Source: Balneolia bacterium (GTDB lineage: Bacteria; Bacteroidota; Rhodothermia; Balneolales; Cyclonatronaceae). Taken from it: 64,000 bases of DNA. A program made the translations under genes and the position numbers. The notes under the pieces were generated by a model, which had not been told where the DNA came from, ran no database searches, and was given only the letters and a program-made list of their open reading frames with translations. Positions 1 through 64,000 of this stretch are shown piece by piece (the first letter of the stretch is position 1; each line of letters begins with the position of its first letter). Location: contig JAIUMA010000004.1 of assembly GCA_022565795.1 (NCBI GenBank), positions 1 through 64,000 on the forward strand, in the 5' to 3' direction.

Positions 1-366
1 GCCATTTTTTTCCTAGGCCCGATTTATTGGGTGCATATTTAACCTTTAGTGGTTTTTAGCACCTGGCTGTCCTCGCCGCGGCAGACAGGCTTCCCTTTTT
101 TAGTGTTTCTGTAAATAGTCAGATTTTCATCTCAAATTACTTTCCCCGGACAACAATGATTTTGAATGGTGAATGGTGAATTGATGTACAAACAGGACGC
201 TGATTAACTCAGATTTAAAATTATTAGCTCCGCGACCTTTGCGCAAACCTTTGCGTTTCTCTGAGTGAACCTCCAATTAATTCACAACTTATTGCGCCTT
301 TCTGATTCGGAATAAGCGTATCTTTCCAAGTCGTATTTCACTCTTTTTCAATTTGTCTTTTTCATC
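1..366. other. Noncoding stretch with repeated intergenic words
   Basis: I see no convincing gene here. The stretch holds several short words that recur in other gene-free parts of the window: TTTTTAGTGTTTCT at 97-110 (again at 31986 and 52702), a GGCAGACAGGC word near 80-90 (similar at about 17383 and 38068), a GAATGGTGAATGGTGAA direct repeat near 165-182, and CCTTTGCG words near 235-260. The promoter of the gene starting at 367 should lie at the right end, but I cannot pick out reliable -35/-10 elements. Confidence 0.6.
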
Positions 367-954
367 ATGGATATCCTTCTGCAGCCGACAGGATTTGACT
401 GGTTCGCCTGGATAGTGCTGCCCCTGCTCATTTTTTTGGCCCGCATTGTAGATCAGTCGCTGGGCACGCTTCGCATCATCTTTGTATCCCGCAGCCTGCG
501 CAAGTTCGCGGCATTAGTGGGCTTTTTCGAATCCCTGATCTGGCTCGTTGCAATTAGCCAGATTATTCAGAACCTGGGCAACTGGGCCACATTCATTGCC
601 TTTGCCGGCGGCTTTTCGATGGGCAATTATGTGGGTATCTGGCTGGAGGGCAAGCTGGCCATGGGCATGCTCTGTCTGCGGATTATAACGCATGAAGACG
701 CCACCGAACTTACCGAAGTACTGCGTGAGAATCGCTACGGTGCCACAACGGTTTCAGCTACCGGCAAAAGCGGTATGGTTCGGCTGATTCTCACTATCAT
801 AAAGCGAAAAGATCTCAACAAAGTGCAGAATTTGGTAAAGCAGTATAACCCCAACGCGTTTGTTTCGGTTGAAGACGTACGTTCCGTACATGAAGGCGTA
901 TTCCCGGAACCCGCACCTTCGTTTCTTTCGAGACTCAATCCTATCAGGAAGTAA
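367..954 (+). CDS. UPF0316 (DUF5698/DUF2179) membrane protein
   Basis: A 195-residue protein of the UPF0316 family. The first half has three hydrophobic segments (roughly residues 14-33, 48-66 and 72-95), with the family-typical ARIVDQSLGTLRII stretch after the first. The second half (about 105-170) is a soluble alpha/beta domain like DUF2179, with sequence such as GATTVSATGKSG. Family members are inner-membrane proteins of unknown biochemical role. The DUF2179 domain resembles small regulatory ligand-binding domains, but no ligand can be inferred here. It converges on the UDP-glucuronate decarboxylase-like gene with one base between the stop codons, so the two genes share a terminator region. 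ATG start; no strong Shine-Dalgarno sequence. Confidence 0.85.
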   Translation: MDILLQPTGFDWFAWIVLPLLIFLARIVDQSLGTLRIIFVSRSLRKFAALVGFFESLIWLVAISQIIQNLGNWATFIAFAGGFSMGNYVGIWLEGKLAMGMLCLRIITHEDATELTEVLRENRYGATTVSATGKSGMVRLILTIIKRKDLNKVQNLVKQYNPNAFVSVEDVRSVHEGVFPEPAPSFLSRLNPIRK

Positions 955-955
955 A

Positions 956-1945
956 TTATTTCTTTCTGGCGTAATTTTCGAAGGTATTATGAGACGTTTG
1001 GTAAAGCTTTTCTTCAGGCAGTGATTTAAAATACTCATAGGTGCGTTTCAACCCTTCGCTACGGTCGATACGGGGCTCCCATTTCAGCAGCTTCCTTGCC
1101 AGGGTGATGTCAGGTCTTCTCTGCTTGGGGTCATCGACTGGGAGGTCTCTATAAATTACTTTCTGATCTGTTCCGGTTAGCTTGATGATTTCGTCTGCAA
1201 ACTCGCGAATCGTGATTTCATCCGGGTTGCCGATGTTTACCGGCTCCGCATAGTCGCTCATGAGCAGTCTGTAGATACCCTCAACCAAATCGTCTACAAA
1301 GCAAAATGACCTGGTTTGGGATCCATCACCAAAAACCGTGAGATCTTCTCCACGAAGCGCCTGACCAATAAAAGCCGGCAGAACGCGACCGTCATTAAGG
1401 CGCATTCTCGGGCCATAGGTGTTGAATATTCTCACAATCCGGGTTTCCAGACCGTGATACCTATGATAGGCCATCGTCATGGCTTCCTGAAAGCGTTTGG
1501 CTTCATCATACACACCGCGCGGACCAACCGGGTTCACGTTGCCCCAGTAGTCTTCCGGCTGCGGATGCACCGTAGGATCGCCATACACTTCCGAGGTTGA
1601 AGCAATGATGATGCGGGCATTCTTTTCCTTAGCCAGACCCAGCAGGTTATGAATGGCAAGTGAGCCAACCTTCAGGGTTTGAATCGGTATTTTGAGGTAA
1701 TCTATGGGACTTGCAGGTGATGCAAAATGAAGGATATAGTCCAGCTCTCCCGATACATGTACAAAATTGGTGACATCGTAGCGTACAAACCGGAAGTTTT
1801 CATTACCAAGCAGATGCTCAAGATTATCCATATCGCCGGTAATCAGATTATCCATGGCAATTACCTGCATACCTTCCTTCAAAAAGCGGTCGCATAAATG
1901 TGAGCCTAAAAAGCCGGCAGCTCCTGTGATGAGTACTTTTTTCAT
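956..1945 (-). CDS. UDP-glucuronate decarboxylase-like NAD-dependent epimerase/dehydratase
   Basis: A 329-residue extended short-chain dehydrogenase. The Rossmann signature GAAGFLG is at residues 8-14, STSEVYGDP at about 116-124 and the catalytic YDEAK at 146-150. The stretches [14 protein letters not shown] and RRPDITLA are characteristic of UDP-glucuronic acid decarboxylases, which make UDP-xylose from UDP-glucuronate with bound NAD. The length is typical for the bacterial enzyme. Its position 2.3 kb from an exopolysaccharide locus suggests it supplies a pentose donor for that polymer, but this is inference. A dTDP-glucose dehydratase or UDP-glucose epimerase is less likely because of the UXS-specific motifs. 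The gene stands alone on the minus strand. Confidence 0.87.
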
Positions 1946-2084
1946 TTCAGCCAGTTAAATGTTTGTATATCTGATTTTAAAAACCATTGTGATTATTTAT
2001 GCAGTTTGTTGCCCCAATTTATTTTGTAAGCCGAATATGAGGAAAAATTTATCAGCTAAAAAATAAACCTTTACTAAAATTCAT

Positions 2085-2120
2085 AAAAAAGCCCGTTCAT
2101 CAATAGAATGATAAACGGGC
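2085..2120 (-). terminator. Rho-independent terminator after mdh
   Basis: On the minus strand a GCCCGTT stem (2114-2120) pairs with AACGGGC (2091-2097) and is followed by six T (2085-2090). It lies 34 bases beyond the mdh stop codon and should end the nadK-mdh transcript. Confidence 0.85.
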
Positions 2121-2153
2121 GTGTTAATGATTTGGCTAGCTATAAGCTGACAA

Positions 2154-3113
2154 TCAACCTTCGCTCAGGATACGCTCAAGATCTTTGAGGGTACCGCGAA
2201 CAGAATCTGCTGAGTTGTTAAGAAGAGCAAGCTCATCTTTATCCAGCTCAATTTCGATAATTTGCTTAATACCACCTTTGCCCAGCTTAACCGGAACGCC
2301 GATGTAGAGATCCTTAAGCCCGAACTCGCCGGTCAGCAGAGCTGAACACGGGAAAATGCGGTTTTGATCGAGGGCGATGGCTTCAGCCATTTGGGCTGCT
2401 GCTGCGCCGGGTGCGTACCAGGCTGATGTTCCCATGAGGCCGACCAGCTCGCCGCCGCCAACTTTGGCGCGTTCGATGATGGCGTTCAGCTTTTCATCAG
2501 AAATAAGCCGCTTTACGGGAATACCTGAAACGGTGGTGTAGCGCGGAAGCGGCACCATGGTGTCGCCGTGTCCGCCCAGAATCTGAGCCTGTATATCTTT
2601 TGGAGACACGTTAAGCTCTTCGGCCAGAAATGCGCTGTAGCGGGCCGTATCGAGTATACCAGCCATACCCATTACGCGCTCTTTCGGGAACCCGGAGGCT
2701 TTCCAGGCTACATAGGTCATTACGTCGAGCGGATTCGAAACCACAATGATGATGGTGTTCGGAGACTGGGCTACCAGCTGCTCGGTAACAGACTTTACGA
2801 TATTGGCATTGATGCTCAGCAGGTCGTCGCGGCTCATGCCGGGTCTGCGTGGTACACCAGCGGTGATGATACAGATATCGGAATCTTTGGTATCAGCGTA
2901 ATCGCTGCTGCCAAACAGATGCGTGCTGAACCCATGGATAGGTGCGGTCTGCCACTGATCCAGGGCGCGGCCTTTAGATGGATAAAAGGTTTTTTCCCCG
3001 TCTTTTTTCTCGAGGTCGATAGCTACAACTGTTTTTGCGAAGTCGCGCTGAGCAATAGTCAGGGCTGCGGTCGAGCCAACGTTTCCACCGGCTCCTACAA
3101 CTGTGATTTTCAT
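2154..3113 (-). CDS. mdh: Malate dehydrogenase
   Basis: A 319-residue NAD-dependent malate dehydrogenase of the LDH-like type, interconverting malate and oxaloacetate in the TCA cycle. The nucleotide-binding loop GAGGNVG is at residues 7-13, followed by an acidic residue (AIDLE, about 31-35) that favours NAD over NADP. The mobile substrate loop reads PRRPGMSRDDLL (about 88-99) with the arginines expected for a C4 dicarboxylate. The catalytic histidine lies in GGHGDTMVPL. SNPLDVMT is also typical. It is downstream of nadK with about 60 bases between them, and a strong terminator follows, so nadK-mdh is probably one transcript linking NAD(P) supply to central carbon flow. The LDH alternative is disfavoured by the arginine pair in the substrate loop. 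Confidence 0.95.
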   Translation of the reverse strand: MKITVVGAGGNVGSTAALTIAQRDFAKTVVAIDLEKKDGEKTFYPSKGRALDQWQTAPIHGFSTHLFGSSDYADTKDSDICIITAGVPRRPGMSRDDLLSINANIVKSVTEQLVAQSPNTIIIVVSNPLDVMTYVAWKASGFPKERVMGMAGILDTARYSAFLAEELNVSPKDIQAQILGGHGDTMVPLPRYTTVSGIPVKRLISDEKLNAIIERAKVGGGELVGLMGTSAWYAPGAAAAQMAEAIALDQNRIFPCSALLTGEFGLKDLYIGVPVKLGKGGIKQIIEIELDKDELALLNNSADSVRGTLKDLERILSEG

Positions 3114-3173
3114 AATAGTACTGAGGTTTAGAGTTTAATACTTTTGTTTTAAAAAGCCGCTGTGCCGGCCGGG

Positions 3174-4046
3174 CTACTCGCGCAGGTCTTTACCCCACAT
3201 AAGCTTGGCCCGGAGCGTTTCAAAATAGTTGCGGCCCGGTAGTTTTATCAAGCGGACATTAAAACTACTCTTGCTTATTTCTATGTCCGTAAGTTCTTCA
3301 TTATTAATGTTGCAAATTTTGCCATCATTCGAAAATAAAATCTGCTGATTGGCCGGTACGGCTTTCACCGTAATCACCTTATCTGCAGGCAGTACCAGCG
3401 GACGCGTGGTAAGCGCGTGCGGGCATACCGGCGTAATTACCATCACGTCTGTTTCCGGGTAAATTACCGGTCCCCCGGACGACAGGTTATAAGCCGTGGA
3501 GCCTGTAGGCGTGGCAATGATAAGGCCATCGGCCCAATATTTGTTGATTTTCTGATCGTTACAGTACACTTCCAGCGTAATCATCGCAACGCCGGAGTGT
3601 TTGGCAAATAAAAATTCGTTAAAGGCCAGCGCATGGTTGCCATTCCAGTTGGCCGATAGCATGAAGCGCTCCTCAACTTCCCAGTTTCCGTCAAAAAGAT
3701 ACGAAAGCGCGGATTCCAGATCCTTCAGCTGCGTATCGGCCAGAAAGCCAAGGCGGCCGCTGTTGATGCCCAGAATGGGCGTGGAGGCATCTCCAACAAG
3801 TCGTGCGGTGTGCAGCATGGTACCATCGCCGCCAACGGCAATAACGGCATCTGTGCCGGATACGGCCTGATCTTCAGTTGGAAATACTGAAACAAGGGGA
3901 GAGGGTGATGCAGGCTGAGGAAGGCGTTCCGAAATAGCTTCAGCCAGATGTACCGACTGCTTATGATCGGTAAGGAAATCCCTGATCCTGCGGACAACCG
4001 CGAGGCGTGGTTCAATTTCCGGGTTTACGATCAGGCAAATCTTCAT
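3174..4046 (-). CDS. nadK: NAD kinase
   Basis: A 290-residue ATP-NAD kinase that phosphorylates NAD to NADP in the cytoplasm. The family signature GGDGT is at residues 72-76, followed by NSGRLGFLAD. The second conserved block, DGLIIATPTGSTAYNLSSGGP, forms the NAD site, and NEFLF supplies the usual Asn-Glu pair. The length is typical for bacterial NadK. The start codon at 4046 is directly preceded by a divergent intergenic region shared with the first exopolysaccharide glycosyltransferase. It is likely cotranscribed with mdh downstream. Confidence 0.95.
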   Translation of the reverse strand: MKICLIVNPEIEPRLAVVRRIRDFLTDHKQSVHLAEAISERLPQPASPSPLVSVFPTEDQAVSGTDAVIAVGGDGTMLHTARLVGDASTPILGINSGRLGFLADTQLKDLESALSYLFDGNWEVEERFMLSANWNGNHALAFNEFLFAKHSGVAMITLEVYCNDQKINKYWADGLIIATPTGSTAYNLSSGGPVIYPETDVMVITPVCPHALTTRPLVLPADKVITVKAVPANQQILFSNDGKICNINNEELTDIEISKSSFNVRLIKLPGRNYFETLRAKLMWGKDLRE

Positions 4047-4255
4047 TTCACATCTTTATATTAAAATATCAATCATGATAAGATACAAAATTGCCTAATG
4101 CCCTGAAACGAAAATCGGAAGCTCAAATGATGAATAGCGGATAGATTCAATAAGATTTTTAGCTAAAGGCAAAGGGGTTGCCGGTACTCTTTATTACAAG
4201 AAGAACTGTAAAAAATGGCTATCTTCGATGCTCATAATCCGTTGATAACTGTTTA

Positions 4256-5467
4256 ATGAAAATCCTGTATATAACTCAATATTTCCCACCGGAAATTGGA
4301 GCTGGCCCGGTTAGGGCTCAGGCGAATACTGATTTCCTTTCTGAGCAGGGACATGATGTTGATGTTCTATGTCAGTTCCCTAATTACCCTACTGGTAAAA
4401 CACCAGGAAATTACAAAGGGAAATGGTTGATTGCGGAGCAGCACGGCTACCTGCGAGTAAACCGAGTCTGGGTTTTCCCTACAGCACGCAAGAATCGATT
4501 GGACCAGCTTCTTTTATTCGGCAGCTTTTTTATTACCGGGCTCTTTTTTGCTATCAGGAATATCAAGGAGTACGATATAATTTACGCTTCAAGCCCGCCC
4601 CTTTCTTCAGCGCTTATTGGAGCTTTTTTGTCGCGCTTAACTGGTATTAAATGGATTTTTGAAGTCAGGGATCTATGGCCCGATTCTCTGCTTGGAACAG
4701 CTGGGGGAAGCTCCGCAAGCCTGCTGTACAAACTTTTAAAACACACTGAAAACCGGTTGTACAAATCGGCAGACCTTACTATTGCCGTTACCGATGCAGC
4801 AGCCGAGACCATTCAGTCTAATCAACCTCTTGCCGATGTACGGGTTGTGCACAATGGCGTAGACCCGGAATCTTTTATTCCGGCAGAACCGGATGCAGAA
4901 AACAGCACAGATACCTTTAGAGTCGGATATATTGGCTCTATTGGTGTAATTCACGACTTTGAGCCTGTTGTCCGAGCCGCCAAACTCTGTGAGGACGATA
5001 GCCGGATTCAGTTTATCATTGTAGGAGACGGAAGCAGGGCAGACGAACTAGAAGAGCTGGTCCGGTATTATAAGCCGTTAAATCTCCAATGGATAGGACT
5101 CAAACCCTACAGTGAGATACCAGATATTATGAAAACGTTTCATATTGGCCTTAACCCTATTCGAAACGCAAAGCCTTTCGAGACTATAATAAATGTGAAG
5201 TTTTATGAATACCTGTCCTGCCAGGTACCTGTTATTAGTCTTGGACGCGGTACAATTAAGATGATTGGTGACGAAAGCCGGTCGGCCATCACCCTAGACC
5301 CTGGAGACTATAAAGGACTGGCTGAGAATATAAAAGAGCTGCTGGCAAATCCGGATAAGCTCCGTAAGCTAAAGGAAAACAGCCGTTCATTCGTATATGA
5401 AGCTTATAACAGGAAGAATCTGGCGGCCGATATCGAAGCGCTGATCCAATATACCGCGAACAAATAG
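4256..5467 (+). CDS. Glycosyltransferase family 4 (WbuB-like)
   Basis: A 403-residue GT-B fold glycosyltransferase. The N-terminal acceptor domain begins KILYITQYFPPEIGAGPVR, the usual opening of WbuB/FucNAc-transferase-like GT4 enzymes, and contains EVRDLWPDS. A hydrophobic stretch (about 85-100) is probably a membrane-association helix. The C-terminal donor domain (about 205-400) has RVGYIGSIG and a KFYEYLSCQVPVIS segment carrying the conserved donor-binding glutamate region. It should add a sugar to the lipid-linked repeat unit on the cytoplasmic face. The sugar cannot be told from sequence. It opens the exopolysaccharide locus and is followed 135 bases later by the SLBB export protein on the same strand. 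Confidence 0.88.
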   Translation: MKILYITQYFPPEIGAGPVRAQANTDFLSEQGHDVDVLCQFPNYPTGKTPGNYKGKWLIAEQHGYLRVNRVWVFPTARKNRLDQLLLFGSFFITGLFFAIRNIKEYDIIYASSPPLSSALIGAFLSRLTGIKWIFEVRDLWPDSLLGTAGGSSASLLYKLLKHTENRLYKSADLTIAVTDAAAETIQSNQPLADVRVVHNGVDPESFIPAEPDAENSTDTFRVGYIGSIGVIHDFEPVVRAAKLCEDDSRIQFIIVGDGSRADELEELVRYYKPLNLQWIGLKPYSEIPDIMKTFHIGLNPIRNAKPFETIINVKFYEYLSCQVPVISLGRGTIKMIGDESRSAITLDPGDYKGLAENIKELLANPDKLRKLKENSRSFVYEAYNRKNLAADIEALIQYTANK

Positions 5468-5602
5468 CCGTTTTCGCAGTACAATTCGGCTATAGAAATA
5501 CAACACATTCTGTATTTTTAAAGGATTTGTTATCTCTTTATCTTTACCGCTTACGTTATTAAGCCGCGTACTACTCTCTGATACACACCTACAATCAACT
5601 CT

Positions 5603-7333
5603 TTGCAATACATGAATTCTTCATTTCGCTGCCTGCTTATATTTTCTATTACTTTTCTTATTTACATAAGCGGGCTTCAGCCAGAACTTTTTGCCCAGCA
5701 GAGCAGGCAGAATGATGACCGTCGTGGTGGCCAACAGCCTCAGGTTCGTTCTCAGGGAATCAACATTTCGGGAACAGATGGCCCTTTTTATTTCATCGAC
5801 CCTCTGGGTATCAGCCTTCTCATGGAGCGAATGGACTCGGGCGATCTTATCGATACTGAAACATACACATTGGGTTCAGGAGATATGGTATCAATAGATC
5901 TAAGCGGCAATATGTCGGGCACCTTTCGTGGAATTCTTATTTCCCCTCAGGGTAGAATCGTAATACCAAATGTTGGTGCAGTTACTGTAGATAAAATGCT
6001 TATTGATGAAGCAGAACAGGCGATTCAGGATTTAGTCAACCAGAGGTTTATTGACACGCAGGTAAAGCTAACGCTGGAACACCCTCGGAATATTCAGATA
6101 CATATTGCTGGTGAACTTGTGAATCCCGGATTCTATCGTATGCCCGCGCAAACAAGATTAGCACAGGCCTTAGTGCCAGCTGTAACAGAAAAAGATTTGA
6201 GCGACAGGGATATTTTGAATGCCAATATTCCACTTGAGCTCGTGCTTGAAGGTCCTCATTCGTTCAGAAATATTACCATTGAGCGTGGCGAAGAAACGAT
6301 AACAGCTGATCTTGTGGCCTATAAATTGAGCGGTGATCTTGAGAGCAATCCATTATTGATGCACGGTGATGTAATTCGGGTAAAAAACAAGAGTCAGTAT
6401 GCACCGCAAATTACTATCTCAGGATCAGTAGTAAGCCCGCTTTTGACCGAATATCGTGATGATGATACCATTTCAAAACTGGTTCGAATGGCCGGAGGAT
6501 ATACCTTTGATGCATCCTTAGGTGATATAAAGGTATACCGTTATAGTTTAAGCGGTATACAAACAATTAATTTGGATCAGGATTCTGCAGAATCTTTTGA
6601 ACTGCAGCCAAATGATCGTATAGTGGTGGGATATGACGACGAAAAACGGTACAATCAGAGCGCCCGGGTAAGCGGTGAGGTTAATACTCCGGGTACATTC
6701 CCAATAGTAGAGGGCCAGACAACAGTGAAGGATTTGCTTGAGATGTCAGGTGGTTTTACTGCTGATGCGCTGCCATCAGCAACTCGTCTGATGCGAGGAA
6801 GGCCCTGGGGGAATATCAATGCCCTGATGCGAACATCTGATCAGCTTCTCGAAGGTTTTGAGTATCTGGAAATGGAAAATGCGCTGCCTAACAACGAGGT
6901 ATTTATCGACCTCATGGACCCTGATCAGCTATCCGAAATCAAGCTGTACAATGGTGATATCCTTACTATTCCACAAAATAGAAACAATATCTATGTATTT
7001 GGGCAGGTAATGAATCCCGGGTATTACAATATCATTGAGTCTAAAGGAGCGTTCGAATATGTTGCCAGTGCTGGAGGCTTTTCTTTAGCCGCCGATTCGG
7101 ATCGCACCTTTATTATAAAAGCTAGAAATAACGGCTGGTATAAGCCGGGAGAAACAAGTATAGAACCCGGAGACATGATTTTTGTAGATCGTCAACCGCT
7201 TGAATCACTTGCTCTAGAGCGGCAGGAGTTGTTTCACCGCAGAGAAATTCGAAACAGAAATATACAGCTTATATTTAGTGGTCTGGCTACAATTACCAGT
7301 GTGATTACTGCATATGTGGCTATTCGGCGGTAA
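5603..7333 (+). CDS. Polysaccharide export protein with SLBB domains (Wza-like)
   Basis: A 576-residue exported protein. Residues 1-30 look like a signal peptide ending in AQQ. The poly-export domain (about 90-175) contains YTLGSGDMVSIDL and SPQGRIVIPNVG. Several SLBB-type units follow, each with a pattern such as IHIAGELVNPGFYRM, ARVSGEVNTPGTF and IYVFGQVMNPGYYNI. The extreme C-terminus has a hydrophobic segment (about 552-572), consistent with the membrane-spanning helix of Wza-like proteins. The family forms the periplasmic/outer-membrane channel for capsule or exopolysaccharide. I see no clear lipobox, unlike E. coli Wza. It is longer than Wza because of additional SLBB units. It converges with the GT2 gene downstream. 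Confidence 0.88.
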   Translation: MQYMNSSFRCLLIFSITFLIYISGLQPELFAQQSRQNDDRRGGQQPQVRSQGINISGTDGPFYFIDPLGISLLMERMDSGDLIDTETYTLGSGDMVSIDLSGNMSGTFRGILISPQGRIVIPNVGAVTVDKMLIDEAEQAIQDLVNQRFIDTQVKLTLEHPRNIQIHIAGELVNPGFYRMPAQTRLAQALVPAVTEKDLSDRDILNANIPLELVLEGPHSFRNITIERGEETITADLVAYKLSGDLESNPLLMHGDVIRVKNKSQYAPQITISGSVVSPLLTEYRDDDTISKLVRMAGGYTFDASLGDIKVYRYSLSGIQTINLDQDSAESFELQPNDRIVVGYDDEKRYNQSARVSGEVNTPGTFPIVEGQTTVKDLLEMSGGFTADALPSATRLMRGRPWGNINALMRTSDQLLEGFEYLEMENALPNNEVFIDLMDPDQLSEIKLYNGDILTIPQNRNNIYVFGQVMNPGYYNIIESKGAFEYVASAGGFSLAADSDRTFIIKARNNGWYKPGETSIEPGDMIFVDRQPLESLALERQELFHRREIRNRNIQLIFSGLATITSVITAYVAIRR

Positions 7334-7462
7334 AGTAGGCATATTCAGCTAAAAACTTTTGTAACCGGAGGTGGCGAGGCCACTATTTCATCTGCTTGTT
7401 TTATCAGCGTCAGCGGGAATACCAAATCACGTTTTTTTAAATCTGATGACCTTTATGCTATT

Positions 7463-8515
7463 TCAGGCGCTGCGAAAGAGGTGTTTAATTTGCTGAACAA
7501 AGCGCCCTGCGGAATGTGCTAAAACAATAGTATTTATTGATACCCAGGTATAAAAAATTCTGGCCGCTAATCCCGGCATTTGGCGTTCTTCACCTCTCCA
7601 GAACGCTTCACGAAAGCTCTTATTAAACTTAATAGATACAGTGGCTGCTGCAATAAGCGTTACAAGTAATGCCACAAGAACCAGCAACCCGCCAAGTTCC
7701 CCGCTGGTGAAAATCAGGATGTCCAGCACTATAAAAATAAGAGCCAAAGAAACAGCCAGGAAAGGCAGCTTGCTGCGAAAAGGAGCATTTCCAGGGTGTA
7801 ATTTCTGAGTCATTTTACGGCTCTTCCCGTAAAAATAATACTGTTTCCAAAGAGAGCTTGCCGAAGTACGCGGATAGTACCATACTTTAATTTTGGGACT
7901 GACGTATACGCCGCCTGGTTTAAGCTTGTTAAGACGGGCGTTGAGTTCTGCATCCTCGTTTACATAATCATTCGAAAGAAGTTTATATCCTCCTATTTCA
8001 CGAAGCACTTCAGTTTTGAAACATCCGAGGAAAACCGTGTCTGATGGGCCCTCATATTCAGGATTTTTGTAATGAGCACCTCCGTTCCCAAACCATGTTC
8101 GGGAAGCCAGGGCTACTCCCGATTGGAATGGCACTTTAGCTACATGCCGCTGAGAGCCACTTACATTCAGGGCATTCGATTGTTGCATCACCTCTACGCA
8201 ATTCTGAACATAATTCGTATCGTAGTCTGAATGCCCGTCTGCCCGAACCAGAAGCTCGCCTTTTGCAATTTTAATGATCTCATTCATTCCAGCCGCTTGT
8301 TTTTTCGCTGGATTATCTATCATTATTACGCGCCGGTCCTCTGCACTTAACCGACCCATAATTTCACGCGTTTTGTCTGTGCTACCACCGTCTGCAACGA
8401 TTATCTCAATGATGTTTTTGTACGAATTGTTGAGAAAACCCTTTACTACGTCTTCGATGTAGTCTTGCTCGTTTAAAACAGGGAGTGCTATCGTGACGGT
8501 TGGTAAGGATGCCAA
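7463..8515 (-). CDS. Glycosyltransferase family 2, ExoA-like
   Basis: A 350-residue GT-A fold transferase. The nucleotide-binding region has VTIALPVLNEQDYIEDVV at the N-terminus, ADGGSTDKT and the metal-binding VRADGHSDY. Residues about 115-205 have the pattern of succinoglycan ExoA-like enzymes (GNGGAHYKN, VFLGCFKTEVLREIGGY, NEDAELNARL). Two or three membrane segments follow (about 245-300) and there is a C-terminal amphipathic tail. It should transfer a hexose to an undecaprenyl-linked intermediate at the inner membrane. It lies opposite in strand to its neighbours, with 242 bases of divergent intergenic DNA before the flippase gene. Confidence 0.86.
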   Translation of the reverse strand: MASLPTVTIALPVLNEQDYIEDVVKGFLNNSYKNIIEIIVADGGSTDKTREIMGRLSAEDRRVIMIDNPAKKQAAGMNEIIKIAKGELLVRADGHSDYDTNYVQNCVEVMQQSNALNVSGSQRHVAKVPFQSGVALASRTWFGNGGAHYKNPEYEGPSDTVFLGCFKTEVLREIGGYKLLSNDYVNEDAELNARLNKLKPGGVYVSPKIKVWYYPRTSASSLWKQYYFYGKSRKMTQKLHPGNAPFRSKLPFLAVSLALIFIVLDILIFTSGELGGLLVLVALLVTLIAAATVSIKFNKSFREAFWRGEERQMPGLAARIFYTWVSINTIVLAHSAGRFVQQIKHLFRSA

Positions 8516-8757
8516 GAGTATCTAACTTATTAATTAGCGTTTTAATCAGTTTAGTAAGCTAAGAAAATGCCTTATAATAGTAAAACAGTAACTTTTTGGA
8601 GTATTCGTTTCTCATGTGGCTTATTTCATTTATTTGAGTAACCGATATCCACAGCGAACCTGGAACAACAATCCCATTTTCCCTAATTATTTGATCTTTA
8701 ATGAAGCTAAGTGAAACTAGCTGACCCGTGCAAAATGTATATCAAGTCCATTAATTA

Positions 8758-10260
8758 ATGAAGGAAAATCTAACAGAAAAAACGGTCCGGAGCACAAATT
8801 GGGGCTTGGGTAAAACCCTTGGGCAGAACATTGTTGCCTTTTTTTCAAGCATGGTGCTGGCCAGATTAATTGCCCCTGAAGAGTTTGGACTTTTAGCTAT
8901 CGCGATGCTTTTTGTAGGGCTGGGGATGATAATTTCTAATCAAGGCATAACGCCCGCACTTGTTCAGAAAAAAGACCTGACGGATGAAAACATCCGGGCG
9001 AGCTTTTTGTTGTCGCTTTTGGCTGGAATACTGGTTTTTTCAATAATTTGGCTGCTGGCACCGCAAGCAGCATTGTTTTTTAATGAAGGCCGTGCCGAGA
9101 ATGTAATAAGAGCTATTGGTTTTATTTTCATCCTTAACGGAGTTTCGGCAGTTGGCCGTGGTCTGTTAATGAGGAAATTTCGGTATAAGCCTCTTTTCTT
9201 TATCGAAGTTGGGGCATTCCTATTTGGTTATGGTGCAGGAAGTATAACATTCGCCTTGATGGGGTATGGAGTGTGGAGCCTGGTGTGGGGAGTACTGCTT
9301 CAATATACCATCATGGCTATAGCATTTCTGGCTTACGTGCGGATTCCTGTTATTCCTGTAATTAACGGTGGCGAGTATGGAAAGCTTTTCCGGTTTGGAG
9401 GTGGAGTGAGTTTGCTAAGCTTTCTAAACTACTCGGCTATGAATGTTGATAAATTAATTATTGGCCGTTTTTTAGACTCACGTGAGTTAGGGTATTACTC
9501 CAAAGCATTCGGACTCATGCAGGTACCGGTAATGGCTTTTTCTTATGCAATCGGAAGCGTCTCCATGTCTGCTTTTTCTACTATCCAGCATGAAACGGAA
9601 AAGTTGAAAAGAGCATATCTTAAAGCCGTTAACATTTTGTTTTTAATTGTGGCCCCACTGTCGGTCATTATGGTAATTTCTGCGGAATATCTGGTGCTGG
9701 GCGTATATGGTCCCGACTGGGTTGGAGCGGTAGAGGCGTTTCGTATACTTAGCATAGGTATCATTTTCAAAATGTTCTTTGGCATTTCGGGCAGCATGGC
9801 CAAGGCAACTAATAATGTGTTTCAGGAAACCAAAAGGCAGCTGGTTTTTGCCTTGAGTGTTGGTGGGTTGAGTCTGCTGCTGATTCCTTATGGTGTTGAA
9901 GGGGTGGCCGCTTCTGTGACTATAGCTTCTTTGATTTTTTTTATTTTAATGACTCAACTGGCACTTCGCATATGTCATGCTACATTTTCGGAGTTTATGG
10001 GCATGTTGAAAAACGGGTTTATTCTGGCCATTTTATGCGGTGGAATTAACCTGGCAGCAGTACTGATACTGGAGTATTTTTTACCCGGCATGAACACTCC
10101 CTTAAAAATGCTTGCCACGCTTGGCATCACATTTGTTGTAAGCCTTTATCTATTTTTCAGGCTTCCAGTCTCATTAATAGGTAAAAACAGGACATGGCTT
10201 ATAGAAACCTATGCCCGCTATTTGCCTGAGAAGCTTTCGAAGCGGATAGTCCAAAAATAA
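8758..10260 (+). CDS. Lipid-linked oligosaccharide flippase (Wzx/WzxC-like)
   Basis: A 500-residue polytopic membrane protein of the polysaccharide transporter/MOP superfamily. It opens with TVRSTNWGLGKTLGQNIVAFFSSMVLARLIAPEEFGLLA, where the RLxPxEFGL pattern is typical of WzxC-type flippases, and has about 12-14 hydrophobic segments. The motif NVDKLIIGRFLDSRELGYYSKAFGL at about residues 230-255 is also characteristic. It should flip the lipid-linked repeat unit across the inner membrane. The ATG at 8758 is followed two bases after its stop by the next glycosyltransferase, indicating cotranscription. Confidence 0.9.
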   Translation: MKENLTEKTVRSTNWGLGKTLGQNIVAFFSSMVLARLIAPEEFGLLAIAMLFVGLGMIISNQGITPALVQKKDLTDENIRASFLLSLLAGILVFSIIWLLAPQAALFFNEGRAENVIRAIGFIFILNGVSAVGRGLLMRKFRYKPLFFIEVGAFLFGYGAGSITFALMGYGVWSLVWGVLLQYTIMAIAFLAYVRIPVIPVINGGEYGKLFRFGGGVSLLSFLNYSAMNVDKLIIGRFLDSRELGYYSKAFGLMQVPVMAFSYAIGSVSMSAFSTIQHETEKLKRAYLKAVNILFLIVAPLSVIMVISAEYLVLGVYGPDWVGAVEAFRILSIGIIFKMFFGISGSMAKATNNVFQETKRQLVFALSVGGLSLLLIPYGVEGVAASVTIASLIFFILMTQLALRICHATFSEFMGMLKNGFILAILCGGINLAAVLILEYFLPGMNTPLKMLATLGITFVVSLYLFFRLPVSLIGKNRTWLIETYARYLPEKLSKRIVQK

Positions 10261-10262
10261 TT

Positions 10263-11231
10263 ATGATTAAAGAATTAATTCCTTCAATAGCAGTTGTAAT
10301 ACCTCTCTACAACAAACAGCCTCATATATCTGAATGCCTGCATTCTGTATTTGCGCAAAAGATCCCGCCGGATGAAATAATTGTCGTAAACGACATGTCT
10401 ACAGACGGAAGCAGGGAAGAAGTAGTATCAATAAATCATCCGAAGGTCAGGATTATTGACAGAAATGAACCCGGACCAGGTGGCTATGCGGCAAGAAACG
10501 CAGGTGTTGAAGCCTCTGATAGTGATTTTGTAGCGTTCCTGGATGCAGACGACATCTGGGAAGAAGACTATCTTTACAGTATGATTAGCCTGATAAATAA
10601 ATTCCCGGATGCAAGTTTTTATGCAAGCGGCTGGATCGAGGATAATGGATATCAAAAACACGTTAACGCACATACTGCAACATACGGCAAGCAGGGAGCG
10701 CATCAGATAGATAGTAAAGAGTACATGAAACTAGCCATTTCCGGCTGTAATCCGGTTTGGACATGTGCTACCGTCGTAAAAAAGTCTGTTTTAATGGGTG
10801 CAGGTGGTTTTCCTGAGGGGAGATGTCGCTATGGCGGAGACATCGATACCTGGTTAAGAATAATGCTCAGCGGAAATAAGCTTGCTATCAATCCCGTACC
10901 TAAGGTTGTTTACAAAATGGATTCTGTAAACATGGTTACCCGGCAAAACGCTCTGAATATAATCGAAAGCTGTATGCGAAAAACCATGATGGAAATGAAG
11001 GAAGAATTATCTGATAAACCAGAGCTCGCAGAGCTTTTGCGGACCTTCGTAAGCTATTTCCAGATGTTACCGGTCAGGCGCAGGGCAATGGCGGGATTGC
11101 TACAACCCGGAGATTTACGCTATGTGGATGCTAAGGCGCTGCCAGGTAAGTATTTCACCTTTTATCTGTTTTCTTTACTCCCCTCTAAAATTCAAAAATG
11201 GATTGCTCAAACCTACACAGCTTCAAAATAG
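10263..11231 (+). CDS. Glycosyltransferase family 2
   Basis: A 322-residue GT-A transferase with IAVVIPLYNKQPHISECL at the N-terminus, VVNDMSTDGS, and a DXD-type metal site in FLDADDIW (about residues 93-100). The GGFPEGRCRYGGDIDTWLRI segment matches the acceptor-side ED-type motif of family 2 enzymes. No membrane segments are seen. The start codon lies two bases after the flippase stop, so it is translated from the same message. Its sugar donor and linkage cannot be inferred. It converges with the next GT4 gene with only 22 bases between stops. Confidence 0.87.
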   Translation: MIKELIPSIAVVIPLYNKQPHISECLHSVFAQKIPPDEIIVVNDMSTDGSREEVVSINHPKVRIIDRNEPGPGGYAARNAGVEASDSDFVAFLDADDIWEEDYLYSMISLINKFPDASFYASGWIEDNGYQKHVNAHTATYGKQGAHQIDSKEYMKLAISGCNPVWTCATVVKKSVLMGAGGFPEGRCRYGGDIDTWLRIMLSGNKLAINPVPKVVYKMDSVNMVTRQNALNIIESCMRKTMMEMKEELSDKPELAELLRTFVSYFQMLPVRRRAMAGLLQPGDLRYVDAKALPGKYFTFYLFSLLPSKIQKWIAQTYTASK

Positions 11232-11253
11232 CTTTCCATACAAAATTTGAACC

Positions 11254-12408
11254 CTAATGCTTTTCAAGAAGATTTTTATATATACGGATAATTTTATCTA
11301 CTCTCATTTTATTTGAAAACCTGTTGCTCACCTCATTGTGAACTTCATTCGGTTTGTAGCTGCCGAAAGACTGAAGCATCTGGTCTAAAGCAAGTGCGAT
11401 GCTCGGAGAGTCTTTTTCACAAACAAAACCTGTCTGATCATTAACAATAGCATCAGGTCCACCGCTTTTCGTGACAACCGCTGGCTTCCCACAAGCCAGA
11501 GCTTCCAGAACCGTGATTCCAAATGTCTCACTTATACTAGGCTGAACATAAAAATCGCAGCTCCTGTACCAGCTTCTGAGCTGCTCTCTGTTAGCCGGAC
11601 CATGGAAAATAAAATTGCTTACAGCACAATCGTTTATCATCGTTTTCAGTTTTTCATAGTAACGATTGTCTGATATTGGACCAACCAAATGGAACATGCA
11701 TTTGCTTCTTAATTGAGGAGAATCAGAGACCGCTTTGATAAGTAAATGCAGTCCTTTTACTTTTGATATCCGCGCCACACAGAGGATATTAATTCTATCA
11801 GGCACCATTTTAGAAGCCTCGTCTTCGTCCGCAAAACCTGGCTGAAAGAATTTATAATCTATGCTGTGCATAACGGTCTCCGTTTTGCTTTTTGCGAACG
11901 GAAATTCATGTATCAGGTCTTCTTTAAGCTTTGGCCCGACACAAATAATAGCCGAAGCTATCTTAAGTGATTCTTTTACTCTGCTTCGAAGCTGCCTGTT
12001 GTTAATTGATGAATATAAATCATCTCCATGAGTGGTTAATATCAACGGGATTCTTAATTCTCTGCTAAGTGATGCAATCAGGCCGGCTGGGTACAAAAAA
12101 TGGGTATGAATCAGATCCGGTTTGAGGCTTTCAATTGCCGGTCTCGCAGCTTTACGAAGAAAAGCACCAGTTATTCCCGGAAGCCTTCGTCTGGGAATTG
12201 AGAGGTATTTTGCCTCCTGAACATCAAACTCCGAGGTGTCATAAACATCATCTGTTGGGGCTGGCTCAAAACGAAATGGATTCGTTACAAGAACGCTTAA
12301 ATCTACTTGTTCCTGCTGGTAAAGGAGATGCGCTTCATCCTCAATAAAAGTGTGGCGGAATGGGTGTCTTTGGGATGGATAGCCATAGGTGTGAATGAGA
12401 ACTTTCAT
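11254..12408 (-). CDS. Glycosyltransferase family 4
   Basis: A 384-residue GT-B enzyme. It begins MKVLIHTYGYPSQRHPFRHTF; the acceptor domain contains PDLIHTHFLYPAGLIASL and LILTTHGDD, typical of GT4 proteins. The donor domain has INILCVARISKVKGLHLLIKAV (about 215-235) and the E-x7-E motif in SETFGITVLEALACGKP (about 315-331), which binds the nucleotide sugar. It is on the opposite strand to the adjacent glycosyltransferases, with a 205-base divergent gap before the next GT2. Its role is inferred from its position in the exopolysaccharide locus. Confidence 0.88.
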   Translation of the reverse strand: MKVLIHTYGYPSQRHPFRHTFIEDEAHLLYQQEQVDLSVLVTNPFRFEPAPTDDVYDTSEFDVQEAKYLSIPRRRLPGITGAFLRKAARPAIESLKPDLIHTHFLYPAGLIASLSRELRIPLILTTHGDDLYSSINNRQLRSRVKESLKIASAIICVGPKLKEDLIHEFPFAKSKTETVMHSIDYKFFQPGFADEDEASKMVPDRINILCVARISKVKGLHLLIKAVSDSPQLRSKCMFHLVGPISDNRYYEKLKTMINDCAVSNFIFHGPANREQLRSWYRSCDFYVQPSISETFGITVLEALACGKPAVVTKSGGPDAIVNDQTGFVCEKDSPSIALALDQMLQSFGSYKPNEVHNEVSNRFSNKMRVDKIIRIYKNLLEKH

Positions 12409-12613
12409 ATTTTGAAGCCCGAAAAGGCTTAATCGTATTCGCTGATTATTTGATTAAGTCCTATCAGCTGGTATTTTTTTATCAGTTGAAGTTAGTAACA
12501 AAGCTGAATTTGCCCTGGGTGGTCTGCGTCTTTAATAATATACTATTATTAGCTAATTTGGCATCTACTCATAACGGCTAAATCCGGCACTTAACCAAAA
12601 CTTTTCAACTTCA

Positions 12614-13438
12614 GTGCAATCCCATAAAAAAAAGCTTCCGCTTGTTTCCATTATTATTCCTACACATAACAGGGTTCAGCTTTTAAAACGTGCTTTAGAG
12701 TCATGCTATGCACAGACCTATCAGAATATCGAAATAATAGTCGTAAATGACGGCTCTTCAGACGATACTGAAAAATGGCTGATGCACAATGAAGACCGGA
12801 TAAAAGCTATTCATAATGAAACACCGCAGGGTGCCCCATACAGTCGGAACAAAGGTGCGGCTTCTGCATCCGGAGCTTACTTGTGCTTTCTTGATGATGA
12901 TGATGAGCTACTGCCAGAAAAAATAAATAAACAGGTTAATGTACTGGAACAAAAGGAATATGTGGAAGTCGGTGTACTAACCTGTGACATGCTCAAAAAA
13001 GGCAACGATTTTGAGGAGGTGATTGAGAATCGTAAACGAGGAGACCTTTTTACTGATCTTTTAGCTAAATATTGTGTGCAGGGGATTCATACCATGCTAG
13101 TCCGGACCCATATTTTTAAAAAAGCCGGAGGTTTTGACGAAACGCTGGAGTCTAATCAGGAATATGACCTAATGATTCATATGGCCGAGATAACAAAATT
13201 TGATTTTATCCCGGAGGTGTTGGCCGTTGTATATGCAACTGATGGGCAGATTAGCACCAATTTTAGAAAAAAGCGGAATGGAACTATACGCTTTATCAGA
13301 AAGAACAGGCACCTGTATCTTAAGGCGGGGCGCTGGTTCTATATTAAGCAAATGGCTCGTTTGTGGGCTATTGTGGCGGTTTATCAGCTCTCGATGATTC
13401 TGGGGCTTCGTTTCTATCGCCTCTTTGTGCGGTCTTAG
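12614..13438 (+). CDS. Glycosyltransferase family 2 with GTG start
   Basis: A 274-residue GT-A transferase. The N-terminus has LPLVSIIIPTHNRVQLLKRAL, then IIVVNDGSSDDTEKWL and the metal-binding FLDDDDELLPE (about 92-102). GGFDETLESNQEYDLMIHMAE is the usual acceptor-side motif. It begins at GTG (12614); no in-frame ATG precedes the conserved beta strand. A short C-terminal hydrophobic helix may attach it to the membrane. Its last 71 bases overlap the 3' end of the polymerase gene on the opposite strand, an unusually long convergent overlap. Confidence 0.86.
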   Translation: MQSHKKKLPLVSIIIPTHNRVQLLKRALESCYAQTYQNIEIIVVNDGSSDDTEKWLMHNEDRIKAIHNETPQGAPYSRNKGAASASGAYLCFLDDDDELLPEKINKQVNVLEQKEYVEVGVLTCDMLKKGNDFEEVIENRKRGDLFTDLLAKYCVQGIHTMLVRTHIFKKAGGFDETLESNQEYDLMIHMAEITKFDFIPEVLAVVYATDGQISTNFRKKRNGTIRFIRKNRHLYLKAGRWFYIKQMARLWAIVAVYQLSMILGLRFYRLFVRS

Positions 13439-14843
13439 AAAGGGGTGATGATGAGGTGTTTGCACTGGAATAGTACAAACAAAATGTGATTGCAGCCATT
13501 AACCACAGGTTGTTGTCATTCAGGGCCCCCCCGTAGAACTGATAAAAAACAAGAAAAGCAATAATCGTGGAAAAGGTGGTTACGGCTATTATTTTTTCGA
13601 TTTCTGTTTCAGACAGCTTGATATTCAGCCACGCTACCCTTAAGATTTTAAAAAACAGCAACCCAAATAATATTATCCCTATAATGCCCAGCTCGGCAAG
13701 TATTGTATAGGTGATATTGTGGGGCTCCGTAACTCCAATACTTTCCTGTGTGGAAAAATAATCAGTAAACCTGTCTGGAAAGCCACGGAATCCGACTCCC
13801 AATAAATACGTGTCGATAAACATGCCAATAGCTGCAATGCCAAGTATAATTCTAATTCTTGATGAGTCGTCTGAGGCACCTGCAGTAATATCCAAAAACC
13901 GCTGAGCGGCATTGATTAATGTTATTGAAAGTTGCGGAAATGCCGCTAAAACTATAACTCCCAGTATACCTATGTAAACGAATAGCTTTACGTTACGGTA
14001 ATACCATGCGATGATGATTATCATTAGTATTGCAGCTACCCAGGCACTTCTGGAATACGTAACAATGAGTCCGCCCCCCATTACGGCCAGTCCTAAAAAC
14101 GCCATTATTTTATAGTAAAACTTGGCTTTTGCCAAAATAACGCAGCCAGCAAATGCCATTGGTATAAAAAACATGGTAGCAAAACGGTTCGGATCATCTG
14201 ATGTTCCAACCGCTCTTCCCCGAATAAGAGTACCTTCGGCCATTATATTTTCTACAGCTACGTCTATATTGGTCACGTTTTGGTACAGTGCATAAAACCC
14301 CAAAAGAGTTGCTACGGCTATTGTTACCACAAAAAGAGTTATCATTTCTTCCTGTCTCTTTAGTTCATTGAAAACTATATAGATGAAAAAAAATGAGATA
14401 ACGAGCCTGGTACTGTCAACGAAGCCGCCCATCGGGTCGGGGGCCCAGAGCAGGGATAGATAAATCAGAGACAGGAATAGTACTACTTCTATCTCGATAC
14501 CCATATACCGGAAGTTGAAATCCTGTTCGACTATTCTCCTCAGAATAATAGAACCTACAGCAACAAAAAGAGCAAGCTGAAACAGAGTTAAAGGTACTAC
14601 CCCCCCTTCTGCAAGATGAATAACATTTCCGAGAAATGTGCCAACAACCAGTATTACTACCCATAAATAGGGTTTAACATAGGTCTGCCAATAGGCAAAA
14701 CCAGCCAGAGGGATGGCCAGCAAAGCCAGGGGTAATAATTCAATTCCGATAAGCCAAACCAAACCCAGCGCCGATAGGGAAACCGCTATAGCAATCGTAA
14801 TTAACGATGTTTCAATTTTGGTATTCTCAGCGCTTGCAGGCAT
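13368..14843 (-). CDS. O-antigen ligase/polymerase family membrane protein (Wzy-like)
   Basis: A 491-residue polytopic protein with around 11-12 hydrophobic segments and a large periplasmic loop (about 340-395) containing LGVGFRGFPDRFTDYF and GVTEPHNITYTILAELGIIG. The H-N-x-x-L/Y and E-x-G pattern at the loop end is the O-antigen ligase/polymerase (Wzy_C) signature. It should polymerise the repeat units on the periplasmic face; a ligase role cannot be excluded. The last 30 residues are hydrophilic, rich in Ser and charged residues, and are encoded in the overlap with the convergent glycosyltransferase. The start lies three bases after the stop of the Wzz-like gene, so the two form an operon. 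Confidence 0.86.
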   Translation of the reverse strand: MPASAENTKIETSLITIAIAVSLSALGLVWLIGIELLPLALLAIPLAGFAYWQTYVKPYLWVVILVVGTFLGNVIHLAEGGVVPLTLFQLALFVAVGSIILRRIVEQDFNFRYMGIEIEVVLFLSLIYLSLLWAPDPMGGFVDSTRLVISFFFIYIVFNELKRQEEMITLFVVTIAVATLLGFYALYQNVTNIDVAVENIMAEGTLIRGRAVGTSDDPNRFATMFFIPMAFAGCVILAKAKFYYKIMAFLGLAVMGGGLIVTYSRSAWVAAILMIIIIAWYYRNVKLFVYIGILGVIVLAAFPQLSITLINAAQRFLDITAGASDDSSRIRIILGIAAIGMFIDTYLLGVGFRGFPDRFTDYFSTQESIGVTEPHNITYTILAELGIIGIILFGLLFFKILRVAWLNIKLSETEIEKIIAVTTFSTIIAFLVFYQFYGGALNDNNLWLMAAITFCLYYSSANTSSSPLSKTAQRGDRNEAPESSRADKPPQ

Positions 14844-14846
14844 AGA

Positions 14847-16061
14847 TTATTTTTTCCAGAATACAAGGTGGTGCTTTAATTCTGTATAACGATCGTAATC
14901 TTCATGGCTGTCTTGCTTTAGACTTTCGAGATATGAACGGAATAACACGATGAAGAGACAGATAAACAAGCTAAAAAAAAAGCCGCCAAGTACAACAAAC
15001 GCTCTTTTGGGACCATCTTTATAGGTAGGTAAAAAAGCTGCATCTACGATTTGAATATTCCGGCGAGGTGCCTCAACCAGCATTTGCTGCTGAACAAACT
15101 GCGGGAAAATAGTTTCGTAAATCTTACTTTGTACAATCACATCTCTATACAGTCTCATATATCGCAGTCCCAGATCAGGTGCTTCCTGCAGACTGGGCAC
15201 CCCACGGAACTCTGAAATAGTTCCCTCTTCCCCCTTCTCGGTGAGTTCCCGAATAACCCTTTCAAGCTCTCCCCGTGCACGCTGCAGGCTTCTTAGCTCG
15301 GGATTATTAGATTCTACACGGCTGCGCAGTAAGTTGATTTCAATATCGAGCTGAGTGCGCTGGGCTACGGCATCAGCCAGACTTTGAATCAGAACCTGGC
15401 TTTGAGTTTCGATATCAAGAATACCATATTCTTCCTGAAACTGTTTAAAAGCAAGTTCAGCCTGTTCCAGTTCAGCTTCATTTTGCTCAAACCGTTGTTT
15501 AATTACTTCGAAACGTGCTCTGGTGTTGGCCTCATTCAGCACGTTTGCGACTGAGTCCAAATGAGATACATAAAATGCAGTTATGGCTTGAGCCTTGGAT
15601 GGGTCTTGATCAGTGTAAGAAATTTCCATTGCTGTAATAGGGTTAAAACCGAACCCCCCATCACGAACCAAAACTATATCGGTATTTGAATCCAGTTTTC
15701 TCAGCGTCTGTTCGATGTAGTTATGACTGTAGGTTTCCATCAGATCGAAAGTTTCGATTAAATCAACACGAACAGATCGGCTATTGAGGATTATAGCAAG
15801 TGATTCTGCCCCCATTGTCTCAGAATCAAAAGAAAGAGGTAGAATATTATCTGCCAGGCCACCCAGAACGCCAAGTGAGGATTGCTGCTTCACCGGCATT
15901 ACAATGGAAGTAGATTTATATGTGGCAGGCAGCAATAAACTGATTATAAGCGCAACAATAGTAACACTTAACACGACTTTGAAAATAAACCACTTCGCAC
16001 GGGCAAGCGTAATTAACAGCTCTAAAAAGTTAATTCTTTGGGAGGGCTCGTTGTGTTTCAT
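14847..16061 (-). CDS. Chain-length determinant (Wzz/GNVR) protein without kinase domain
   Basis: A 404-residue polysaccharide co-polymerase. One membrane helix is at about residues 27-47 and a second at about 363-385, bracketing a long periplasmic part with strong coiled-coil character (about 175-285). Just before the second helix is PRRNIQIVDAAFLPTYKDGPKR, the Pro-rich GNVR-type motif. No Walker motifs or tyrosine cluster follow, so it is a Wzz-type rather than a Wzc-type protein. It should set the length of the polymer made by the adjacent Wzy-like protein, with which it is cotranscribed (three bases apart). Confidence 0.88.
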   Translation of the reverse strand: MKHNEPSQRINFLELLITLARAKWFIFKVVLSVTIVALIISLLLPATYKSTSIVMPVKQQSSLGVLGGLADNILPLSFDSETMGAESLAIILNSRSVRVDLIETFDLMETYSHNYIEQTLRKLDSNTDIVLVRDGGFGFNPITAMEISYTDQDPSKAQAITAFYVSHLDSVANVLNEANTRARFEVIKQRFEQNEAELEQAELAFKQFQEEYGILDIETQSQVLIQSLADAVAQRTQLDIEINLLRSRVESNNPELRSLQRARGELERVIRELTEKGEEGTISEFRGVPSLQEAPDLGLRYMRLYRDVIVQSKIYETIFPQFVQQQMLVEAPRRNIQIVDAAFLPTYKDGPKRAFVVLGGFFFSLFICLFIVLFRSYLESLKQDSHEDYDRYTELKHHLVFWKK

Positions 16062-16249
16062 TAGAAATGATAGAAGAAAAAATAAAAATTGATAAGCTAA
16101 TAAATATAGGGTAATATTAACTAAAACAACAGAGTGTTACCGTCACTTTGCCATACCAAAGTCTGCCGGGTATGTGACTTAAATCCGAATCCATTACAAG
16201 TATTCTGATGCCGTGAAGCAGGTTCCGGCATATCTTTTCGGAATCCAGA

Positions 16250-17149
16250 TTACACTCTTCTGGCAATGTGCACTTTCTTACGTGCCAGTACTATTCCGGT
16301 AATAATCAGCGCCGCGCCGACATACTGCATGTTGAACAGCTGTTCCCTTAGCAGCACAATGCCGAGTATGAGGCCAAACACTGGCACCAGATTTTGAAAC
16401 GTTGCCGTACGAACGGGGCCTACCTGACGAATTCCGTAGTTCCAGATTACGAAAGCCATGCCAATGGAAAGCAGTCCGCTGTAGACTGTTCCGCCCCATG
16501 CGGCCATGCTTACCGATGCGTAATCGAGCTGAATGAGCCAGGGAATCCCGGCTATAATTACCGAGACACCTCCGGTGAGCATCATAAACATGGTAAACTG
16601 TATAGGCGTATAGCGGCCAAGCATCTGCTTGCTGAAGAGCGTGTACAAACCAAACACAAAAGCGGCGACCAGTATGGTGAGGTCCCCGATTATGTTTTCC
16701 GAGGCCAGGGTGATGCCGGTCTCGCTGCCCTCCATGATAAGAAAAATACCCGCAAAGGCAGCGAATACGCCCATGATCACAAATTTATTCAGCTCCTGAC
16801 CAAAGAAAAACCGTCCTAAAAGCGCAATCCATACGGGTATGGTGCCGAGCATTACCGCAGCATTGGCCGCAAAGGTAAAGCTGATGCCCACAATAAACAG
16901 ACTCTGATAAAGCAGGTTGCCCAGCAGCCCGAGCCCGATCAGTTTGGGCCAGTCTCCTTTATGCGCTTTTAGCTTTTGACCGCTCCGGAGCAGCACCAGG
17001 TACATAAAGGCGGTGGCCAGCATAAAGCGGAATGCATTAAAACTCATGGGGTCGATTTCTTCCAGCGTGAACTTCACGACAGAGAAATTAAGCGCCCAGA
17101 CAACCGCTACCAGAAGAAGCAGCGATTCTACAACTATATTACGGTTCAA
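16250..17149 (-). CDS. EamA-family (DMT) transporter, TTG start
   Basis: A 299-residue protein with ten predicted membrane helices in two EamA repeats (for example LLLLVAVVWALNFSVVKFTLEEI near the start and VPVFGLILGIVLLREQL in the second). Members export or import small metabolites such as amino acids; no substrate can be assigned. I place the start at TTG 17149: a GGAG lies seven bases upstream and the resulting length is normal. The frame stays open to an ATG at 17260, but those 37 codons cover intergenic repeat words and give an unconserved-looking N-terminus. The gene stands alone. Confidence 0.85.
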   Translation of the reverse strand: MNRNIVVESLLLLVAVVWALNFSVVKFTLEEIDPMSFNAFRFMLATAFMYLVLLRSGQKLKAHKGDWPKLIGLGLLGNLLYQSLFIVGISFTFAANAAVMLGTIPVWIALLGRFFFGQELNKFVIMGVFAAFAGIFLIMEGSETGITLASENIIGDLTILVAAFVFGLYTLFSKQMLGRYTPIQFTMFMMLTGGVSVIIAGIPWLIQLDYASVSMAAWGGTVYSGLLSIGMAFVIWNYGIRQVGPVRTATFQNLVPVFGLILGIVLLREQLFNMQYVGAALIITGIVLARKKVHIARRV

Positions 17150-17642
17150 CAGAAAGCTCCGGATGGTGTTTTTTCCAAAGGCCAAAAATACGAAATGATA
17201 TCTGATATTTGATATCTGATTGCTGATTTTTGAATGGACAGTCGAAGGTCGAAAGTCCAAGGTCCAAGGTCTTCAGATATGCGATTTTTGATGTGATTTG
17301 ATGAGGGGGATTGAGAGAGGGAGTGAGGGAGAGAGGGAGTGAGGGAGAGAGGGAGAAGAAAACCCCAAACCTGCATGGCTTCGCTGTGACAGACAAGCCG
17401 CAGATTCGCGCGTAATTAGAAAGGATTAACGCGAATTAAGGCAAAAGTGGTTGCAGTTTGCCCCGTAACATATCATAGCCCATCATTTAATCATACGAAT
17501 CACAGTTCAAAACAGTCGAAGGCCTCTTAGAATTCTGTGAGTGAGGGTGTAACCCCAAACTGGCGCAGAGAGCGTAGCGAGCCGCCTCAAACAGCGAGCG
17601 TTAGCGAGCTCAAACACCCTTCAAATGCATCCCAAGCCGATT
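17150..17642. other. Noncoding repeat-rich stretch with purine microsatellite
   Basis: No credible gene. The stretch contains GATATCTGAT-type words (17196-17225), AAGGTC/AAAGTCC words (17231-17271), GATATGCGATTTTTGAT at 17276-17292 (repeated exactly at 47251-47267), a purine tract and AACCCCAAAC at 17361 and 17551 (again at 54955). Near 17566-17617 two similar copies of a GCG-T-AGCGAGC word sit side by side. Short Leu/Pro/Ser-rich reading frames through the purine tract have no coding character. Confidence 0.7.
17317..17355. repeat. 16-base purine tandem repeat, 2.4 copies
   Basis: The unit GAGGGAGTGAGGGAGA occurs at 17317-17332 and 17333-17348, followed by seven bases of a third copy. All purine on the plus strand. 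It could change length by slippage and might form triplex or G-rich structures, but no function is evident. Confidence 0.85.
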
Positions 17643-18830
17643 CTAATCCCTCAACATGCGCCTGGCGCGGTCGCTGAGCGGTGAGTTTTTGTCGGCATCG
17701 CGTACGCTGCGGAACATGCGGCGGGATTCGGCTTCCCGGCCGGTCCGGCTGTAGATGAGGCCCAGGTGATAGCGCGTGAACATCTGCTGATGCCGGGCTT
17801 CACCCTTCTGCAGTTCGGGGCGCAGTGCCATCACCTTTTCAAAAAGCTCTTCGGCCCGGTCGTAGTCCCGGTCGCGGTAATGAAGCATGCCCCTCATGGT
17901 GAGCAGTTCTTCCATGGTCGGGGCGTGGTTTTCAGGTTCAAATCGCTCGATGAGGCTGTCGTTGAGCATCATCGCTTTACCATACTGCCGCTGCTGATAG
18001 TAGGTACGGAGCATAAGCCGGCTGAAGAATGCATTGTGTGGATAATCGGTTACCAGTCCCGTGAGGTATCGCTCGGCCAGCTCGGATTCCTGCTCGTAAT
18101 GCAGATAGATATGGCCCAGAAAATAAGTGGCTTCCGGCCGCATGAAGGCGCTTTGTTCGGCCGCGACGGTCAGCCGCTCCAGCCCTTCGTCTTTATCTCC
18201 GGAGGGAACCATCCAGGAAAAAGCGCGAACCAGCCTGTACTCGTCGTTCAGATGCGCGGTGAAGTACTTGTACAAACCCAGCCCGAACTGCACGTCGGGC
18301 ACGTCCGGATAGAGCTGCTCGATGGCAAAAAGCAGGTTTATGGCCTGCCTTCCGTGGCTTAACGACTTGTACCAGTTTGTGCGGTTTGCGTGAAGCCTGG
18401 CCAGAAATCCGTTGGCGAGTGCCTTTATAACCATGGCATCCAGGTTTCTGCGGTCGCGCCTCAGAACCACATCCCCGGCCCGGTCGGCCTGCTCCATTAT
18501 GGTGATGAAGGCCTCATCAAATTCCTCGCTTTCCAGATCAGCCAGTATATCCCACCAGATGGGCAATCCATCCCAGAAAATTCGGATGGGCTCAGCCTTG
18601 CCTGTTTCGAACCACGGATTAAGCAGCTCCACCGATGCCTCAAACTCCTGATTATAAACCAAATCAATGGCTTTTTGTACATCTGCAACAAAACGGGCAT
18701 CCTCGATGAGGTGACCCTCGATATCAGGAGCGGATGCCTGCTGCGCATCAGAGCCGTTCGGATGGAGCAGTATCGCCATCAATATAAGCAGGGTGATGCG
18801 GGCAGTAAGCAGGTTTGAGGATGGTATCAT
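17643..18830 (-). CDS. Exported TPR-repeat protein
   Basis: A roughly 395-residue protein. I choose ATG 18830 because the following sequence is a good signal peptide (MIPSSNLLTARITLLILMAI, then cleavage near SDAQQ); the reading frame is open further upstream but gives a charged non-signal N-terminus. The mature part is helical with several degenerate tetratricopeptide repeats, clearest near the C-terminus (AEELFEKVMALRPELQKGEARHQQ; RYHLGLIYSRTGREAESRRM). It should act in the periplasm or at the outer membrane as a protein-protein scaffold. No specific partner is shown. It is the last gene before a noncoding repeat region and appears monocistronic. Confidence 0.8.
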   Translation of the reverse strand: MIPSSNLLTARITLLILMAILLHPNGSDAQQASAPDIEGHLIEDARFVADVQKAIDLVYNQEFEASVELLNPWFETGKAEPIRIFWDGLPIWWDILADLESEEFDEAFITIMEQADRAGDVVLRRDRRNLDAMVIKALANGFLARLHANRTNWYKSLSHGRQAINLLFAIEQLYPDVPDVQFGLGLYKYFTAHLNDEYRLVRAFSWMVPSGDKDEGLERLTVAAEQSAFMRPEATYFLGHIYLHYEQESELAERYLTGLVTDYPHNAFFSRLMLRTYYQQRQYGKAMMLNDSLIERFEPENHAPTMEELLTMRGMLHYRDRDYDRAEELFEKVMALRPELQKGEARHQQMFTRYHLGLIYSRTGREAESRRMFRSVRDADKNSPLSDRARRMLRD

Positions 18831-19011
18831 AAAAAAATAACGCCCGGCCTCATAGTTTCCGTACCTGCCGGTGGCAAAAAACGAGATAATTCGAACCTCC
18901 GCCTCGTAGTGAAGCATCACCAATCACAAGCCAGCCTTAAAATTAGCGATTCTGCTGAACAGCCCTGGCTTTATCTGCTCAGTCATTCAGTGCTACGGTT
19001 ATCGCTATGAT

Positions 19012-19896
19012 CTATAAATTATGGCTCAGGTAATAGGTTTCCAGCCACTCGATGGTTTTATCAACCACGTCCGAGAAGTGTTCGGGCATGTCCTCTTCGT
19101 CCCATGGATGTGAACAGCCGAAGGTGTGGTCGGCACCGTTAATCATAATTCGCTCCTTTTCCGGACTCTTGCACATCTGGAATAACAGCTGTGAGTTGTT
19201 CATAGGAACGGATTTGTCGAGCGTACCATGAATGAAGCAGCAGGGTATCATCAGGCTCTGAACACGCTTTACGGCAACAAGACGGTCGGCATTTTCAAGA
19301 AAATCGTCATACACCGATTTATTGATTTTCATCTTCTGGCCGGTGCGCGCGTTTTCGATTTCGGTATAGCCCTTTTTCTCCCAGTCTTTTTTCATCTGGT
19401 CGGAGAACTGCTTGTTATAATCGGCAACCGCAGCCCAGGTGATGAGCGTGTTGACTTCGTTAAACTCGGCAGCTGCGGCTATGGCGGTATGGCCGCCTCT
19501 GGAGTGGCCAATGAGCGCAACGTCGTCGGTTTCCAACACGGCCGATCCGGTTTTTATTTTCTGGGTCTGCATGGCATCGATAACGGTTCTGATATCCTGC
19601 AGGTCCTGGCTGAACGTTTCATCCGCAAACAGATCGAGCCGGTCGAAATCCTGCCCATGACCGCTTACACCGTTACGTGAAAAGTTGAAGGCGATGACTG
19701 CGCAGCCGCTCCGGGCTATTTCAAAAAATGCGTCGGGGAATGCGCCCCAGTCTTTAAATCCTTTAAAGCCGTGCAGAAAAAGCACAACTGGGAGTGAGCT
19801 TACCGCATTCGACGGCAGATACATATCGTATGCAATGGGCAGCCCTTCAGTCGATTCAATAGCTCCCGACTCCTTTTTAATGGAGGTATGTCTCAT
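19012..19896 (-). CDS. Alpha/beta hydrolase
   Basis: A 294-residue serine hydrolase of the alpha/beta fold. The oxyanion region reads VVLFLHGFKGFKDWGAF (about 37-53), the nucleophile elbow is GHSRGG (about 130-135), an acid is expected in FIHGTLDKSVPM, and the catalytic histidine is probably in NGADHTFG. Related proteins are dienelactone hydrolase-like or peptidase S9-like esterases; the substrate is unknown. Its ATG overlaps the rluB stop as ATGA (19893-19896), so it is translationally coupled as the last gene of the cyclophilin-scpB-rluB-hydrolase operon. Confidence 0.85.
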   Translation of the reverse strand: MRHTSIKKESGAIESTEGLPIAYDMYLPSNAVSSLPVVLFLHGFKGFKDWGAFPDAFFEIARSGCAVIAFNFSRNGVSGHGQDFDRLDLFADETFSQDLQDIRTVIDAMQTQKIKTGSAVLETDDVALIGHSRGGHTAIAAAAEFNEVNTLITWAAVADYNKQFSDQMKKDWEKKGYTEIENARTGQKMKINKSVYDDFLENADRLVAVKRVQSLMIPCCFIHGTLDKSVPMNNSQLLFQMCKSPEKERIMINGADHTFGCSHPWDEEDMPEHFSDVVDKTIEWLETYYLSHNL

Positions 19897-20894
19897 AATT
19901 TCAATGACTTTTTGTCTAATATTTTAGTAACCTGCCGCAGTTCGAACACTTCTTTACGGGTGAGGTTTCTGTATTTACCTGAACGGAGATCACCAATTTC
20001 CAGGCCGGCATACACAATTCGTTTAAGATTAATCACTTCTGCACCAATGGCATCAATCATTCTTTTGACCTGGTGATTCCGTCCTTCAATAATAGACATT
20101 CGGATGACATTTGCAAGTACCGGATGACGATCGACTTTGTAAGCCCTCGCCGGGCCGTCTTCAAGCTCGACTCCGTTCCGCAATGCAGTGAGCTGTTCAT
20201 CGCTCAGAATCATGTTTGTTTCCACCTGATACACCTTTCGAATCTGGTAGCTTGGGTGCATCAGACGGTGGGCAAGCTCACCGTCGTTGGTAAGCAGAAT
20301 CAATCCGGTTGTATTCCGGTCGAGACGGCCTACAGGGTAAATGCGCTTGCCGGTTGCGTTTTCAATGACATCTATTACCGTGGTGCGGTCTTTTTCGTCG
20401 TCGGTGGTTGAAATGGTGTTTTTGGGCTTGTGAAGGAGGATATAAACAAATTCCTCCGGCTGAATTTCGTGTCCGTCGACCACAACTTTATCAGCAGGCT
20501 TAATTTTTACGCCCATTTCGGTAGTTACCTCGCCGTTTACCACAACCTTACCCTGCTCGATAAGCTTATCGGCCTCGCGGCGGGAGCAGACTCCTGCAGC
20601 AGCTATGTATTTGTTAAGGCGAATAGGCTCATCTTTCTCATGCCGAAATTCGTGGCGCTGCTTAGGAGCTTCCAGCTCTTGTTTACGGCCTTTTCCTTTT
20701 CGCACACCGGCTTTGGAATCGCCCCTTCGGCGTACTTCCGGCTCTTCTGAGTCCTTGTCGTCAAATTCTTTTTTTGCAGACGGGCGTCTGTCGGGTTTAC
20801 TGCCCCTTTTGCCTTTGTCTTTATTGAAGGTATTTTTTTTAGCCGGGGCTTTTCCTTTTTTCCCGCCGTCTTTATTCTGCTTGCTGCTGTTCAT
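19893..20894 (-). CDS. rluB: 23S rRNA pseudouridine synthase RluB-like with long basic N-terminal tail
   Basis: A 333-residue RsuA/RluB-family enzyme. The first 90 residues are a Lys/Arg/Asp-rich, low-complexity tail. An S4 RNA-binding domain follows (IRLNKYIAAAGVCSRREADK, about 92-140), then the catalytic domain with VGRLDRNTTGLILLTNDGELAHRLMHP, whose Asp is the nucleophile. It should convert a uridine of 23S rRNA helix 89-90 to pseudouridine, although RluE/RluF-type specificity cannot be excluded. The gene overlaps the scpB 3' end by 23 bases and the hydrolase by 4 bases. The scpB-rluB order is a common bacterial arrangement. Confidence 0.9.
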   Translation of the reverse strand: MNSSKQNKDGGKKGKAPAKKNTFNKDKGKRGSKPDRRPSAKKEFDDKDSEEPEVRRRGDSKAGVRKGKGRKQELEAPKQRHEFRHEKDEPIRLNKYIAAAGVCSRREADKLIEQGKVVVNGEVTTEMGVKIKPADKVVVDGHEIQPEEFVYILLHKPKNTISTTDDEKDRTTVIDVIENATGKRIYPVGRLDRNTTGLILLTNDGELAHRLMHPSYQIRKVYQVETNMILSDEQLTALRNGVELEDGPARAYKVDRHPVLANVIRMSIIEGRNHQVKRMIDAIGAEVINLKRIVYAGLEIGDLRSGKYRNLTRKEVFELRQVTKILDKKSLKL

Positions 20895-21522
20895 CCTGCT
20901 CCTGTTGTTCTTCCATTTCCATTCCGGCCTTAAGCTCCAGTATCAGCTGACGATGCTTAGCCATGTCATCATCCTGCAGTATTTCTTCTATTTCACGGGG
21001 TTTAGGCAGCTCCTCAATAGCGTTGAGACCAAAGTGTCTCAGAAACCGATCGCTTGTTTTGTACAAAAGTGCACGTCCCGGGCCGTCGTTTCGTCCGGCA
21101 ACTGCAATCAGTCCTTTTTCCAAAAGCTGTTTTACCACATAACCCGAATCCACACCGCGAATGTGATCAACTTCCGGCTTGGTAATGGGCTGCTTGTAGG
21201 CAACAATTGCCAGCGTTTCAAGAGCCGTCTGCGAAATCTTCCGCAGCGCATTCTCGTGCTGAATATGCTCCAGCCAGGGATGGTACTCATCGCGCGTGGC
21301 AAATGAATAGCCGCCCGCAACCTGCTTAATGCGAAACGCGTGCCCGCCTTCCTCATATTGTGCGTTGAGTTCTCCGATGTGGCCGGTAAGCTCCTCATCG
21401 GTTGCCTCATACCCGTCGGCCCTTGCGGCAATAATTGTTTTTAAACTGCTTAGCGATACGGCTTCCGGGGTCGAAAAAAGGATCGCCTCCACAACCTGCT
21501 TTAATTCTGAATCAATTTCCAT
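20872..21522 (-). CDS. scpB: Segregation and condensation protein B
   Basis: A 216-residue winged-helix protein of the ScpB family. Residues about 5-75 form the first winged helix (VVEAILFSTPEAVSLSSLK) and about 85-165 the second, including LRKISQTALETLAIVAYKQPITKPEVDHIRGVDS, the family signature. The C-terminus is Glu/Gln-rich and overlaps the start of rluB. ScpB dimers bind ScpA and SMC in chromosome condensation. scpA is not in this window. It is the second gene of the operon, eight bases after the cyclophilin stop. Confidence 0.94.
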   Translation of the reverse strand: MEIDSELKQVVEAILFSTPEAVSLSSLKTIIAARADGYEATDEELTGHIGELNAQYEEGGHAFRIKQVAGGYSFATRDEYHPWLEHIQHENALRKISQTALETLAIVAYKQPITKPEVDHIRGVDSGYVVKQLLEKGLIAVAGRNDGPGRALLYKTSDRFLRHFGLNAIEELPKPREIEEILQDDDMAKHRQLILELKAGMEMEEQQEQDEQQQAE

Positions 21523-21530
21523 ACGGCAAC

Positions 21531-22265
21531 TTAACGAAATACTTCCATTCGCTCAATAATCATTGGGGTTACAGGATGATTACTCAGACGCGGGTTGTCG
21601 CTCTGTGTATCCGTTGTGGCGATTCGGTCAACGACATCCAGACCGCTCGTTACGCGCCCGAAAACGGTGTATTCGCGGTCGAGACGCGGCGTATCTCCAT
21701 GCATGATGAAAAACTGAGAACCTGCTCCCTGCCTCTTGTCGCTCACGCGCGCCATAGACAAAACTCCACGGGCGTGCGTTCTTTCGTTAAACTCATGCGG
21801 GATCGCGTTAATTGGTCCGCCGCTCCCCATAGCTTCCTTTTCACCATCACGGCTGACAGGATCGCCGCCCTGAATCATAAATCCGGGAATTACACGATGG
21901 AACCGGGTGCCATCATAAAAACCACTTTCGGCACGGGAAATAAAATTAAACACGTGTATTGGAGCGTCTTCCGGGAAGAATTCGGTCTCAATCGTGCCTT
22001 GGTTGGTAATGATTCGAACCTTTACTCCCTGCAGAAAAGCGGCAAGCTCATCCAGAATTCCGGATTCCGAACGGGCTTCCTCAAGCTCTGCCCTCAGCTG
22101 CTCCATCTGCTGCTCGTGGTTTCTACGCATCTCTGCGTTTTGGCGACCAAGCTGGCTCACCTGCTGTGTAAGCCGGTCAACTTCAGAGCTCCGGCATCCT
22201 GTAAAAAGCAGGCCGGTTGTAAGCATCATTGCTGCTACCAGCCAAACTGAAAACGTACGCTGCAT
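21531..22265 (-). CDS. Cyclophilin-type peptidyl-prolyl isomerase lipoprotein
   Basis: A 244-residue exported isomerase. The N-terminus is a lipoprotein signal with lipobox LFTGC (Cys about 24). A short coiled coil (about 28-70) precedes the cyclophilin domain (about 78-243), which contains TRFHRVIPGFMIQGGDP with the catalytic Arg and the Gln region, GSQFFIMHGDTP and YTVFGRVTSGLDVVD. It should accelerate proline isomerisation in proteins of the periplasm or on the outer membrane. It is first in the scpB-rluB-hydrolase operon. The coiled coil before the enzyme domain may serve in oligomerisation. Confidence 0.9.
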   Translation of the reverse strand: MQRTFSVWLVAAMMLTTGLLFTGCRSSEVDRLTQQVSQLGRQNAEMRRNHEQQMEQLRAELEEARSESGILDELAAFLQGVKVRIITNQGTIETEFFPEDAPIHVFNFISRAESGFYDGTRFHRVIPGFMIQGGDPVSRDGEKEAMGSGGPINAIPHEFNERTHARGVLSMARVSDKRQGAGSQFFIMHGDTPRLDREYTVFGRVTSGLDVVDRIATTDTQSDNPRLSNHPVTPMIIERMEVFR

Positions 22266-22431
22266 AAGCGGATATATCTAACGGTTAAACGTGTTGAAAA
22301 AACTGTTGTTTAGGTGGCAATAGCCACCGGAATTTAAAAGCTGTTTAATATACGGCTTACTGTGGTTCAAACGAACGGCATTTCCGTTTACTGTGCAGGG
22401 TGATGGCATTGAGACCCCATCACCTTAGGAA

Positions 22432-22470
22432 ACAAAAAACCCTCCCGGAAAGGAGTCCGGAAGGGTTCAG
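22432..22470 (-). terminator. Terminator after beta-barrel gene 1
   Basis: On the minus strand an AACCCTTCCGG arm pairs with CCGGGAGGGTT around a short loop and runs into TTTTTTG. It begins 25 bases past the stop of the gene ending at 22495. Confidence 0.85.
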
Positions 22471-22494
22471 AAAGCTGAATGGTGTGTCTGCCGC

Positions 22495-23145
22495 TTAGAA
22501 CGTGTAGCCAAGGGTTACGGAAAAGCCGCTGGTTTTTACGCTCAGATCAGAGCCAAAAAGTCCATCGTCGTCTGAGAGGTCGGTTAGGCCAAACTCATAG
22601 CGGTAGTCCAGGCTGAACTGACGCAAACCAAGGCCAATTCCAACTGATAACCCAACGTTGAGCGCGTTAAGATCGTCTTTGATGGATTCGGTGAAAGAAG
22701 CGCCGTCGCTTTCAATTTTTTGATCGGCACTCACCAGATAACCAAAGGTCGGGCCGGCGGTAATGTATGGAAGCACTTCAGTCTCGAGCGGAATATTGTA
22801 ACGGACAAGCAGTGGAATTTCGATGTAGTTCAATATTGTGTTGCCTTCGATGTCTACTCCGCCCTCAGAGAAGGAGTCCCGACCACCCTTCTGAGTGAAG
22901 TAAAGTTCTGGCTGAAAATCGAACATTGAAGAGAGCGGGATGTTCGCAAATGCGCCAATGGTCCAGCCAAGGCGCAGGTCTGAGGTATCGGAATCACCGT
23001 TATCGACGGTAAGACTGTAGGCTGTGAAGCCTGCTTTTGCGCCAAATGTAGCCTGATCGAACTGGGCCTGAGCCGGATTTGTGATGCTCAAAACCACAAG
23101 CAGTGCAAGTGCTGAAATAAAAGATGATACAGTACGCTTTTTCAT
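22495..23145 (-). CDS. Outer-membrane beta-barrel protein (PorT-like), paralogue 1
   Basis: A 216-residue exported barrel. The signal peptide covers about residues 1-27 (ending AQAQF). The mature protein has alternating hydrophobic strands of the OmpW/PorT type (FGAKAGFTAYSL, LGWTIGAFANIPL, FQPELYFTQKGG, IEIPLLVRYNIPLETEVLPYITAGPTFGYLV) and ends in GYTF with a terminal aromatic residue, as expected for BAM-assembled barrels. Around eight strands are likely. No transport function is demonstrated for such proteins. It is a diverged tandem paralogue of the next gene, and each has its own terminator. Confidence 0.88.
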   Translation of the reverse strand: MKKRTVSSFISALALLVVLSITNPAQAQFDQATFGAKAGFTAYSLTVDNGDSDTSDLRLGWTIGAFANIPLSSMFDFQPELYFTQKGGRDSFSEGGVDIEGNTILNYIEIPLLVRYNIPLETEVLPYITAGPTFGYLVSADQKIESDGASFTESIKDDLNALNVGLSVGIGLGLRQFSLDYRYEFGLTDLSDDDGLFGSDLSVKTSGFSVTLGYTF

Positions 23146-23349
23146 AAATAATGGGATTAGGTAAGTAGTTGTTGACCAGTCGCTTGAAAAGCTGACCGGA
23201 TTTTTTCACTCTTTTTAACACAGTATAGTACACGCTAAGATACACTTTAGACCAATAGTATTGCTATGATGATTTTCGGGCATTGCATGGAGGTCTTAGA
23301 ACTGCCTGGGTGCAGCTGCAAAATATGATTAAAGGCGACCTAAAAGAAA

Positions 23350-23382
23350 AAGGCCTCCCTGAGCAAGTCAGGAAGGCCTTTT
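23350..23382. terminator. Bidirectional-looking terminator hairpin
   Basis: AAGGCCT-CC-CTGA and TCAG-GA-AGGCCTT pair around a GCAAG loop at 23350-23381, flanked by A-rich DNA on the left and TTTT on the right. It ends the beta-barrel gene that stops at 23405. Confidence 0.85.
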
Positions 23383-23404
23383 AAAAACTAAGCGAAGGCT
23401 TTAC

Positions 23405-24061
23405 TTAGAAGGTGTAGCCTACTGTAAGCATGAGCCCGCTGGTGGTTACATCGAAGTTAAGCTCAAAGAAATCGTCGAAATCGTCTTCATCATCAAAAAT
23501 ATTTGAAAGTCCGAACTCGTAGCGAAGGTCTACGTTCAGCTGGCCGAAGTTAACTCCGGCGCCTATATTGAAGCCGAAGTTAAGTGAATTAAGGAAATCG
23601 CTGGCGTCTTCACTTTCGCCATCAAACTTCTCGGTTGCGCTAACCAGAAAACCTACTGAAGGACCTGCAATCAGATACGGATTTAAGTTCGTTTCAATCG
23701 GCACGTTAAAACGCACCAAAAGAGGAATGTCTATGTAGTTAAGGATGAGCTCCGTGTCGCCGCCGAAAAAATCATCGTCGCCGTTTGAGTCGTTGCCACC
23801 CTTTTGTACAAAAAGCAGCTCCGGCTGAAAGGCAAACATGTCGTGGAATGGAACAATTGCATAGGCACCAAGCACAAAACCAAGTCGACGGTCGGAGGTT
23901 TCATCTATGCTAAAACCACCGGCGCTAACGCTGGTATTGATGTTGTACAATGAGATACCGCCCTTCACACCAAAGCTGATGTCCTGCTGAGCGTTTGCCT
24001 GCTGCGATCCGAAAAAAAGGAGCCCAACAGCCACAAATACGGTAAAGAAAATGTTTTTCAT
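23405..24061 (-). CDS. Outer-membrane beta-barrel protein (PorT-like), paralogue 2
   Basis: A 218-residue exported barrel; I start it at ATG 24061, which gives the signal peptide MKNIFFTVFVAVGLLFFGS with cleavage after NAQ. The frame is open to 24121 but the extra 20 residues precede the signal. The same strand order as in its neighbour is visible: FGVKGGISLYNI, LGFVLGAYAIVPF, FQPELLFVQKGG, DIPLLVRFNVPIETNLNPYLIAGPSVGFLV and a terminal GYTF. The two genes therefore arose by tandem duplication. Acidic loops (DDDFFGGD, DDEDDFDDFF) are more extreme here, which may fit a saline habitat or cation binding. Confidence 0.88.
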   Translation of the reverse strand: MKNIFFTVFVAVGLLFFGSQQANAQQDISFGVKGGISLYNINTSVSAGGFSIDETSDRRLGFVLGAYAIVPFHDMFAFQPELLFVQKGGNDSNGDDDFFGGDTELILNYIDIPLLVRFNVPIETNLNPYLIAGPSVGFLVSATEKFDGESEDASDFLNSLNFGFNIGAGVNFGQLNVDLRYEFGLSNIFDDEDDFDDFFELNFDVTTSGLMLTVGYTF

Positions 24062-24334
24062 AATTCGAATTGAGATATGTTTTTGAGTAGTTAGTCGAGG
24101 CTCCGGCACCACAAGTGGCAACCCTCAGCCTGGTTCGCCTCCCAATGCGTTATTTTTTTGATAAAAGTGTCACGACGGTATAAAGAGTAGCAGAAAGGCC
24201 GCTCAATTCTATTACCGGCTTCACGATGGAGATTGGGTGCAACTTTTGGAAAATCCTGCGCCCGAGGAGATTGCGGGCATAATGGGGCTATGCCTTTGGG
24301 TTACTCCCTTGAAGTTACCGTTCTATGACCCTGC

Positions 24335-24823
24335 TCAAATAAACACCTGTCTGTTGCTTGAAATCTCCCTCTTCTTCCCCTCAAATCCGTCAAACAGCGC
24401 TTTGTGCGCGGTGTAGGACAGAGAATCTTTTCTGGTCACATATCCGGCAATCCAGTCTAGCAGCATGGGAAGGTTTTTGTCCTGCGCCTCTTTGGTTTTG
24501 TATTTGTGAGGTTCCCAGGGGCGGTTACGGGCGTTCTGCTGACATAGCTCAAAGGGAAGGTTCATGAAGATGGCTTCATTGGCAAACGGCTTCACCAGCT
24601 CGAGCAAATCTGCATAACAGCCTTCAATCACCCATTCGTCATGCTTTTCTAAAAAGTGCTCAATCTCGACATGCGCATCATCTAACGGCCTTCGCTCCGG
24701 CGGGTCCGTGGGAAGCCAGGCCAGGGTGTCCAAATCCAGATGAGCCAGTCCTTCGCCATTAAGCTTTGCAGCCAGCGTGGATTTTCCTGAGCCTGAGTTA
24801 CCGAAGAGTATTACTTTTCTCAT
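24335..24823 (-). CDS. Small P-loop kinase (adenylate/shikimate kinase-like)
   Basis: A 162-residue P-loop NTPase with Walker A GNSGSGKST at residues 8-16 (MRKVILFGNSGSGKST) and a DLDTLAWLP segment after the second strand, as in FlaR-like and shikimate kinase-like small kinases. The WVIEGCY motif and RNRPWEPHKY (arginine-rich lid) fit that group. The substrate is unknown. It begins 15 bases after the priA stop and is probably cotranscribed. Confidence 0.8.
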   Translation of the reverse strand: MRKVILFGNSGSGKSTLAAKLNGEGLAHLDLDTLAWLPTDPPERRPLDDAHVEIEHFLEKHDEWVIEGCYADLLELVKPFANEAIFMNLPFELCQQNARNRPWEPHKYKTKEAQDKNLPMLLDWIAGYVTRKDSLSYTAHKALFDGFEGKKREISSNRQVFI

Positions 24824-24838
24824 ATCGTGGTCACCGGC

Positions 24839-27331
24839 TTATATCATCTCATGGCTCAACGTAATCCGTACGGTACTCGCGCCGTCGGGCTTGGTTTTGT
24901 CGTACCAGGTGTAGAAGTAGTCGCACAGCCGTTCGAGCTTTGCGGTTTTGATGTCCGGCGGTAATTTCATCATGGTTACCCAGCGGTATTCATCGTTCAT
25001 CTTTTCGATGACGTCGGGCGTGGGGCCCAGCACCGGCCAGGGCGTGCCGGACTGCTCCATTACACGGGTGAACTGTTCGGCAGCCTTCATGCAGGTTGTC
25101 GCATCCTTCCCTTTGAAGCTGAACTGCAGCAGTCGTGAATAGGGCGGATAGAGCAGCGGCTTGCGGATGGACAGCTCATGTCGCGCAAATCCTTCAAAGT
25201 CGTGCTCCCGGGCAAAGCGGATGGCAAAATGCTCTGGCTGTTTGGTCTGCAGATATACCACGCCCTTTTTATCCGCACGGCCGCTGCGGCCCGAAACCTG
25301 ACTCAGCAGCTGAAACATCCTTTCGTTGCTTCGGTAGGACGGAAAGGCGAGCTCGGTATCGGCGTTTATCACCCCAACCACGGTAACATTGGGGAAATCG
25401 AGCCCCTTAGCCACGAGCTGCGTGCCAATCAGGATATCGGCTTCACCACGGCCAAAGCTGCTCAGAATGCGGTCGTGTGCGTTCTTCCGGCTGGTTGTAT
25501 CCTGATCCATTCTCAGCACCCGAAGGTCGGGAAACAGACCCGTGAGCTCTTCCTCAATCTGCTGGGTGCCGCTGCCCTGCATCTGCAGCTCGTGGCTGTC
25601 ACAACCCGGACACGTATACGGCACGGCCGAGCTAAACCCGCAGTAGTGGCACCTCAGATGCTGCTGACGCTTATGGTAGGTCAGGCTCACCGAGCAGTGC
25701 GGGCACTCAACTACATCACCACAGGAGTCGCACTGCATGAAGCTGGCAAAGCCGCGTCGATTGTACAGAAGAATAATTTGTTCGCCCCGGGCTGCGGCTT
25801 CCTCAACCGCTGTGTACATGGGCACGGCCAGCGGTCCGCGCATGGCGTGTTTATATTCGGTGAGGCTCAGTACCTTTACCTCCGGCAGCGTTGCGCCCGA
25901 ATGGCGGCTTGGTAAGCGAAGCAGACGGCTGCTCTTTTTGGTCGTTTCCACCAGGCTCACCAGACTGGGCGTTGCCGAACCAAGCACCAATGCCGCGTTT
26001 TCCTTAAACGCCCGAACGGTAGCCACTTCCCGCACGTGGTATCTCGGCGCCGGATCCGCCTGATAGTAGGAAGTGTCATGCTCCTCATCTATAATGATGA
26101 TTCCCAGATTCTTTATCGGCGCAAATACGGCCGAGCGCGCGCCAATCACGATGTTTTTTTCACCTTTGCGCAGCGCCTGCCAGGCGTCGAAGCGCTCCCG
26201 GTCGCTCAGGCGGCTGTGCAGAATGGCGATCTTTTTACCGAATATCCGGTAAAAACGGCGGACAGTTTGTGGCGTCAGCGCAATTTCCGGTACCAGAACG
26301 AGTGCGCCCTTGCCCTGCTCCACGGCCTGCATGAGCGCGTGAATATACACTTCGGTTTTGCCGCTGCCGGTAATCCCGTAAATCAGAAACTTTTCGTACC
26401 GGTTTTGGGTGATGGCTTCCGAAATCGGCTTCAGCACCTTCTCCTGATGCTCGTTCAGTGCCGACAGCGCCTGTGGCTCAAAGTCATAGTCAGGCTCCGC
26501 GGCTGAAACCTTGTGCTCTTTTTTCTCGATGATTCCTTCTTTCTCCAGCCGGCCGATGGAGTAGTTTGTGAGCGCATTGTCCAGAGCATTGAGCGCCGGT
26601 GAGGTCGCGGGCAGCGGATCATCGCTGAGGAGCTTCAGCCAGCCCTGCTGCCATTTGTTTAGCTTGCCTGATTGGGCAATTTCACGGATCTCATCCTCTC
26701 TTTTTTCCTTCCAGTGCCACTTCAGCACCGTTTTTGTTTTCATATCCAGATAGGGCTCATCCCAAAGCTCCAAAAGACCTTTTTTTCGCAGCGATGCCAT
26801 CACCCTTGCGGCCGAAGACCAGCGCTGCTGCGCCTCTTTGTGGGGATAGGCTCCATAACCCAGAAGCTCGTTGTAAATTTCCTCTTCCGTCTTGGTGAGC
26901 GATACCACGGCATCCGGGGACTGTTCCACGGCTTTTACATAGGTAGCCGACGAAAAGTTGAGTCCGGCAGGCAGGGCCGACTGAACCACTTCGCCCCATC
27001 CGGCAACGTAAAAGCGGTGCATCCAGCGCGTGAGCTCGAGCATATCGCTGTCCAGCACCGGCATTTCGTCGAGCAGGCGACGAACCGGCTTTGTATCAAA
27101 AGCCGGTATTTCGTTGTGAATGCGCACAATCATGCCAATATTCATTCTTCCGCGCAGGGGAACCCATGCCCGCATCCCAGGTTGTGCATCGGCGCTCAGA
27201 TCTTCAGGCAGCTCATACGTAAAAACCTCCCGCACCGCCACAGGGAGGGCGATATCTGCAAAAAGCCGGACGGCTTCGGAGGTTTTTGTTTCTGGTGATG
27301 GCATGGTAGGTGGAATTTGAATGTCGGTCAA
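24839..27331 (-). CDS. priA: Primosomal protein N' (replication restart helicase)
   Basis: An 830-residue PriA. The N-terminal 3'-end DNA-binding domain (about 20-110) is followed by a linker winged helix and a superfamily 2 helicase: Walker A GITGSGKTEVY (about 319-329), DEEHD in motif II, GSATPS in motif III. Two zinc-binding clusters lie in the region CDSCGDVVECPHC and CHYCGF with CPGC. The C-terminal motifs (QDTTSRK, GTQLVAKGLDFPNV, QVSGRSGRADKKG) are present. It reloads the replicative helicase at stalled forks. The first 20 residues are not conserved in type and the true start could be slightly downstream. Divergent from HMG-CoA reductase with 195 bases between. Confidence 0.95.
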   Translation of the reverse strand: MTDIQIPPTMPSPETKTSEAVRLFADIALPVAVREVFTYELPEDLSADAQPGMRAWVPLRGRMNIGMIVRIHNEIPAFDTKPVRRLLDEMPVLDSDMLELTRWMHRFYVAGWGEVVQSALPAGLNFSSATYVKAVEQSPDAVVSLTKTEEEIYNELLGYGAYPHKEAQQRWSSAARVMASLRKKGLLELWDEPYLDMKTKTVLKWHWKEKREDEIREIAQSGKLNKWQQGWLKLLSDDPLPATSPALNALDNALTNYSIGRLEKEGIIEKKEHKVSAAEPDYDFEPQALSALNEHQEKVLKPISEAITQNRYEKFLIYGITGSGKTEVYIHALMQAVEQGKGALVLVPEIALTPQTVRRFYRIFGKKIAILHSRLSDRERFDAWQALRKGEKNIVIGARSAVFAPIKNLGIIIIDEEHDTSYYQADPAPRYHVREVATVRAFKENAALVLGSATPSLVSLVETTKKSSRLLRLPSRHSGATLPEVKVLSLTEYKHAMRGPLAVPMYTAVEEAAARGEQIILLYNRRGFASFMQCDSCGDVVECPHCSVSLTYHKRQQHLRCHYCGFSSAVPYTCPGCDSHELQMQGSGTQQIEEELTGLFPDLRVLRMDQDTTSRKNAHDRILSSFGRGEADILIGTQLVAKGLDFPNVTVVGVINADTELAFPSYRSNERMFQLLSQVSGRSGRADKKGVVYLQTKQPEHFAIRFAREHDFEGFARHELSIRKPLLYPPYSRLLQFSFKGKDATTCMKAAEQFTRVMEQSGTPWPVLGPTPDVIEKMNDEYRWVTMMKLPPDIKTAKLERLCDYFYTWYDKTKPDGASTVRITLSHEMI

Positions 27332-27526
27332 TTTCGGGCTTTTCAGATTCAGATGCAGAAGGAATTCCGTTCAATTCCCTGGCGCAATCACAGTGGGCTG
27401 TTGTGGCTATTAATCAAATTTATCATCATTTTATGGGCATTCGGCTGCGCTGCGGATGCTTAGAATTTATTTCAAGCTTCGTACGCCATCACACTGGCCT
27501 GTAAACTTTTAGATTAAACGCCACCT

Positions 27527-29077
27527 ATGTTCAAAATCCCAAGTCTGGTTTTACGCAAACTTTATACCTACGGAAGCCTGACCAACACCACAACCGGTTT
27601 TCGGTTTGAAATCAAAAACCGCCTGAGCGATGCCGTTGTCGTTGGCGTTTACGGTGTCCGGATTAACGGCAATGAATTCACCGCGGATAAGGTGAGCCTT
27701 GTTTTAGCTGACGGCACCCGGCGCGGTCCTGCTTCTGTGAGCGCCGACCTTCCTTTGGATTTGAAGCTGCGAGACACCATAACGTTTGAGATCGCCGGTG
27801 AACCTCTGGGCAAGGGGAAACACGAAATTGAGTTCAACTTCTTCACCGAGAAAATCGGAAAGCTGAGTGTAAAGGTTGAAGATTCGCTGGGTGATGTCAC
27901 CCGCAAGCGCGTTCGCATCCCGATCGATCCGGCCAACGACTACGGACCCGAGGCTATTAAAGCGCGTCAGGAGTTCGTGGAGACATGGTCCGGGGTGAAG
28001 CTGAAGCACATCCCGAACTACTCGTTCGACCCGCAGACTACGCAGGGTAACGTTGAGGCGTTCACAGGCGTGGCGCAGGTCCCGATTGGCTTTGCCGGTC
28101 CGATTCTGGTAGACGGCGAGCATGCCAAAGGGGAGTTTCTGGTACCGTTGGCCACAACTGAGGGTACGCTGGTAGCATCCTATAACCGCGGCATCAAAGC
28201 GGTGAACCTTTCGGGCGGGGTGAAGTGCACCGTATCGGTCGACTGCATGCAGCGGGCGCCGGTTTTCATTTTCGACAACGCCCGCGACGCGCGTGATTTC
28301 ACCGACTGGATTAACATTCCGGAGAACAAAGCGAAGATCAGAGAGGAGGCCGAAGCGACGTCCAGCGTTGCAAAACTGCTCTATGTTGATGAATATCTGT
28401 CCAACAAGTTCGCCTATCTGCGCTTCAACTTTGCCACCGGCGACGCGGCCGGGCAGAACATGGTAGGGCGCGCAACCTTTGCGGCCTGCAGCTGGATACT
28501 GGACAACTACCCGGGCAAAACCCGTTTCTTCCTGGAATCCAACTTTGCCACCGACAAAAAAGCATCGCAGGTTAACGTGATGCGTACCCGGGGCAAGCGT
28601 GTAACAGCAGAAGCCGTGCTGAAGCGCGATGTGCTGATCGAAACGCTTCGGGTGGAACCGGAAAGCCTCAATTTTCACAACGACGTGGCTACTATTGGCG
28701 CGTTTATCAGCGGGGCGAATAACAACGGAGCGCATTCCCCGAACGCCATCACGGCCATGTTCATCGCTTTGGGTCAGGACGTGGCGAACGTTTCGGAATC
28801 CTCGGCCGGAATTCTCTACTCGGAAATTACCGATGAGGGTGATCTCTATCTTTCGCTCACGATTCCATCGCTTATCGTGGCAAGTTATGGCGGCGGAACC
28901 GGACTCGCCACGCAGCGTGAATGCCTCGAAATCATGGATTGTTATGGAAAAGACAGAGCCAAAAAGCTGGCTGAAATTATAGCAGGCGTGGCTCTCGCCG
29001 GTGAGGTTTCCCTGGGCGCCGCAATCTCGTCGCTCGACTGGGTATCCAGCCACGAAAAGTATGGCCGAAACAGATAG
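27527..29077 (+). CDS. HMG-CoA reductase, class I-like, with extra N-terminal beta domain
   Basis: A 516-residue reductase that reduces HMG-CoA to mevalonate. The catalytic part (about 130-516) carries the expected residues: Glu212 in LATTEGT, TGDAAGQNM (304-312) for the nucleotide, Lys344 in ATDKK, Asp418 in GQD, and His509 in the C-terminal SSHEK. By comparison with the class I GHLVKSH motif, the first His position is Asp here and the catalytic second His is kept. Residues 1-125 form an additional domain of short beta strands (VVVGVYGVRINGNEF, KHEIEFNFFTEK) that is not part of the usual soluble bacterial or archaeal enzyme. The mevalonate supports isoprenoids. No other mevalonate pathway gene is in the window. 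A HAD hydrolase follows. Confidence 0.93.
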   Translation: MFKIPSLVLRKLYTYGSLTNTTTGFRFEIKNRLSDAVVVGVYGVRINGNEFTADKVSLVLADGTRRGPASVSADLPLDLKLRDTITFEIAGEPLGKGKHEIEFNFFTEKIGKLSVKVEDSLGDVTRKRVRIPIDPANDYGPEAIKARQEFVETWSGVKLKHIPNYSFDPQTTQGNVEAFTGVAQVPIGFAGPILVDGEHAKGEFLVPLATTEGTLVASYNRGIKAVNLSGGVKCTVSVDCMQRAPVFIFDNARDARDFTDWINIPENKAKIREEAEATSSVAKLLYVDEYLSNKFAYLRFNFATGDAAGQNMVGRATFAACSWILDNYPGKTRFFLESNFATDKKASQVNVMRTRGKRVTAEAVLKRDVLIETLRVEPESLNFHNDVATIGAFISGANNNGAHSPNAITAMFIALGQDVANVSESSAGILYSEITDEGDLYLSLTIPSLIVASYGGGTGLATQRECLEIMDCYGKDRAKKLAEIIAGVALAGEVSLGAAISSLDWVSSHEKYGRNR

Positions 29078-29132
29078 CCAACAACCGGCATCACACTCAT
29101 TGATATTTAGAAAGCCTCAAGAGGAGAAACTT

Positions 29133-29903
29133 TTGAAAACACATTTACTGCTTGATATGGACGGCGTAGTCCTGCACGACAATCACCTCATTCCCGGTGC
29201 AGACGCCTTCCTGAAGAAAATCATCAAAAAGGGAATTGACTTCAGATTCATCACCAATTACCCGTCCCAAACGCAGGTAGACCTTCACAACCGCCTGAGC
29301 TCTGCCGGGGTGGATATTCCGGAGGAGAAGTTTTTCAACTCGGCAATGGCTACGGCCGCATTTCTGTCGAAGCAAAGCGGGCGCAAAGCCTATGTAATTG
29401 GTGAAGGCGCCCTCACGCACGAACTTTATAAAATCGGATTCTCGATAACCGACATCGATCCCGACTTCGTGATTGTGGGCGAAACCCGCTCCTACAACTG
29501 GGATATGATTCGCAAAGCTTCCTCTTTTGTGAAAGACGGCGCACGCTTCATTGCCACCAACCCCGATGTTGCCGGTCCGGGCGGTTCACCCGCCTGCGGC
29601 GCTATGTGTGCCCCGATTGAGCGCATCAGCGGTAAGAAGCCGTTTTATATTGGAAAGCCGAATGCCTTTATGCTTCGCGCGGCTCTGGACAGCATGCAGG
29701 CGCACAGCGAAAACGCACTCATCATTGGTGATAACATGCAGACCGATGTATTGGCTGGTGTTCAGGCCGGTGTACAAACGGTGCTTGTGCTAAGCGGCTA
29801 CAGCAAAATGGAAGACCTCGACATGTTTCCGTTCAGACCAAACTTCATTTATGACAACCTCGGGAAAGTCAATCTTGCTGAAATTGGCTTCAATAACGGT
29901 TAA
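29133..29903 (+). CDS. HAD-superfamily phosphatase, NagD-like, TTG start
   Basis: A 256-residue HAD hydrolase. I start it at TTG 29133 because GAGGAG at 29121-29126 sits six bases upstream; the frame is open back to 29001 within the HMG-CoA reductase gene. The nucleophile motif is LLLDMDGVVLHDN near the N-terminus. FITNYPSQTQVDL is motif II, KPNAFML carries the motif III Lys, and LIIGDNMQTDVLAGVQAG is motif IV. The cap is of the C2 type as in NagD/PNPase-like enzymes. These remove phosphate from small sugar or nucleotide phosphates; the substrate is unknown. It is downstream of HMG-CoA reductase with 55 bases between and is likely cotranscribed. Confidence 0.88.
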   Translation: MKTHLLLDMDGVVLHDNHLIPGADAFLKKIIKKGIDFRFITNYPSQTQVDLHNRLSSAGVDIPEEKFFNSAMATAAFLSKQSGRKAYVIGEGALTHELYKIGFSITDIDPDFVIVGETRSYNWDMIRKASSFVKDGARFIATNPDVAGPGGSPACGAMCAPIERISGKKPFYIGKPNAFMLRAALDSMQAHSENALIIGDNMQTDVLAGVQAGVQTVLVLSGYSKMEDLDMFPFRPNFIYDNLGKVNLAEIGFNNG

Positions 29904-29942
29904 ATTGATTTAGTCCTTCATCACCAATCAATTTATTTGCTT

Positions 29943-31478
29943 ATGAAAAGCCCGATATCAACATCAGGATCCATCACACTTTACGTTCTTCTGATTTTTA
30001 TGCTGATTGCGCTCCCTGCCTGCGAGTCGCCCGAGGAGCCGGAACTATCTGATCCGCCTGCTTTACTTGTTCCTGCATCGGTAGATGAGGACGGAAACGG
30101 AGTCTTTCATCAAAACAGAGTGTATGCAGAAGACTACAGCAACGCGATGCACGCCGTGTCTATCGTTGCAGGTCTTTCCCGAAGCTCGGAAATGGGCAGC
30201 GAAAATTACCGTCCGGAACTGCCCGAAGGTATGGGAGAACGTGCGCAGCAGTGGCTGGATTTGCTTAGCGCAACCGACTCATTTTTCAACCGCTCCGGTC
30301 TGATTATTCCATGGTTTGAGCAGAGCGGTGATCAGTATGCATCGGGTGGAAGTCCCGATTTATCGGTTTACCCGCATTTGGTCTATGCGTACCACCTGCA
30401 TCATCGAAGCGGCCGCTTCACCGATTTTGAAGGGATGTACGACGCGCTTAATATCGCACCTACAAACTACATCGTCTCACCGGGGCGCTATCTGCTCGAC
30501 AACCATTACGAAAGCGGCTTCTTTTTCCATCACGACGGAACTATCGAGCACGAAAGCATGAGCTACGGGCTGGGCGGAATTCACGGGCATGTGTATGCCT
30601 GGGTTGTCTGGGCCAAGCCTGAAGGCGCTGACAACATGGGTCTGATCGATGAGGAGCGCCTGATTGCCTGGATGGGGTACAGCAAAGAGGAAATTGCGGA
30701 CATTGCGCTCGAAACGGCACAGGTCCTCAACGAAGCCTGGGACGATGACGCGGGTATTTACGACTTCTCCACCACAGACAGCTGGAGCACCGGTACCATG
30801 CCGTCATCGACTATTCTGTCGATGGTGAATGAAACCGACGGCAAAACATGGAGCCTCGACGCCATTGGCGCCATGATTCGCGGACACAAAGCCCTCTACG
30901 ACGCCCTCTATATGTTTGGTGATGATGAAGAGTCAGCCGAAGCCGCACAGCAGCTTTTTGAAAGATCGGTAGTGATGTTCGAAAGCGTGATGCCGCTCGC
31001 GCGTGAATGGGGACTCCCGGATCAAATTACCTTCGGGAGCAACGGCGCTTCTGCCGCTACTGATGAGGTTGATGTCTACAATACCTTTCAGTTTTTAAAT
31101 CATCTTGGCGGCGGATACGGTTGGGACCGCGAGCGTGAAGGCATGGCGGCCTTTATAGGTGAACAACGACCCGATATTGCAGAGAAGATTGGAGAGCTCA
31201 GCGATATGCTGCTAAAGGGCGCGCTGGAGCATATGATGCAGAACGACCGCCTTGCCTCAAAACTCAGCTACGAAGATGGAAACATCACCGATGAAACCAC
31301 CACCGTCTCAGCCGCAGGAATGTTCGTAACCGCAGCCGGCAATATGTACCGCAAAGGTGAAGCCTTCGATCGCGCATCAGACTGGCCGGGTCTGGATGAA
31401 GACCTCGTAGAGCGCAGCCGAAACCTTTACGACGCCATGATGAGCCACCACGATCTGATTCTGGGAGCTATAAAATAA
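29943..31478 (+). CDS. Lipoprotein of unknown function, helical
   Basis: A 511-residue lipoprotein; ATG 29943 is preferred over a TTG two codons earlier. The signal ends in the lipobox ALPAC (Cys about 27) followed by acidic residues. The mature protein is rich in alternating helices with aromatic and His/Asp-bearing turns (IPWFEQSGDQYASGG, GFFFHHDGTIEHES, GIYDFSTTDSWSTGTMPSS, GLPDQITFGSNG), a pattern reminiscent of alpha/alpha-barrel proteins, but I do not recognise a family. It may be a surface or periplasmic binding or enzymatic protein. No operon partner is evident; 610 bases of noncoding DNA follow. Confidence 0.75.
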   Translation: MKSPISTSGSITLYVLLIFMLIALPACESPEEPELSDPPALLVPASVDEDGNGVFHQNRVYAEDYSNAMHAVSIVAGLSRSSEMGSENYRPELPEGMGERAQQWLDLLSATDSFFNRSGLIIPWFEQSGDQYASGGSPDLSVYPHLVYAYHLHHRSGRFTDFEGMYDALNIAPTNYIVSPGRYLLDNHYESGFFFHHDGTIEHESMSYGLGGIHGHVYAWVVWAKPEGADNMGLIDEERLIAWMGYSKEEIADIALETAQVLNEAWDDDAGIYDFSTTDSWSTGTMPSSTILSMVNETDGKTWSLDAIGAMIRGHKALYDALYMFGDDEESAEAAQQLFERSVVMFESVMPLAREWGLPDQITFGSNGASAATDEVDVYNTFQFLNHLGGGYGWDREREGMAAFIGEQRPDIAEKIGELSDMLLKGALEHMMQNDRLASKLSYEDGNITDETTTVSAAGMFVTAAGNMYRKGEAFDRASDWPGLDEDLVERSRNLYDAMMSHHDLILGAIK

Positions 31479-32088
31479 TGGTGAATAAAGAACCACTGTT
31501 GTCCGGGGAATATGCTCCAAGCTTTGATTTGTTTTTCAAAGATCCCGCATGGGGTCCAATATGATTAGCCCCGGGTGACTGGACCAAGCGGTAGCGCGGG
31601 AAAGGAACCCGGGGTGAGAAGTGCCTCAAGTTAGACCTGAGTATCAGTAATTGAAAAAAGCTTTGAAGGTGTCGAGGGTCGGTTTAGGATATGTTCCGAA
31701 GCCGAATGAATGGCCCTTGTACCAGATAAGAAGCGTGTTTTTGGGATTATATCTGATTGTTGGCCCTCTGGAAATGCTGATACCTTATCAGCTTAGTGCT
31801 TCGGGCCTTTTTGTTAGATGACTTCTTACCCCGGGTATATTGTAACCGCTTCCGCCGGCGGGCGGACTAAAGTCGCTACATACAATCCACCATTTAAAAC
31901 CGGAAGCGCAACGACCCTTGCTATTTTTCCCAGGCCGGAATTTTCCAGGGTATTTTTATCCTTTCGTGGTTTTTTAGTGTTTTACTTTTTAGTGTTTCTC
32001 CTCAATGGCAGTATAGTTTACCCGGACACCAATAATTCAAAATTGTGAGCGGGCATGATGCCAAATCCGGCATCTGAACCCATTTCGC
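31479..32088. other. Gene-free stretch with structured sequence
   Basis: No credible coding sequence. It contains an 8-base perfect inverted repeat, CCCCGGGT (31569-31576) and ACCCGGGG (31607-31614), around a 30-base loop; a second folded segment ending in T5 (31762-31812); GC-rich palindromic words near 31852; and TTTTTAGTGTTTCT at 31986-31999. A 76-codon frame at 31818-32048 crosses these words and is not credible. Confidence 0.65.
31762..31812 (+). terminator. Terminator-like branched hairpin
   Basis: An outer GGCCC (31762-31766)/GGGCC (31803-31807) stem encloses a GCTGAT (31776-31781)/ATCAGC (31787-31792) hairpin and is followed by TTTTT at 31808-31812. It reads on the plus strand, 284 bases beyond the lipoprotein stop, so it may instead end a short noncoding RNA. 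Confidence 0.5.
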
Positions 32089-34251
32089 TCACTTAACCAG
32101 CACCATTTTGCGGTTGAGGACTTTTTCGCTGGTGCGCAGCTGATAGATATAGACGCCCGAGGAGAGGCCCGAACCGTCGAATGCTACCTGATGGCGACCG
32201 CCCTGCTGGAGTCCGTTATACAGCGTGGCCACGCGCTGCCCCGTCACGTTGTAGACGTTTATGCTGATTTCCGCCGGCTCGCTCAATTCGTAGGCGATTT
32301 GAGTCACCGGATTAAACGGATTCGGGTAGTTTTGCGAGAGCGTGATTGACTGAGGCAAATCGTTGACTTCACCATTATCGATATTGACCACTGTTCCGGT
32401 TGTGAAGCTGTTGGTTACCGACCACAAACCTTCTGTGCCGGTCGATGTTACAGCACGCACTCTCCAGTAGAATGTGCTTTCGGTATCAAAACCGTGGCGC
32501 AGCAGGGTGGTTTCAGTGAGTCCGGGCAGGTTCAGGAAGATGCTGGAAAAATCTTCTTCACGGCTTAGCTGGAAATGATAGGTCGCCGCCGACGAAACCG
32601 GCTCCCATTCGAACTCCACGCTTGAGACTAAATCTTCAGCCTCATTTTCCGGAAACATGAGGCCGGGACGAACCGGCGGCGGATCTTCGGTAAGGGCGCG
32701 GAATGCATTCACACGTCCGGAGCCTAGTCTCCCCGCTATGGGAAAGTTAAAATAGTCGATATCATCGGCGGAGCTGAGCAGTCGGGCCACCAGCTCATCG
32801 TTTGTGATTCCCGGAAAGTGTGATGCTATCAGAGACGCAACGCCCGCCACGTGTGGAGAAGCCATCGAAGTCCCCTGCTTAAAGCTGTATGCATCGAAGT
32901 TTGAGCTTAAGTCGGTGCTGTACACACCACCGTAAGGATCGCCTGTTAACAGCTGACCGCCGGGAGCTGAAATATCCACGCGAATACCATAGTTGGAGTA
33001 CGGAGCTTTCTCATCGTTATAGTTTGTTGCTGCCACTGAAATTACAGGCTCGTACGCAGCCGGATAGTAGAACACCTGATCCGGAAAATTTCCGGCCGAG
33101 GAGATAAACACGCCGCCTGCAACCGGACCCTCAACGTTTCCGTGCTGATCGTAGCCGGCAAACTCTATAAAGTAGTCAATGGCCGTTTGAACAATTTCAG
33201 GGAAAACGCCACCCTGCCGATAACCCCAGCTGTTGTTGGAAATTACGGCTCCGTTGTCGGCTCCGTAGACAATTGCCATGGCGGTACGGTCGGATCCTGC
33301 ACCGATGTTTTCGTTGGTATTATTGGGGTTGGGCTCAAAAATACGGCTGATCATCAAGCGGGCTCCGCCGCCCTGTGCATCGCCACCTGCGATTCCTGCC
33401 ACCCCAATTCCGTTTCCGTTGCGCGCGGCTATGGTTCCGGCCACATGCGTTCCATGCCCGCTGTGATCCATGATACTGCTGTTGTTCGATACCCAGTTCC
33501 ATCCGTGGATATCATTTCCGGTTACCGATGAGCCCGGAGCCGGGTTTACCCAAAGCATATCTTCAAGATCCGGGTGTTCGAAATCGATTCCGGAGTCTAT
33601 CACCTGAACAATGACATCGGGAGAACCTGTGGTAATTTGCCATGCGCTTATGAGGTCGATATCGGCACCGGGCATACCACCGGCGCTGCCGTCGTTGGAG
33701 TAGTGCCACTGATATTGGAAACCAGCGTCCATTTGTCCGGCCATGGGGGCGGCGTTTCCTTCATCCCAGATGGATCCGGTGTACTCGTGGGAAACTGCGA
33801 TATAGTCCGGCTCGGCTATTTCGATTTCGGGAAGGCGCTTCAGCTCGGTGGCCATTCCGAGTACATCCGTTTGTTCCGGCATTCGAATCGTAAACCAGCG
33901 GTCGAGTCCGGCCTGACGATGACGCTCCCGAAAGCGCTCCGGAGCCGTAAATACGGGTTCCAGTCTGACAGCATCCATATTTACTAGAACGGCGTCCAGA
34001 CGTTCAGCGCCGGTCAGTACAGCGCTACCCTCTCCGGCACTTCGCTGAGCCACGGACTGTCGCGCCATTTCTGCTGTTTCACGATCCAGCTTGATGTGCA
34101 TCACCCCGGGATTTACATCAGACTGCCGGGCAAAAGCGTCGGCTGTCAGCCAGATGGTGCCCGAAATGAGGATCAGGAATAAAGAAATAGCACGAAAAAA
34201 ATGGAAAGACTGGTTGGGCAGATTAGTCGGCATGGTATTGAGATTCAGCAT
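32089..34251 (-). CDS. Secreted S8 subtilisin-like protease with C-terminal sorting domain
   Basis: A 720-residue secreted protease. An N-terminal signal peptide (hydrophobic segment about 20-36) is followed by a propeptide-like part (about 45-150). The peptidase S8 domain has Asp in VIDSGIDFEHPDL, His in SGHGTHVAGT and Ser in GTSMASPHVAGV. A fibronectin-like module follows (about 525-620, with STFYWRVRAVTSTGTEGLWS). The final 80 residues include SQNYPNPFNPVTQI and end in KMVLVK, the type A sorting domain of type IX secretion cargo. It should be exported through that system and anchored or released outside. The gene is monocistronic. Confidence 0.93.
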   Translation of the reverse strand: MLNLNTMPTNLPNQSFHFFRAISLFLILISGTIWLTADAFARQSDVNPGVMHIKLDRETAEMARQSVAQRSAGEGSAVLTGAERLDAVLVNMDAVRLEPVFTAPERFRERHRQAGLDRWFTIRMPEQTDVLGMATELKRLPEIEIAEPDYIAVSHEYTGSIWDEGNAAPMAGQMDAGFQYQWHYSNDGSAGGMPGADIDLISAWQITTGSPDVIVQVIDSGIDFEHPDLEDMLWVNPAPGSSVTGNDIHGWNWVSNNSSIMDHSGHGTHVAGTIAARNGNGIGVAGIAGGDAQGGGARLMISRIFEPNPNNTNENIGAGSDRTAMAIVYGADNGAVISNNSWGYRQGGVFPEIVQTAIDYFIEFAGYDQHGNVEGPVAGGVFISSAGNFPDQVFYYPAAYEPVISVAATNYNDEKAPYSNYGIRVDISAPGGQLLTGDPYGGVYSTDLSSNFDAYSFKQGTSMASPHVAGVASLIASHFPGITNDELVARLLSSADDIDYFNFPIAGRLGSGRVNAFRALTEDPPPVRPGLMFPENEAEDLVSSVEFEWEPVSSAATYHFQLSREEDFSSIFLNLPGLTETTLLRHGFDTESTFYWRVRAVTSTGTEGLWSVTNSFTTGTVVNIDNGEVNDLPQSITLSQNYPNPFNPVTQIAYELSEPAEISINVYNVTGQRVATLYNGLQQGGRHQVAFDGSGLSSGVYIYQLRTSEKVLNRKMVLVK

Positions 34252-34538
34252 ATTGCGGAAAGGTGTTACTAATTATTGATGTTGCGAAAGACAGGCAGAT
34301 ATTACCACGACACCGGAATGGAAAGATGTGACCAGTCCTGAGTTACGTTAAACTTTCAATTTAGCTATAAATACGTAATCAAAGTATAGCCGGATTTAAT
34401 AACGCCAAAGTGCACTCATTCCGTCCTAACCTAAAATAAAACTTGAAAAGTGCGTGATATTTTCAGTAATTCACAAGCTTGTAACGCACTTCCTTAAAAT
34501 CGTGCCACGTAACTTCCAAACATCCTCAATGTTTTACC

Positions 34539-36134
34539 ATGAGTAAACAAACCGACGAACTTGAAAATGAAGCGCCCCAGTCGAGTGGCAGCAATTCTAT
34601 TTTCGATAAGTTCCTGAACGTCATCGAAAAACTCGGGAACAAGCTGCCGGATCCGGCAATGTTGTTTTTCTTTCTGCTCGTTATTGTATGGGTGCTTTCG
34701 GCCATACTTTCACCTTTCGACTTTGGCGAAACACATCCGCTCACCGGAGCAGACCTTAACGTAAATAACCTGCTCACCGGGGAAAGTCTGGCCGGGTTCC
34801 TGGCCAGCATGGTAAGTACTTTTGTACTTTTTGCCCCGCTCGGGATTGTGCTTGTGGCTATGCTTGGTGTAGGTGTGGCTGAGCACTCCGGCTGGATTGA
34901 TGCCGGCCTGAAAAAACTGCTCGGCTCAACTCCGGCTTCCTTCCTAACGCCTATGCTCATTCTGATTGCAATTGTGAGTCATACCGCGGCCGATGCGGGC
35001 TATGTGCTGGTAATTCCGCTCGGGGGCGTAATCTTCTACGCGGCCGGTCGACATCCGCTGGCCGGTATTGCGGCCGCCTTTGCCGGGGTTAGTGGTGGCT
35101 TTTCAGCCAACTTTATTCCTTCGGCTATCGATCCGCTGCTGATGAGCTTCACCCTCGAGGCCGCACGGATTTACGATCCTACCATTGAGCTGAACCCGCT
35201 TAATAACATCTATTTCACCGCCGCATCCTGCCTTCTGATTGTTGGTATAGGCTGGTATATAACCGATAAAATCGTAGAGCCGCGTCTGCAGGGTATTAAG
35301 GTAGACGGAGACGAGGATCAGATGCCTAAAATGGAGACCGTTACCCCTCGCGAAAGCAAGGCGTTCTGGCTCGGTTTTGGCGCCATGGTCCTTGGTCTGG
35401 TTGGCCTGTTTGCATGGGCATGGCCGGATGGTTCTGCACTTCGTGATCCGAACTGGGATAACCCTGAAGTGAGCTCTCTCTTCTCTTTTCAGGCACCGTT
35501 GATGCAGGCTATTGTACCGCTCATTTTTATTCTGCTTCTGATTCCCGGCGTGGTTTATGGCTTTGCCTCCGGCAGATATAAGAGCTCCAAAGATATGATC
35601 AATAACATGACCAAGTCGATGGAGAGCATGGGTTATTATATTGTGATGGCGTTTTTCTGCGCACTTTTCATCGATGCGTTTGGCGACTCCAATATCGGTC
35701 TCCTGATTGCCATCAAAGGTGCTAACTTCCTTCAGGCGCTCGATATGCCTGCTCAAATGACGATTGTGGGAATCATATTCCTCAGCGCGTTTGTGAACCT
35801 TCTGGTTGGATCAGCTTCCGCAAAATGGGCGCTTATTGCTCCGATTTTCGTGCCTATGCTTATGCAGCTCGGCATCTCGCCTGACCTTACACAGGCTGCC
35901 TACCGCGTAGGTGATTCGGTATCGAACATCATCACCCCGCTGCTTCCGTACTTCCCGCTTGTGGTTGTATTCTGTCAGCGCTATGTGAAGAACACCGGTA
36001 TCGGAACCCTGATCTCGATGATGCTCCCGTACTCCATCATCTTTCTGGTTACGTGGACCATCTTCCTGCTGGCCTACTGGACGCTTGGTATACCGCTGAG
36101 CTTCGAAGCCAACTACATTTACCCTGCTCCTTAA
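34539..36134 (+). CDS. AbgT-family transporter
   Basis: A 531-residue integral membrane protein of the AbgT family (about 11 helices). Typical stretches include IEKLGNKLPDPAMLFFFLLVIV near the N-terminus, GVAEHSGWIDA, HTAADAGYVLVIPLGGVIF, GVSGGFSANF and GSASAKWALIAPIFVPM. Members take up p-aminobenzoyl-glutamate or related dipeptide-like compounds, or export sulfonamides, using an ion gradient. Start ATG 34539. A strong terminator follows at 36154. The adjacent same-strand amidase starts 190 bases downstream beyond the terminator, so the two may be functionally related but not obligatorily cotranscribed. Confidence 0.92.
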   Translation: MSKQTDELENEAPQSSGSNSIFDKFLNVIEKLGNKLPDPAMLFFFLLVIVWVLSAILSPFDFGETHPLTGADLNVNNLLTGESLAGFLASMVSTFVLFAPLGIVLVAMLGVGVAEHSGWIDAGLKKLLGSTPASFLTPMLILIAIVSHTAADAGYVLVIPLGGVIFYAAGRHPLAGIAAAFAGVSGGFSANFIPSAIDPLLMSFTLEAARIYDPTIELNPLNNIYFTAASCLLIVGIGWYITDKIVEPRLQGIKVDGDEDQMPKMETVTPRESKAFWLGFGAMVLGLVGLFAWAWPDGSALRDPNWDNPEVSSLFSFQAPLMQAIVPLIFILLLIPGVVYGFASGRYKSSKDMINNMTKSMESMGYYIVMAFFCALFIDAFGDSNIGLLIAIKGANFLQALDMPAQMTIVGIIFLSAFVNLLVGSASAKWALIAPIFVPMLMQLGISPDLTQAAYRVGDSVSNIITPLLPYFPLVVVFCQRYVKNTGIGTLISMMLPYSIIFLVTWTIFLLAYWTLGIPLSFEANYIYPAP

Positions 36135-36153
36135 TCCGGTCGGGAAACCATTT

Positions 36154-36188
36154 AAAAAGCGCCTCTGCCATGCAGGGGCGCTTTTTTT
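36154..36188 (+). terminator. Rho-independent terminator after abgT-family gene
   Basis: AAAAGCGCC-T-CTGC and GCAG-G-GGCGCTTTT pair around a CAT loop and run into a T stretch ending at 36188, 20 bases after the stop at 36134. Confidence 0.92.
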
Positions 36189-36323
36189 GGGCAAGGAGAA
36201 TATTTTCTGAAGCCTCTTTCAGCCGATTCACCCATCGGGTTAATTCCCGCGAATATTTTTCTATTTTGATGTGTTCACTTCATCTGAACCATCACCCAAC
36301 CTGCACTTAGCACACCAGATCTC

Positions 36324-37988
36324 ATGAAGCAGAAATTAGCATTCGCTCTCGGCGGATTAATCGCCGGACTTCTCATAATGGCCGTAATCCGGATCAGCGA
36401 TGATCATCCGATCCAAACAAGCGTGATAGCCGAAGCTGAAAAGCTATTTGGGCTCAATTTTACCCAGGCCCACCGCGACTCTATGATAGACGGGCTGCGA
36501 TCAAACCTTGAGGCCTATGAGACATTGCATCAGAAACAGATTGGTAACGAGGTCTGGCCAGCCGTGCAGTTCAACCCGATCCCGCAGGGCTATATTGTAG
36601 AAACCGAGCAGTTCGAGCGCAACTGGCGCCTTCCGAACAATGTGGAGCTGCCCGAAGACCGAAGTGAACTGGCCTACTATTCCGTAGCAGAGCTGGGCTG
36701 GCTCATCCGCGAGCAGAAGATTACATCTGTAGAGCTCACGGAGCTGTTTCTGGATCGCATACGTCAGTACGACGAGCAGCTTGAGGTTGTCATCACCTTA
36801 ACTGAAGATCTGGCGATGGAACAGGCCCGCGCGGCCGACGCGCTAACAGCCGATGGCATCTGGCTTGGGCCGCTTCACGGGATTCCGTACGGATCCAAAG
36901 ACCTTCTTGCTCTTGCGGGCTACCCGACCACATGGGGCGCCACGCCTTTCCGCGATCAGGTAATTGATCAAACCGCCACTGTGCTTCTCAAGCTGGAGGA
37001 AGCCGGAGCGGTGCATCTGGCCAAGCTCTCACTGGGGGCGCTGGCCTGGGGTGACGTCTGGTTCGACGGTTTCAGCCGTTCGCCATGGAACACCGATCTT
37101 GGAGCAAGCGGATCAAGCGCAGGATCGGCCTCCGCTACGGCAGCCGGTTTGGTTCCGTTTGCGATTGGCTCCGAAACGCTGGGCTCTATTGTTTCTCCGG
37201 CTACAAGAAATGGCGTAACGGGGCTGCGGCCTACCTACGGACGCGTAAGCCGACATGGCGCTATGGCGTTAAGCTGGAGCATGGATAAGATTGGCCCGCT
37301 TACCCGCACGGCCGAAGATGCAGCCATCGTGTTCTCCGTTATCGAAGGTCCGGACGGGTTGGATCCGTCGGTATATGATCTACCCTTCAATTATGATGCT
37401 GATTTCGATTTCCGGAATCTTCGCATTGGCTACGTGGCCTCCGCTTTTGATGCCAGCTATCCCAACCGGGAAAACGACCAGGAAACGCTCCGGGTGCTGC
37501 GCCGGCTGGGCGCCAATCTTGTGCCGATTGAGCTGCCCGAAATCGACTTCAACGCTATGGATCTGATTCTAAGCGTGGAAGCCGCGGCCGCATTCGACGA
37601 GCTCACCCGCAGCGGACGCGACGCAGAGCTGATTCGCCAGATGAAGCAGGCCTGGCCCAACGTATTCCGGACCGCACGATTTGTTCCGGCAGTGGAATAC
37701 ATTCAGGCGAACCGCGCGCGCACTATCCTCATGGAGGAGATGCTCGAGGCAATAAGCGATGTCGATGTCTATATCTCCCCTTCATTCGTCGGAGGCAATT
37801 TGCTCATCACCAACCTGACGGGCCATCCGAGCGTGGTTGTTCCAAACGGGTTCAGCTCTACCGGCATGCCAACCAGCATCACCTTTAACGGTCATCTGTT
37901 TGAGGAGGGACTGGTGCTATCACTGGCCAGAGCCTACCAGATGCAAACAGACTTCCACCGCCAGAAACCTGCCGGATTTGTGAACTAA
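36324..37988 (+). CDS. Amidase-signature family hydrolase, membrane-anchored
   Basis: A 554-residue amidase. A single hydrophobic segment at about residues 4-24 (LAFALGGLIAGLLIMAVI) is a signal anchor, so the enzyme should act outside the cytoplasm. The amidase signature domain (about 115-545) has the Ser-cisSer-Lys triad: Lys in GIPYGSKDLLA, the cis-Ser in GASGSSAGSASA and the nucleophile Ser in GSETLGSIVSPATRNG. Members hydrolyse amides, peptides or aryl-amides. It follows the AbgT-type transporter, suggesting it might process an amide-linked compound, but the substrate is not shown. The hairpin-like repeat element at 38014 follows. Confidence 0.9.
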   Translation: MKQKLAFALGGLIAGLLIMAVIRISDDHPIQTSVIAEAEKLFGLNFTQAHRDSMIDGLRSNLEAYETLHQKQIGNEVWPAVQFNPIPQGYIVETEQFERNWRLPNNVELPEDRSELAYYSVAELGWLIREQKITSVELTELFLDRIRQYDEQLEVVITLTEDLAMEQARAADALTADGIWLGPLHGIPYGSKDLLALAGYPTTWGATPFRDQVIDQTATVLLKLEEAGAVHLAKLSLGALAWGDVWFDGFSRSPWNTDLGASGSSAGSASATAAGLVPFAIGSETLGSIVSPATRNGVTGLRPTYGRVSRHGAMALSWSMDKIGPLTRTAEDAAIVFSVIEGPDGLDPSVYDLPFNYDADFDFRNLRIGYVASAFDASYPNRENDQETLRVLRRLGANLVPIELPEIDFNAMDLILSVEAAAAFDELTRSGRDAELIRQMKQAWPNVFRTARFVPAVEYIQANRARTILMEEMLEAISDVDVYISPSFVGGNLLITNLTGHPSVVVPNGFSSTGMPTSITFNGHLFEEGLVLSLARAYQMQTDFHRQKPAGFVN

Positions 37989-38013
37989 GGGCGGGTTCCG
38001 AGGCAGTTGAGGG

Positions 38014-38098
38014 CTGTTTAGGCCGGGTCGTGTTTGCGACCTGCGCAGCTTGGCTACGCCGTCGCTGTGGCAGACAGACTTGCCGGCCGAATAAACAG
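38014..38098. repeat. REP-like long imperfect palindrome
   Basis: CTGTTTA-GGCCGG (38014-38026) pairs with CCGGCC-gaa-TAAACAG (38083-38098). Inside is a GGTCG/CGACC hairpin and the word GGCAGACAG. The word recurs at 1-120 and, with one change, near 17383. It sits between two convergent genes (amidase and phosphatase) and may also act as a bidirectional terminator. Confidence 0.6.
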
Positions 38099-38156
38099 GT
38101 TTGGGGATTAATCAAAACCGAAACTTTTCCCACATATCAGACTTTTATGAGACCTG

Positions 38157-40703
38157 TCACCTGAGTAACGACCCTCTGCTTATCACAATCATCGTCATGT
38201 CGTCGTGCTGGCGGGCGCCGGAGACAAATGAGGCTACCCGTTTGCGAATGCCGTCCAGAAGCTGGGCTGATGAGCTGCTTTGCTCGTAGCTGGCCAGGAT
38301 AATCTTCTGCAGGCGTTTCTCACCGAGCTGTTGTCGGTTCAGGTTGAAGCTTTCGGGATAACCGTCGGTGAAGAGAATCAGCGGTTTACTTTCTTTGATT
38401 TCAATCCGGCTGGTTTCCAGATTGGCGTTAAACACCTCCGGCCTTGCCATTCCGAGGGCAAAACCTTTCGGCTGATATACAAGCAGCCCCCGCTGACTTT
38501 CGCCGAGAAGATAGAGCGGGTCATGACCTGCCCGTACAAAGGTGAACCTATTCGTTTGAGTATCGAGCACGCCTGCCAGGGCCGTAATGAAGGTGCCTCT
38601 CGGGCTGTTGGCGTAAAAGAGCCGGTTTACGGTTTTGATAATCTCCGCAACGTCGTCTGTCTGCTCGGAAACGCTCTGCAGATAGCCTTTGATGAGCGTC
38701 ATGTAAAAAGCCGCCTTCACCCCTTTCCCGCTTACATCTGCGATTACAATCAGCGTTTTATGCTCATTCAGGGTGATGAAATCGTAGTAGTCTCCGCCAA
38801 CCTCATACGCCGTCTTACAGCTGGACGAGATATCGTACCCGGCCACATTCGGTCGGGCTGATGCCAGAAAAGAATCATGAACTTCACGAGCCAGTTCGAA
38901 CTCTTTTTCAATGCGCTGCTCACGCGCCAGTCTTTTGATGTATTCCGGCTCCATATCGGGAAGCTCGTTATAATCCACCGTAGAATTGAGCCCGACGTAG
39001 GCCACGAGCAGCAACCCTGCCATCAGAGCCGCAATCACCAGAATAAAAAAGAGGTCTGACGTAACCGGAGAAATCAGGATTTGCATCCCCAGCATCACAA
39101 GCGCGAAGATTACAAATGTAATTATGCTGCTCACAATATCGTATCGCAAAAATATGAGTACTGGAGTCAAAACAATTGCGAAGCGAAGCAGATAGGTGAT
39201 ATACGGTGAACCAGCTTCGGGGCCAAAAATATAAATCTGACCCGAAAATAAGGTGAGTAATATAACCATCAGCCATTGGGGCGCTCCGCGAAGCTTGAGC
39301 CATGCGCCGGGAATAAGCATGAACAGGAATACGACGACGAGTGCCACAACCAGACTGATAACCGGATGATGGATTATTGCCGCCAGACCCCGTACTGAAG
39401 AAACAGAAATGATGCTTTCATCATAAAATGAGCTCATGGCCGTATCTGTAAGACCGTAGAGTACTGTAAACACCAGTACCATTAGAAACCCGCCTGCTAT
39501 GCCTCTGCTGAATGACTTGCCAACCAGCTTGTTTTTCACAAGTCCCTGCCGGAGCAGAGCAAAACTGTATTTCTTTCGCGGGAAAGCCTCCTGACAGAGT
39601 GAATCAGCTGTTGCGAAAACCACGACAGCCATGGCTGAAAACAGAAGTCCGGCACCCAGAAATACACCAATTGATATGAGAATCACGCCAAAGTCCGGAA
39701 TCGCGCCCTGGAAGTCTTCAGTTATAACCTGTAAGGCAGCTACAAATGAGAACAGAAAACCAAAGGCAAGCGCATCATATTTAACGATACTCAGGTCGAT
39801 TAACCGGTTGTATTGTCGTTTGAAAAACTGTGCGATGAGCAGCAGGACAATGAGTACAGGAAACAGACCATGTAAAATGCCGCTTAGTATTTTAGCAATA
39901 TATCCCGATTCCGGATCGCTGAAGTCAGGAGCGAGTCTCAGGGTTGCTAAATTGCCTTCTGAGTTTAAAACTATACGAATACTTGCCGGTACCGGAGAAT
40001 CAATAACAGTAAAGCGCAAATCGGTGGTGAAGACACCGTCACTACCGGATTCGTTTCTGGTGAATGTTCCCCGTTCAAGCTCATAGCTGTTCCAGGCGGT
40101 TTGTTCAAGGAAGCGCTCGGCTGCAGAGAAGAAAAGCTCCTGAATCGCTTCGGCTGAATCACGGCTGATGTCGTTAAGACTGTCTGCGAACCCCGGAATC
40201 TGAAACCGACTGCTGTTGAAGCCAACAAGTTCTCCATTAAGATCAAGCCTGAGTCGAAGCGAGGGATCGAAAAACTCTCTGAGGTCAAAATCTTCGGCTT
40301 CGTCGGGAGATAAGTCGGAAAGACGCTCCAGACGGGAGAGCCGGTCATCTGTGTCTTCATCCGGCTCAGATGGCTCTACAAACGTAATCTGCCATGCGTA
40401 GAAAAAACGGGTAAAGGCCGGATTATCCAGATTCTGTTTGAAAGCCCGCTTTCCGTTTTGCCTGATATATCCCTGCATCAGATTGCTGTTGCGCTCCAGT
40501 ATAACCCGTGCGTTTTCTTCGCCCAAAAGGTAACCCATGTCGGTGCTGATTTCATCGGCCATGGCTGCGATTTCAGCCTTACTGGTTTCAGCGGGAATGT
40601 GGAACTCGGGCTCAACCAGCCAAAACAGGAGCACCGCACCCAGAAGCGCGGTGAATCCGGCGATGGTCCATCGGATATCAGAATTTGAGAAGCGGTCTAA
40701 CAA
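38157..40703 (-). CDS. Multi-span membrane PP2C/SpoIIE-type serine phosphatase
   Basis: An 848-residue membrane protein. One membrane helix (about 12-30) and an extracytoplasmic region (about 31-280) precede eight or so further hydrophobic segments (about 285-590). A short linker helix (about 600-625, REQRIEKEFELAREVHDSFL) leads to the SpoIIE phosphatase domain (about 625-845), with YEVGGDYYDFI and VIADVSGKGVKAAF providing the metal-binding Asp residues and GHDPLYLL and DDMTMIVIS the remaining ones. RsbU-type phosphatases dephosphorylate an anti-anti-sigma factor in general stress or partner-switching pathways; no partner gene is nearby. The N-terminal part is a likely sensor, of unknown signal. 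Confidence 0.9.
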   Translation of the reverse strand: MLDRFSNSDIRWTIAGFTALLGAVLLFWLVEPEFHIPAETSKAEIAAMADEISTDMGYLLGEENARVILERNSNLMQGYIRQNGKRAFKQNLDNPAFTRFFYAWQITFVEPSEPDEDTDDRLSRLERLSDLSPDEAEDFDLREFFDPSLRLRLDLNGELVGFNSSRFQIPGFADSLNDISRDSAEAIQELFFSAAERFLEQTAWNSYELERGTFTRNESGSDGVFTTDLRFTVIDSPVPASIRIVLNSEGNLATLRLAPDFSDPESGYIAKILSGILHGLFPVLIVLLLIAQFFKRQYNRLIDLSIVKYDALAFGFLFSFVAALQVITEDFQGAIPDFGVILISIGVFLGAGLLFSAMAVVVFATADSLCQEAFPRKKYSFALLRQGLVKNKLVGKSFSRGIAGGFLMVLVFTVLYGLTDTAMSSFYDESIISVSSVRGLAAIIHHPVISLVVALVVVFLFMLIPGAWLKLRGAPQWLMVILLTLFSGQIYIFGPEAGSPYITYLLRFAIVLTPVLIFLRYDIVSSIITFVIFALVMLGMQILISPVTSDLFFILVIAALMAGLLLVAYVGLNSTVDYNELPDMEPEYIKRLAREQRIEKEFELAREVHDSFLASARPNVAGYDISSSCKTAYEVGGDYYDFITLNEHKTLIVIADVSGKGVKAAFYMTLIKGYLQSVSEQTDDVAEIIKTVNRLFYANSPRGTFITALAGVLDTQTNRFTFVRAGHDPLYLLGESQRGLLVYQPKGFALGMARPEVFNANLETSRIEIKESKPLILFTDGYPESFNLNRQQLGEKRLQKIILASYEQSSSSAQLLDGIRKRVASFVSGARQHDDMTMIVISRGSLLR

Positions 40704-40806
40704 AATAGTTCAGGAATAAATGGCTAAGCTGCGCTTTGAGTATTTCAGACTGGCGTTGTTGTTGCTGGTAAATGAGTACGGAAAAATGCGCTTCAGGTTT
40801 AGAATT

Positions 40807-41013
40807 TTAGCGAAATAACTCTGCCCATCGGCTCAAAACATTTTTCCATGAAACTGCGTCGAAGAGCATGCCCAGAATGCCAATAAGCACTCCGCTAACA
40901 AGCAGGGTTATGGTAAAAGTTAAGCTCCAGCCGTGGCGTAAGGCCGAGGGCAGCATCAGCAGAAAAAGAGCTACGATTCCCAGAAAAAACGCAAGCAGAA
41001 AGCGGACAAACAT
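40807..41013 (-). CDS. Small two-helix membrane protein
   Basis: Taking the ATG at 41013 gives 68 residues with two hydrophobic segments (FLLAFFLGIVALFLLML and FTITLLVSGVLIGILGMLF) and a C-terminal basic/aromatic tail (WKNVLSRWAELFR). The frame is open to 41064 with a less plausible start. I do not recognise a family; its small size and lack of motifs make even the coding status moderately certain. It precedes the phosphatase gene on the same strand with 103 bases between, so they could be cotranscribed. Confidence 0.55.
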   Translation of the reverse strand: MFVRFLLAFFLGIVALFLLMLPSALRHGWSLTFTITLLVSGVLIGILGMLFDAVSWKNVLSRWAELFR

Positions 41014-41170
41014 AAGCTTCAGACGGAAGATTAAGGTGGCCTTGATGTTAGCAAAACAAAGCATCCCGGCCGGATTGCTTGCAATTTACAATTATTTAAG
41101 CGTAGTTTGAATATACTCTTTAAAGCCTCGTGCACAGGCTTTAGCATGTAAAACCTATCGAACGACTGTT

Positions 41171-41821
41171 ATGAAGCATCCAGCCCTCCTCTCGTCCTTT
41201 TTACTCCTGTTTTTTTTCGTTATTTCGGCCTGTTCAACTACTGAACCTGTTCAAAGCACGGTTTTCAACTTCGAATACGATGGTGAAATGTATCAAATTG
41301 TTGGTCACCAGGCCTCTGACGAACTGGCTGAAGGCATCAACGATTTTGTGAAGCGTGAAAACGGCTACATCATCTTTTGGTATCGTGATATCAATCAGGA
41401 TGGATTTTTGAATGCTGAAATCCTTAACGGAATCGGGCTGGATCGCGCAAATCAGATCTATCTGGCCGGCATAGCGGCCGCGATGGAGAGCGGCCGGCTG
41501 GTTGACCGAGTTTATGAGCGAAAATATGAACTTACAATCGGTTATGTGGACTATCAGGTGATCTCACTTTCGGTTCACTCACCGCAAACTTATAATATAT
41601 TTATTATTCGTGACCGAAAGACCAGGGAATCCTGGACCATCCGGGATCTAAACAGAAACGGACAGCTCGACGACCCGCTTATTGAGCAGGCCGTGCGCAT
41701 GAAGTACCAGGAGTGGTATAACATCGTGCTTCAGGAAGGCATTGAGGCCGGCCGTATCGATTTCGATGGCGAATTCTATCTTGTTGAGCGCGATCCGGCT
41801 CAGCTCGCTGCGGCCGACTGA
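41171..41821 (+). CDS. Lipoprotein with two EF-hand-like loops
   Basis: A 216-residue lipoprotein. The signal ends in VISAC (Cys about 21) followed by STTEP. Two loops resemble calcium-binding EF-hand/dockerin loops: DINQDGFLNAEI (about residues 75-86) and DLNRNGQLDDPL (about 159-170), each with acidic or Asn residues at positions 1, 3, 5 and 9 and the central Gly. They are followed by similar segments (LDRANQIYLAGIAAAMESGRL and YQEWYNIVLQEGIEAGRI), so the protein may contain an internal duplication. The family is not recognised. Its last 22 bases overlap the convergent next gene. Confidence 0.78.
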   Translation: MKHPALLSSFLLLFFFVISACSTTEPVQSTVFNFEYDGEMYQIVGHQASDELAEGINDFVKRENGYIIFWYRDINQDGFLNAEILNGIGLDRANQIYLAGIAAAMESGRLVDRVYERKYELTIGYVDYQVISLSVHSPQTYNIFIIRDRKTRESWTIRDLNRNGQLDDPLIEQAVRMKYQEWYNIVLQEGIEAGRIDFDGEFYLVERDPAQLAAAD

Positions 41822-42270
41822 TAGGTCGAAAGCGTAATCAGCAGGGTAACCATTACCGCCTGAAACCAAAGATCAACGCTCTCAGGCAGCTCGGATTCGT
41901 ACGAATTCAGAAACCAGCCTTTTTTGCTTATGCTTCCGATTGGTTTGTTCTGGCCTTCCAGGTAAACATCATACCTCCTTTGCCACATATTCGCGGCGCG
42001 AAGCGTAAAAAGGTGACCTCTGTACTGCACTTCGATACGGGGCTTGAAGCTCATCATCCTGAATGAGGCGTTTCCTGTTTCCTCCCCGTTTTGCGTAATC
42101 ACTTTTTTGGTTGAATACCATCTGCGTGATTTCACGTTGACTACCGATTGGTCGATAATAATTTCAGCGTTGCCCCTGAAATGGCTGTAGTGAATCTTCC
42201 CGAACTCCTCGTTATTGCGGAAAATGCCAATCTGAGTGGCCCAAAAGTTTGTATTTCTGAAGACGTACAT
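41800..42270 (-). CDS. Hypothetical protein, possibly tubby-like/LURP-one-related
   Basis: A 156-residue protein with regularly spaced beta strands (ATQIGIFRNNEEFGKIHYS, ASFRMMSFKPRIEVQYRGHLFTLRAAN, RYDVYLEGQNKPIGSISKKG) and a C-terminal hydrophobic segment (about 133-152). The strand pattern, with an internal helix near the C-terminus, is reminiscent of tubby-like or LURP-one proteins that act as scramblase-like membrane-associated proteins. This is a weak structural impression only; no motif proves it. It overlaps the 3' end of the EF-hand-like lipoprotein by 22 bases on the opposite strand. Confidence 0.65.
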   Translation of the reverse strand: MYVFRNTNFWATQIGIFRNNEEFGKIHYSHFRGNAEIIIDQSVVNVKSRRWYSTKKVITQNGEETGNASFRMMSFKPRIEVQYRGHLFTLRAANMWQRRYDVYLEGQNKPIGSISKKGWFLNSYESELPESVDLWFQAVMVTLLITLSTYQSAAAS

Positions 42271-42330
42271 AACTTAGTTAGTAAAAGTAAGACTGCTAAA
42301 GTACGTCCATACGAATAAACCTCAGAGAAG

Positions 42331-43392
42331 TTAGGGTGATACAGTCTGATATCGCAACAAACGTGGTTCCCCTATTCCAAGCGTTCTGAGCCCCTCCGGT
42401 TTCAGCTTTTTGAGGATATCCAGTGGCTCGAGAAGCGGCTCGTCGGAGAGGTCGAAGGTGCCGTAGTGCATCGGTATGAAATATCTGCCGCCCAGCTCTT
42501 CGAATGCACGGACAGCATCCGTGGGATTAATATGAGAATATTTCATAAACCATTCCGGTTTATAGGCCCCGACTCCCATAATGCAGTAATCCGGTGTTCC
42601 ACAAATTTCCCGGATATCGGCAAAATGGCTGTCATACGCGCTGTCGCCCATGAAGTAGATTTGTTGCCCTTGGTAGCGAATCATAAAGCCACCCCAAAGC
42701 CGCTTGCGCTCGTCGAACAGGCCGCGCTTTCCCCAGTGTCGTGCAGGAACGTAGGTGATTTCAAACTCCTCTTCGAGCCGGTACTTTTGATACCAGGCTG
42801 CTTCCTGAACGTTGTTTTCGCTGAGCCATGGCTGTATCAGATCTTTGATTCTGAGTCCGGTGAGCACCTGTGCCTGCGGACACCTTTCGGCGATAAAACG
42901 AATCGTTTTTTGATCGCAGTGATCGCGGTGATCGTGTGACAACAGGATGTAGTCAACTCCCGACAGGTCGTTGATATCAAAAGGCAGCGGGATGTGCCGC
43001 TTGAGCACGATATTCTCGAAAAAGACAGGGTCGGTAAGCAGGGTTTTCCCCCCGAGACGGATGAGGAAAGATGCGTGGCCCAGCCAGATGATGGCATCTC
43101 GCTTTAAGGAAAAGATGTCCGGATTTTCCACAAAAGGCAGCTTTCGGTTGTCTTCATCTTTCTGCTTTTTTTGCGGGTTATCGGAGAATAGCTGCCATTG
43201 GAGCAGCATCTTGTAATTTGTTTTGAACGGCCCATACTGATTCACAAAACGGCCGCGGCCGTCGGTAAACGCTCCTTTCCACTCCGGATCCGGGTGGATG
43301 GTTTCCAATTCGGGGTTTAGAAACACGGCTTGATCTACAGTCATTTTGAGTAGGGTCGATGTAATTCTTATCTGTTTGAACAGAAAGGACAT
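42331..43392 (-). CDS. Metallo-beta-lactamase-fold hydrolase (NAPE-PLD-like)
   Basis: A 353-residue metallohydrolase. The region IIWLGHASFLIRLGGKTLLTDPVF (about 93-116) and the zinc-binding LLSHDHRDHCDQKTI (about 148-162, HxHxDH-type) are characteristic of NAPE-hydrolysing phospholipase D/UlaG-like proteins. FMGDSAYDSHF and IPMHYGTFDLSDEPL provide later metal ligands. Homologues hydrolyse phosphodiester or lactone bonds; the bacterial substrate is unclear. An alternative ATG lies at 43344. The neighbouring methyltransferase stops 28 bases upstream, so they may be cotranscribed. Confidence 0.88.
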   Translation of the reverse strand: MSFLFKQIRITSTLLKMTVDQAVFLNPELETIHPDPEWKGAFTDGRGRFVNQYGPFKTNYKMLLQWQLFSDNPQKKQKDEDNRKLPFVENPDIFSLKRDAIIWLGHASFLIRLGGKTLLTDPVFFENIVLKRHIPLPFDINDLSGVDYILLSHDHRDHCDQKTIRFIAERCPQAQVLTGLRIKDLIQPWLSENNVQEAAWYQKYRLEEEFEITYVPARHWGKRGLFDERKRLWGGFMIRYQGQQIYFMGDSAYDSHFADIREICGTPDYCIMGVGAYKPEWFMKYSHINPTDAVRAFEELGGRYFIPMHYGTFDLSDEPLLEPLDILKKLKPEGLRTLGIGEPRLLRYQTVSP

Positions 43393-43420
43393 AACATAAA
43401 CAAATCAGACATGAGATGTT

Positions 43421-44368
43421 TTATTTTTTGCGAATCCAAAGGCTTGAGTTGCCGAAGGTTATTTTTGATGACGGCTGCCGTAGCATGAGCGGCAAAAACC
43501 GCTTGAGCATAGAACGCTGATGCTCTTCCAGCCATGAGTTAAAAAACAGGATTTCAAAAGCCTTATTGTGCATCAGAAAGCTACGTAATACGTAGGCTTC
43601 ATTCCATGCCCGTCCGTTATGGAACCACTTTTTGGGGTATTCGAAAGGCCACATCACATCATGAAAATGTATGATAACGCCGGGCTTCAGCACGGGAAGC
43701 ACGCTGAACATGAGATAGCTGAGGTCGCTTCCGGCCTTCATAACGTGCGACGAATCGATGAAGAGGATGTCGTTTTCTTCAAGCTGCTCAAAAACAGAAA
43801 GAGGAACCTGCTGAACCGGTTTATTCAGAACCTGCTTTCGGCGGTGATCCTGATTGGTGAGCAGCTTATCCAGACGTTCCGGAAACGGCTCAATAAAGGT
43901 TAAGTGCGTGCTGCCTTCAAAAAAATACTCATCTGTATCCAGCATGGCCGCCGAAGAAAAGCCTGAGCCCACCTCGATGATGCGTTCAGGGCGAAAACTG
44001 CGCATCATACTGTATAAAACCACCGCATCGCCATAGCTGAAGTACGGATTATTAAAATGGTACCGGTTTGCCTCAGTAGGCTCATCGTTAAAGGGGATTT
44101 CATTTCTGAAGCTGGCAAACCTGCTGCAAAGCTCGAATTGAAGATGCTCGTTAAGATCAATACCCGGAACCGAAGCTACGGTTCGGTCGAACAGGGTACT
44201 AGCACTTTTGTTTACTTCATCGTGATCCGGCAGAGGAGAATAAAAATGGCCGGGAGGTGCAAATTGCAGGTAGCGGTAATTCGCCGACTTAACGATGGCA
44301 AGGGCATTCCTAACTTCCAGTAACCCGTGCCAGATTTTTCGTATGCGTTTGCGAAAAGGGAAATTCAT
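43421..44368 (-). CDS. Class I SAM-dependent methyltransferase
   Basis: A 315-residue protein with the SAM-binding motif I IIEVGSGFSSAAMLD (about 136-150) and an acidic residue at the end of the next strand (THLTFIEPFP). The later LFIDSSHVMKAGSDLSYLMFSVLPVLKPGVIIHFHDVMWP is characteristic of the Methyltransf_24 group. Such proteins often methylate sugars or polyketides. The FHDVMWPFEYPKKWFHNGRAWNEAYVLRSFL segment matches proteins often found near polysaccharide genes, but this one is 27 kb from the exopolysaccharide locus. Its substrate is unknown. Confidence 0.85.
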   Translation of the reverse strand: MNFPFRKRIRKIWHGLLEVRNALAIVKSANYRYLQFAPPGHFYSPLPDHDEVNKSASTLFDRTVASVPGIDLNEHLQFELCSRFASFRNEIPFNDEPTEANRYHFNNPYFSYGDAVVLYSMMRSFRPERIIEVGSGFSSAAMLDTDEYFFEGSTHLTFIEPFPERLDKLLTNQDHRRKQVLNKPVQQVPLSVFEQLEENDILFIDSSHVMKAGSDLSYLMFSVLPVLKPGVIIHFHDVMWPFEYPKKWFHNGRAWNEAYVLRSFLMHNKAFEILFFNSWLEEHQRSMLKRFLPLMLRQPSSKITFGNSSLWIRKK

Positions 44369-44465
44369 AGATTTTTTGGTGATTTCAGTACTTCAAAATT
44401 CGTGGTTTTTAGGGCTTTCCTTGTTGGTGATTTGTTTACTCTCTTTTCACCAACATAAAACAATT

Positions 44466-46019
44466 TTAAAGTCTCAATACGATGTCAAAAATGCCGGATC
44501 TCAGCGTCTGCCACAGGTATTTAAAGAAGGGGTCTTCTTCGGGATCGCGCTCGTGCTTGATTTCTCCTTCCCTGATTTTCCCGTCAGAATCCGGCATATT
44601 GTTGGACCGTAGCGCAATCTCATTTGCAAGAAAGGCCGCTATTCTTCCGGTTCTGGAGCGGCTGTAGTCGTCTTTATCTATGGGCTGTATCTTGAGGTCT
44701 TCGTACTGAATCTTCATGCGACCCGTGGCCCGGTTGTCCTCCATTTCGAACGAAAAGGTAACGTCATGCGCCTTGCCGTCGGTTATTTCGATGCCCTCAA
44801 TATCCTTGAAAACCGAATTGAGCTGTTTCAGGTCGAACGGGTTGAGGCTGCCTGTGCCCCGCATGATGAACGGTCCGTCGTTTAGCGTAAAACGAAGCTC
44901 GGTGTTCAGCTCGGAATGGTTCTGGAAATAAGTAGCGGCCGTTAGCACCGCAGGGTTGGAAGACTGCGAATCGACATCCCGCACGTAGGCCGTTGTGTTG
45001 CTGAAGCGAACGGTCCCCGGCCGCGCGCCGTCCTCCGCTTCCTCTGAATAGCTCACGTTTGCTTTGGCAATGGTAATGGTGCCCACCTTAAAATGATACG
45101 GTAGATCCTGAATCATTTGGTTTAGCAGCTTGGGATCTCCTCTGTCGGGACTTTTATCGAGCTTTAGCGTGGTGGAAACGCCTATGGTAAACTCCTCGGC
45201 GTATACAGAATCCGCAATAATGGTGTCTTCATTCAGAAATGCCAGATCATCAATACCTGAAATGCTCAGATTGTAGAGATCTATTTCGTACATATCGGTC
45301 CTGTATTCCAGCGTACTAATGTACTGATCAAATCCACCCACAGGTATGAGCTGCAAAGATTTTAGTGAAGCACTACCGTCTTCCTGATTAAAGCTGAAGT
45401 CTGCCAGGGCAAAGCGATAGCGATCCTCCGACAAATAAAAGCCAAGCGTATCCACACGAATGCTGTTATCCCGCTCCAGGCTGGAGAAGGATCCGTCGAG
45501 CAGGCTGAAGGCAAATCCGCCTTTGAAATGGATCTCGTTATAACGGTGCCGTTCTTCACCTTTATCACGCAGCACCAGGGTTCCGTTCGTAAGGTTGAAG
45601 TCTCGCAAAACAGCCTTATTGATTCCGGGCTGATCTTCCGGGTCGGTATCGGCACTTTCGTCCTCTCCGTTGGTGAACAGGGCTTCATCCCAGTCCGCGT
45701 GAAAATCATCCGCCTTGAAACTGCTTATCACTACGCGCTTGCGAATCAGGGAAATAAGGCTGAGGCCTTCCATGCTGAAAGAAGTTGCGCGAAACAGCGT
45801 GCGGTCTTCCGGCAGGTGATTTACGGTGATGTTCTCCATGACAACGGAGCGGCTTATCAGCGAAACCGAAGCCTCGTCTATTTCAACGCTGAAATCTGTC
45901 CCCAGCTGATCTTCCAGCATGGCGGCGATATCGTCTCCGTCTATGGATGATACATAGATAAACAGGCCGGAAACCAGCAGCGCAACGGCAAGAATAAGGC
46001 CTGCAAGAAACTTTTTCAT
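44466..46019 (-). CDS. AsmA/DUF748-like periplasmic protein
   Basis: A 517-residue protein with an N-terminal membrane helix (FLAGLILAVALLVSGLFIYV) followed by a long periplasmic part. The region just after the helix (DDIAAMLEDQLGTDFSVEIDEASVSLISRSVVMENITV) follows the AsmA N-terminal pattern, and repeated beta strands of around 20 residues fill the middle. AsmA-like proteins are implicated in lipid transport or outer-membrane assembly; no specific function is proven here. It is not near other envelope-assembly genes. Confidence 0.8.
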   Translation of the reverse strand: MKKFLAGLILAVALLVSGLFIYVSSIDGDDIAAMLEDQLGTDFSVEIDEASVSLISRSVVMENITVNHLPEDRTLFRATSFSMEGLSLISLIRKRVVISSFKADDFHADWDEALFTNGEDESADTDPEDQPGINKAVLRDFNLTNGTLVLRDKGEERHRYNEIHFKGGFAFSLLDGSFSSLERDNSIRVDTLGFYLSEDRYRFALADFSFNQEDGSASLKSLQLIPVGGFDQYISTLEYRTDMYEIDLYNLSISGIDDLAFLNEDTIIADSVYAEEFTIGVSTTLKLDKSPDRGDPKLLNQMIQDLPYHFKVGTITIAKANVSYSEEAEDGARPGTVRFSNTTAYVRDVDSQSSNPAVLTAATYFQNHSELNTELRFTLNDGPFIMRGTGSLNPFDLKQLNSVFKDIEGIEITDGKAHDVTFSFEMEDNRATGRMKIQYEDLKIQPIDKDDYSRSRTGRIAAFLANEIALRSNNMPDSDGKIREGEIKHERDPEEDPFFKYLWQTLRSGIFDIVLRL

Positions 46020-46185
46020 GATGTGTAGCCGGACGCGAGGTGAAAGAGGGAAGGCTTTATCAATCCCCGGTTAAGCCTTTGATAAATTTGATATAAGCCG
46101 GTTCCTCAATATACAAAAAAAGCAGTGTGGTATAGCGAACGGCTTCCTAAAGCGCAGAAATCTGTAACTCACCAATGCTACAATA

Positions 46186-46220
46186 GAAACAGGATGACTC
46201 AAAGTGAGTCATCCTGTTTC
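46186..46220 (-). terminator. Perfect 15-base-pair hairpin after yqaE-like gene
   Basis: GAAACAGGATGACTC (46186-46200) and its exact complement (46206-46220) enclose a 5-base loop, three bases after the stop of the YqaE-like gene. There is only a weak T run, so termination is likely but not certain. Confidence 0.75.
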
Positions 46221-46222
46221 AT

Positions 46223-46384
46223 TTAGTCGTTTTTGGCAATCACCCAGATGGCGTGAATAATACCCGGAACGAATCCAAGTATGGTGAGCAGAATGTTGAT
46301 CCAAAACGCGGGTTTTATACCAACGGTCAGGAATACGCCCAGCGGGGGGAGAATAATGGCAAAAATAATTCGAAGAATACTCAT
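46223..46384 (-). CDS. YqaE/Pmp3-family small membrane protein
   Basis: A 53-residue protein that was below normal gene-finding length. Its translation begins MSILRIIFAIILPPLGVFLT and continues with INILLTILGFVPGIIHAIWV, giving two membrane helices. The central PPLGVFL and LGFVPGIIHAIW are the signature of the Pmp3/YqaE proteolipid family, known for roles in membrane potential and salt stress. A strong hairpin follows directly. The neighbours on either side are unrelated, so it is probably monocistronic. Confidence 0.92.
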   Translation of the reverse strand: MSILRIIFAIILPPLGVFLTVGIKPAFWINILLTILGFVPGIIHAIWVIAKND

Positions 46385-46497
46385 AAGCGAAAATTAGCTA
46401 TTAGGTAGATAGATTCAGTTCAACCTGATGCTGCTTGTCTTACAGCATCGTACCGGATAATAGTGAAAAAAGATGAAATCCGTTGATTTCCAGCGGG

Positions 46498-47163
46498 TTA
46501 AAAAGGAGCGGGGCTTGTTATCACCATTTCTTTACCCGTTTTGGGATGTGTAAACCGCAGCAGGTGCGCGTGCAGATGGAGCCGGATTTGAGAATCCTGA
46601 GTGTGCTGAATGTCTGCAGCGCCGTAATGCGTGTCGCCTAAAATGGGATGACCAATATGCGACAGCTGCGCCCGAATCTGATGATAACGTCCGGTTTGAA
46701 GCACAATCTCCAGCACGGCTGTTTTATCCCTTCTTTTGACAATCTCGTAGCTGAGCACAGCCTCTTTGCTGCCGGGTACGGCTTGTTCGCTCGCTTCCGA
46801 TTTTCGCAGCTCGTCGTTTTTGGTAAGGTGATGGCGTAAGGTGCCGGAATCGGGTTCCGGGGTGCCTTCCACTACGGCCGTGTAGCGTTTTTCGACTCTG
46901 CGGTTGGCAAAATCGTTGTTCAGCTGCTTCAGAATGGATGGCTTTTTGGCAATCACCACCACGCCGCTTGTAGGCTTATCCAGCCGGTGCACGATCCCGG
47001 GACCTTTTTTGATTCTGATTTCACGCCCGCACCGTTCCCGCACAAAATCCTCCAGATTGGGCGTTCCAAACGGATCGCTTTCTACCTGTACGCCAACGGG
47101 TTTATTCAGCACAATCAGGTCGGCATCGTTGTACAGTATTTCGATCTCGGTTTCGGGCTGCAT
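46498..47163 (-). CDS. RluA-family pseudouridine synthase
   Basis: A 221-residue enzyme from the ATG at 47163; the frame is open to a TTG at 47217, but those residues are not needed by the family fold. The catalytic region reads GPGIVHRLDKPTSGVVVIAKK (about 70-90) with the nucleophilic Asp in HRLD. The C-terminal part has LQTGRYHQIRAQLSHIGHPILGD, typical for RluA/RsuA families acting on rRNA or tRNA. There is no S4 domain, so it resembles the RluA/TruC-like short form. The target uridine is unknown. It starts next to the long noncoding stretch at 47218. Confidence 0.88.
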   Translation of the reverse strand: MQPETEIEILYNDADLIVLNKPVGVQVESDPFGTPNLEDFVRERCGREIRIKKGPGIVHRLDKPTSGVVVIAKKPSILKQLNNDFANRRVEKRYTAVVEGTPEPDSGTLRHHLTKNDELRKSEASEQAVPGSKEAVLSYEIVKRRDKTAVLEIVLQTGRYHQIRAQLSHIGHPILGDTHYGAADIQHTQDSQIRLHLHAHLLRFTHPKTGKEMVITSPAPF

Positions 47164-48187
47164 GCAGGATGAAGGGTTTGGTAAGTAGAATTGGGGTATA
47201 ATCACATTACCCTGCAAAGATACAGCTTAGATTTTTGAGATCTGATTGATGATATGCGATTTTTGATTGGGGGGGAGGGGGACTACCAATCCGCGGGCTA
47301 GCGGAACGAAGGTTCACTAAAAAGATGATAATCCGGCGCCAAAAAAACTTCCCTCCTGAGCGGCACATTGTGATTATAAGAACCGAAGTTTGATAACCTA
47401 ATTTCAATCGAATGAAATAAAGCATGCCCGCAGGATCTCCCATCATGTCTGCCCTGAGCGTAGTCGAATGGCTGGCAACTCTCGAATCGAAGGCTCAGTA
47501 TCCATCCGGATTCAGCACCTGATAGGAGGGGAACCCTGCCAAGTCTGGCAGGCAGGCACGAGGGCACGAAGGCCCGAAGATAGTCGAGAAGAGATTCTTC
47601 GCGAACTTCGTGCAACCCTTCGCGAACTTCGCGGTTAAGCAAATCTGAAGGTTTTTACCGCGAAGTGCACGAAGTACGATCGCGAAGTGCACAAAGGTGT
47701 ACAATAGTTTTTAATGAGTGTAATAAGCTCACTTGCCTCACCCACTCACCCCATCTCCCACTCTTTAAAAATCCCGGCCCAGTCCTGCTCATCAGAGTCC
47801 ATCCCGAAAATCCTGCTTCAAAGAGCTGAACTGTGATTAGGTATGATTTTCCTGATGTGCTGTGATTTTTTGGGGGATAAAAAACCAAACTACAAAACCC
47901 AAAAAGACCGGAAACCCTTCTCGCCCTTCGAGCAAACCTTCGCGTTCCGTTGTGCCTGCATTCACACCTGAATGGTTAAGCAATCACCATTCAATCAAAA
48001 TAAATAAGCAGATAAAAATAAATTGTATGCGTTTTTATAACAGCTAACCTTTTACAGTACTTATACTTAATTTTTTTTGCAGGGAGATATGGCCCTTGTT
48101 GTAAAACTAATTTTAAATATAAATTGTTTTTTACATTGGGGGGGGGCTATAATAGCGTCGAACTGAAAATATTTAAGACTCTATTAC
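47164..48187. other. About 1 kb gene-free, repeat-rich DNA
   Basis: No credible gene on either strand; frames that cross this area have no coding character. From left to right: GATATGCGATTTTTGAT (47251-47267, exact copy of 17276-17292) next to a G-rich run (47269-47281), a GGCAGGCAGGC word near 47545, and a cluster of CGCGAACTTCG/CGCGAAGTGCACGAAG words at about 47598-47697 that fold back on one another. The section from about 48000 is AT-rich and carries the promoter region of the next gene. Confidence 0.7.
48124..48153 (+). promoter_or_regulatory. Promoter-like site with G9 spacer tract
   Basis: A perfect TATAAT is at 48148-48153, directly after nine G (48138-48146) and one C. A TTGTTT at 48124-48129 lies 18 bases upstream of it, and TTTACA at 48130-48135 lies 12 bases upstream. 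The gene start is 34 bases further on. Homopolymer tracts in the spacer can change promoter strength by slippage, as in Neisseria porA. The -10/-35 reading assumes sigma-70-like elements, which may not hold in this lineage. Confidence 0.5.
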
Positions 48188-49639
48188 ATGCGACCATTTT
48201 ATTTAAAATCGGCACTCGTATTATCCTTTTGTTTTTTGCTTTTTCATCTGTCTTCATGTGACATGATTACGCAGGAGCGTTCCGGGATTGATGAGCAAAT
48301 TGATAATCTGCCACCTCTCATCTTTAATCAAATTCCATTCCCCGGAAAAGGCCAACCAGGGATCTCCCTGAAGAATAATGACGATTTAGAAAAATTTATT
48401 GTAAATTACAGTACGTTAAACACTACCGACAAGGAAAAACCGTATACATACGACAGGTTCGAGATCGTTTTCCCTGATGAAGTACTTTCGCTGGCAGATG
48501 GCAAGACACGAACACTAAAAGTGAGTTTTACTATCACCACAGACGATGTTCGCACAGATTCACGTTCTAATGATGACGGAGATTCAATTGTTAGAACAGC
48601 TAATATGATTATTCCTGACCATGATATAGCCGAATCCATGGTAAGAGCGCATTTGAGAACGTTCCAATTGGATAGCTTCTGGTCCAATATTGCAGTTAAA
48701 AATGATTTAGAGCTTGATCCAGAGTACGATTACACAATAAGAGTATTGTTGCCGGATGAATCTGTTTCAAACCGAAAATGTGACAGGCTGGTGGAAGAAT
48801 GGTTTTGTGAAATTATAGATGATTACTTAGAGTGCTATATGGCGCAAGTTTGCTACGCTAAATTCGAGGCCTGGGAAGGTGAGGGCGGTGGTAGCGATCC
48901 TGTCGATCCTGTCGATCCCGGCGAACCCGGCGGCGGCACCCCGCCAATAGGCGATGATGATGATCCTTGTGATGAATTTGGTGGCGGCGATGATGGTGAG
49001 GGCGACACAGGGGGCGGACACGACAACGACGAAGATTTTTTACCCCGCTTGCTCGAATGCTCCGAATGCGACGCCCCAAACCCGCCAGGCTGGTGCCCGG
49101 TTGATGATGAGGAGGAAGAGGAGGAAGTGTGCGATACAGAAGATGAAATTATAAATCATTTAGGTGATCAAGGTGTTTTAAATGAACTTTGGGAACTTTC
49201 AAATTATACCGATAACGAATTTGATAGGCTAGAACAAGGTGGATGGATTGTTGATGCAGGAAATGGGAACTTTGTGTTTCATGAATTTGGTGATGACTGG
49301 TTACGAAATGCGTGTAGAATCACTCATCCTGCAGAATTTGATATTCCAGAAGGAACTGTAGCAATGATCCATACACATCCATACACTGTAGGTGAAGAGA
49401 TGTGGGCTTGTCTAAATGTTCCTCAAGAAATAATTGATTTAGACCCAGATGGTTTTTCTAGTATAGTCAAAAAATATAATAACAACCCATCAGATCATGA
49501 TATAAACTTTCTAAATAGTTTGTCATCTATAGGTGTCAATATAGACGGGTACATTCTTGATAAGAATGGGATAATAAAATATGATAAAAACAGCACTGTA
49601 GCTGAAGTTGATCTTTATGCTATCAGGTGCGGATATTAA
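48188..49639 (+). CDS. Lipoprotein with Asp/Gly/Pro linker and JAMM-like C-terminal domain (polymorphic-toxin-like)
   Basis: A 483-residue protein in distinct parts. Residues 1-24 are a lipoprotein signal with LSSC at 21-24. Residues 25-230 form a beta-rich N-terminal region of unknown family. Residues about 230-320 are a low-complexity linker (DPVDPGEPGGG, DDDDPCDEFGGG, ECDAPNPPGWCP) ending in an acidic run. The C-terminal domain (about 325-483) has HTHP at 395-398 and SxxD at 435-438 (PSDHD), a JAMM/JAB-type zinc metallopeptidase-like arrangement, with Glu366 as a possible upstream catalytic residue. The C-terminal codons are visibly AT-richer than the surrounding genome. I infer an exported effector with an exchangeable toxin domain; the activity is untested. 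Confidence 0.78.
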   Translation: MRPFYLKSALVLSFCFLLFHLSSCDMITQERSGIDEQIDNLPPLIFNQIPFPGKGQPGISLKNNDDLEKFIVNYSTLNTTDKEKPYTYDRFEIVFPDEVLSLADGKTRTLKVSFTITTDDVRTDSRSNDDGDSIVRTANMIIPDHDIAESMVRAHLRTFQLDSFWSNIAVKNDLELDPEYDYTIRVLLPDESVSNRKCDRLVEEWFCEIIDDYLECYMAQVCYAKFEAWEGEGGGSDPVDPVDPGEPGGGTPPIGDDDDPCDEFGGGDDGEGDTGGGHDNDEDFLPRLLECSECDAPNPPGWCPVDDEEEEEEVCDTEDEIINHLGDQGVLNELWELSNYTDNEFDRLEQGGWIVDAGNGNFVFHEFGDDWLRNACRITHPAEFDIPEGTVAMIHTHPYTVGEEMWACLNVPQEIIDLDPDGFSSIVKKYNNNPSDHDINFLNSLSSIGVNIDGYILDKNGIIKYDKNSTVAEVDLYAIRCGY

Positions 49640-49666
49640 TTTTTAATCTGTAACTTTAATAAAAAC

Positions 49667-50140
49667 ATGATTTTTATTTCTATTTTACTAGTGTTTTCTA
49701 CCTTGCATTCATTCTCAGGAAATATTGAGAAGCACGAATTGGTTGACGCAAATGTTTTAACGTTCAATGTAGAATATGTTGGTTGCCCAGATGGGTCAAA
49801 TACCTTGAAAACTAATACCTTGAGAATTACTGATAATATATTATCCTCTCAAGATTCAAATTATATCCACTTGAGATCCGAGTTGAATATGAGTCTGATT
49901 GAGTCTCAGGACCTTAGGATGCTTGAAAGTCCGATCGATAGTTTGGCTTGTGAGCAAATAAACCAGTTTTTAAATGAGTACCAAGTGGGATTTGATGACG
50001 ATAACTTTACGGCTATATATTACGAAGCTGGTGGGTTCTATTTTGCATCATTTGGCATCCAGTCAGGAAACATGATTGGTTTCGTTCCTATATACACATT
50101 TAATGAGGATTTTGAGCTAATTTATGTTTGGGTTGAATAA
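49667..50140 (+). CDS. Small exported protein, immunity candidate
   Basis: A 157-residue protein, 27 bases after the JAMM-domain lipoprotein and on the same strand, with equally AT-rich codons. The N-terminus is a signal peptide (MIFISILLVFSTLHSFS). The rest is mixed alpha/beta with acidic surface (YQVGFDDDNFTAIYYEAGGFYFASF). I do not recognise a family. In polymorphic toxin systems an exported immunity gene usually follows the toxin directly, so its position makes it the best candidate for neutralising the JAMM-like domain. This is inference; it could equally be an unrelated secreted protein. Confidence 0.7.
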   Translation: MIFISILLVFSTLHSFSGNIEKHELVDANVLTFNVEYVGCPDGSNTLKTNTLRITDNILSSQDSNYIHLRSELNMSLIESQDLRMLESPIDSLACEQINQFLNEYQVGFDDDNFTAIYYEAGGFYFASFGIQSGNMIGFVPIYTFNEDFELIYVWVE

Positions 50141-50187
50141 TCGAAAGCTATGATCAAACTGGTTTTAACAACCATTGCCGGCTCCGG

Positions 50188-50601
50188 GTGAAAACGCCTG
50201 TGCGGATTACTCAGGATGTTGAAGTAATTACTCCATTTAACAGCGGCAGCCCTTGTGATAGTGTTATTGAGACAATATGGGAATATTGTGAATATATACC
50301 AGAATTAGATAATTGGTCATGTATTACGGAATTTATGTGTGTGTCAAAGTCAGAAGTGATTGACCCCGGTGGTGATGGCGAAGGGAGTGGACCCAGTGAT
50401 CCTGTCGATCCCGGCGAACCCGGCGGCGGCACCCCACCAGTAGGCGATGATGATGACCCTTGTGATGAATTTGGCGGCGGCGATGATGGTGACGGAACAG
50501 GATGTAGCGATAGCGACGAGGACTTTGCGCCCCACATGGCTGAATGCACTGAATGCGACGCCCCAAACCCGCCAGACTGGTGCCCTGCTGCTTCGCGAAG
50601 C
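50188..50601 (+). pseudogene. Headless second copy of the linker region (orphan cassette)
   Basis: A frame from GTG 50188 without signal peptide repeats the linker of the lipoprotein at 48188. Two stretches are identical at DNA level: 38 bases (48905-48942 and 50398-50435) and 25 bases (49064-49088 and 50551-50575). The protein order is the same (DPVDPGEPGGGTPP, DDDDPCDEFGGGDDG, ECDAPNPPDWCP). After WCP the reading runs into noncoding repeat-like sequence and into the opposite-strand lipoprotein gene, ending at 50784 without a C-terminal domain. Upstream at 50150 there is only a 13-codon start-like remnant in another frame. It looks like a displaced, decayed cassette. Confidence 0.75.
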
Positions 50602-50731
50602 ATCCGGATACCTCAGCGTTCTGCAAAAAAGTCTTTTTCCACCATCATCAATAAAGCCCTGCTTCAAATTGCGCCATTAAGCGTGTACTCCGCTCCCTTT
50701 GCGTCCATTTCTTTGCGTCCCGTCAAAAGTG

Positions 50732-51145
50732 CTAATCAGCCCGCAGATACAGCGTTTCGGGCCCGCCGAGGTGGGCTTCGCTAATCGCAAGGGAATCACC
50801 CCTTACGCCCCAGCGGCGATTTGACAGATATTCGTTGATGTTCTGGGTCTGATCGAGATCACCGTCTATGTAGAACTCCATTTGTCCGTCGCCGGGAAAC
50901 AAAAGCATCCGGCTGGTGCCGGTGCTGGCGGGCGTCTGCACAAAGGGCTCTTGTGTGTCGTTATCGAACGAAGCGGTATACTCCCAGTTCCAGCTTCCTG
51001 TTAACAGGGTGATATCACTTTCGAAATCCGAAAGATCAAAAGGAACTACGGTTGTATCGGTATCGGCATCATTTACGCCACAGCCCGCGAGCCAAAGCAG
51101 TGAAAGAATAGGTATTGCTGCAGGAAGAAGTTTTGAAAAATGCAT
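50732..51145 (-). CDS. Lipocalin-like small lipoprotein
   Basis: A 137-residue lipoprotein with lipobox LAGC (Cys about 22). The mature part has LLTGSWNWEYTASFDND (a lipocalin-like GxW opening) and further strands (GDGQMEFYIDGDLDQT, WGVRGDSLAISEAHLGGPETLYLRAD), consistent with a small lipocalin-like beta barrel of the kind frequently seen in this group. Ligand and function are unknown. It overlaps the 3' run-out of the orphan cassette on the opposite strand. Confidence 0.78.
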   Translation of the reverse strand: MHFSKLLPAAIPILSLLWLAGCGVNDADTDTTVVPFDLSDFESDITLLTGSWNWEYTASFDNDTQEPFVQTPASTGTSRMLLFPGDGQMEFYIDGDLDQTQNINEYLSNRRWGVRGDSLAISEAHLGGPETLYLRAD

Positions 51146-51308
51146 ATTCAGATTATCGTATGGGTATATCAGTTTGTAAGTCTTTGATATACATAGTACG
51201 ATTGAAGATGCGGGTTCGTATAATTTAGAACGTTGTGTCTGTTACGGGCTTCTTTTTTCGTGTTTCCTTAAACTGACATTTAACTAATAATACACCTAAG
51301 TAACTGCA

Positions 51309-51875
51309 TCACGAGCGCTGTATGATGCTCTCCAGGATGGGCTGAAGCCGCTCTTTGTGCAGCATGCCGGGCGCGTAGCCCTCAACATAACCTTCACGGT
51401 TGATGAGGAAGGTCATGGGCACCCCCATAATCGGACCAAAGCGATCGACTACGGTTCCGTCGTCTACCACCTGCGGATAATTGATCTGCATCTCGTTTAC
51501 AAACGGCTCCACAATTTCCCAGCCCTCCTGATCGATGGACACCCCGAGAAACAGCACGTCATCGGCTTGGAACTCGGCTTGCAGCTCCATGAAATCAGGA
51601 ATTTCTTCACGGCAGGGCGGGCACCAGGTGGCCCAGATATTGAGCACTACGATCTTGCCACGCTGCTCCGAAAGGGTGAAGGGATTACCCTCCATATCGG
51701 TCAGGGTGAAGTCGGGCGCGGGCTTCAGCTCGTCTCCGGCGGTTGATGGGTCGGTGATGTCGCGCATCATAATTGACGGAAAGCCACCGGCCGGCTCCGA
51801 AGGTCCGCTGGTCAGCAGATAAACCGGAATGATTAATAGTACTATAAAAACAGAGATGAGAAGATATTTGGGCAT
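51309..51875 (-). CDS. TlpA-like membrane-anchored thiol-disulfide oxidoreductase
   Basis: A 188-residue thioredoxin-fold protein. A signal anchor (LLISVFIVLLIIPVYLLT) is followed by APDFTLTDMEGNPFTLSEQRGKIVVLNIWATWCPPCREE, with the active site CPPC, and GVPMTFLINREGYV containing the cis-Pro. It should reduce disulfides in the periplasm, for example in cytochrome c maturation. No ccm gene is adjacent. ATG start; a 163-base gap separates it from the lipocalin-like lipoprotein gene downstream. Confidence 0.92.
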   Translation of the reverse strand: MPKYLLISVFIVLLIIPVYLLTSGPSEPAGGFPSIMMRDITDPSTAGDELKPAPDFTLTDMEGNPFTLSEQRGKIVVLNIWATWCPPCREEIPDFMELQAEFQADDVLFLGVSIDQEGWEIVEPFVNEMQINYPQVVDDGTVVDRFGPIMGVPMTFLINREGYVEGYAPGMLHKERLQPILESIIQRS

Positions 51876-52068
51876 AAATTATATTCCTGAATAGTTAACC
51901 AGTTGCATGAATATACGCTTTATTTGGCTTAATTATTTTGTAATGAACGAGAAGCAGCGGCAAAAATAATTTGGTATTCACCTTATCCGCAGAATTGCGG
52001 ATTAAACGACAGACCCATAGCTTGATGTTTAAAATGATAGCGCAAAGTTATGTATTCAACGGAAAATC

Positions 52069-52452
52069 ATGGATCCGAATATCCACAAGCTAAAAGAGAA
52101 AGCAGAAAAGCTTCACATATCCTCGGTGAAGCGACATATTTTTATTTGCGCTATGCCGCAGAAGGCGAAGTGCTGTAAGCCGGAAATTGGCGAGGCATCG
52201 TGGAAATATCTTAAGAAGCGTTTAAAGCAGCTCGGCCTGGAGGAAAAGGGCGGGGTTTACAGAACAAAGGCCGACTGTCTGCGCGTCTGTAAGCGCGGAC
52301 CAGTAGCGGTAGTCTATCCGGAGGGCGTCTGGTACCACTCCTGCTCGCCCGAAGTCCTGGAGCGCATCATACAGGAACACCTTATTGGTGGCGAGCCGGT
52401 GCAGGACTTTATGTTCGCGAAAAATGATCTGGGAGGAGAGGACGCAGATTAG
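52069..52452 (+). CDS. Thioredoxin-like [2Fe-2S] ferredoxin
   Basis: A 127-residue protein of the thioredoxin-like 2Fe-2S ferredoxin family. The pattern of cysteines fits: [19 protein letters not shown] in the first part and [36 protein letters not shown] in the second. Such proteins carry electrons in the cytoplasm or act as the small subunit-like module of hydrogenases and dehydrogenases. No redox partner is adjacent. The following 350 bases are noncoding. Confidence 0.88.
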
Positions 52453-52811
52453 CGCAGATTATGCCGCAGATTAACGCAAAGAGGAATATTGGATCGGGGC
52501 TTTATTTTGCACAGGGGTATTTATTCGCTTTATATGTTTCATAACAACAGAACTGTTAGGACGCAGATTAGCGCAACTTGTCCGGCTCCGCCTTGGCGGA
52601 TGTCGGGATTAACACAAAGAGGAATATTGAGTCGGGGCATCATTTTATAACACGGTTATACCACGAAAACTACCCTTCTTTCGTGTTTTTAGTGCCTTTT
52701 CTTTTTAGTGTTTCTCTGCAGCGTTCGATAAATGCAGATGTGTGTCCCAACAAAATAGGCCGCCCCGAAATCGGAACGGCCTATGTAATCTTAACTATCG
52801 CCAGCTAAATA
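52453..52811. other. Noncoding stretch with imperfect tandem repeat and terminator
   Basis: No gene. It contains two similar segments, about 52480-52512 and 52609-52641 (GATTAAC-CAAAGAGGAATATTG), ACGCAGATTAGCGCA words (52441 and 52561), TTTTTAGTGTTTCT at 52702-52715, and the ahcY terminator at the right end. Confidence 0.7.
52752..52784 (-). terminator. Terminator after ahcY
   Basis: On the minus strand ATAGGCCG pairs with CGGCCTAT (52755-52762 with 52777-52784), extended by CCGA/TCGG, and is followed by TTTTG. It starts 28 bases beyond the ahcY stop. Confidence 0.82.
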
Positions 52812-54119
52812 TTAGTAGCGGTAATAATCCGGCTTAAACGGTCCTTGCTGCTGAATGCCGAGGTACTGCGCCTGATCAGGCGTCAGCTCGTCGAGATCCA
52901 CACCAATCTTAGCGAGATGTAGCTTGGCTACTTTTTCATCAAGCTCTTTCGGCAGAACGTGAACATCGGTTGAGAACTCTTCCGGACGTGTCCAAAGCGC
53001 AATCTGCGCAAGCGTCTGATTCGTGAAGCTGTTCGACATCACAAAGCTCGGATGGCCAGTCGCGCAGCCAAGATTCACCAGGCGGCCTTCAGCCAGAAGG
53101 TAGATGGTGTTTCCGTTAGGCAGCGTGTAGGCATCAACCTGATCCTTGATGGTGTCTTTCTTGCCGTTGGCATTCAGCCATCTCACCTGAATCTCAGAGT
53201 CAAAGTGACCGATATTGCAGACAATGGCCTGATCTTTCATCACTTCAAAATGCTCAGCGCGGATAACGTCTTTACAGCCGGTAGCGGTAACAAAAATGTT
53301 TCCTTCCCGGGCGGCATCATCCATTTTCTTAACCTCATACCCGTCCATGGCGGCCTGAAGCGCACAAATCGGATCGATTTCAGTAATGATTACGCGCGCG
53401 CCGTAGGAGCGCAGGTTTTCGGCTGAGCCTTTGCCCACATCGCCATAACCGGCAACTACGGCTACTTTACCGGCAATCATTACGTCGGTGGCACGCTTGA
53501 TACCATCAACCAGTGATTCGCGGCAGCCGTAGAGGTTGTCGAATTTCGACTTGGTAACGGAGTCGTTCACGTTAATGGCCGGAACCTTAAGCGTACCTTC
53601 CTTGGCCATTTGGTAGAGTCTGTGAACACCGGTTGTGGTTTCTTCAGACAGACCCCTAATGCCTTCAAGCAGCTCCGGATAATCGTCGTGAACCATTGCG
53701 GTAAGATCACCACCATCATCCAGAATCATGTTCAGCGGCTGCCCATCAGGGAAGTGGAGCGTCTGTTCAATACACCAGTTAAATTCCTCTTCGGTCATTC
53801 CTTTCCAGGCGTAAACAGGAATTCCTGCAGCGGCGATAGCGGCAGCAGCGTGATCCTGCGTAGAGAAAATGTTACAAGACGACCATGTTACATCTGCTCC
53901 AAGCTCAACCAGCGTTTCGATGAGCACAGCCGTTTGAACGGTCATGTGCAGGCAGCCCGCAATACGCGCACCTTTGAGCGGCTTGCTTTCGCCATATTCT
54001 TCTCTAAGGGCCATCAGACCCGGCATTTCTGCCTCTGCTACTTTAATTTCCTTACGACCCCAGTCGGCAAGACTGATGTCTTTTACCTTGAAGGGAAGTT
54101 TTTCTTTAGTTTCAATCAT
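52812..54119 (-). CDS. ahcY: Adenosylhomocysteinase
   Basis: A 435-residue S-adenosylhomocysteine hydrolase that splits SAH into homocysteine and adenosine. Recognisable parts: [20 protein letters not shown] near the N-terminus, [29 protein letters not shown] with the Lys region, [16 protein letters not shown] for [20 protein letters not shown] and the C-terminal PFKPDYYRY, where the family-typical Lys-x-x-x-Tyr end is kept. It recycles SAH from methyltransferases such as the one at 43421. The upstream 190 bases do not show an obvious SAH riboswitch. Confidence 0.96.
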
Positions 54120-54238
54120 AATAATAAGTTATCCGGTTTCTATAATAGCTTCGTAAACTAAACCAAATAACCGGAAGTATCAATTCATATTGCGCTAAAA
54201 ATCTTGTAAAAAAGGTACTTCGCAAATGATTCTGAATA

Positions 54239-54254
54239 GATTGAGGAGTGTTGA
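54239..54254. repeat. Direct repeat, left copy, flanking toxin-antitoxin pair
   Basis: GATTGAGGAGTGTTGA occurs here and exactly at 54886-54901, bracketing the toxin-antitoxin genes. An inverted copy of the inner twelve bases is at 54980-54991. Confidence 0.85.
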
Positions 54255-54307
54255 ATAAAGTGTTTATTTTGTACTTTATAAATACACTTAAGAATACATA
54301 TTGAATT

Positions 54308-54601
54308 ATGGCAACTACACGCATTGAATTAGACCAGGATATCCAGCCGCTTTCTGAATTCCGAAAACATGCTGCAGATTTCATTTCCAAAATCAAGGAA
54401 CAGAAGAGACCAATTGTTTTGACTCAACACGGTAAAAGCGCGGCTGTTTTAGTTGATGTAGCTGAATATCAGCGTATGATTGATAAAATTGATCTGATGG
54501 ACGAGCTGATCGAAGCTGAGCGTCAAATTGCAAAGGGGGAAGTTGTCTCACATGAAGAAGCCAAAAATATGATCAAAGCTAATCTGGATAAGTGGACATA
54601 A
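54308..54601 (+). CDS. Type II antitoxin, Phd/YefM-like
   Basis: A 97-residue antitoxin of the Phd/YefM fold. RKHAADFISKIKEQKRPIVLTQHGKSAAVLVDVAEYQRM (about 17-55) is the typical N-terminal DNA-binding domain, and the C-terminal part (about 60-97) is a charged helix expected to wrap the toxin. It should repress its own promoter together with the toxin. It overlaps the toxin start by 10 bases, meaning translational coupling. Confidence 0.9.
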   Translation: MATTRIELDQDIQPLSEFRKHAADFISKIKEQKRPIVLTQHGKSAAVLVDVAEYQRMIDKIDLMDELIEAERQIAKGEVVSHEEAKNMIKANLDKWT

Positions 54602-54891
54602 TCTGGACAAACCAAGCCATAAAGAAGCTTAATGACTTTGTTGATTACATCGCCAGAGATGATTTAGCTACGGCTGAGTCCTGGGCAATGGATGTAATCA
54701 GAAAAACGGATCAGCTTATAGAACAACCTGAATCAGGCAGGATTGTCCCTGAGTATAATGAGCCAGGTTTACGTGAATTGATTTTGAGTAACTACAGGGT
54801 GATCTACAGAATTCGTGAAGAAGAAAGCAAAATCTATATTCAAACCATTTGGCACGTAAGGCAAAATCCTTTGAAACAGAAGTCTGATTGA
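54592..54891 (+). CDS. Type II toxin, RelE/ParE-like
   Basis: A 99-residue toxin starting with GTG (54592). IIWTNQAIKKLNDFVDYIARDDLATAESWAMDVI and GRIVPEYNEPGLRELILSNYRVIYRIREEESKIYIQTIWHVRQ show the ParE/RelE fold; the R-x-V/I-Y-R-I strand and the terminal WHVRQN are diagnostic of ParE-like proteins. It should act on ribosome-bound mRNA or on DNA gyrase, depending on subtype. The stop codon lies within the right-hand direct repeat. Confidence 0.9.
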   Translation: MDIIWTNQAIKKLNDFVDYIARDDLATAESWAMDVIRKTDQLIEQPESGRIVPEYNEPGLRELILSNYRVIYRIREEESKIYIQTIWHVRQNPLKQKSD

Positions 54892-54901
54892 GGAGTGTTG
54901 A
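54886..54901. repeat. Direct repeat, right copy
   Basis: Exact copy of 54239-54254. Together with the inverted twelve-base copy at 54980-54991 it can form a hairpin-like structure of about 100 bases, with inner pairs GCTT/AAGC and GTTTGG/CCAAAC. Confidence 0.85.
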
Positions 54902-55117
54902 TTGCTTATCTCTGAGTTTGGTTTGAAACATGCGGTGGGAGGAAAAGAACCCAAAACCCCAAACGTTGCGAAGCACCCTAACACTCCTCAAATACCTCTG
55001 AGTTATTTAAGCCTCGACCATTTTTTATGCCTTATTATTAATTATTTATTCACTTTAAATTCAATAATGATAAGCTGTTGACACTGACATACTGTTCCCC
55101 TGCATACTCCTGAAATC

Positions 55118-57202
55118 CTACTTCACAAAACTTACCTTCCTGACTTCCTGCCCCTCAGCCGTTCGAAGCTGTATGATGTATATTCCACTAGCTTGTCCGC
55201 TTGCATCCCAGCGCACATGATGCTCGCCAGTCAGCCGGTTTTCGTTTAAAAGCCGGGCCACCAAGCGACCGTTAATATCATACACGTCTATCGTTACCTC
55301 ACCTGGAGATCCAACCAGAAAAGGGATAATGGTAGCCGGATTGAACGGGTTTGGATAGGGATTCAGCAGCTGTGTGCTTACCGGCAGTTCTGATTCAAGA
55401 TCGTCAAAGAGACCGGGAATGCTGTCCGACTGACCAATGATCCGCTCGGAGTTCGGATCGATCTCAGGTGCGCCCGGCTGAAATGGAAGCGCTACGTTTA
55501 TCTCAAACGGATACTGCTCGGGATGAAAGGTGATGGTGGTATCGCGCTGACCCGCAGCCTCCGGAATACGAATCGTAAGGGGGAGATTGTCTGAAAAACC
55601 GGTGGCATTAAAATCAGGCGTAAATCGCTCGGTGATGCGCATCTGCAGCGTTACGGATTCATCGGCTGCGGCCGGACGACTGGCGTAACGGAGCGTATAT
55701 GAGGGAACGGCCTCATCATAAATCCAGAGATTAAAAAAATCAGTTAGCGACCGGCCGCTTACCTGTTCCGCGTGCATCTGAAAATCCTCAGTGGTGGCAG
55801 ACTTGTAGCGGAATTCGCCCTGCATCCATTCGCGGAGTATTTCGAAAAAGAGGTCATCACCCAGCTTATACCTCAGCTGATGAAGGACGATAGCGCCCTT
55901 GGCATAGCTGGTCCGGAAGCGAAATATGCGGGCAACGCTGCCGCCAGGATCAGCCGGATCGATGGAAGCCGTGGGTACATAAACCCGGCCGGGCTCCTGT
56001 ATAATCTGATTGATATGCGCAGCCCGCCAGTCGCGAAAGGCGTCATCACCCTCGAAATGCTCAATCACCAGTCCTTCGGCGTAAGTGGCAAAACCTTCGT
56101 TCAGCCAGATATCTTCCCAGCCGGCGCAGGTCACTCCGTTACCAAACCATTGGTGGGCTAACTCGTGCGCAACCAATCGCTGCGAAAAGCTGCCCATAGA
56201 GCTCATAGTCTGATGCTCCATACCTCCGCCCCGTCCGAACTGGGCATGACCGTACTTTTCGTCTATAAACGGGTAATCGCCGAAAAGCTCGGTAAAGAGG
56301 TGAAGCATGTCGATTGTAAGGCCAATCTGCTCCCGCACCATTGGCGTATCGTTATCGGAGTAAACATAATTGAGCACGGGCATCGAATCGCCTGGAGCGT
56401 AATGGAAATAATCAGTGAACTCATTGTATGAAGCTCCGGCCAGCGAAAGCAGGTAGTGCGCCGTGGGATAACGGGTGCGCCAGTGCCATTCAGTGCGGTT
56501 GTTATCGAGCTGCGTTCGGGCGTGGAGCAGGCCGTTTGAGCCAAGCTTTAGACCGGAGGGAATGCGTACGATAATATCAGCAGAATCGGCTTTCACCGCC
56601 GGAGTATTCTTGTTCGGAAACCAGTCCCGCGCGCCAAACGGCTGGCTCAGCGTCCAGAAGTGCGGCTGACCCGCTCTTTGCGAAAACACAAAGCTGCCGA
56701 AGCCACTGCTTCCCGGCGTGCCTTCGTAATCGATTCGAATGAGACGGGATGTGCCGGCCTGCTGAACCTCGGGAAAACTGATTTCAACAAAAAAGTCGAC
56801 CGGCCCGGGTGAGCGCATAAAGCTGAGCTGAGCGGATTCGTCTTCGGTTAGGATATCCGATATTTCAAGACGTCTGTTTAATTCAAGGGTGATGCGGTCC
56901 GTGGCTTCATTAAACTGAATGAGCAGGGTCGCGGAACCTCCGATGCGGGTGTCTTCGGGCCAGACGTCCAGATCAAGCTTGTAATACCCGACATCAAACG
57001 ACGGATCTGGGTCTTTATCCGACAGATAAAACAGCGACTGCCCGTGAGTCGGATTGCTTTTAGTGTAGGCACACCAGTGAAGCTCTTCCTGCGCTGATGC
57101 CGTCCGGGGTACTAGAAAAATAACCAGGCATGCAAAAAATCCGCTTAATGTGAACTGCAGAAATGGTTTTCGGACGGTATGGGGCTGGGATGTCATCATC
57201 AT
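55118..57202 (-). CDS. Secreted M1-family aminopeptidase with C-terminal sorting domain
   Basis: A roughly 694-residue secreted peptidase. I use the ATG at 57202; the frame continues upstream to 57274, but the following sequence provides the signal peptide (FLQFTLSGFFACLVIFLVP, cleaved near SAQ). The gluzincin centre is HELAHQWFGN with the downstream Glu in NEGFATYAE, and the substrate loop GGMEHQTMSS replaces the usual GAMEN. The last 90 residues include LNPYPNPFNPATIIPF and end in KVSFVK, a type IX secretion sorting domain like that of the subtilase at 32089. It trims N-terminal residues from peptides outside the cell. Confidence 0.92.
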   Translation of the reverse strand: MMMTSQPHTVRKPFLQFTLSGFFACLVIFLVPRTASAQEELHWCAYTKSNPTHGQSLFYLSDKDPDPSFDVGYYKLDLDVWPEDTRIGGSATLLIQFNEATDRITLELNRRLEISDILTEDESAQLSFMRSPGPVDFFVEISFPEVQQAGTSRLIRIDYEGTPGSSGFGSFVFSQRAGQPHFWTLSQPFGARDWFPNKNTPAVKADSADIIVRIPSGLKLGSNGLLHARTQLDNNRTEWHWRTRYPTAHYLLSLAGASYNEFTDYFHYAPGDSMPVLNYVYSDNDTPMVREQIGLTIDMLHLFTELFGDYPFIDEKYGHAQFGRGGGMEHQTMSSMGSFSQRLVAHELAHQWFGNGVTCAGWEDIWLNEGFATYAEGLVIEHFEGDDAFRDWRAAHINQIIQEPGRVYVPTASIDPADPGGSVARIFRFRTSYAKGAIVLHQLRYKLGDDLFFEILREWMQGEFRYKSATTEDFQMHAEQVSGRSLTDFFNLWIYDEAVPSYTLRYASRPAAADESVTLQMRITERFTPDFNATGFSDNLPLTIRIPEAAGQRDTTITFHPEQYPFEINVALPFQPGAPEIDPNSERIIGQSDSIPGLFDDLESELPVSTQLLNPYPNPFNPATIIPFLVGSPGEVTIDVYDINGRLVARLLNENRLTGEHHVRWDASGQASGIYIIQLRTAEGQEVRKVSFVK

Positions 57203-57452
57203 AAAAAACATCCGAAAAGAAGCGGTCTCACGCAAGCGGGAAACGAGCAAAATTGAGCGAAGCCTTTTTACCAAAACTTGACTTCTGCTGAACGCCTTTT
57301 ACCATAAACTTGGTTAGCTTACCTCGTCTTGCTGCCGGGGTGAATACCGGAGCAGCGCATCACAAAAAAAACGACTTCAAACGCTTTCCGCAAATCCCTA
57401 TATCACGCTGATTCGGGAGAACCATAACTTTCGCCGGGTTTGGTTCTCGCAG

Positions 57453-58637
57453 ATGGTTTCGAACCTGGGCGACTGGTTCGGCGTGCTGGCGGTATATGCG
57501 CTCATTATCGATTTTTCGGGGTCGGAGCTTTTGCTTGGCCTTATCATCGTAATAAAAATGATGAGTTTTGCCGTATTTTCGCCCTTTGCAGGCTATATAG
57601 CCGATCGATTCGACCGGCGAACGCTCATGATTATTTGTGATTTCGGCCGTGGCTTTGCTGTGCTCAGCTTTCTTTTGGTACGAACACCCGAAATGCTCTG
57701 GCTCATCTACCTGATGACGGCCATTCAAATGATGTTCGCCGCCGTGTTTGAGCCGGCCAAGCAGTCGTCAATTCCAAACATCACCACCCCGAATGAGCTG
57801 GTTCGGGCGAATATTCTGTCCAACTTATCCTGGAGTATCATCTTCACCAGCGGGATGGGACTCGGCGGACTGGCAACGGCTGCTTTCGGCACGGATGCGG
57901 TCTTCATCATGAATGGACTAGGCTATATACTGTCCACCATCTTCATTTTCCGGGCTACGATTCCGCACGTTCGGGATGAAGCCACCATGGAGAGCCTTCG
58001 GCGGCCGATTAAGGGTATTATGGACGGCTACAAATATTTATGGAAAACCGGGAGGGTGTATCGTCCGGCATTGGCAAAAGGAACCATGACCATCTTCCTG
58101 GGTTCGCTGGTCTATATGCTCATTCTTATTTCAGACCAGATACTGATGATGGGCAGCGCCGGTCTTGGTCTGTTATATGCTGCACGCGGAGCGGGTACGG
58201 CCGTTGGACCCGTAGTGATTCGGAAACTTTTCCCCAACGAGCGCCAATGGGTTACCTACATGGGAATTGCGATGATGGTCGCCGGATTGAGCTACACCGT
58301 GGTGGGCCTTACTTCTTCGCTTTGGCTGATGCTTCTTTTTGTGTTCGTGGCGCACAGCGGCTCGGGCGCCAACTGGGTGTCGAGTACTGTTTTGCTCCAG
58401 CAGCGCGCGCCCGACAACTTTCGCGGAAGGGTATTCAGCGCCGAATTTCTGATGTTCACCGTGGCTCAGTCGATATCCACGCTGGTGGTTTCGCTGCTTC
58501 TGGAGCATGATATCGTTGATCTGCAGACCGCCATACTCGGCGCCAGCGCTGGTCTTGTAATAACAGGTGGCCTCTGGCTGCTAACCATTGCCCGAAAGGA
58601 AAAAGCCAGCCAGCAGGCTGAAGCCTTCGCAAACTGA
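57453..58637 (+). CDS. MFS transporter with unclear 5' end
   Basis: A 394-residue major facilitator protein of the drug/siderophore exporter type (EntS-like), with YIADRFDRRTLMIICDFGRG between helices 2 and 3 and twelve hydrophobic segments. The ATG at 57453 is unusually close to helix 1. The codons upstream in the same frame continue with coding-like sequence (YITLIRENHNFRRVWFSQ), the usual N-terminus of this family, but no ATG, GTG or TTG is present in that frame back to a stop at 57315. A GTG at 57340 is in another frame, and one base change in the A8 run at 57364-57371 would join them. See findings. Confidence 0.85.
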   Translation: MVSNLGDWFGVLAVYALIIDFSGSELLLGLIIVIKMMSFAVFSPFAGYIADRFDRRTLMIICDFGRGFAVLSFLLVRTPEMLWLIYLMTAIQMMFAAVFEPAKQSSIPNITTPNELVRANILSNLSWSIIFTSGMGLGGLATAAFGTDAVFIMNGLGYILSTIFIFRATIPHVRDEATMESLRRPIKGIMDGYKYLWKTGRVYRPALAKGTMTIFLGSLVYMLILISDQILMMGSAGLGLLYAARGAGTAVGPVVIRKLFPNERQWVTYMGIAMMVAGLSYTVVGLTSSLWLMLLFVFVAHSGSGANWVSSTVLLQQRAPDNFRGRVFSAEFLMFTVAQSISTLVVSLLLEHDIVDLQTAILGASAGLVITGGLWLLTIARKEKASQQAEAFAN

Positions 58638-58906
58638 AAGACTGACCGGAAGGTCTAAGGTCTAAGGTCGCAAGTCGAGGGGCAAAGGTCTGAAGTACTG
58701 GAATGATAGGTCGTGCACGGATTCAGCACTCAACATTCAAAATGGGAGCGCCGGCGGCCATCCCTGCTTCTTGAAAAATTCACATTAGCTGGGTATATTC
58801 TAATACTGAACTTATATATTGTAATTAATCGTCCTGAACTGATAGCCTGCCCCGAATAAAATCCCGGCAGCGTATAGGTAAAAGCGTAACAAAGAAGGTG
58901 TTCAAC

Positions 58907-60271
58907 ATGTCTGCATCGGTATCACTTATAAAAAAATACAACGTTCCCGGCCCCCGCTACACGTCGTACCCGACAGCCGTTCAATTCGACGTAATTGACC
59001 CGGTAACGCTCGGAACCTATCTCACCAGGCGAAATACATCGCCGCGCGATATTTCACTGTATCTGCATCTCCCTTTTTGCGCATCGTTATGCTGGTATTG
59101 TGGCTGCACGACGGTCATCACCAAAAAGAAAGGTCATGCCGATATTTATCTGGACTATCTCGAAAAAGAGATGAAATACTACGCCGGGCTGCTTCATCCG
59201 AATCATTCCGTAAAGCAGATTCACTACGGCGGAGGGACACCAACATTTCTCACGCCAAAGCAGCTCAGGCGACTGGGCAAGATGCTCCATACCTATTTCA
59301 ACATCGATTTGAAGGCCGAGTTTGGTGTTGAGCTTGATCCGAGAACCTTCACTCAGGAGCATCTCGAGGCGCTGATGGAGTACGGCATGAACAGAGCATC
59401 GATAGGATTTCAGGATGTGAATGAAGAGGTGCAAAAAGCTATACACCGGATTCAGCCGCTCGAAATGGTGCTCGACTGCATGAATAAACTTCGCGCTGCC
59501 GGTATAAAATCAGTGAATCTGGATGTGATTTACGGTCTTCCTATGCAGACACGGGAGCGCTTTGCCAAAACGCTTGAGGCAATAAAAACGCTTGACCCGG
59601 ATCGCGTGGCCGTTTACAGCTATGCGCACGTACCATGGATCAAACCTGCACAGAAGCTTCTGGAAGACAAAGAGCTGCCAACAGCCGACGAAAAAATGCA
59701 GCTGTTCGTGGATGCGATAAAGTACATGCAGGAAAACGGTTACGATCACATTGGAATGGACCATTTTGCCAAACCCAATGATGAGCTCAGTATCGCTCTG
59801 CGCGACGGCACGCTTCAGCGAAACTTCCAGGGCTACAGCACCATGTACGGACTTGATCTCTATGCGTTGGGCATGTCGAGCATAAGCTCAGTAGGCGGAT
59901 ACTACTTCCAGAATGAAAAAGAGCTGAACGACTGGTCAGATGCTATCAATGAGCGCGGCAACTCATGGGTTAAAGGCGTGAGGCTCTCCAGGGAAGACAA
60001 AATTCGCAGGGGTGTAATCATGCAGTTAATGTGCAGCCGTAATCTGAGCTTCAGAGATTTATGGGATACCTGGCATATAAACGCACGTGAGCATTTCAAA
60101 ACGGAGCTCGAGCTTCTTAAACCACTGGAAGAAGACGGCATACTTACCTTATCGTGCGATGGAATACAAATTCATGCAGAAGGACGATTTTTCTTGCGAA
60201 ACATTGCGATGGCATTCGATCAGTATATGCCCAAGGATGAATCAAAGCCCGTATTTTCTAAAACAATCTGA
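58907..60271 (+). CDS. hemN: Oxygen-independent coproporphyrinogen III oxidase
   Basis: A 454-residue radical SAM enzyme converting coproporphyrinogen III to protoporphyrinogen IX without oxygen. I start it at ATG 58907 (AAGAAGG eight bases upstream); a GTG at 58898 is also in frame. The N-terminal PRYTSYPTAVQFD and the iron-sulfur motif with Cys58, Cys62 and Cys65, followed by Cys67, are the HemN signature that separates it from HemW-like proteins. GGGTPTFLTPKQLRRL and ELDPRTF bind SAM. The C-terminal trip-wire domain is complete. An oxygen-independent haem step suggests life at low oxygen at least at times. Upstream 260 bases show no clear FNR box. Confidence 0.95.
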   Translation: MSASVSLIKKYNVPGPRYTSYPTAVQFDVIDPVTLGTYLTRRNTSPRDISLYLHLPFCASLCWYCGCTTVITKKKGHADIYLDYLEKEMKYYAGLLHPNHSVKQIHYGGGTPTFLTPKQLRRLGKMLHTYFNIDLKAEFGVELDPRTFTQEHLEALMEYGMNRASIGFQDVNEEVQKAIHRIQPLEMVLDCMNKLRAAGIKSVNLDVIYGLPMQTRERFAKTLEAIKTLDPDRVAVYSYAHVPWIKPAQKLLEDKELPTADEKMQLFVDAIKYMQENGYDHIGMDHFAKPNDELSIALRDGTLQRNFQGYSTMYGLDLYALGMSSISSVGGYYFQNEKELNDWSDAINERGNSWVKGVRLSREDKIRRGVIMQLMCSRNLSFRDLWDTWHINAREHFKTELELLKPLEEDGILTLSCDGIQIHAEGRFFLRNIAMAFDQYMPKDESKPVFSKTI

Positions 60272-60298
60272 AGCCTGAAATCAGGCTGTGTGAAATAA

Positions 60299-60331
60299 CT
60301 ACAGCAATGGCGGGTTAAACCATTGCTGTAG
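60299..60331 (+). terminator. Terminator-like hairpin after hemN
   Basis: CTACAGCAATGG (60299-60310) and its exact complement (60320-60331) form a twelve-base-pair stem with a nine-base loop, 28 bases after the stop. There is no T run, so it may be a processing or stabilising hairpin. Confidence 0.6.
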
Positions 60332-60469
60332 TGGGCTCTCTCTCGAGTCGTGGATTGTCGCTAAGGATGTGGTATCTATCGCTTCCGCGAATCACCCACC
60401 CAACTTAGCATTTTGTCGTGGTTATATGAACAAAAGGGGTAAGGTGCAAACTTAAAACAAGGGTCTGAG

Positions 60470-60709
60470 CTATTGCTCAGTCTTGCATACCTTCTCCCAC
60501 CTGCTGGTATATGAATCCAGATTGTGGTATTTAGTTTCTGTATCCTGCTCGGTGTGTTTATTAAGTGCGTACAATCTTTTCGAAACACGAACCATAAGGC
60601 AAGACGATGTTGTCTCGCTTTGTGGTGCCTGCTCTTTCGTAAGTTCCTGTGCTCCCGCGCTGCTGCCTGATAAATCAGAAAACAGCGAGTATTGATTAAG
60701 GTGCTTCAT
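60470..60709 (-). CDS. Small hypothetical protein, weakly supported
   Basis: A 79-residue frame on the minus strand, downstream of the response regulator. It is Ser/Thr/Glu/Gln-rich and hydrophilic, starts MKHLNQYSLFSDLSGSSAGA and ends with a basic-aromatic region (RWEKVCKTEQ). No signal peptide, membrane helix or known motif is visible, no Shine-Dalgarno sequence precedes the ATG, and the codon composition is not decisive. It could be a peptide regulated by the neighbouring two-component system or simply a chance frame. Confidence 0.25.
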   Translation of the reverse strand: MKHLNQYSLFSDLSGSSAGAQELTKEQAPQSETTSSCLMVRVSKRLYALNKHTEQDTETKYHNLDSYTSRWEKVCKTEQ

Positions 60710-60754
60710 AAATCGTGAGTTATGAGCCTGTTTTTTAGGCGTTTGATAATGTGC

Positions 60755-60805
60755 TTCGTAAAATTACGTAACCGGCTACGTAGATGCAACTACGCAATTA
60801 CGTGG
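60755..60805. promoter_or_regulatory. Cluster of TACGTA-like boxes beyond response regulator
   Basis: Five CG-centred boxes (TTCGTA, TTACGTA, CTACGTA, CTACGC, TTACGTG) lie at 60757, 60767, 60779, 60793 and 60801, spaced 8-14 bases, just past the response-regulator stop. An AACTACG/CGTAGTT inverted repeat of related sequence lies between the kinase and regulator genes (61507-61526). They may be binding sites. Confidence 0.4.
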
Positions 60806-60807
60806 TA

Positions 60808-61473
60808 TTATATAATTCTTTCTCTTAAAGCCTTTGCAACAGCCTCGGTGCGCGAATTTACCTGAAGCTTTTTGTAAATGTTACGAAGGTGATAATCCAC
60901 TGTATGAAAGCTTAAGAACAGCTCTGCCGCTACGTGCTTTTTTGTTTTACCGTTTGTGATGAGCTTCAGGACTTCCTGCTCACGCTCTGTGAGATCGTAA
61001 TCATCCTGCTTCGGTGCAAAGGTCGAAAACATCTTCAGCACCTTATGGGCAATCCGGGGATTGATCGGCGCTCCGCCGTTTACAACTTCCATTATCGAGC
61101 GGTTCAGCTCTTCCTCTGAGGTTGATTTCAGCAGGTAGCCGTCAGCGCCGGCACAAATCGCGTTGAAGATATACTCCTCTTCGTCGTGCACGGTGAGCAT
61201 AATCACAAAAATATCATCATAAACAGCCTTGAAAGCCGCCACCCCGGCTACTCCGTTCATGCCAGGCAGATCGATGTCGCATAAAATGATGTCGGGTTTG
61301 CCTTCTTTGAGTTCATCGAGGGCGCTTTCAACATCTTCGAAATCTTTCTCACAGTTAAAACCATCCATCGAGTTGAGCAGAAAAACCATCGATTTTCGGT
61401 ATGAAGGATGATCTTCAACAATCCAGACGTTGAGCTCTTTAGCGGGTGCGTTGTCTTTATCGGCTGTATCCAT
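60808..61473 (-). CDS. NarL/FixJ-type response regulator
   Basis: A 221-residue two-component regulator. The receiver domain (about 12-135) has acidic VEDHP, phosphorylatable Asp66 in LCDIDLPGMNG and Lys in LLKSTS. The LuxR-type DNA-binding domain (about 155-218) reads LTEREQEVLKLITNGKTKKHVAAELFLSFHTVDYHLRNIYKKL, a typical helix-turn-helix. It follows the sensor kinase gene with 52 bases between, so the two are one operon and a cognate pair. Targets are unknown. Confidence 0.94.
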   Translation of the reverse strand: MDTADKDNAPAKELNVWIVEDHPSYRKSMVFLLNSMDGFNCEKDFEDVESALDELKEGKPDIILCDIDLPGMNGVAGVAAFKAVYDDIFVIMLTVHDEEEYIFNAICAGADGYLLKSTSEEELNRSIMEVVNGGAPINPRIAHKVLKMFSTFAPKQDDYDLTEREQEVLKLITNGKTKKHVAAELFLSFHTVDYHLRNIYKKLQVNSRTEAVAKALRERII

Positions 61474-61506
61474 GCGTATACGTTAAGGCTAAGGTGCGAT
61501 TTGCTC

Positions 61507-61526
61507 AACTACGTAAATGCGTAGTT
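61507..61526. promoter_or_regulatory. AACTACG/CGTAGTT inverted repeat between kinase and regulator
   Basis: AACTACG (61507-61513) and CGTAGTT (61520-61526) flank a six-base spacer at the kinase stop codon. The same words recur in the cluster at 60755-60805, so they may be sites for the adjacent regulator or a local repeat. Confidence 0.4.
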
Positions 61527-63910
61527 TAAACGGGTATGTCCAAAGTGATGGTCGTGCCCCGACCCGGACTTGTGCGGAGATTTAGGGTGCCGCCAACTTC
61601 AGCTGCACGCTCGCGCATGCTTCGAAGACCAAGACCAGAAGAGGTGATGTGTTCGGGATCAAAGCCTTTCCCGTCATCGCTTATGCTCAGGCTTAACATG
61701 CCATCTCTTTGGTGAAAGCGAACGTTTACCTGCCCGGCCTGAGCGTGTTTAACGATATTGTGAATCACTTCTTTAGCAATTAGGATGATGGTCCTTCGCT
61801 TCTGAATCTGAAGAGTGAAGTTTGTGTCGTCTATGTTAGAATCGAAGGTCCACTTGGTCTCCATAAGCATGTTCGACACCACTTCCCGAAGCTTGATGAG
61901 CAGATTTTCCATCTTGTCGTTATCGGGATTAATCAGCCATACAATGTCGCGCATAGACTCGGCGGTGAGCCTGCTCAGATTACGAATCTCATCAAGGTCC
62001 TCGGCGGTCTGAGGGCTGGTATGCTCACGTTTTTTAACCACGGAGCTTCGTATTGCAATGCTGGCAAGGTTACTGCCAATCTCGTCGTGCAGATCTTTTG
62101 AAATCCGAATTCTCAGGTTGTTCAGTCGGGTGAAGTTATACACTTTGTAGCGATAGCTGCCGTATGCTATTCCGAACACCATGAATACGAGCCCGCTGTA
62201 GAACCACCAGGTTTCCCAGAATGCCGGCAATACCCGGACGGGAATAGTGGCAGCAGTAATGCTCTCGATGCCGTTTTCATTAATCGCTTTTACTTCAAAG
62301 GTATAGCGGCCGTGCGGGATGCTGGTGTAATACGCAGCCCGGCGTGTTCCCACTTCCTGCCACTGGCTGTCGTAAGGCTTCAGGCGATACTTGAACCGAA
62401 CGTCTGATGGCGCCGTAAAAGTGGGCGATGTATACTGAATCTCAAGCGCTCTTACCTGATGCGAAACCACAATCTCACCGCTGTCACCCGGTTGATAAGG
62501 TTCCAGATCCAGCAGGATTTGCTGGATTACCGCCGTGGGCGGAGTCGTATTTAGTACGACCTTGGAAGGGTCGGCATGGGCCATCCCGATTCCGGCAGGA
62601 AAGTAAATATTTCCGTCGTGCTGGAGTACGGTAGGTTGGTGGTTGCCGTAAATAGCCTCAGCCAGTAGCCCGTCGTTCCGGGTGAAACGTATGGCATCTG
62701 CGTGGGGATCACCCTCTTCAATCGAATCAAGAAGCTGATTTCTGTTCACCCGGGTGATGCCTGTAGTGCTTCCCATCCAGAAGTAGCCTTGATCATCCTC
62801 GACAATTTGCCAGATTACGTCGGTCGGAAGCCCGTTTCCGGTATTGAAATTATAAAATTCGCCATCCCGTATAAGGGTGAGGCCAAAATCGAAGGTGCCT
62901 ACCCAAAGATTGTCGTCTTCATCAGTATGAAGCGCCGTAATTACCGAGCCCATAGTTCCGCCTGGTGCCGAGATGAACTCCGCGCGCGGTTCGGTTTCAA
63001 TATCGTAGAGCGCGTGCAGTCCGCCGTTGGTACCCAGCCATATGGTATCACCCTGTCTGAGGATGGAGCGCACGGTGTTGTTGGCAAGTCCCTGAGCTGA
63101 ATTCACAAAGGTGGCCTCACCGTTATGCCATCTTGCCAGGCCCACGTTGGCTCCGATAAGCAACGCACCGTCTCTGTCTTCATAGAGAGATAGCATCGAG
63201 ATTGTAGAATATGATCCGTCTTCGAATAAAGGATGGCGCGTGAAGACTCCGTTTTGGTAGATATCGATTCCGCCCCCGGGACCAAAGTAGGCAACAAGCA
63301 GCTGATTCTGAGAATCTGCAAGCAGTAAATGCGGGTTGGAGGAGTGCATGCCATCAACGGATGTTAATACTCGGTAGCCGTCATCATTCCTGGAATACAG
63401 GCCAAACTGCGTGGCTATCCAGAGTGAGTCATCAAACCAGGCGGCCGATGAGGTTGCCCCGTCCGGCAGACCGTCTGCCGTAGTGATGGCGCTGAACGTT
63501 GCGGGGGCGAGGCGCAGAATACCGCCGCCCCAGTCTGCTATCCATATATTACCTTCACGGTCTTCCATAATGCTGAGTGAAAAAGAGCGTTCAAGACCCG
63601 GATATGCCGAAACGGTTTCGAATTCATCGTCGGTGTAAAAGATGCCTTCAGCTGTACCAACCCAAATCCGGCCGCTGCTGTCTTTTTTAATAGCCGTGGT
63701 TACGTGAGAGGATTCGGAGTAGCCACGCATCGGGAAGTTTGTGAATTCATTGTTTTCATAAAGAAAAACGCCGCGCCCCGCAGTGGAAAGCCAGAGTCTG
63801 TCGCCATCTGGAGTAAAATCGTAGATAAGTTCGTTTACGGGCGTGGAGGTAGACCTGAAGTTCAGATTGTCTGATATCCATACTCCGTTAACGATTATTC
63901 CCATAGCCAT
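61526..63910 (-). CDS. Beta-propeller (Reg_prop) sensor histidine kinase, frameshifted or truncated at its 5' end
   Basis: The readable part is 794 residues. Beta-propeller repeats fill about residues 1-460 (DRLWLSTAGRGVFLYENN, SGRIWVGTAEGIFY, GNIWIADWGGGILRL, DNLWVGTFDFGLTLI). A Y_Y_Y-type domain (about 490-560, with RFKYRLKPYDSQW), one membrane helix (about 565-585), a HisKA_3 dimerisation region with the phospho-acceptor His in RISKDLHDEIGSNLASIA and a HATPase domain (EVIHNIVKHA, ISDDGKGFDPEHI) follow. It signals through the adjacent regulator. No signal peptide is present at the ATG 63910; codons upstream continue as propeller sequence in another frame to the window end (see findings), so the gene is either frameshifted or the sequence has an error. 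Confidence 0.9.
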   Translation of the reverse strand: MAMGIIVNGVWISDNLNFRSTSTPVNELIYDFTPDGDRLWLSTAGRGVFLYENNEFTNFPMRGYSESSHVTTAIKKDSSGRIWVGTAEGIFYTDDEFETVSAYPGLERSFSLSIMEDREGNIWIADWGGGILRLAPATFSAITTADGLPDGATSSAAWFDDSLWIATQFGLYSRNDDGYRVLTSVDGMHSSNPHLLLADSQNQLLVAYFGPGGGIDIYQNGVFTRHPLFEDGSYSTISMLSLYEDRDGALLIGANVGLARWHNGEATFVNSAQGLANNTVRSILRQGDTIWLGTNGGLHALYDIETEPRAEFISAPGGTMGSVITALHTDEDDNLWVGTFDFGLTLIRDGEFYNFNTGNGLPTDVIWQIVEDDQGYFWMGSTTGITRVNRNQLLDSIEEGDPHADAIRFTRNDGLLAEAIYGNHQPTVLQHDGNIYFPAGIGMAHADPSKVVLNTTPPTAVIQQILLDLEPYQPGDSGEIVVSHQVRALEIQYTSPTFTAPSDVRFKYRLKPYDSQWQEVGTRRAAYYTSIPHGRYTFEVKAINENGIESITAATIPVRVLPAFWETWWFYSGLVFMVFGIAYGSYRYKVYNFTRLNNLRIRISKDLHDEIGSNLASIAIRSSVVKKREHTSPQTAEDLDEIRNLSRLTAESMRDIVWLINPDNDKMENLLIKLREVVSNMLMETKWTFDSNIDDTNFTLQIQKRRTIILIAKEVIHNIVKHAQAGQVNVRFHQRDGMLSLSISDDGKGFDPEHITSSGLGLRSMRERAAEVGGTLNLRTSPGRGTTITLDIPV

Positions 63911-64000
63911 TTTCTCTCCGCTAAAACGCTGTAAGGCAAAGATATGGTTCCTGGGAATATCGGGTTCCTGCCAGCTGAGAACCGTGTCGCCTGTAGCGAG

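Follow-up and report, generated by a model that had tools for sequence, protein, structure and literature searches.

Poly-G promoters and the locus under study

Promoters switched by simple sequence repeats are best known in host-adapted pathogens. Bacteroides, a distantly related group, also switches surface components, but through invertible promoters and site-specific inversion, not through slippage. The closest systems to the one described here are homopolymeric. The porA promoter of Neisseria meningitidis has a poly-G tract between its -35 and -10 elements, and expression falls in the order 11G > 10G > 9G (PMC3639595). The tp0126 promoter of Treponema pallidum also carries poly-G between -35 and -10 and works best with a 17-nt spacer (PMC7864442).

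The locus described here lies within a window of 64,000 nucleotides (positions 1 to 64,000 of contig JAIUMA010000004.1, assembly GCA_022565795.1, from a Balneolia bacterium), where nine G stand in the spacer of a predicted promoter upstream of a predicted lipoprotein gene. As in porA, the gene is that of a predicted surface protein, and a change of one base would shift the spacer across its optimum. As in tp0126, whose tracts are mostly 7-11 G, the position of the tract, an optimum of 17 (which we infer here) and a surface-protein gene coincide. Unlike both, for which length variation is proven, together with graded expression in the case of porA, the anatomy here is known from sequence alone, and gene, protein and lineage are unrelated. 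The mechanism is already known; as far as the open-access PMC literature reaches, the lineage, the gene set and the conservation across genera are new, and no paper combining 'Balneolales' and 'phase variation' was found there. If the interpretation is right, free-living bacteria too make use of homopolymer contingency promoters, three genera from an environmental lineage having kept a G-run device.

Promoter anatomy and spacing

The promoter features are listed below.

48124-48129, + strand: putative -35, TTGTTT, within the box TTGTTTTTTACA
48130-48147, + strand: 18-nt promoter spacer (genome spacing optimum 16-18, peak 17)
48138-48146, + strand: G9 homopolymer, putative slippage tract within the spacer; the genome has one other G9
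48147, + strand: single C between G9 and the -10
48148-48153, + strand: putative -10, TATAAT (TATTAT and TAAGTT at homologous sites)

The order is thus TTGTTT, TTTACATT, G9, C, TATAAT and the ATG at 48188, with the layout AAATTGTTTTTTACATT-G9-C-TATAAT. The initial annotation had placed TTGTTT, the G tract and TATAAT at these positions with 18 bases between the hexamers, and a recheck of the sequence found all of this exact; the tract also lies, as it said, just 5' of the lipoprotein gene, whose ORF starts at 48188. Promoters of the porA/tp0126 type have at least about seven G between predicted -35 and -10 elements, as does this one with G9 in an 18-nt spacer, and as do seven further sites described below. 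The predicted -35 shares 3 of 6 positions with TTGACA, which is why a plain sigma-70 scan leaves the site under its cut-off and does not list it. The -10 had been called perfect, and it does match the E. coli consensus, but the upstream regions of genes here show no enrichment of TATAAT (17 forward, 19 reverse); the enriched -10-like hexamers are TATATT (66 versus 16), TATTTT (97 versus 40) and also TATCTT.

Spacing was examined by direct pair counts, forward versus reverse, in 1.23 Mb of sequence with 308 non-divergent upstream regions, a free EM motif fit having given no useful model. Pairs of TTGnnn and TATnnT are most frequent with 17 nt between them (14 forward, 1 reverse), and the looser TTGnnn-TAnnnT shows an excess at spacers of 15-18 and none at 19. 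The 18-nt spacer at this site is therefore near the organism's optimum of 17 (range 16-18). With the optimum at 17, one-base slips cross the useful range of spacers. Judged from these spacings, G9 (18 nt) is near-optimal and G8 (17 nt) optimal; G10 (19 nt) falls to background and is probably weak, and G7 would give 16 nt.

Rarity of long G runs

The genome (3.59 Mb, 145 contigs) contains 36 runs of at least G7, five of at least G8 and two of G9, with no others of nine or more. The G7 runs, which were not annotated individually, look mostly coding from their context. Long G runs are avoided in this genome, not abundant, because a first-order Markov model built on the window, scaled up, expects roughly 16 G/C runs of at least nine per genome; a third-order model expects 0.24 long G runs in 1.23 Mb, against one observed.

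Both G9 runs are flanked by a TTGYTT-TTTACA box on the 5' side and by a TATWAT -10 on the 3' side. The second, on contig C13, reads AATTTGCTTTTTACAAAC-G9-TATTAT and is preceded by TTGCTTTTTACA, so that its anatomy is that of the site in the window; it stands 169 nt 5' of a tandem pair of beta-propeller-like ORFs, for which the score against Pfam DUF5128 is just under the cut-off. From sequence features of this kind, we take it that the G9 within the predicted promoter at 48138-48146 is not there by chance.

Conservation at homologous lipoprotein genes

Homologues of the lipoprotein occur in two further genera of its family (f1), in genomes G008 and G009, the Balneolia MAGs T3Sed10_283R2 and T3Sed10_203R1, which were found by an alignment-based search of a public collection. 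A search of the same collection with the single lipoprotein sequence found nothing. T3Sed10 is a dataset of a study of Kulunda soda-lake sediment (PMC6146748); BioProject PRJNA434545 covers the metagenome reads for both MAGs. The homologues align over their full length, with identities of 40% (G008) and 28% (G009), and RCGY at the C-terminus is common to all.

Upstream of the G008 homologue stands CAATTTGCTTTGTATTTAAT-G9-TATTAT, 37 nt before the start codon, and upstream of the G009 homologue CAATTTGTTTTTTACAATT-G9-TAAGTT, 40 nt before it. The corresponding distance in the window is 41 nt, giving a range of 37-41 nt over three genera, and the tract is exactly G9 at all three homologous sites, with one genome per species. 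Runs of at least G8 number 12 in G008 and 9 in G009, and the rough joint chance that both homologues have one in the correct orientation within a 60-nt window is about 1e-8. Outside the family, the homologue in G034 lacks an upstream G run.

Recurrence before genes for secreted proteins

The pattern GGGGGGGN{0,2}TATNAT was searched over 98 genomes of the order, and intergenic matches before secreted-protein genes were found in family f1 only. The device was considered outside that family and rejected there, as the other matches lie mostly within long open frames. TTG-N6-12-G7-TATTAT gave three matches in 245 genomes of the class, all in family f1 and all before secreted-protein genes, versus one match for the same search run backwards. 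A further operon, with TTGACT-TTTAAAT-G9-TATTTT, came from a protein search that used a beta-propeller lipoprotein as query and took no account of the DNA pattern. Eight sites with a TTG box in family f1 result:

G000:C4 (the window site): spacer 18, G9
G000:C13: spacer 18, G9
G009:C326: spacer 18, G9
G008:C188: spacer 19, G9
G008:C198: spacer 16, G8
G008:C152: spacer 16, G9
G007:C132: spacer 15, G7
G007:C146: spacer 16, G8

Tracts range from G7 to G9 and spacers from 15 to 19 nt, with exactly G9 at five of the eight. The box TTGTTTTTTACA is common to the window site and G009:C326, and takes the form TTGCTTTTTACA at the second G9 of the genome; an upstream box TTGYTTTTTACA is common among the sites. 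A ninth candidate, G009:C279, is G11-TATAAT without TTG. At all sites the tract ends 0-2 nt before the -10-like hexamer. TTG at a spacer of 15-19 is present at 8 of the 9 sites and at 12 of 66 other intergenic-like tracts of at least G7 in the family (binomial about 9e-6, a figure that is indicative only, the sites having been picked after looking).

Signals read from the sequence predict a secreted protein or lipoprotein after all eight sites, so that here as elsewhere the downstream gene is a predicted surface or secreted component. Three of the eight precede the lipoprotein, one a beta-propeller protein, and four signal-peptide peptides of 79-83 aa, with a beta-propeller lipoprotein next in three of these four. 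That G runs generally serve in promoters was ruled out, since the 69 tracts of at least G8 in G005, a closed genome of a genus relative, mostly lack such anatomy.

The promoter-spacer interpretation of the initial annotation thus gains strong support from conservation in three genera, from eight like sites before secreted-protein genes and from a spacer near 17, and we regard the G9 as very probably a selected promoter-spacer element. That the promoter lies elsewhere, the G run being a neutral relic or a chance run, would accord with the weak -35, the unenriched TATAAT and the predicted status of both elements. This is very unlikely in view of the three-genus conservation, the recurrence at eight promoters and the rarity of long G runs otherwise. 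The start site is likewise predicted, which would leave room for a tract that acts after transcription or through DNA or RNA structure, for instance in a 5' leader transcribed from an upstream promoter, and not through spacer length. Such action is highly improbable, as it would account neither for the 0-2 nt between tract and hexamer everywhere nor for the TTG that eight of the nine sites have at 15-19 nt. A frame switch at the lipoprotein gene is excluded, the tract being outside the ORF.

Slippage or a fixed element

As a selected spacer element, the tract may be either variable or constant in length. G9 would form part of the lipoprotein core promoter, where it fills the spacer that separates the TTG-type -35 from the TATWAT-type -10. 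Replication slippage would add or remove single Gs in tracts this long, altering the spacer and so switching promoter strength reversibly; such switching is to be expected because G runs of this length slip by single bases. Use of this start site, slippage of the tract in the cell and its effect on expression are what we infer from this anatomy.

Under selection for constant length, the G run could instead serve the promoters of a small secreted-protein regulon as a fixed spacer or as a binding element for a regulator, with no switching. Exactly G9 at 3/3 homologous sites counts against switching and is what a fixed element would also give, as is G9 at five of eight sites overall, and the shared box TTGYTTTTTACA suggests a common regulator or sigma factor. 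A rigid element would, however, forbid the differences in spacer (15-19) and tract (7-9) among the sites, and the variation between G7, G8 and G9 counts toward switching. G runs of at least eight are unstable in well-studied bacteria, and they also differ between repeat copies in G005. We therefore consider a fixed element unlikely, if worth keeping in mind, and phase variation by slippage, of the porA/tp0126 type, a reasonably probable property of the G9 promoter.

The G005 copies lie at G005:C1:3755000-3788000, with G9, G13, G9 and G11 just past an ATG; their flanks are about 90-96% identical. As a translational switch they were ruled out, the frames being open for only about 34-54 codons. 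They are possibly an unstable coding tract or a repeat element, and their length differences are an indirect sign of tract instability.

A like device before several operons for secreted peptides and lipoproteins in family f1 would produce a population mosaic of surface-protein expression states. More tentatively, and with some doubt, we suggest a multi-gene phase-variable poly-G regulon in family f1, comprising polymorphic-toxin-like lipoproteins and peptide/beta-propeller operons, as a contingency for competition or phage exposure and not for host immunity. The eight listed promoters form a test set for G-length switching.

The lipoprotein gene and its neighbours

The genes downstream of the promoter are as follows.

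48188-49639, + strand: predicted lipoprotein of 483 aa, signal peptide ending LSSC, Cys24
49130-49636, + strand: its C-terminal domain, in which a conserved Asp follows HTHP; it resembles JAB/JAMM in motif only
49667-50140, + strand: ORF of 157 aa with a signal peptide, 3' of the lipoprotein ORF

The lipoprotein consists of an acidic linker, a CDxPNPPxWC motif and the C-terminal HTHP domain, in which HTHP and the downstream Asp are kept in the homologues. The domain has no Pfam match, and its AlphaFold model (pLDDT 41) is uninformative. The gene had been described as coding for a toxin-like surface lipoprotein. The lipoprotein part agrees with the signal peptide and its lipobox-type Cys, the surface location being predicted at most; 'toxin-like' had its basis in the HTHP...D motif alone. 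We do not file the protein as a toxin, while its C-terminal motif recalls the JAB/JAMM domains of polymorphic toxins.

The 157-aa ORF is probably in the same operon and is possibly the partner of the lipoprotein, being in an immunity-like position; a secreted ORF, of 148 aa, also comes after the G008 homologue. Further downstream, 50188-50784 contains a second, N-terminally truncated copy of the linker; it matches residues 185-305 at 61% identity and resembles a remnant or a silent cassette. Past the G008 homologue (G008:C188:3193-10633) are fragments that repeat its linker and differ in their C-termini. A small secreted ORF comes after each of them, and the arrangement resembles an array of cassettes for alternative C-terminal ends.

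Other repeats

Contig G007:C56 starts with GTT-G11-TAGGTT, 250 nt 5' of a secreted ORF of 698 aa, and is perhaps an assembly break at a G tract caused by mixed tract length. In the window, a second G-rich run, GGGGGGGAGGGG, is intergenic at 47269-47280, about 870 nt upstream of the promoter, and a tandem repeat of GAGAGAGGGAGTGAGG occupies 17303-17356 in 2.7 perfect copies.
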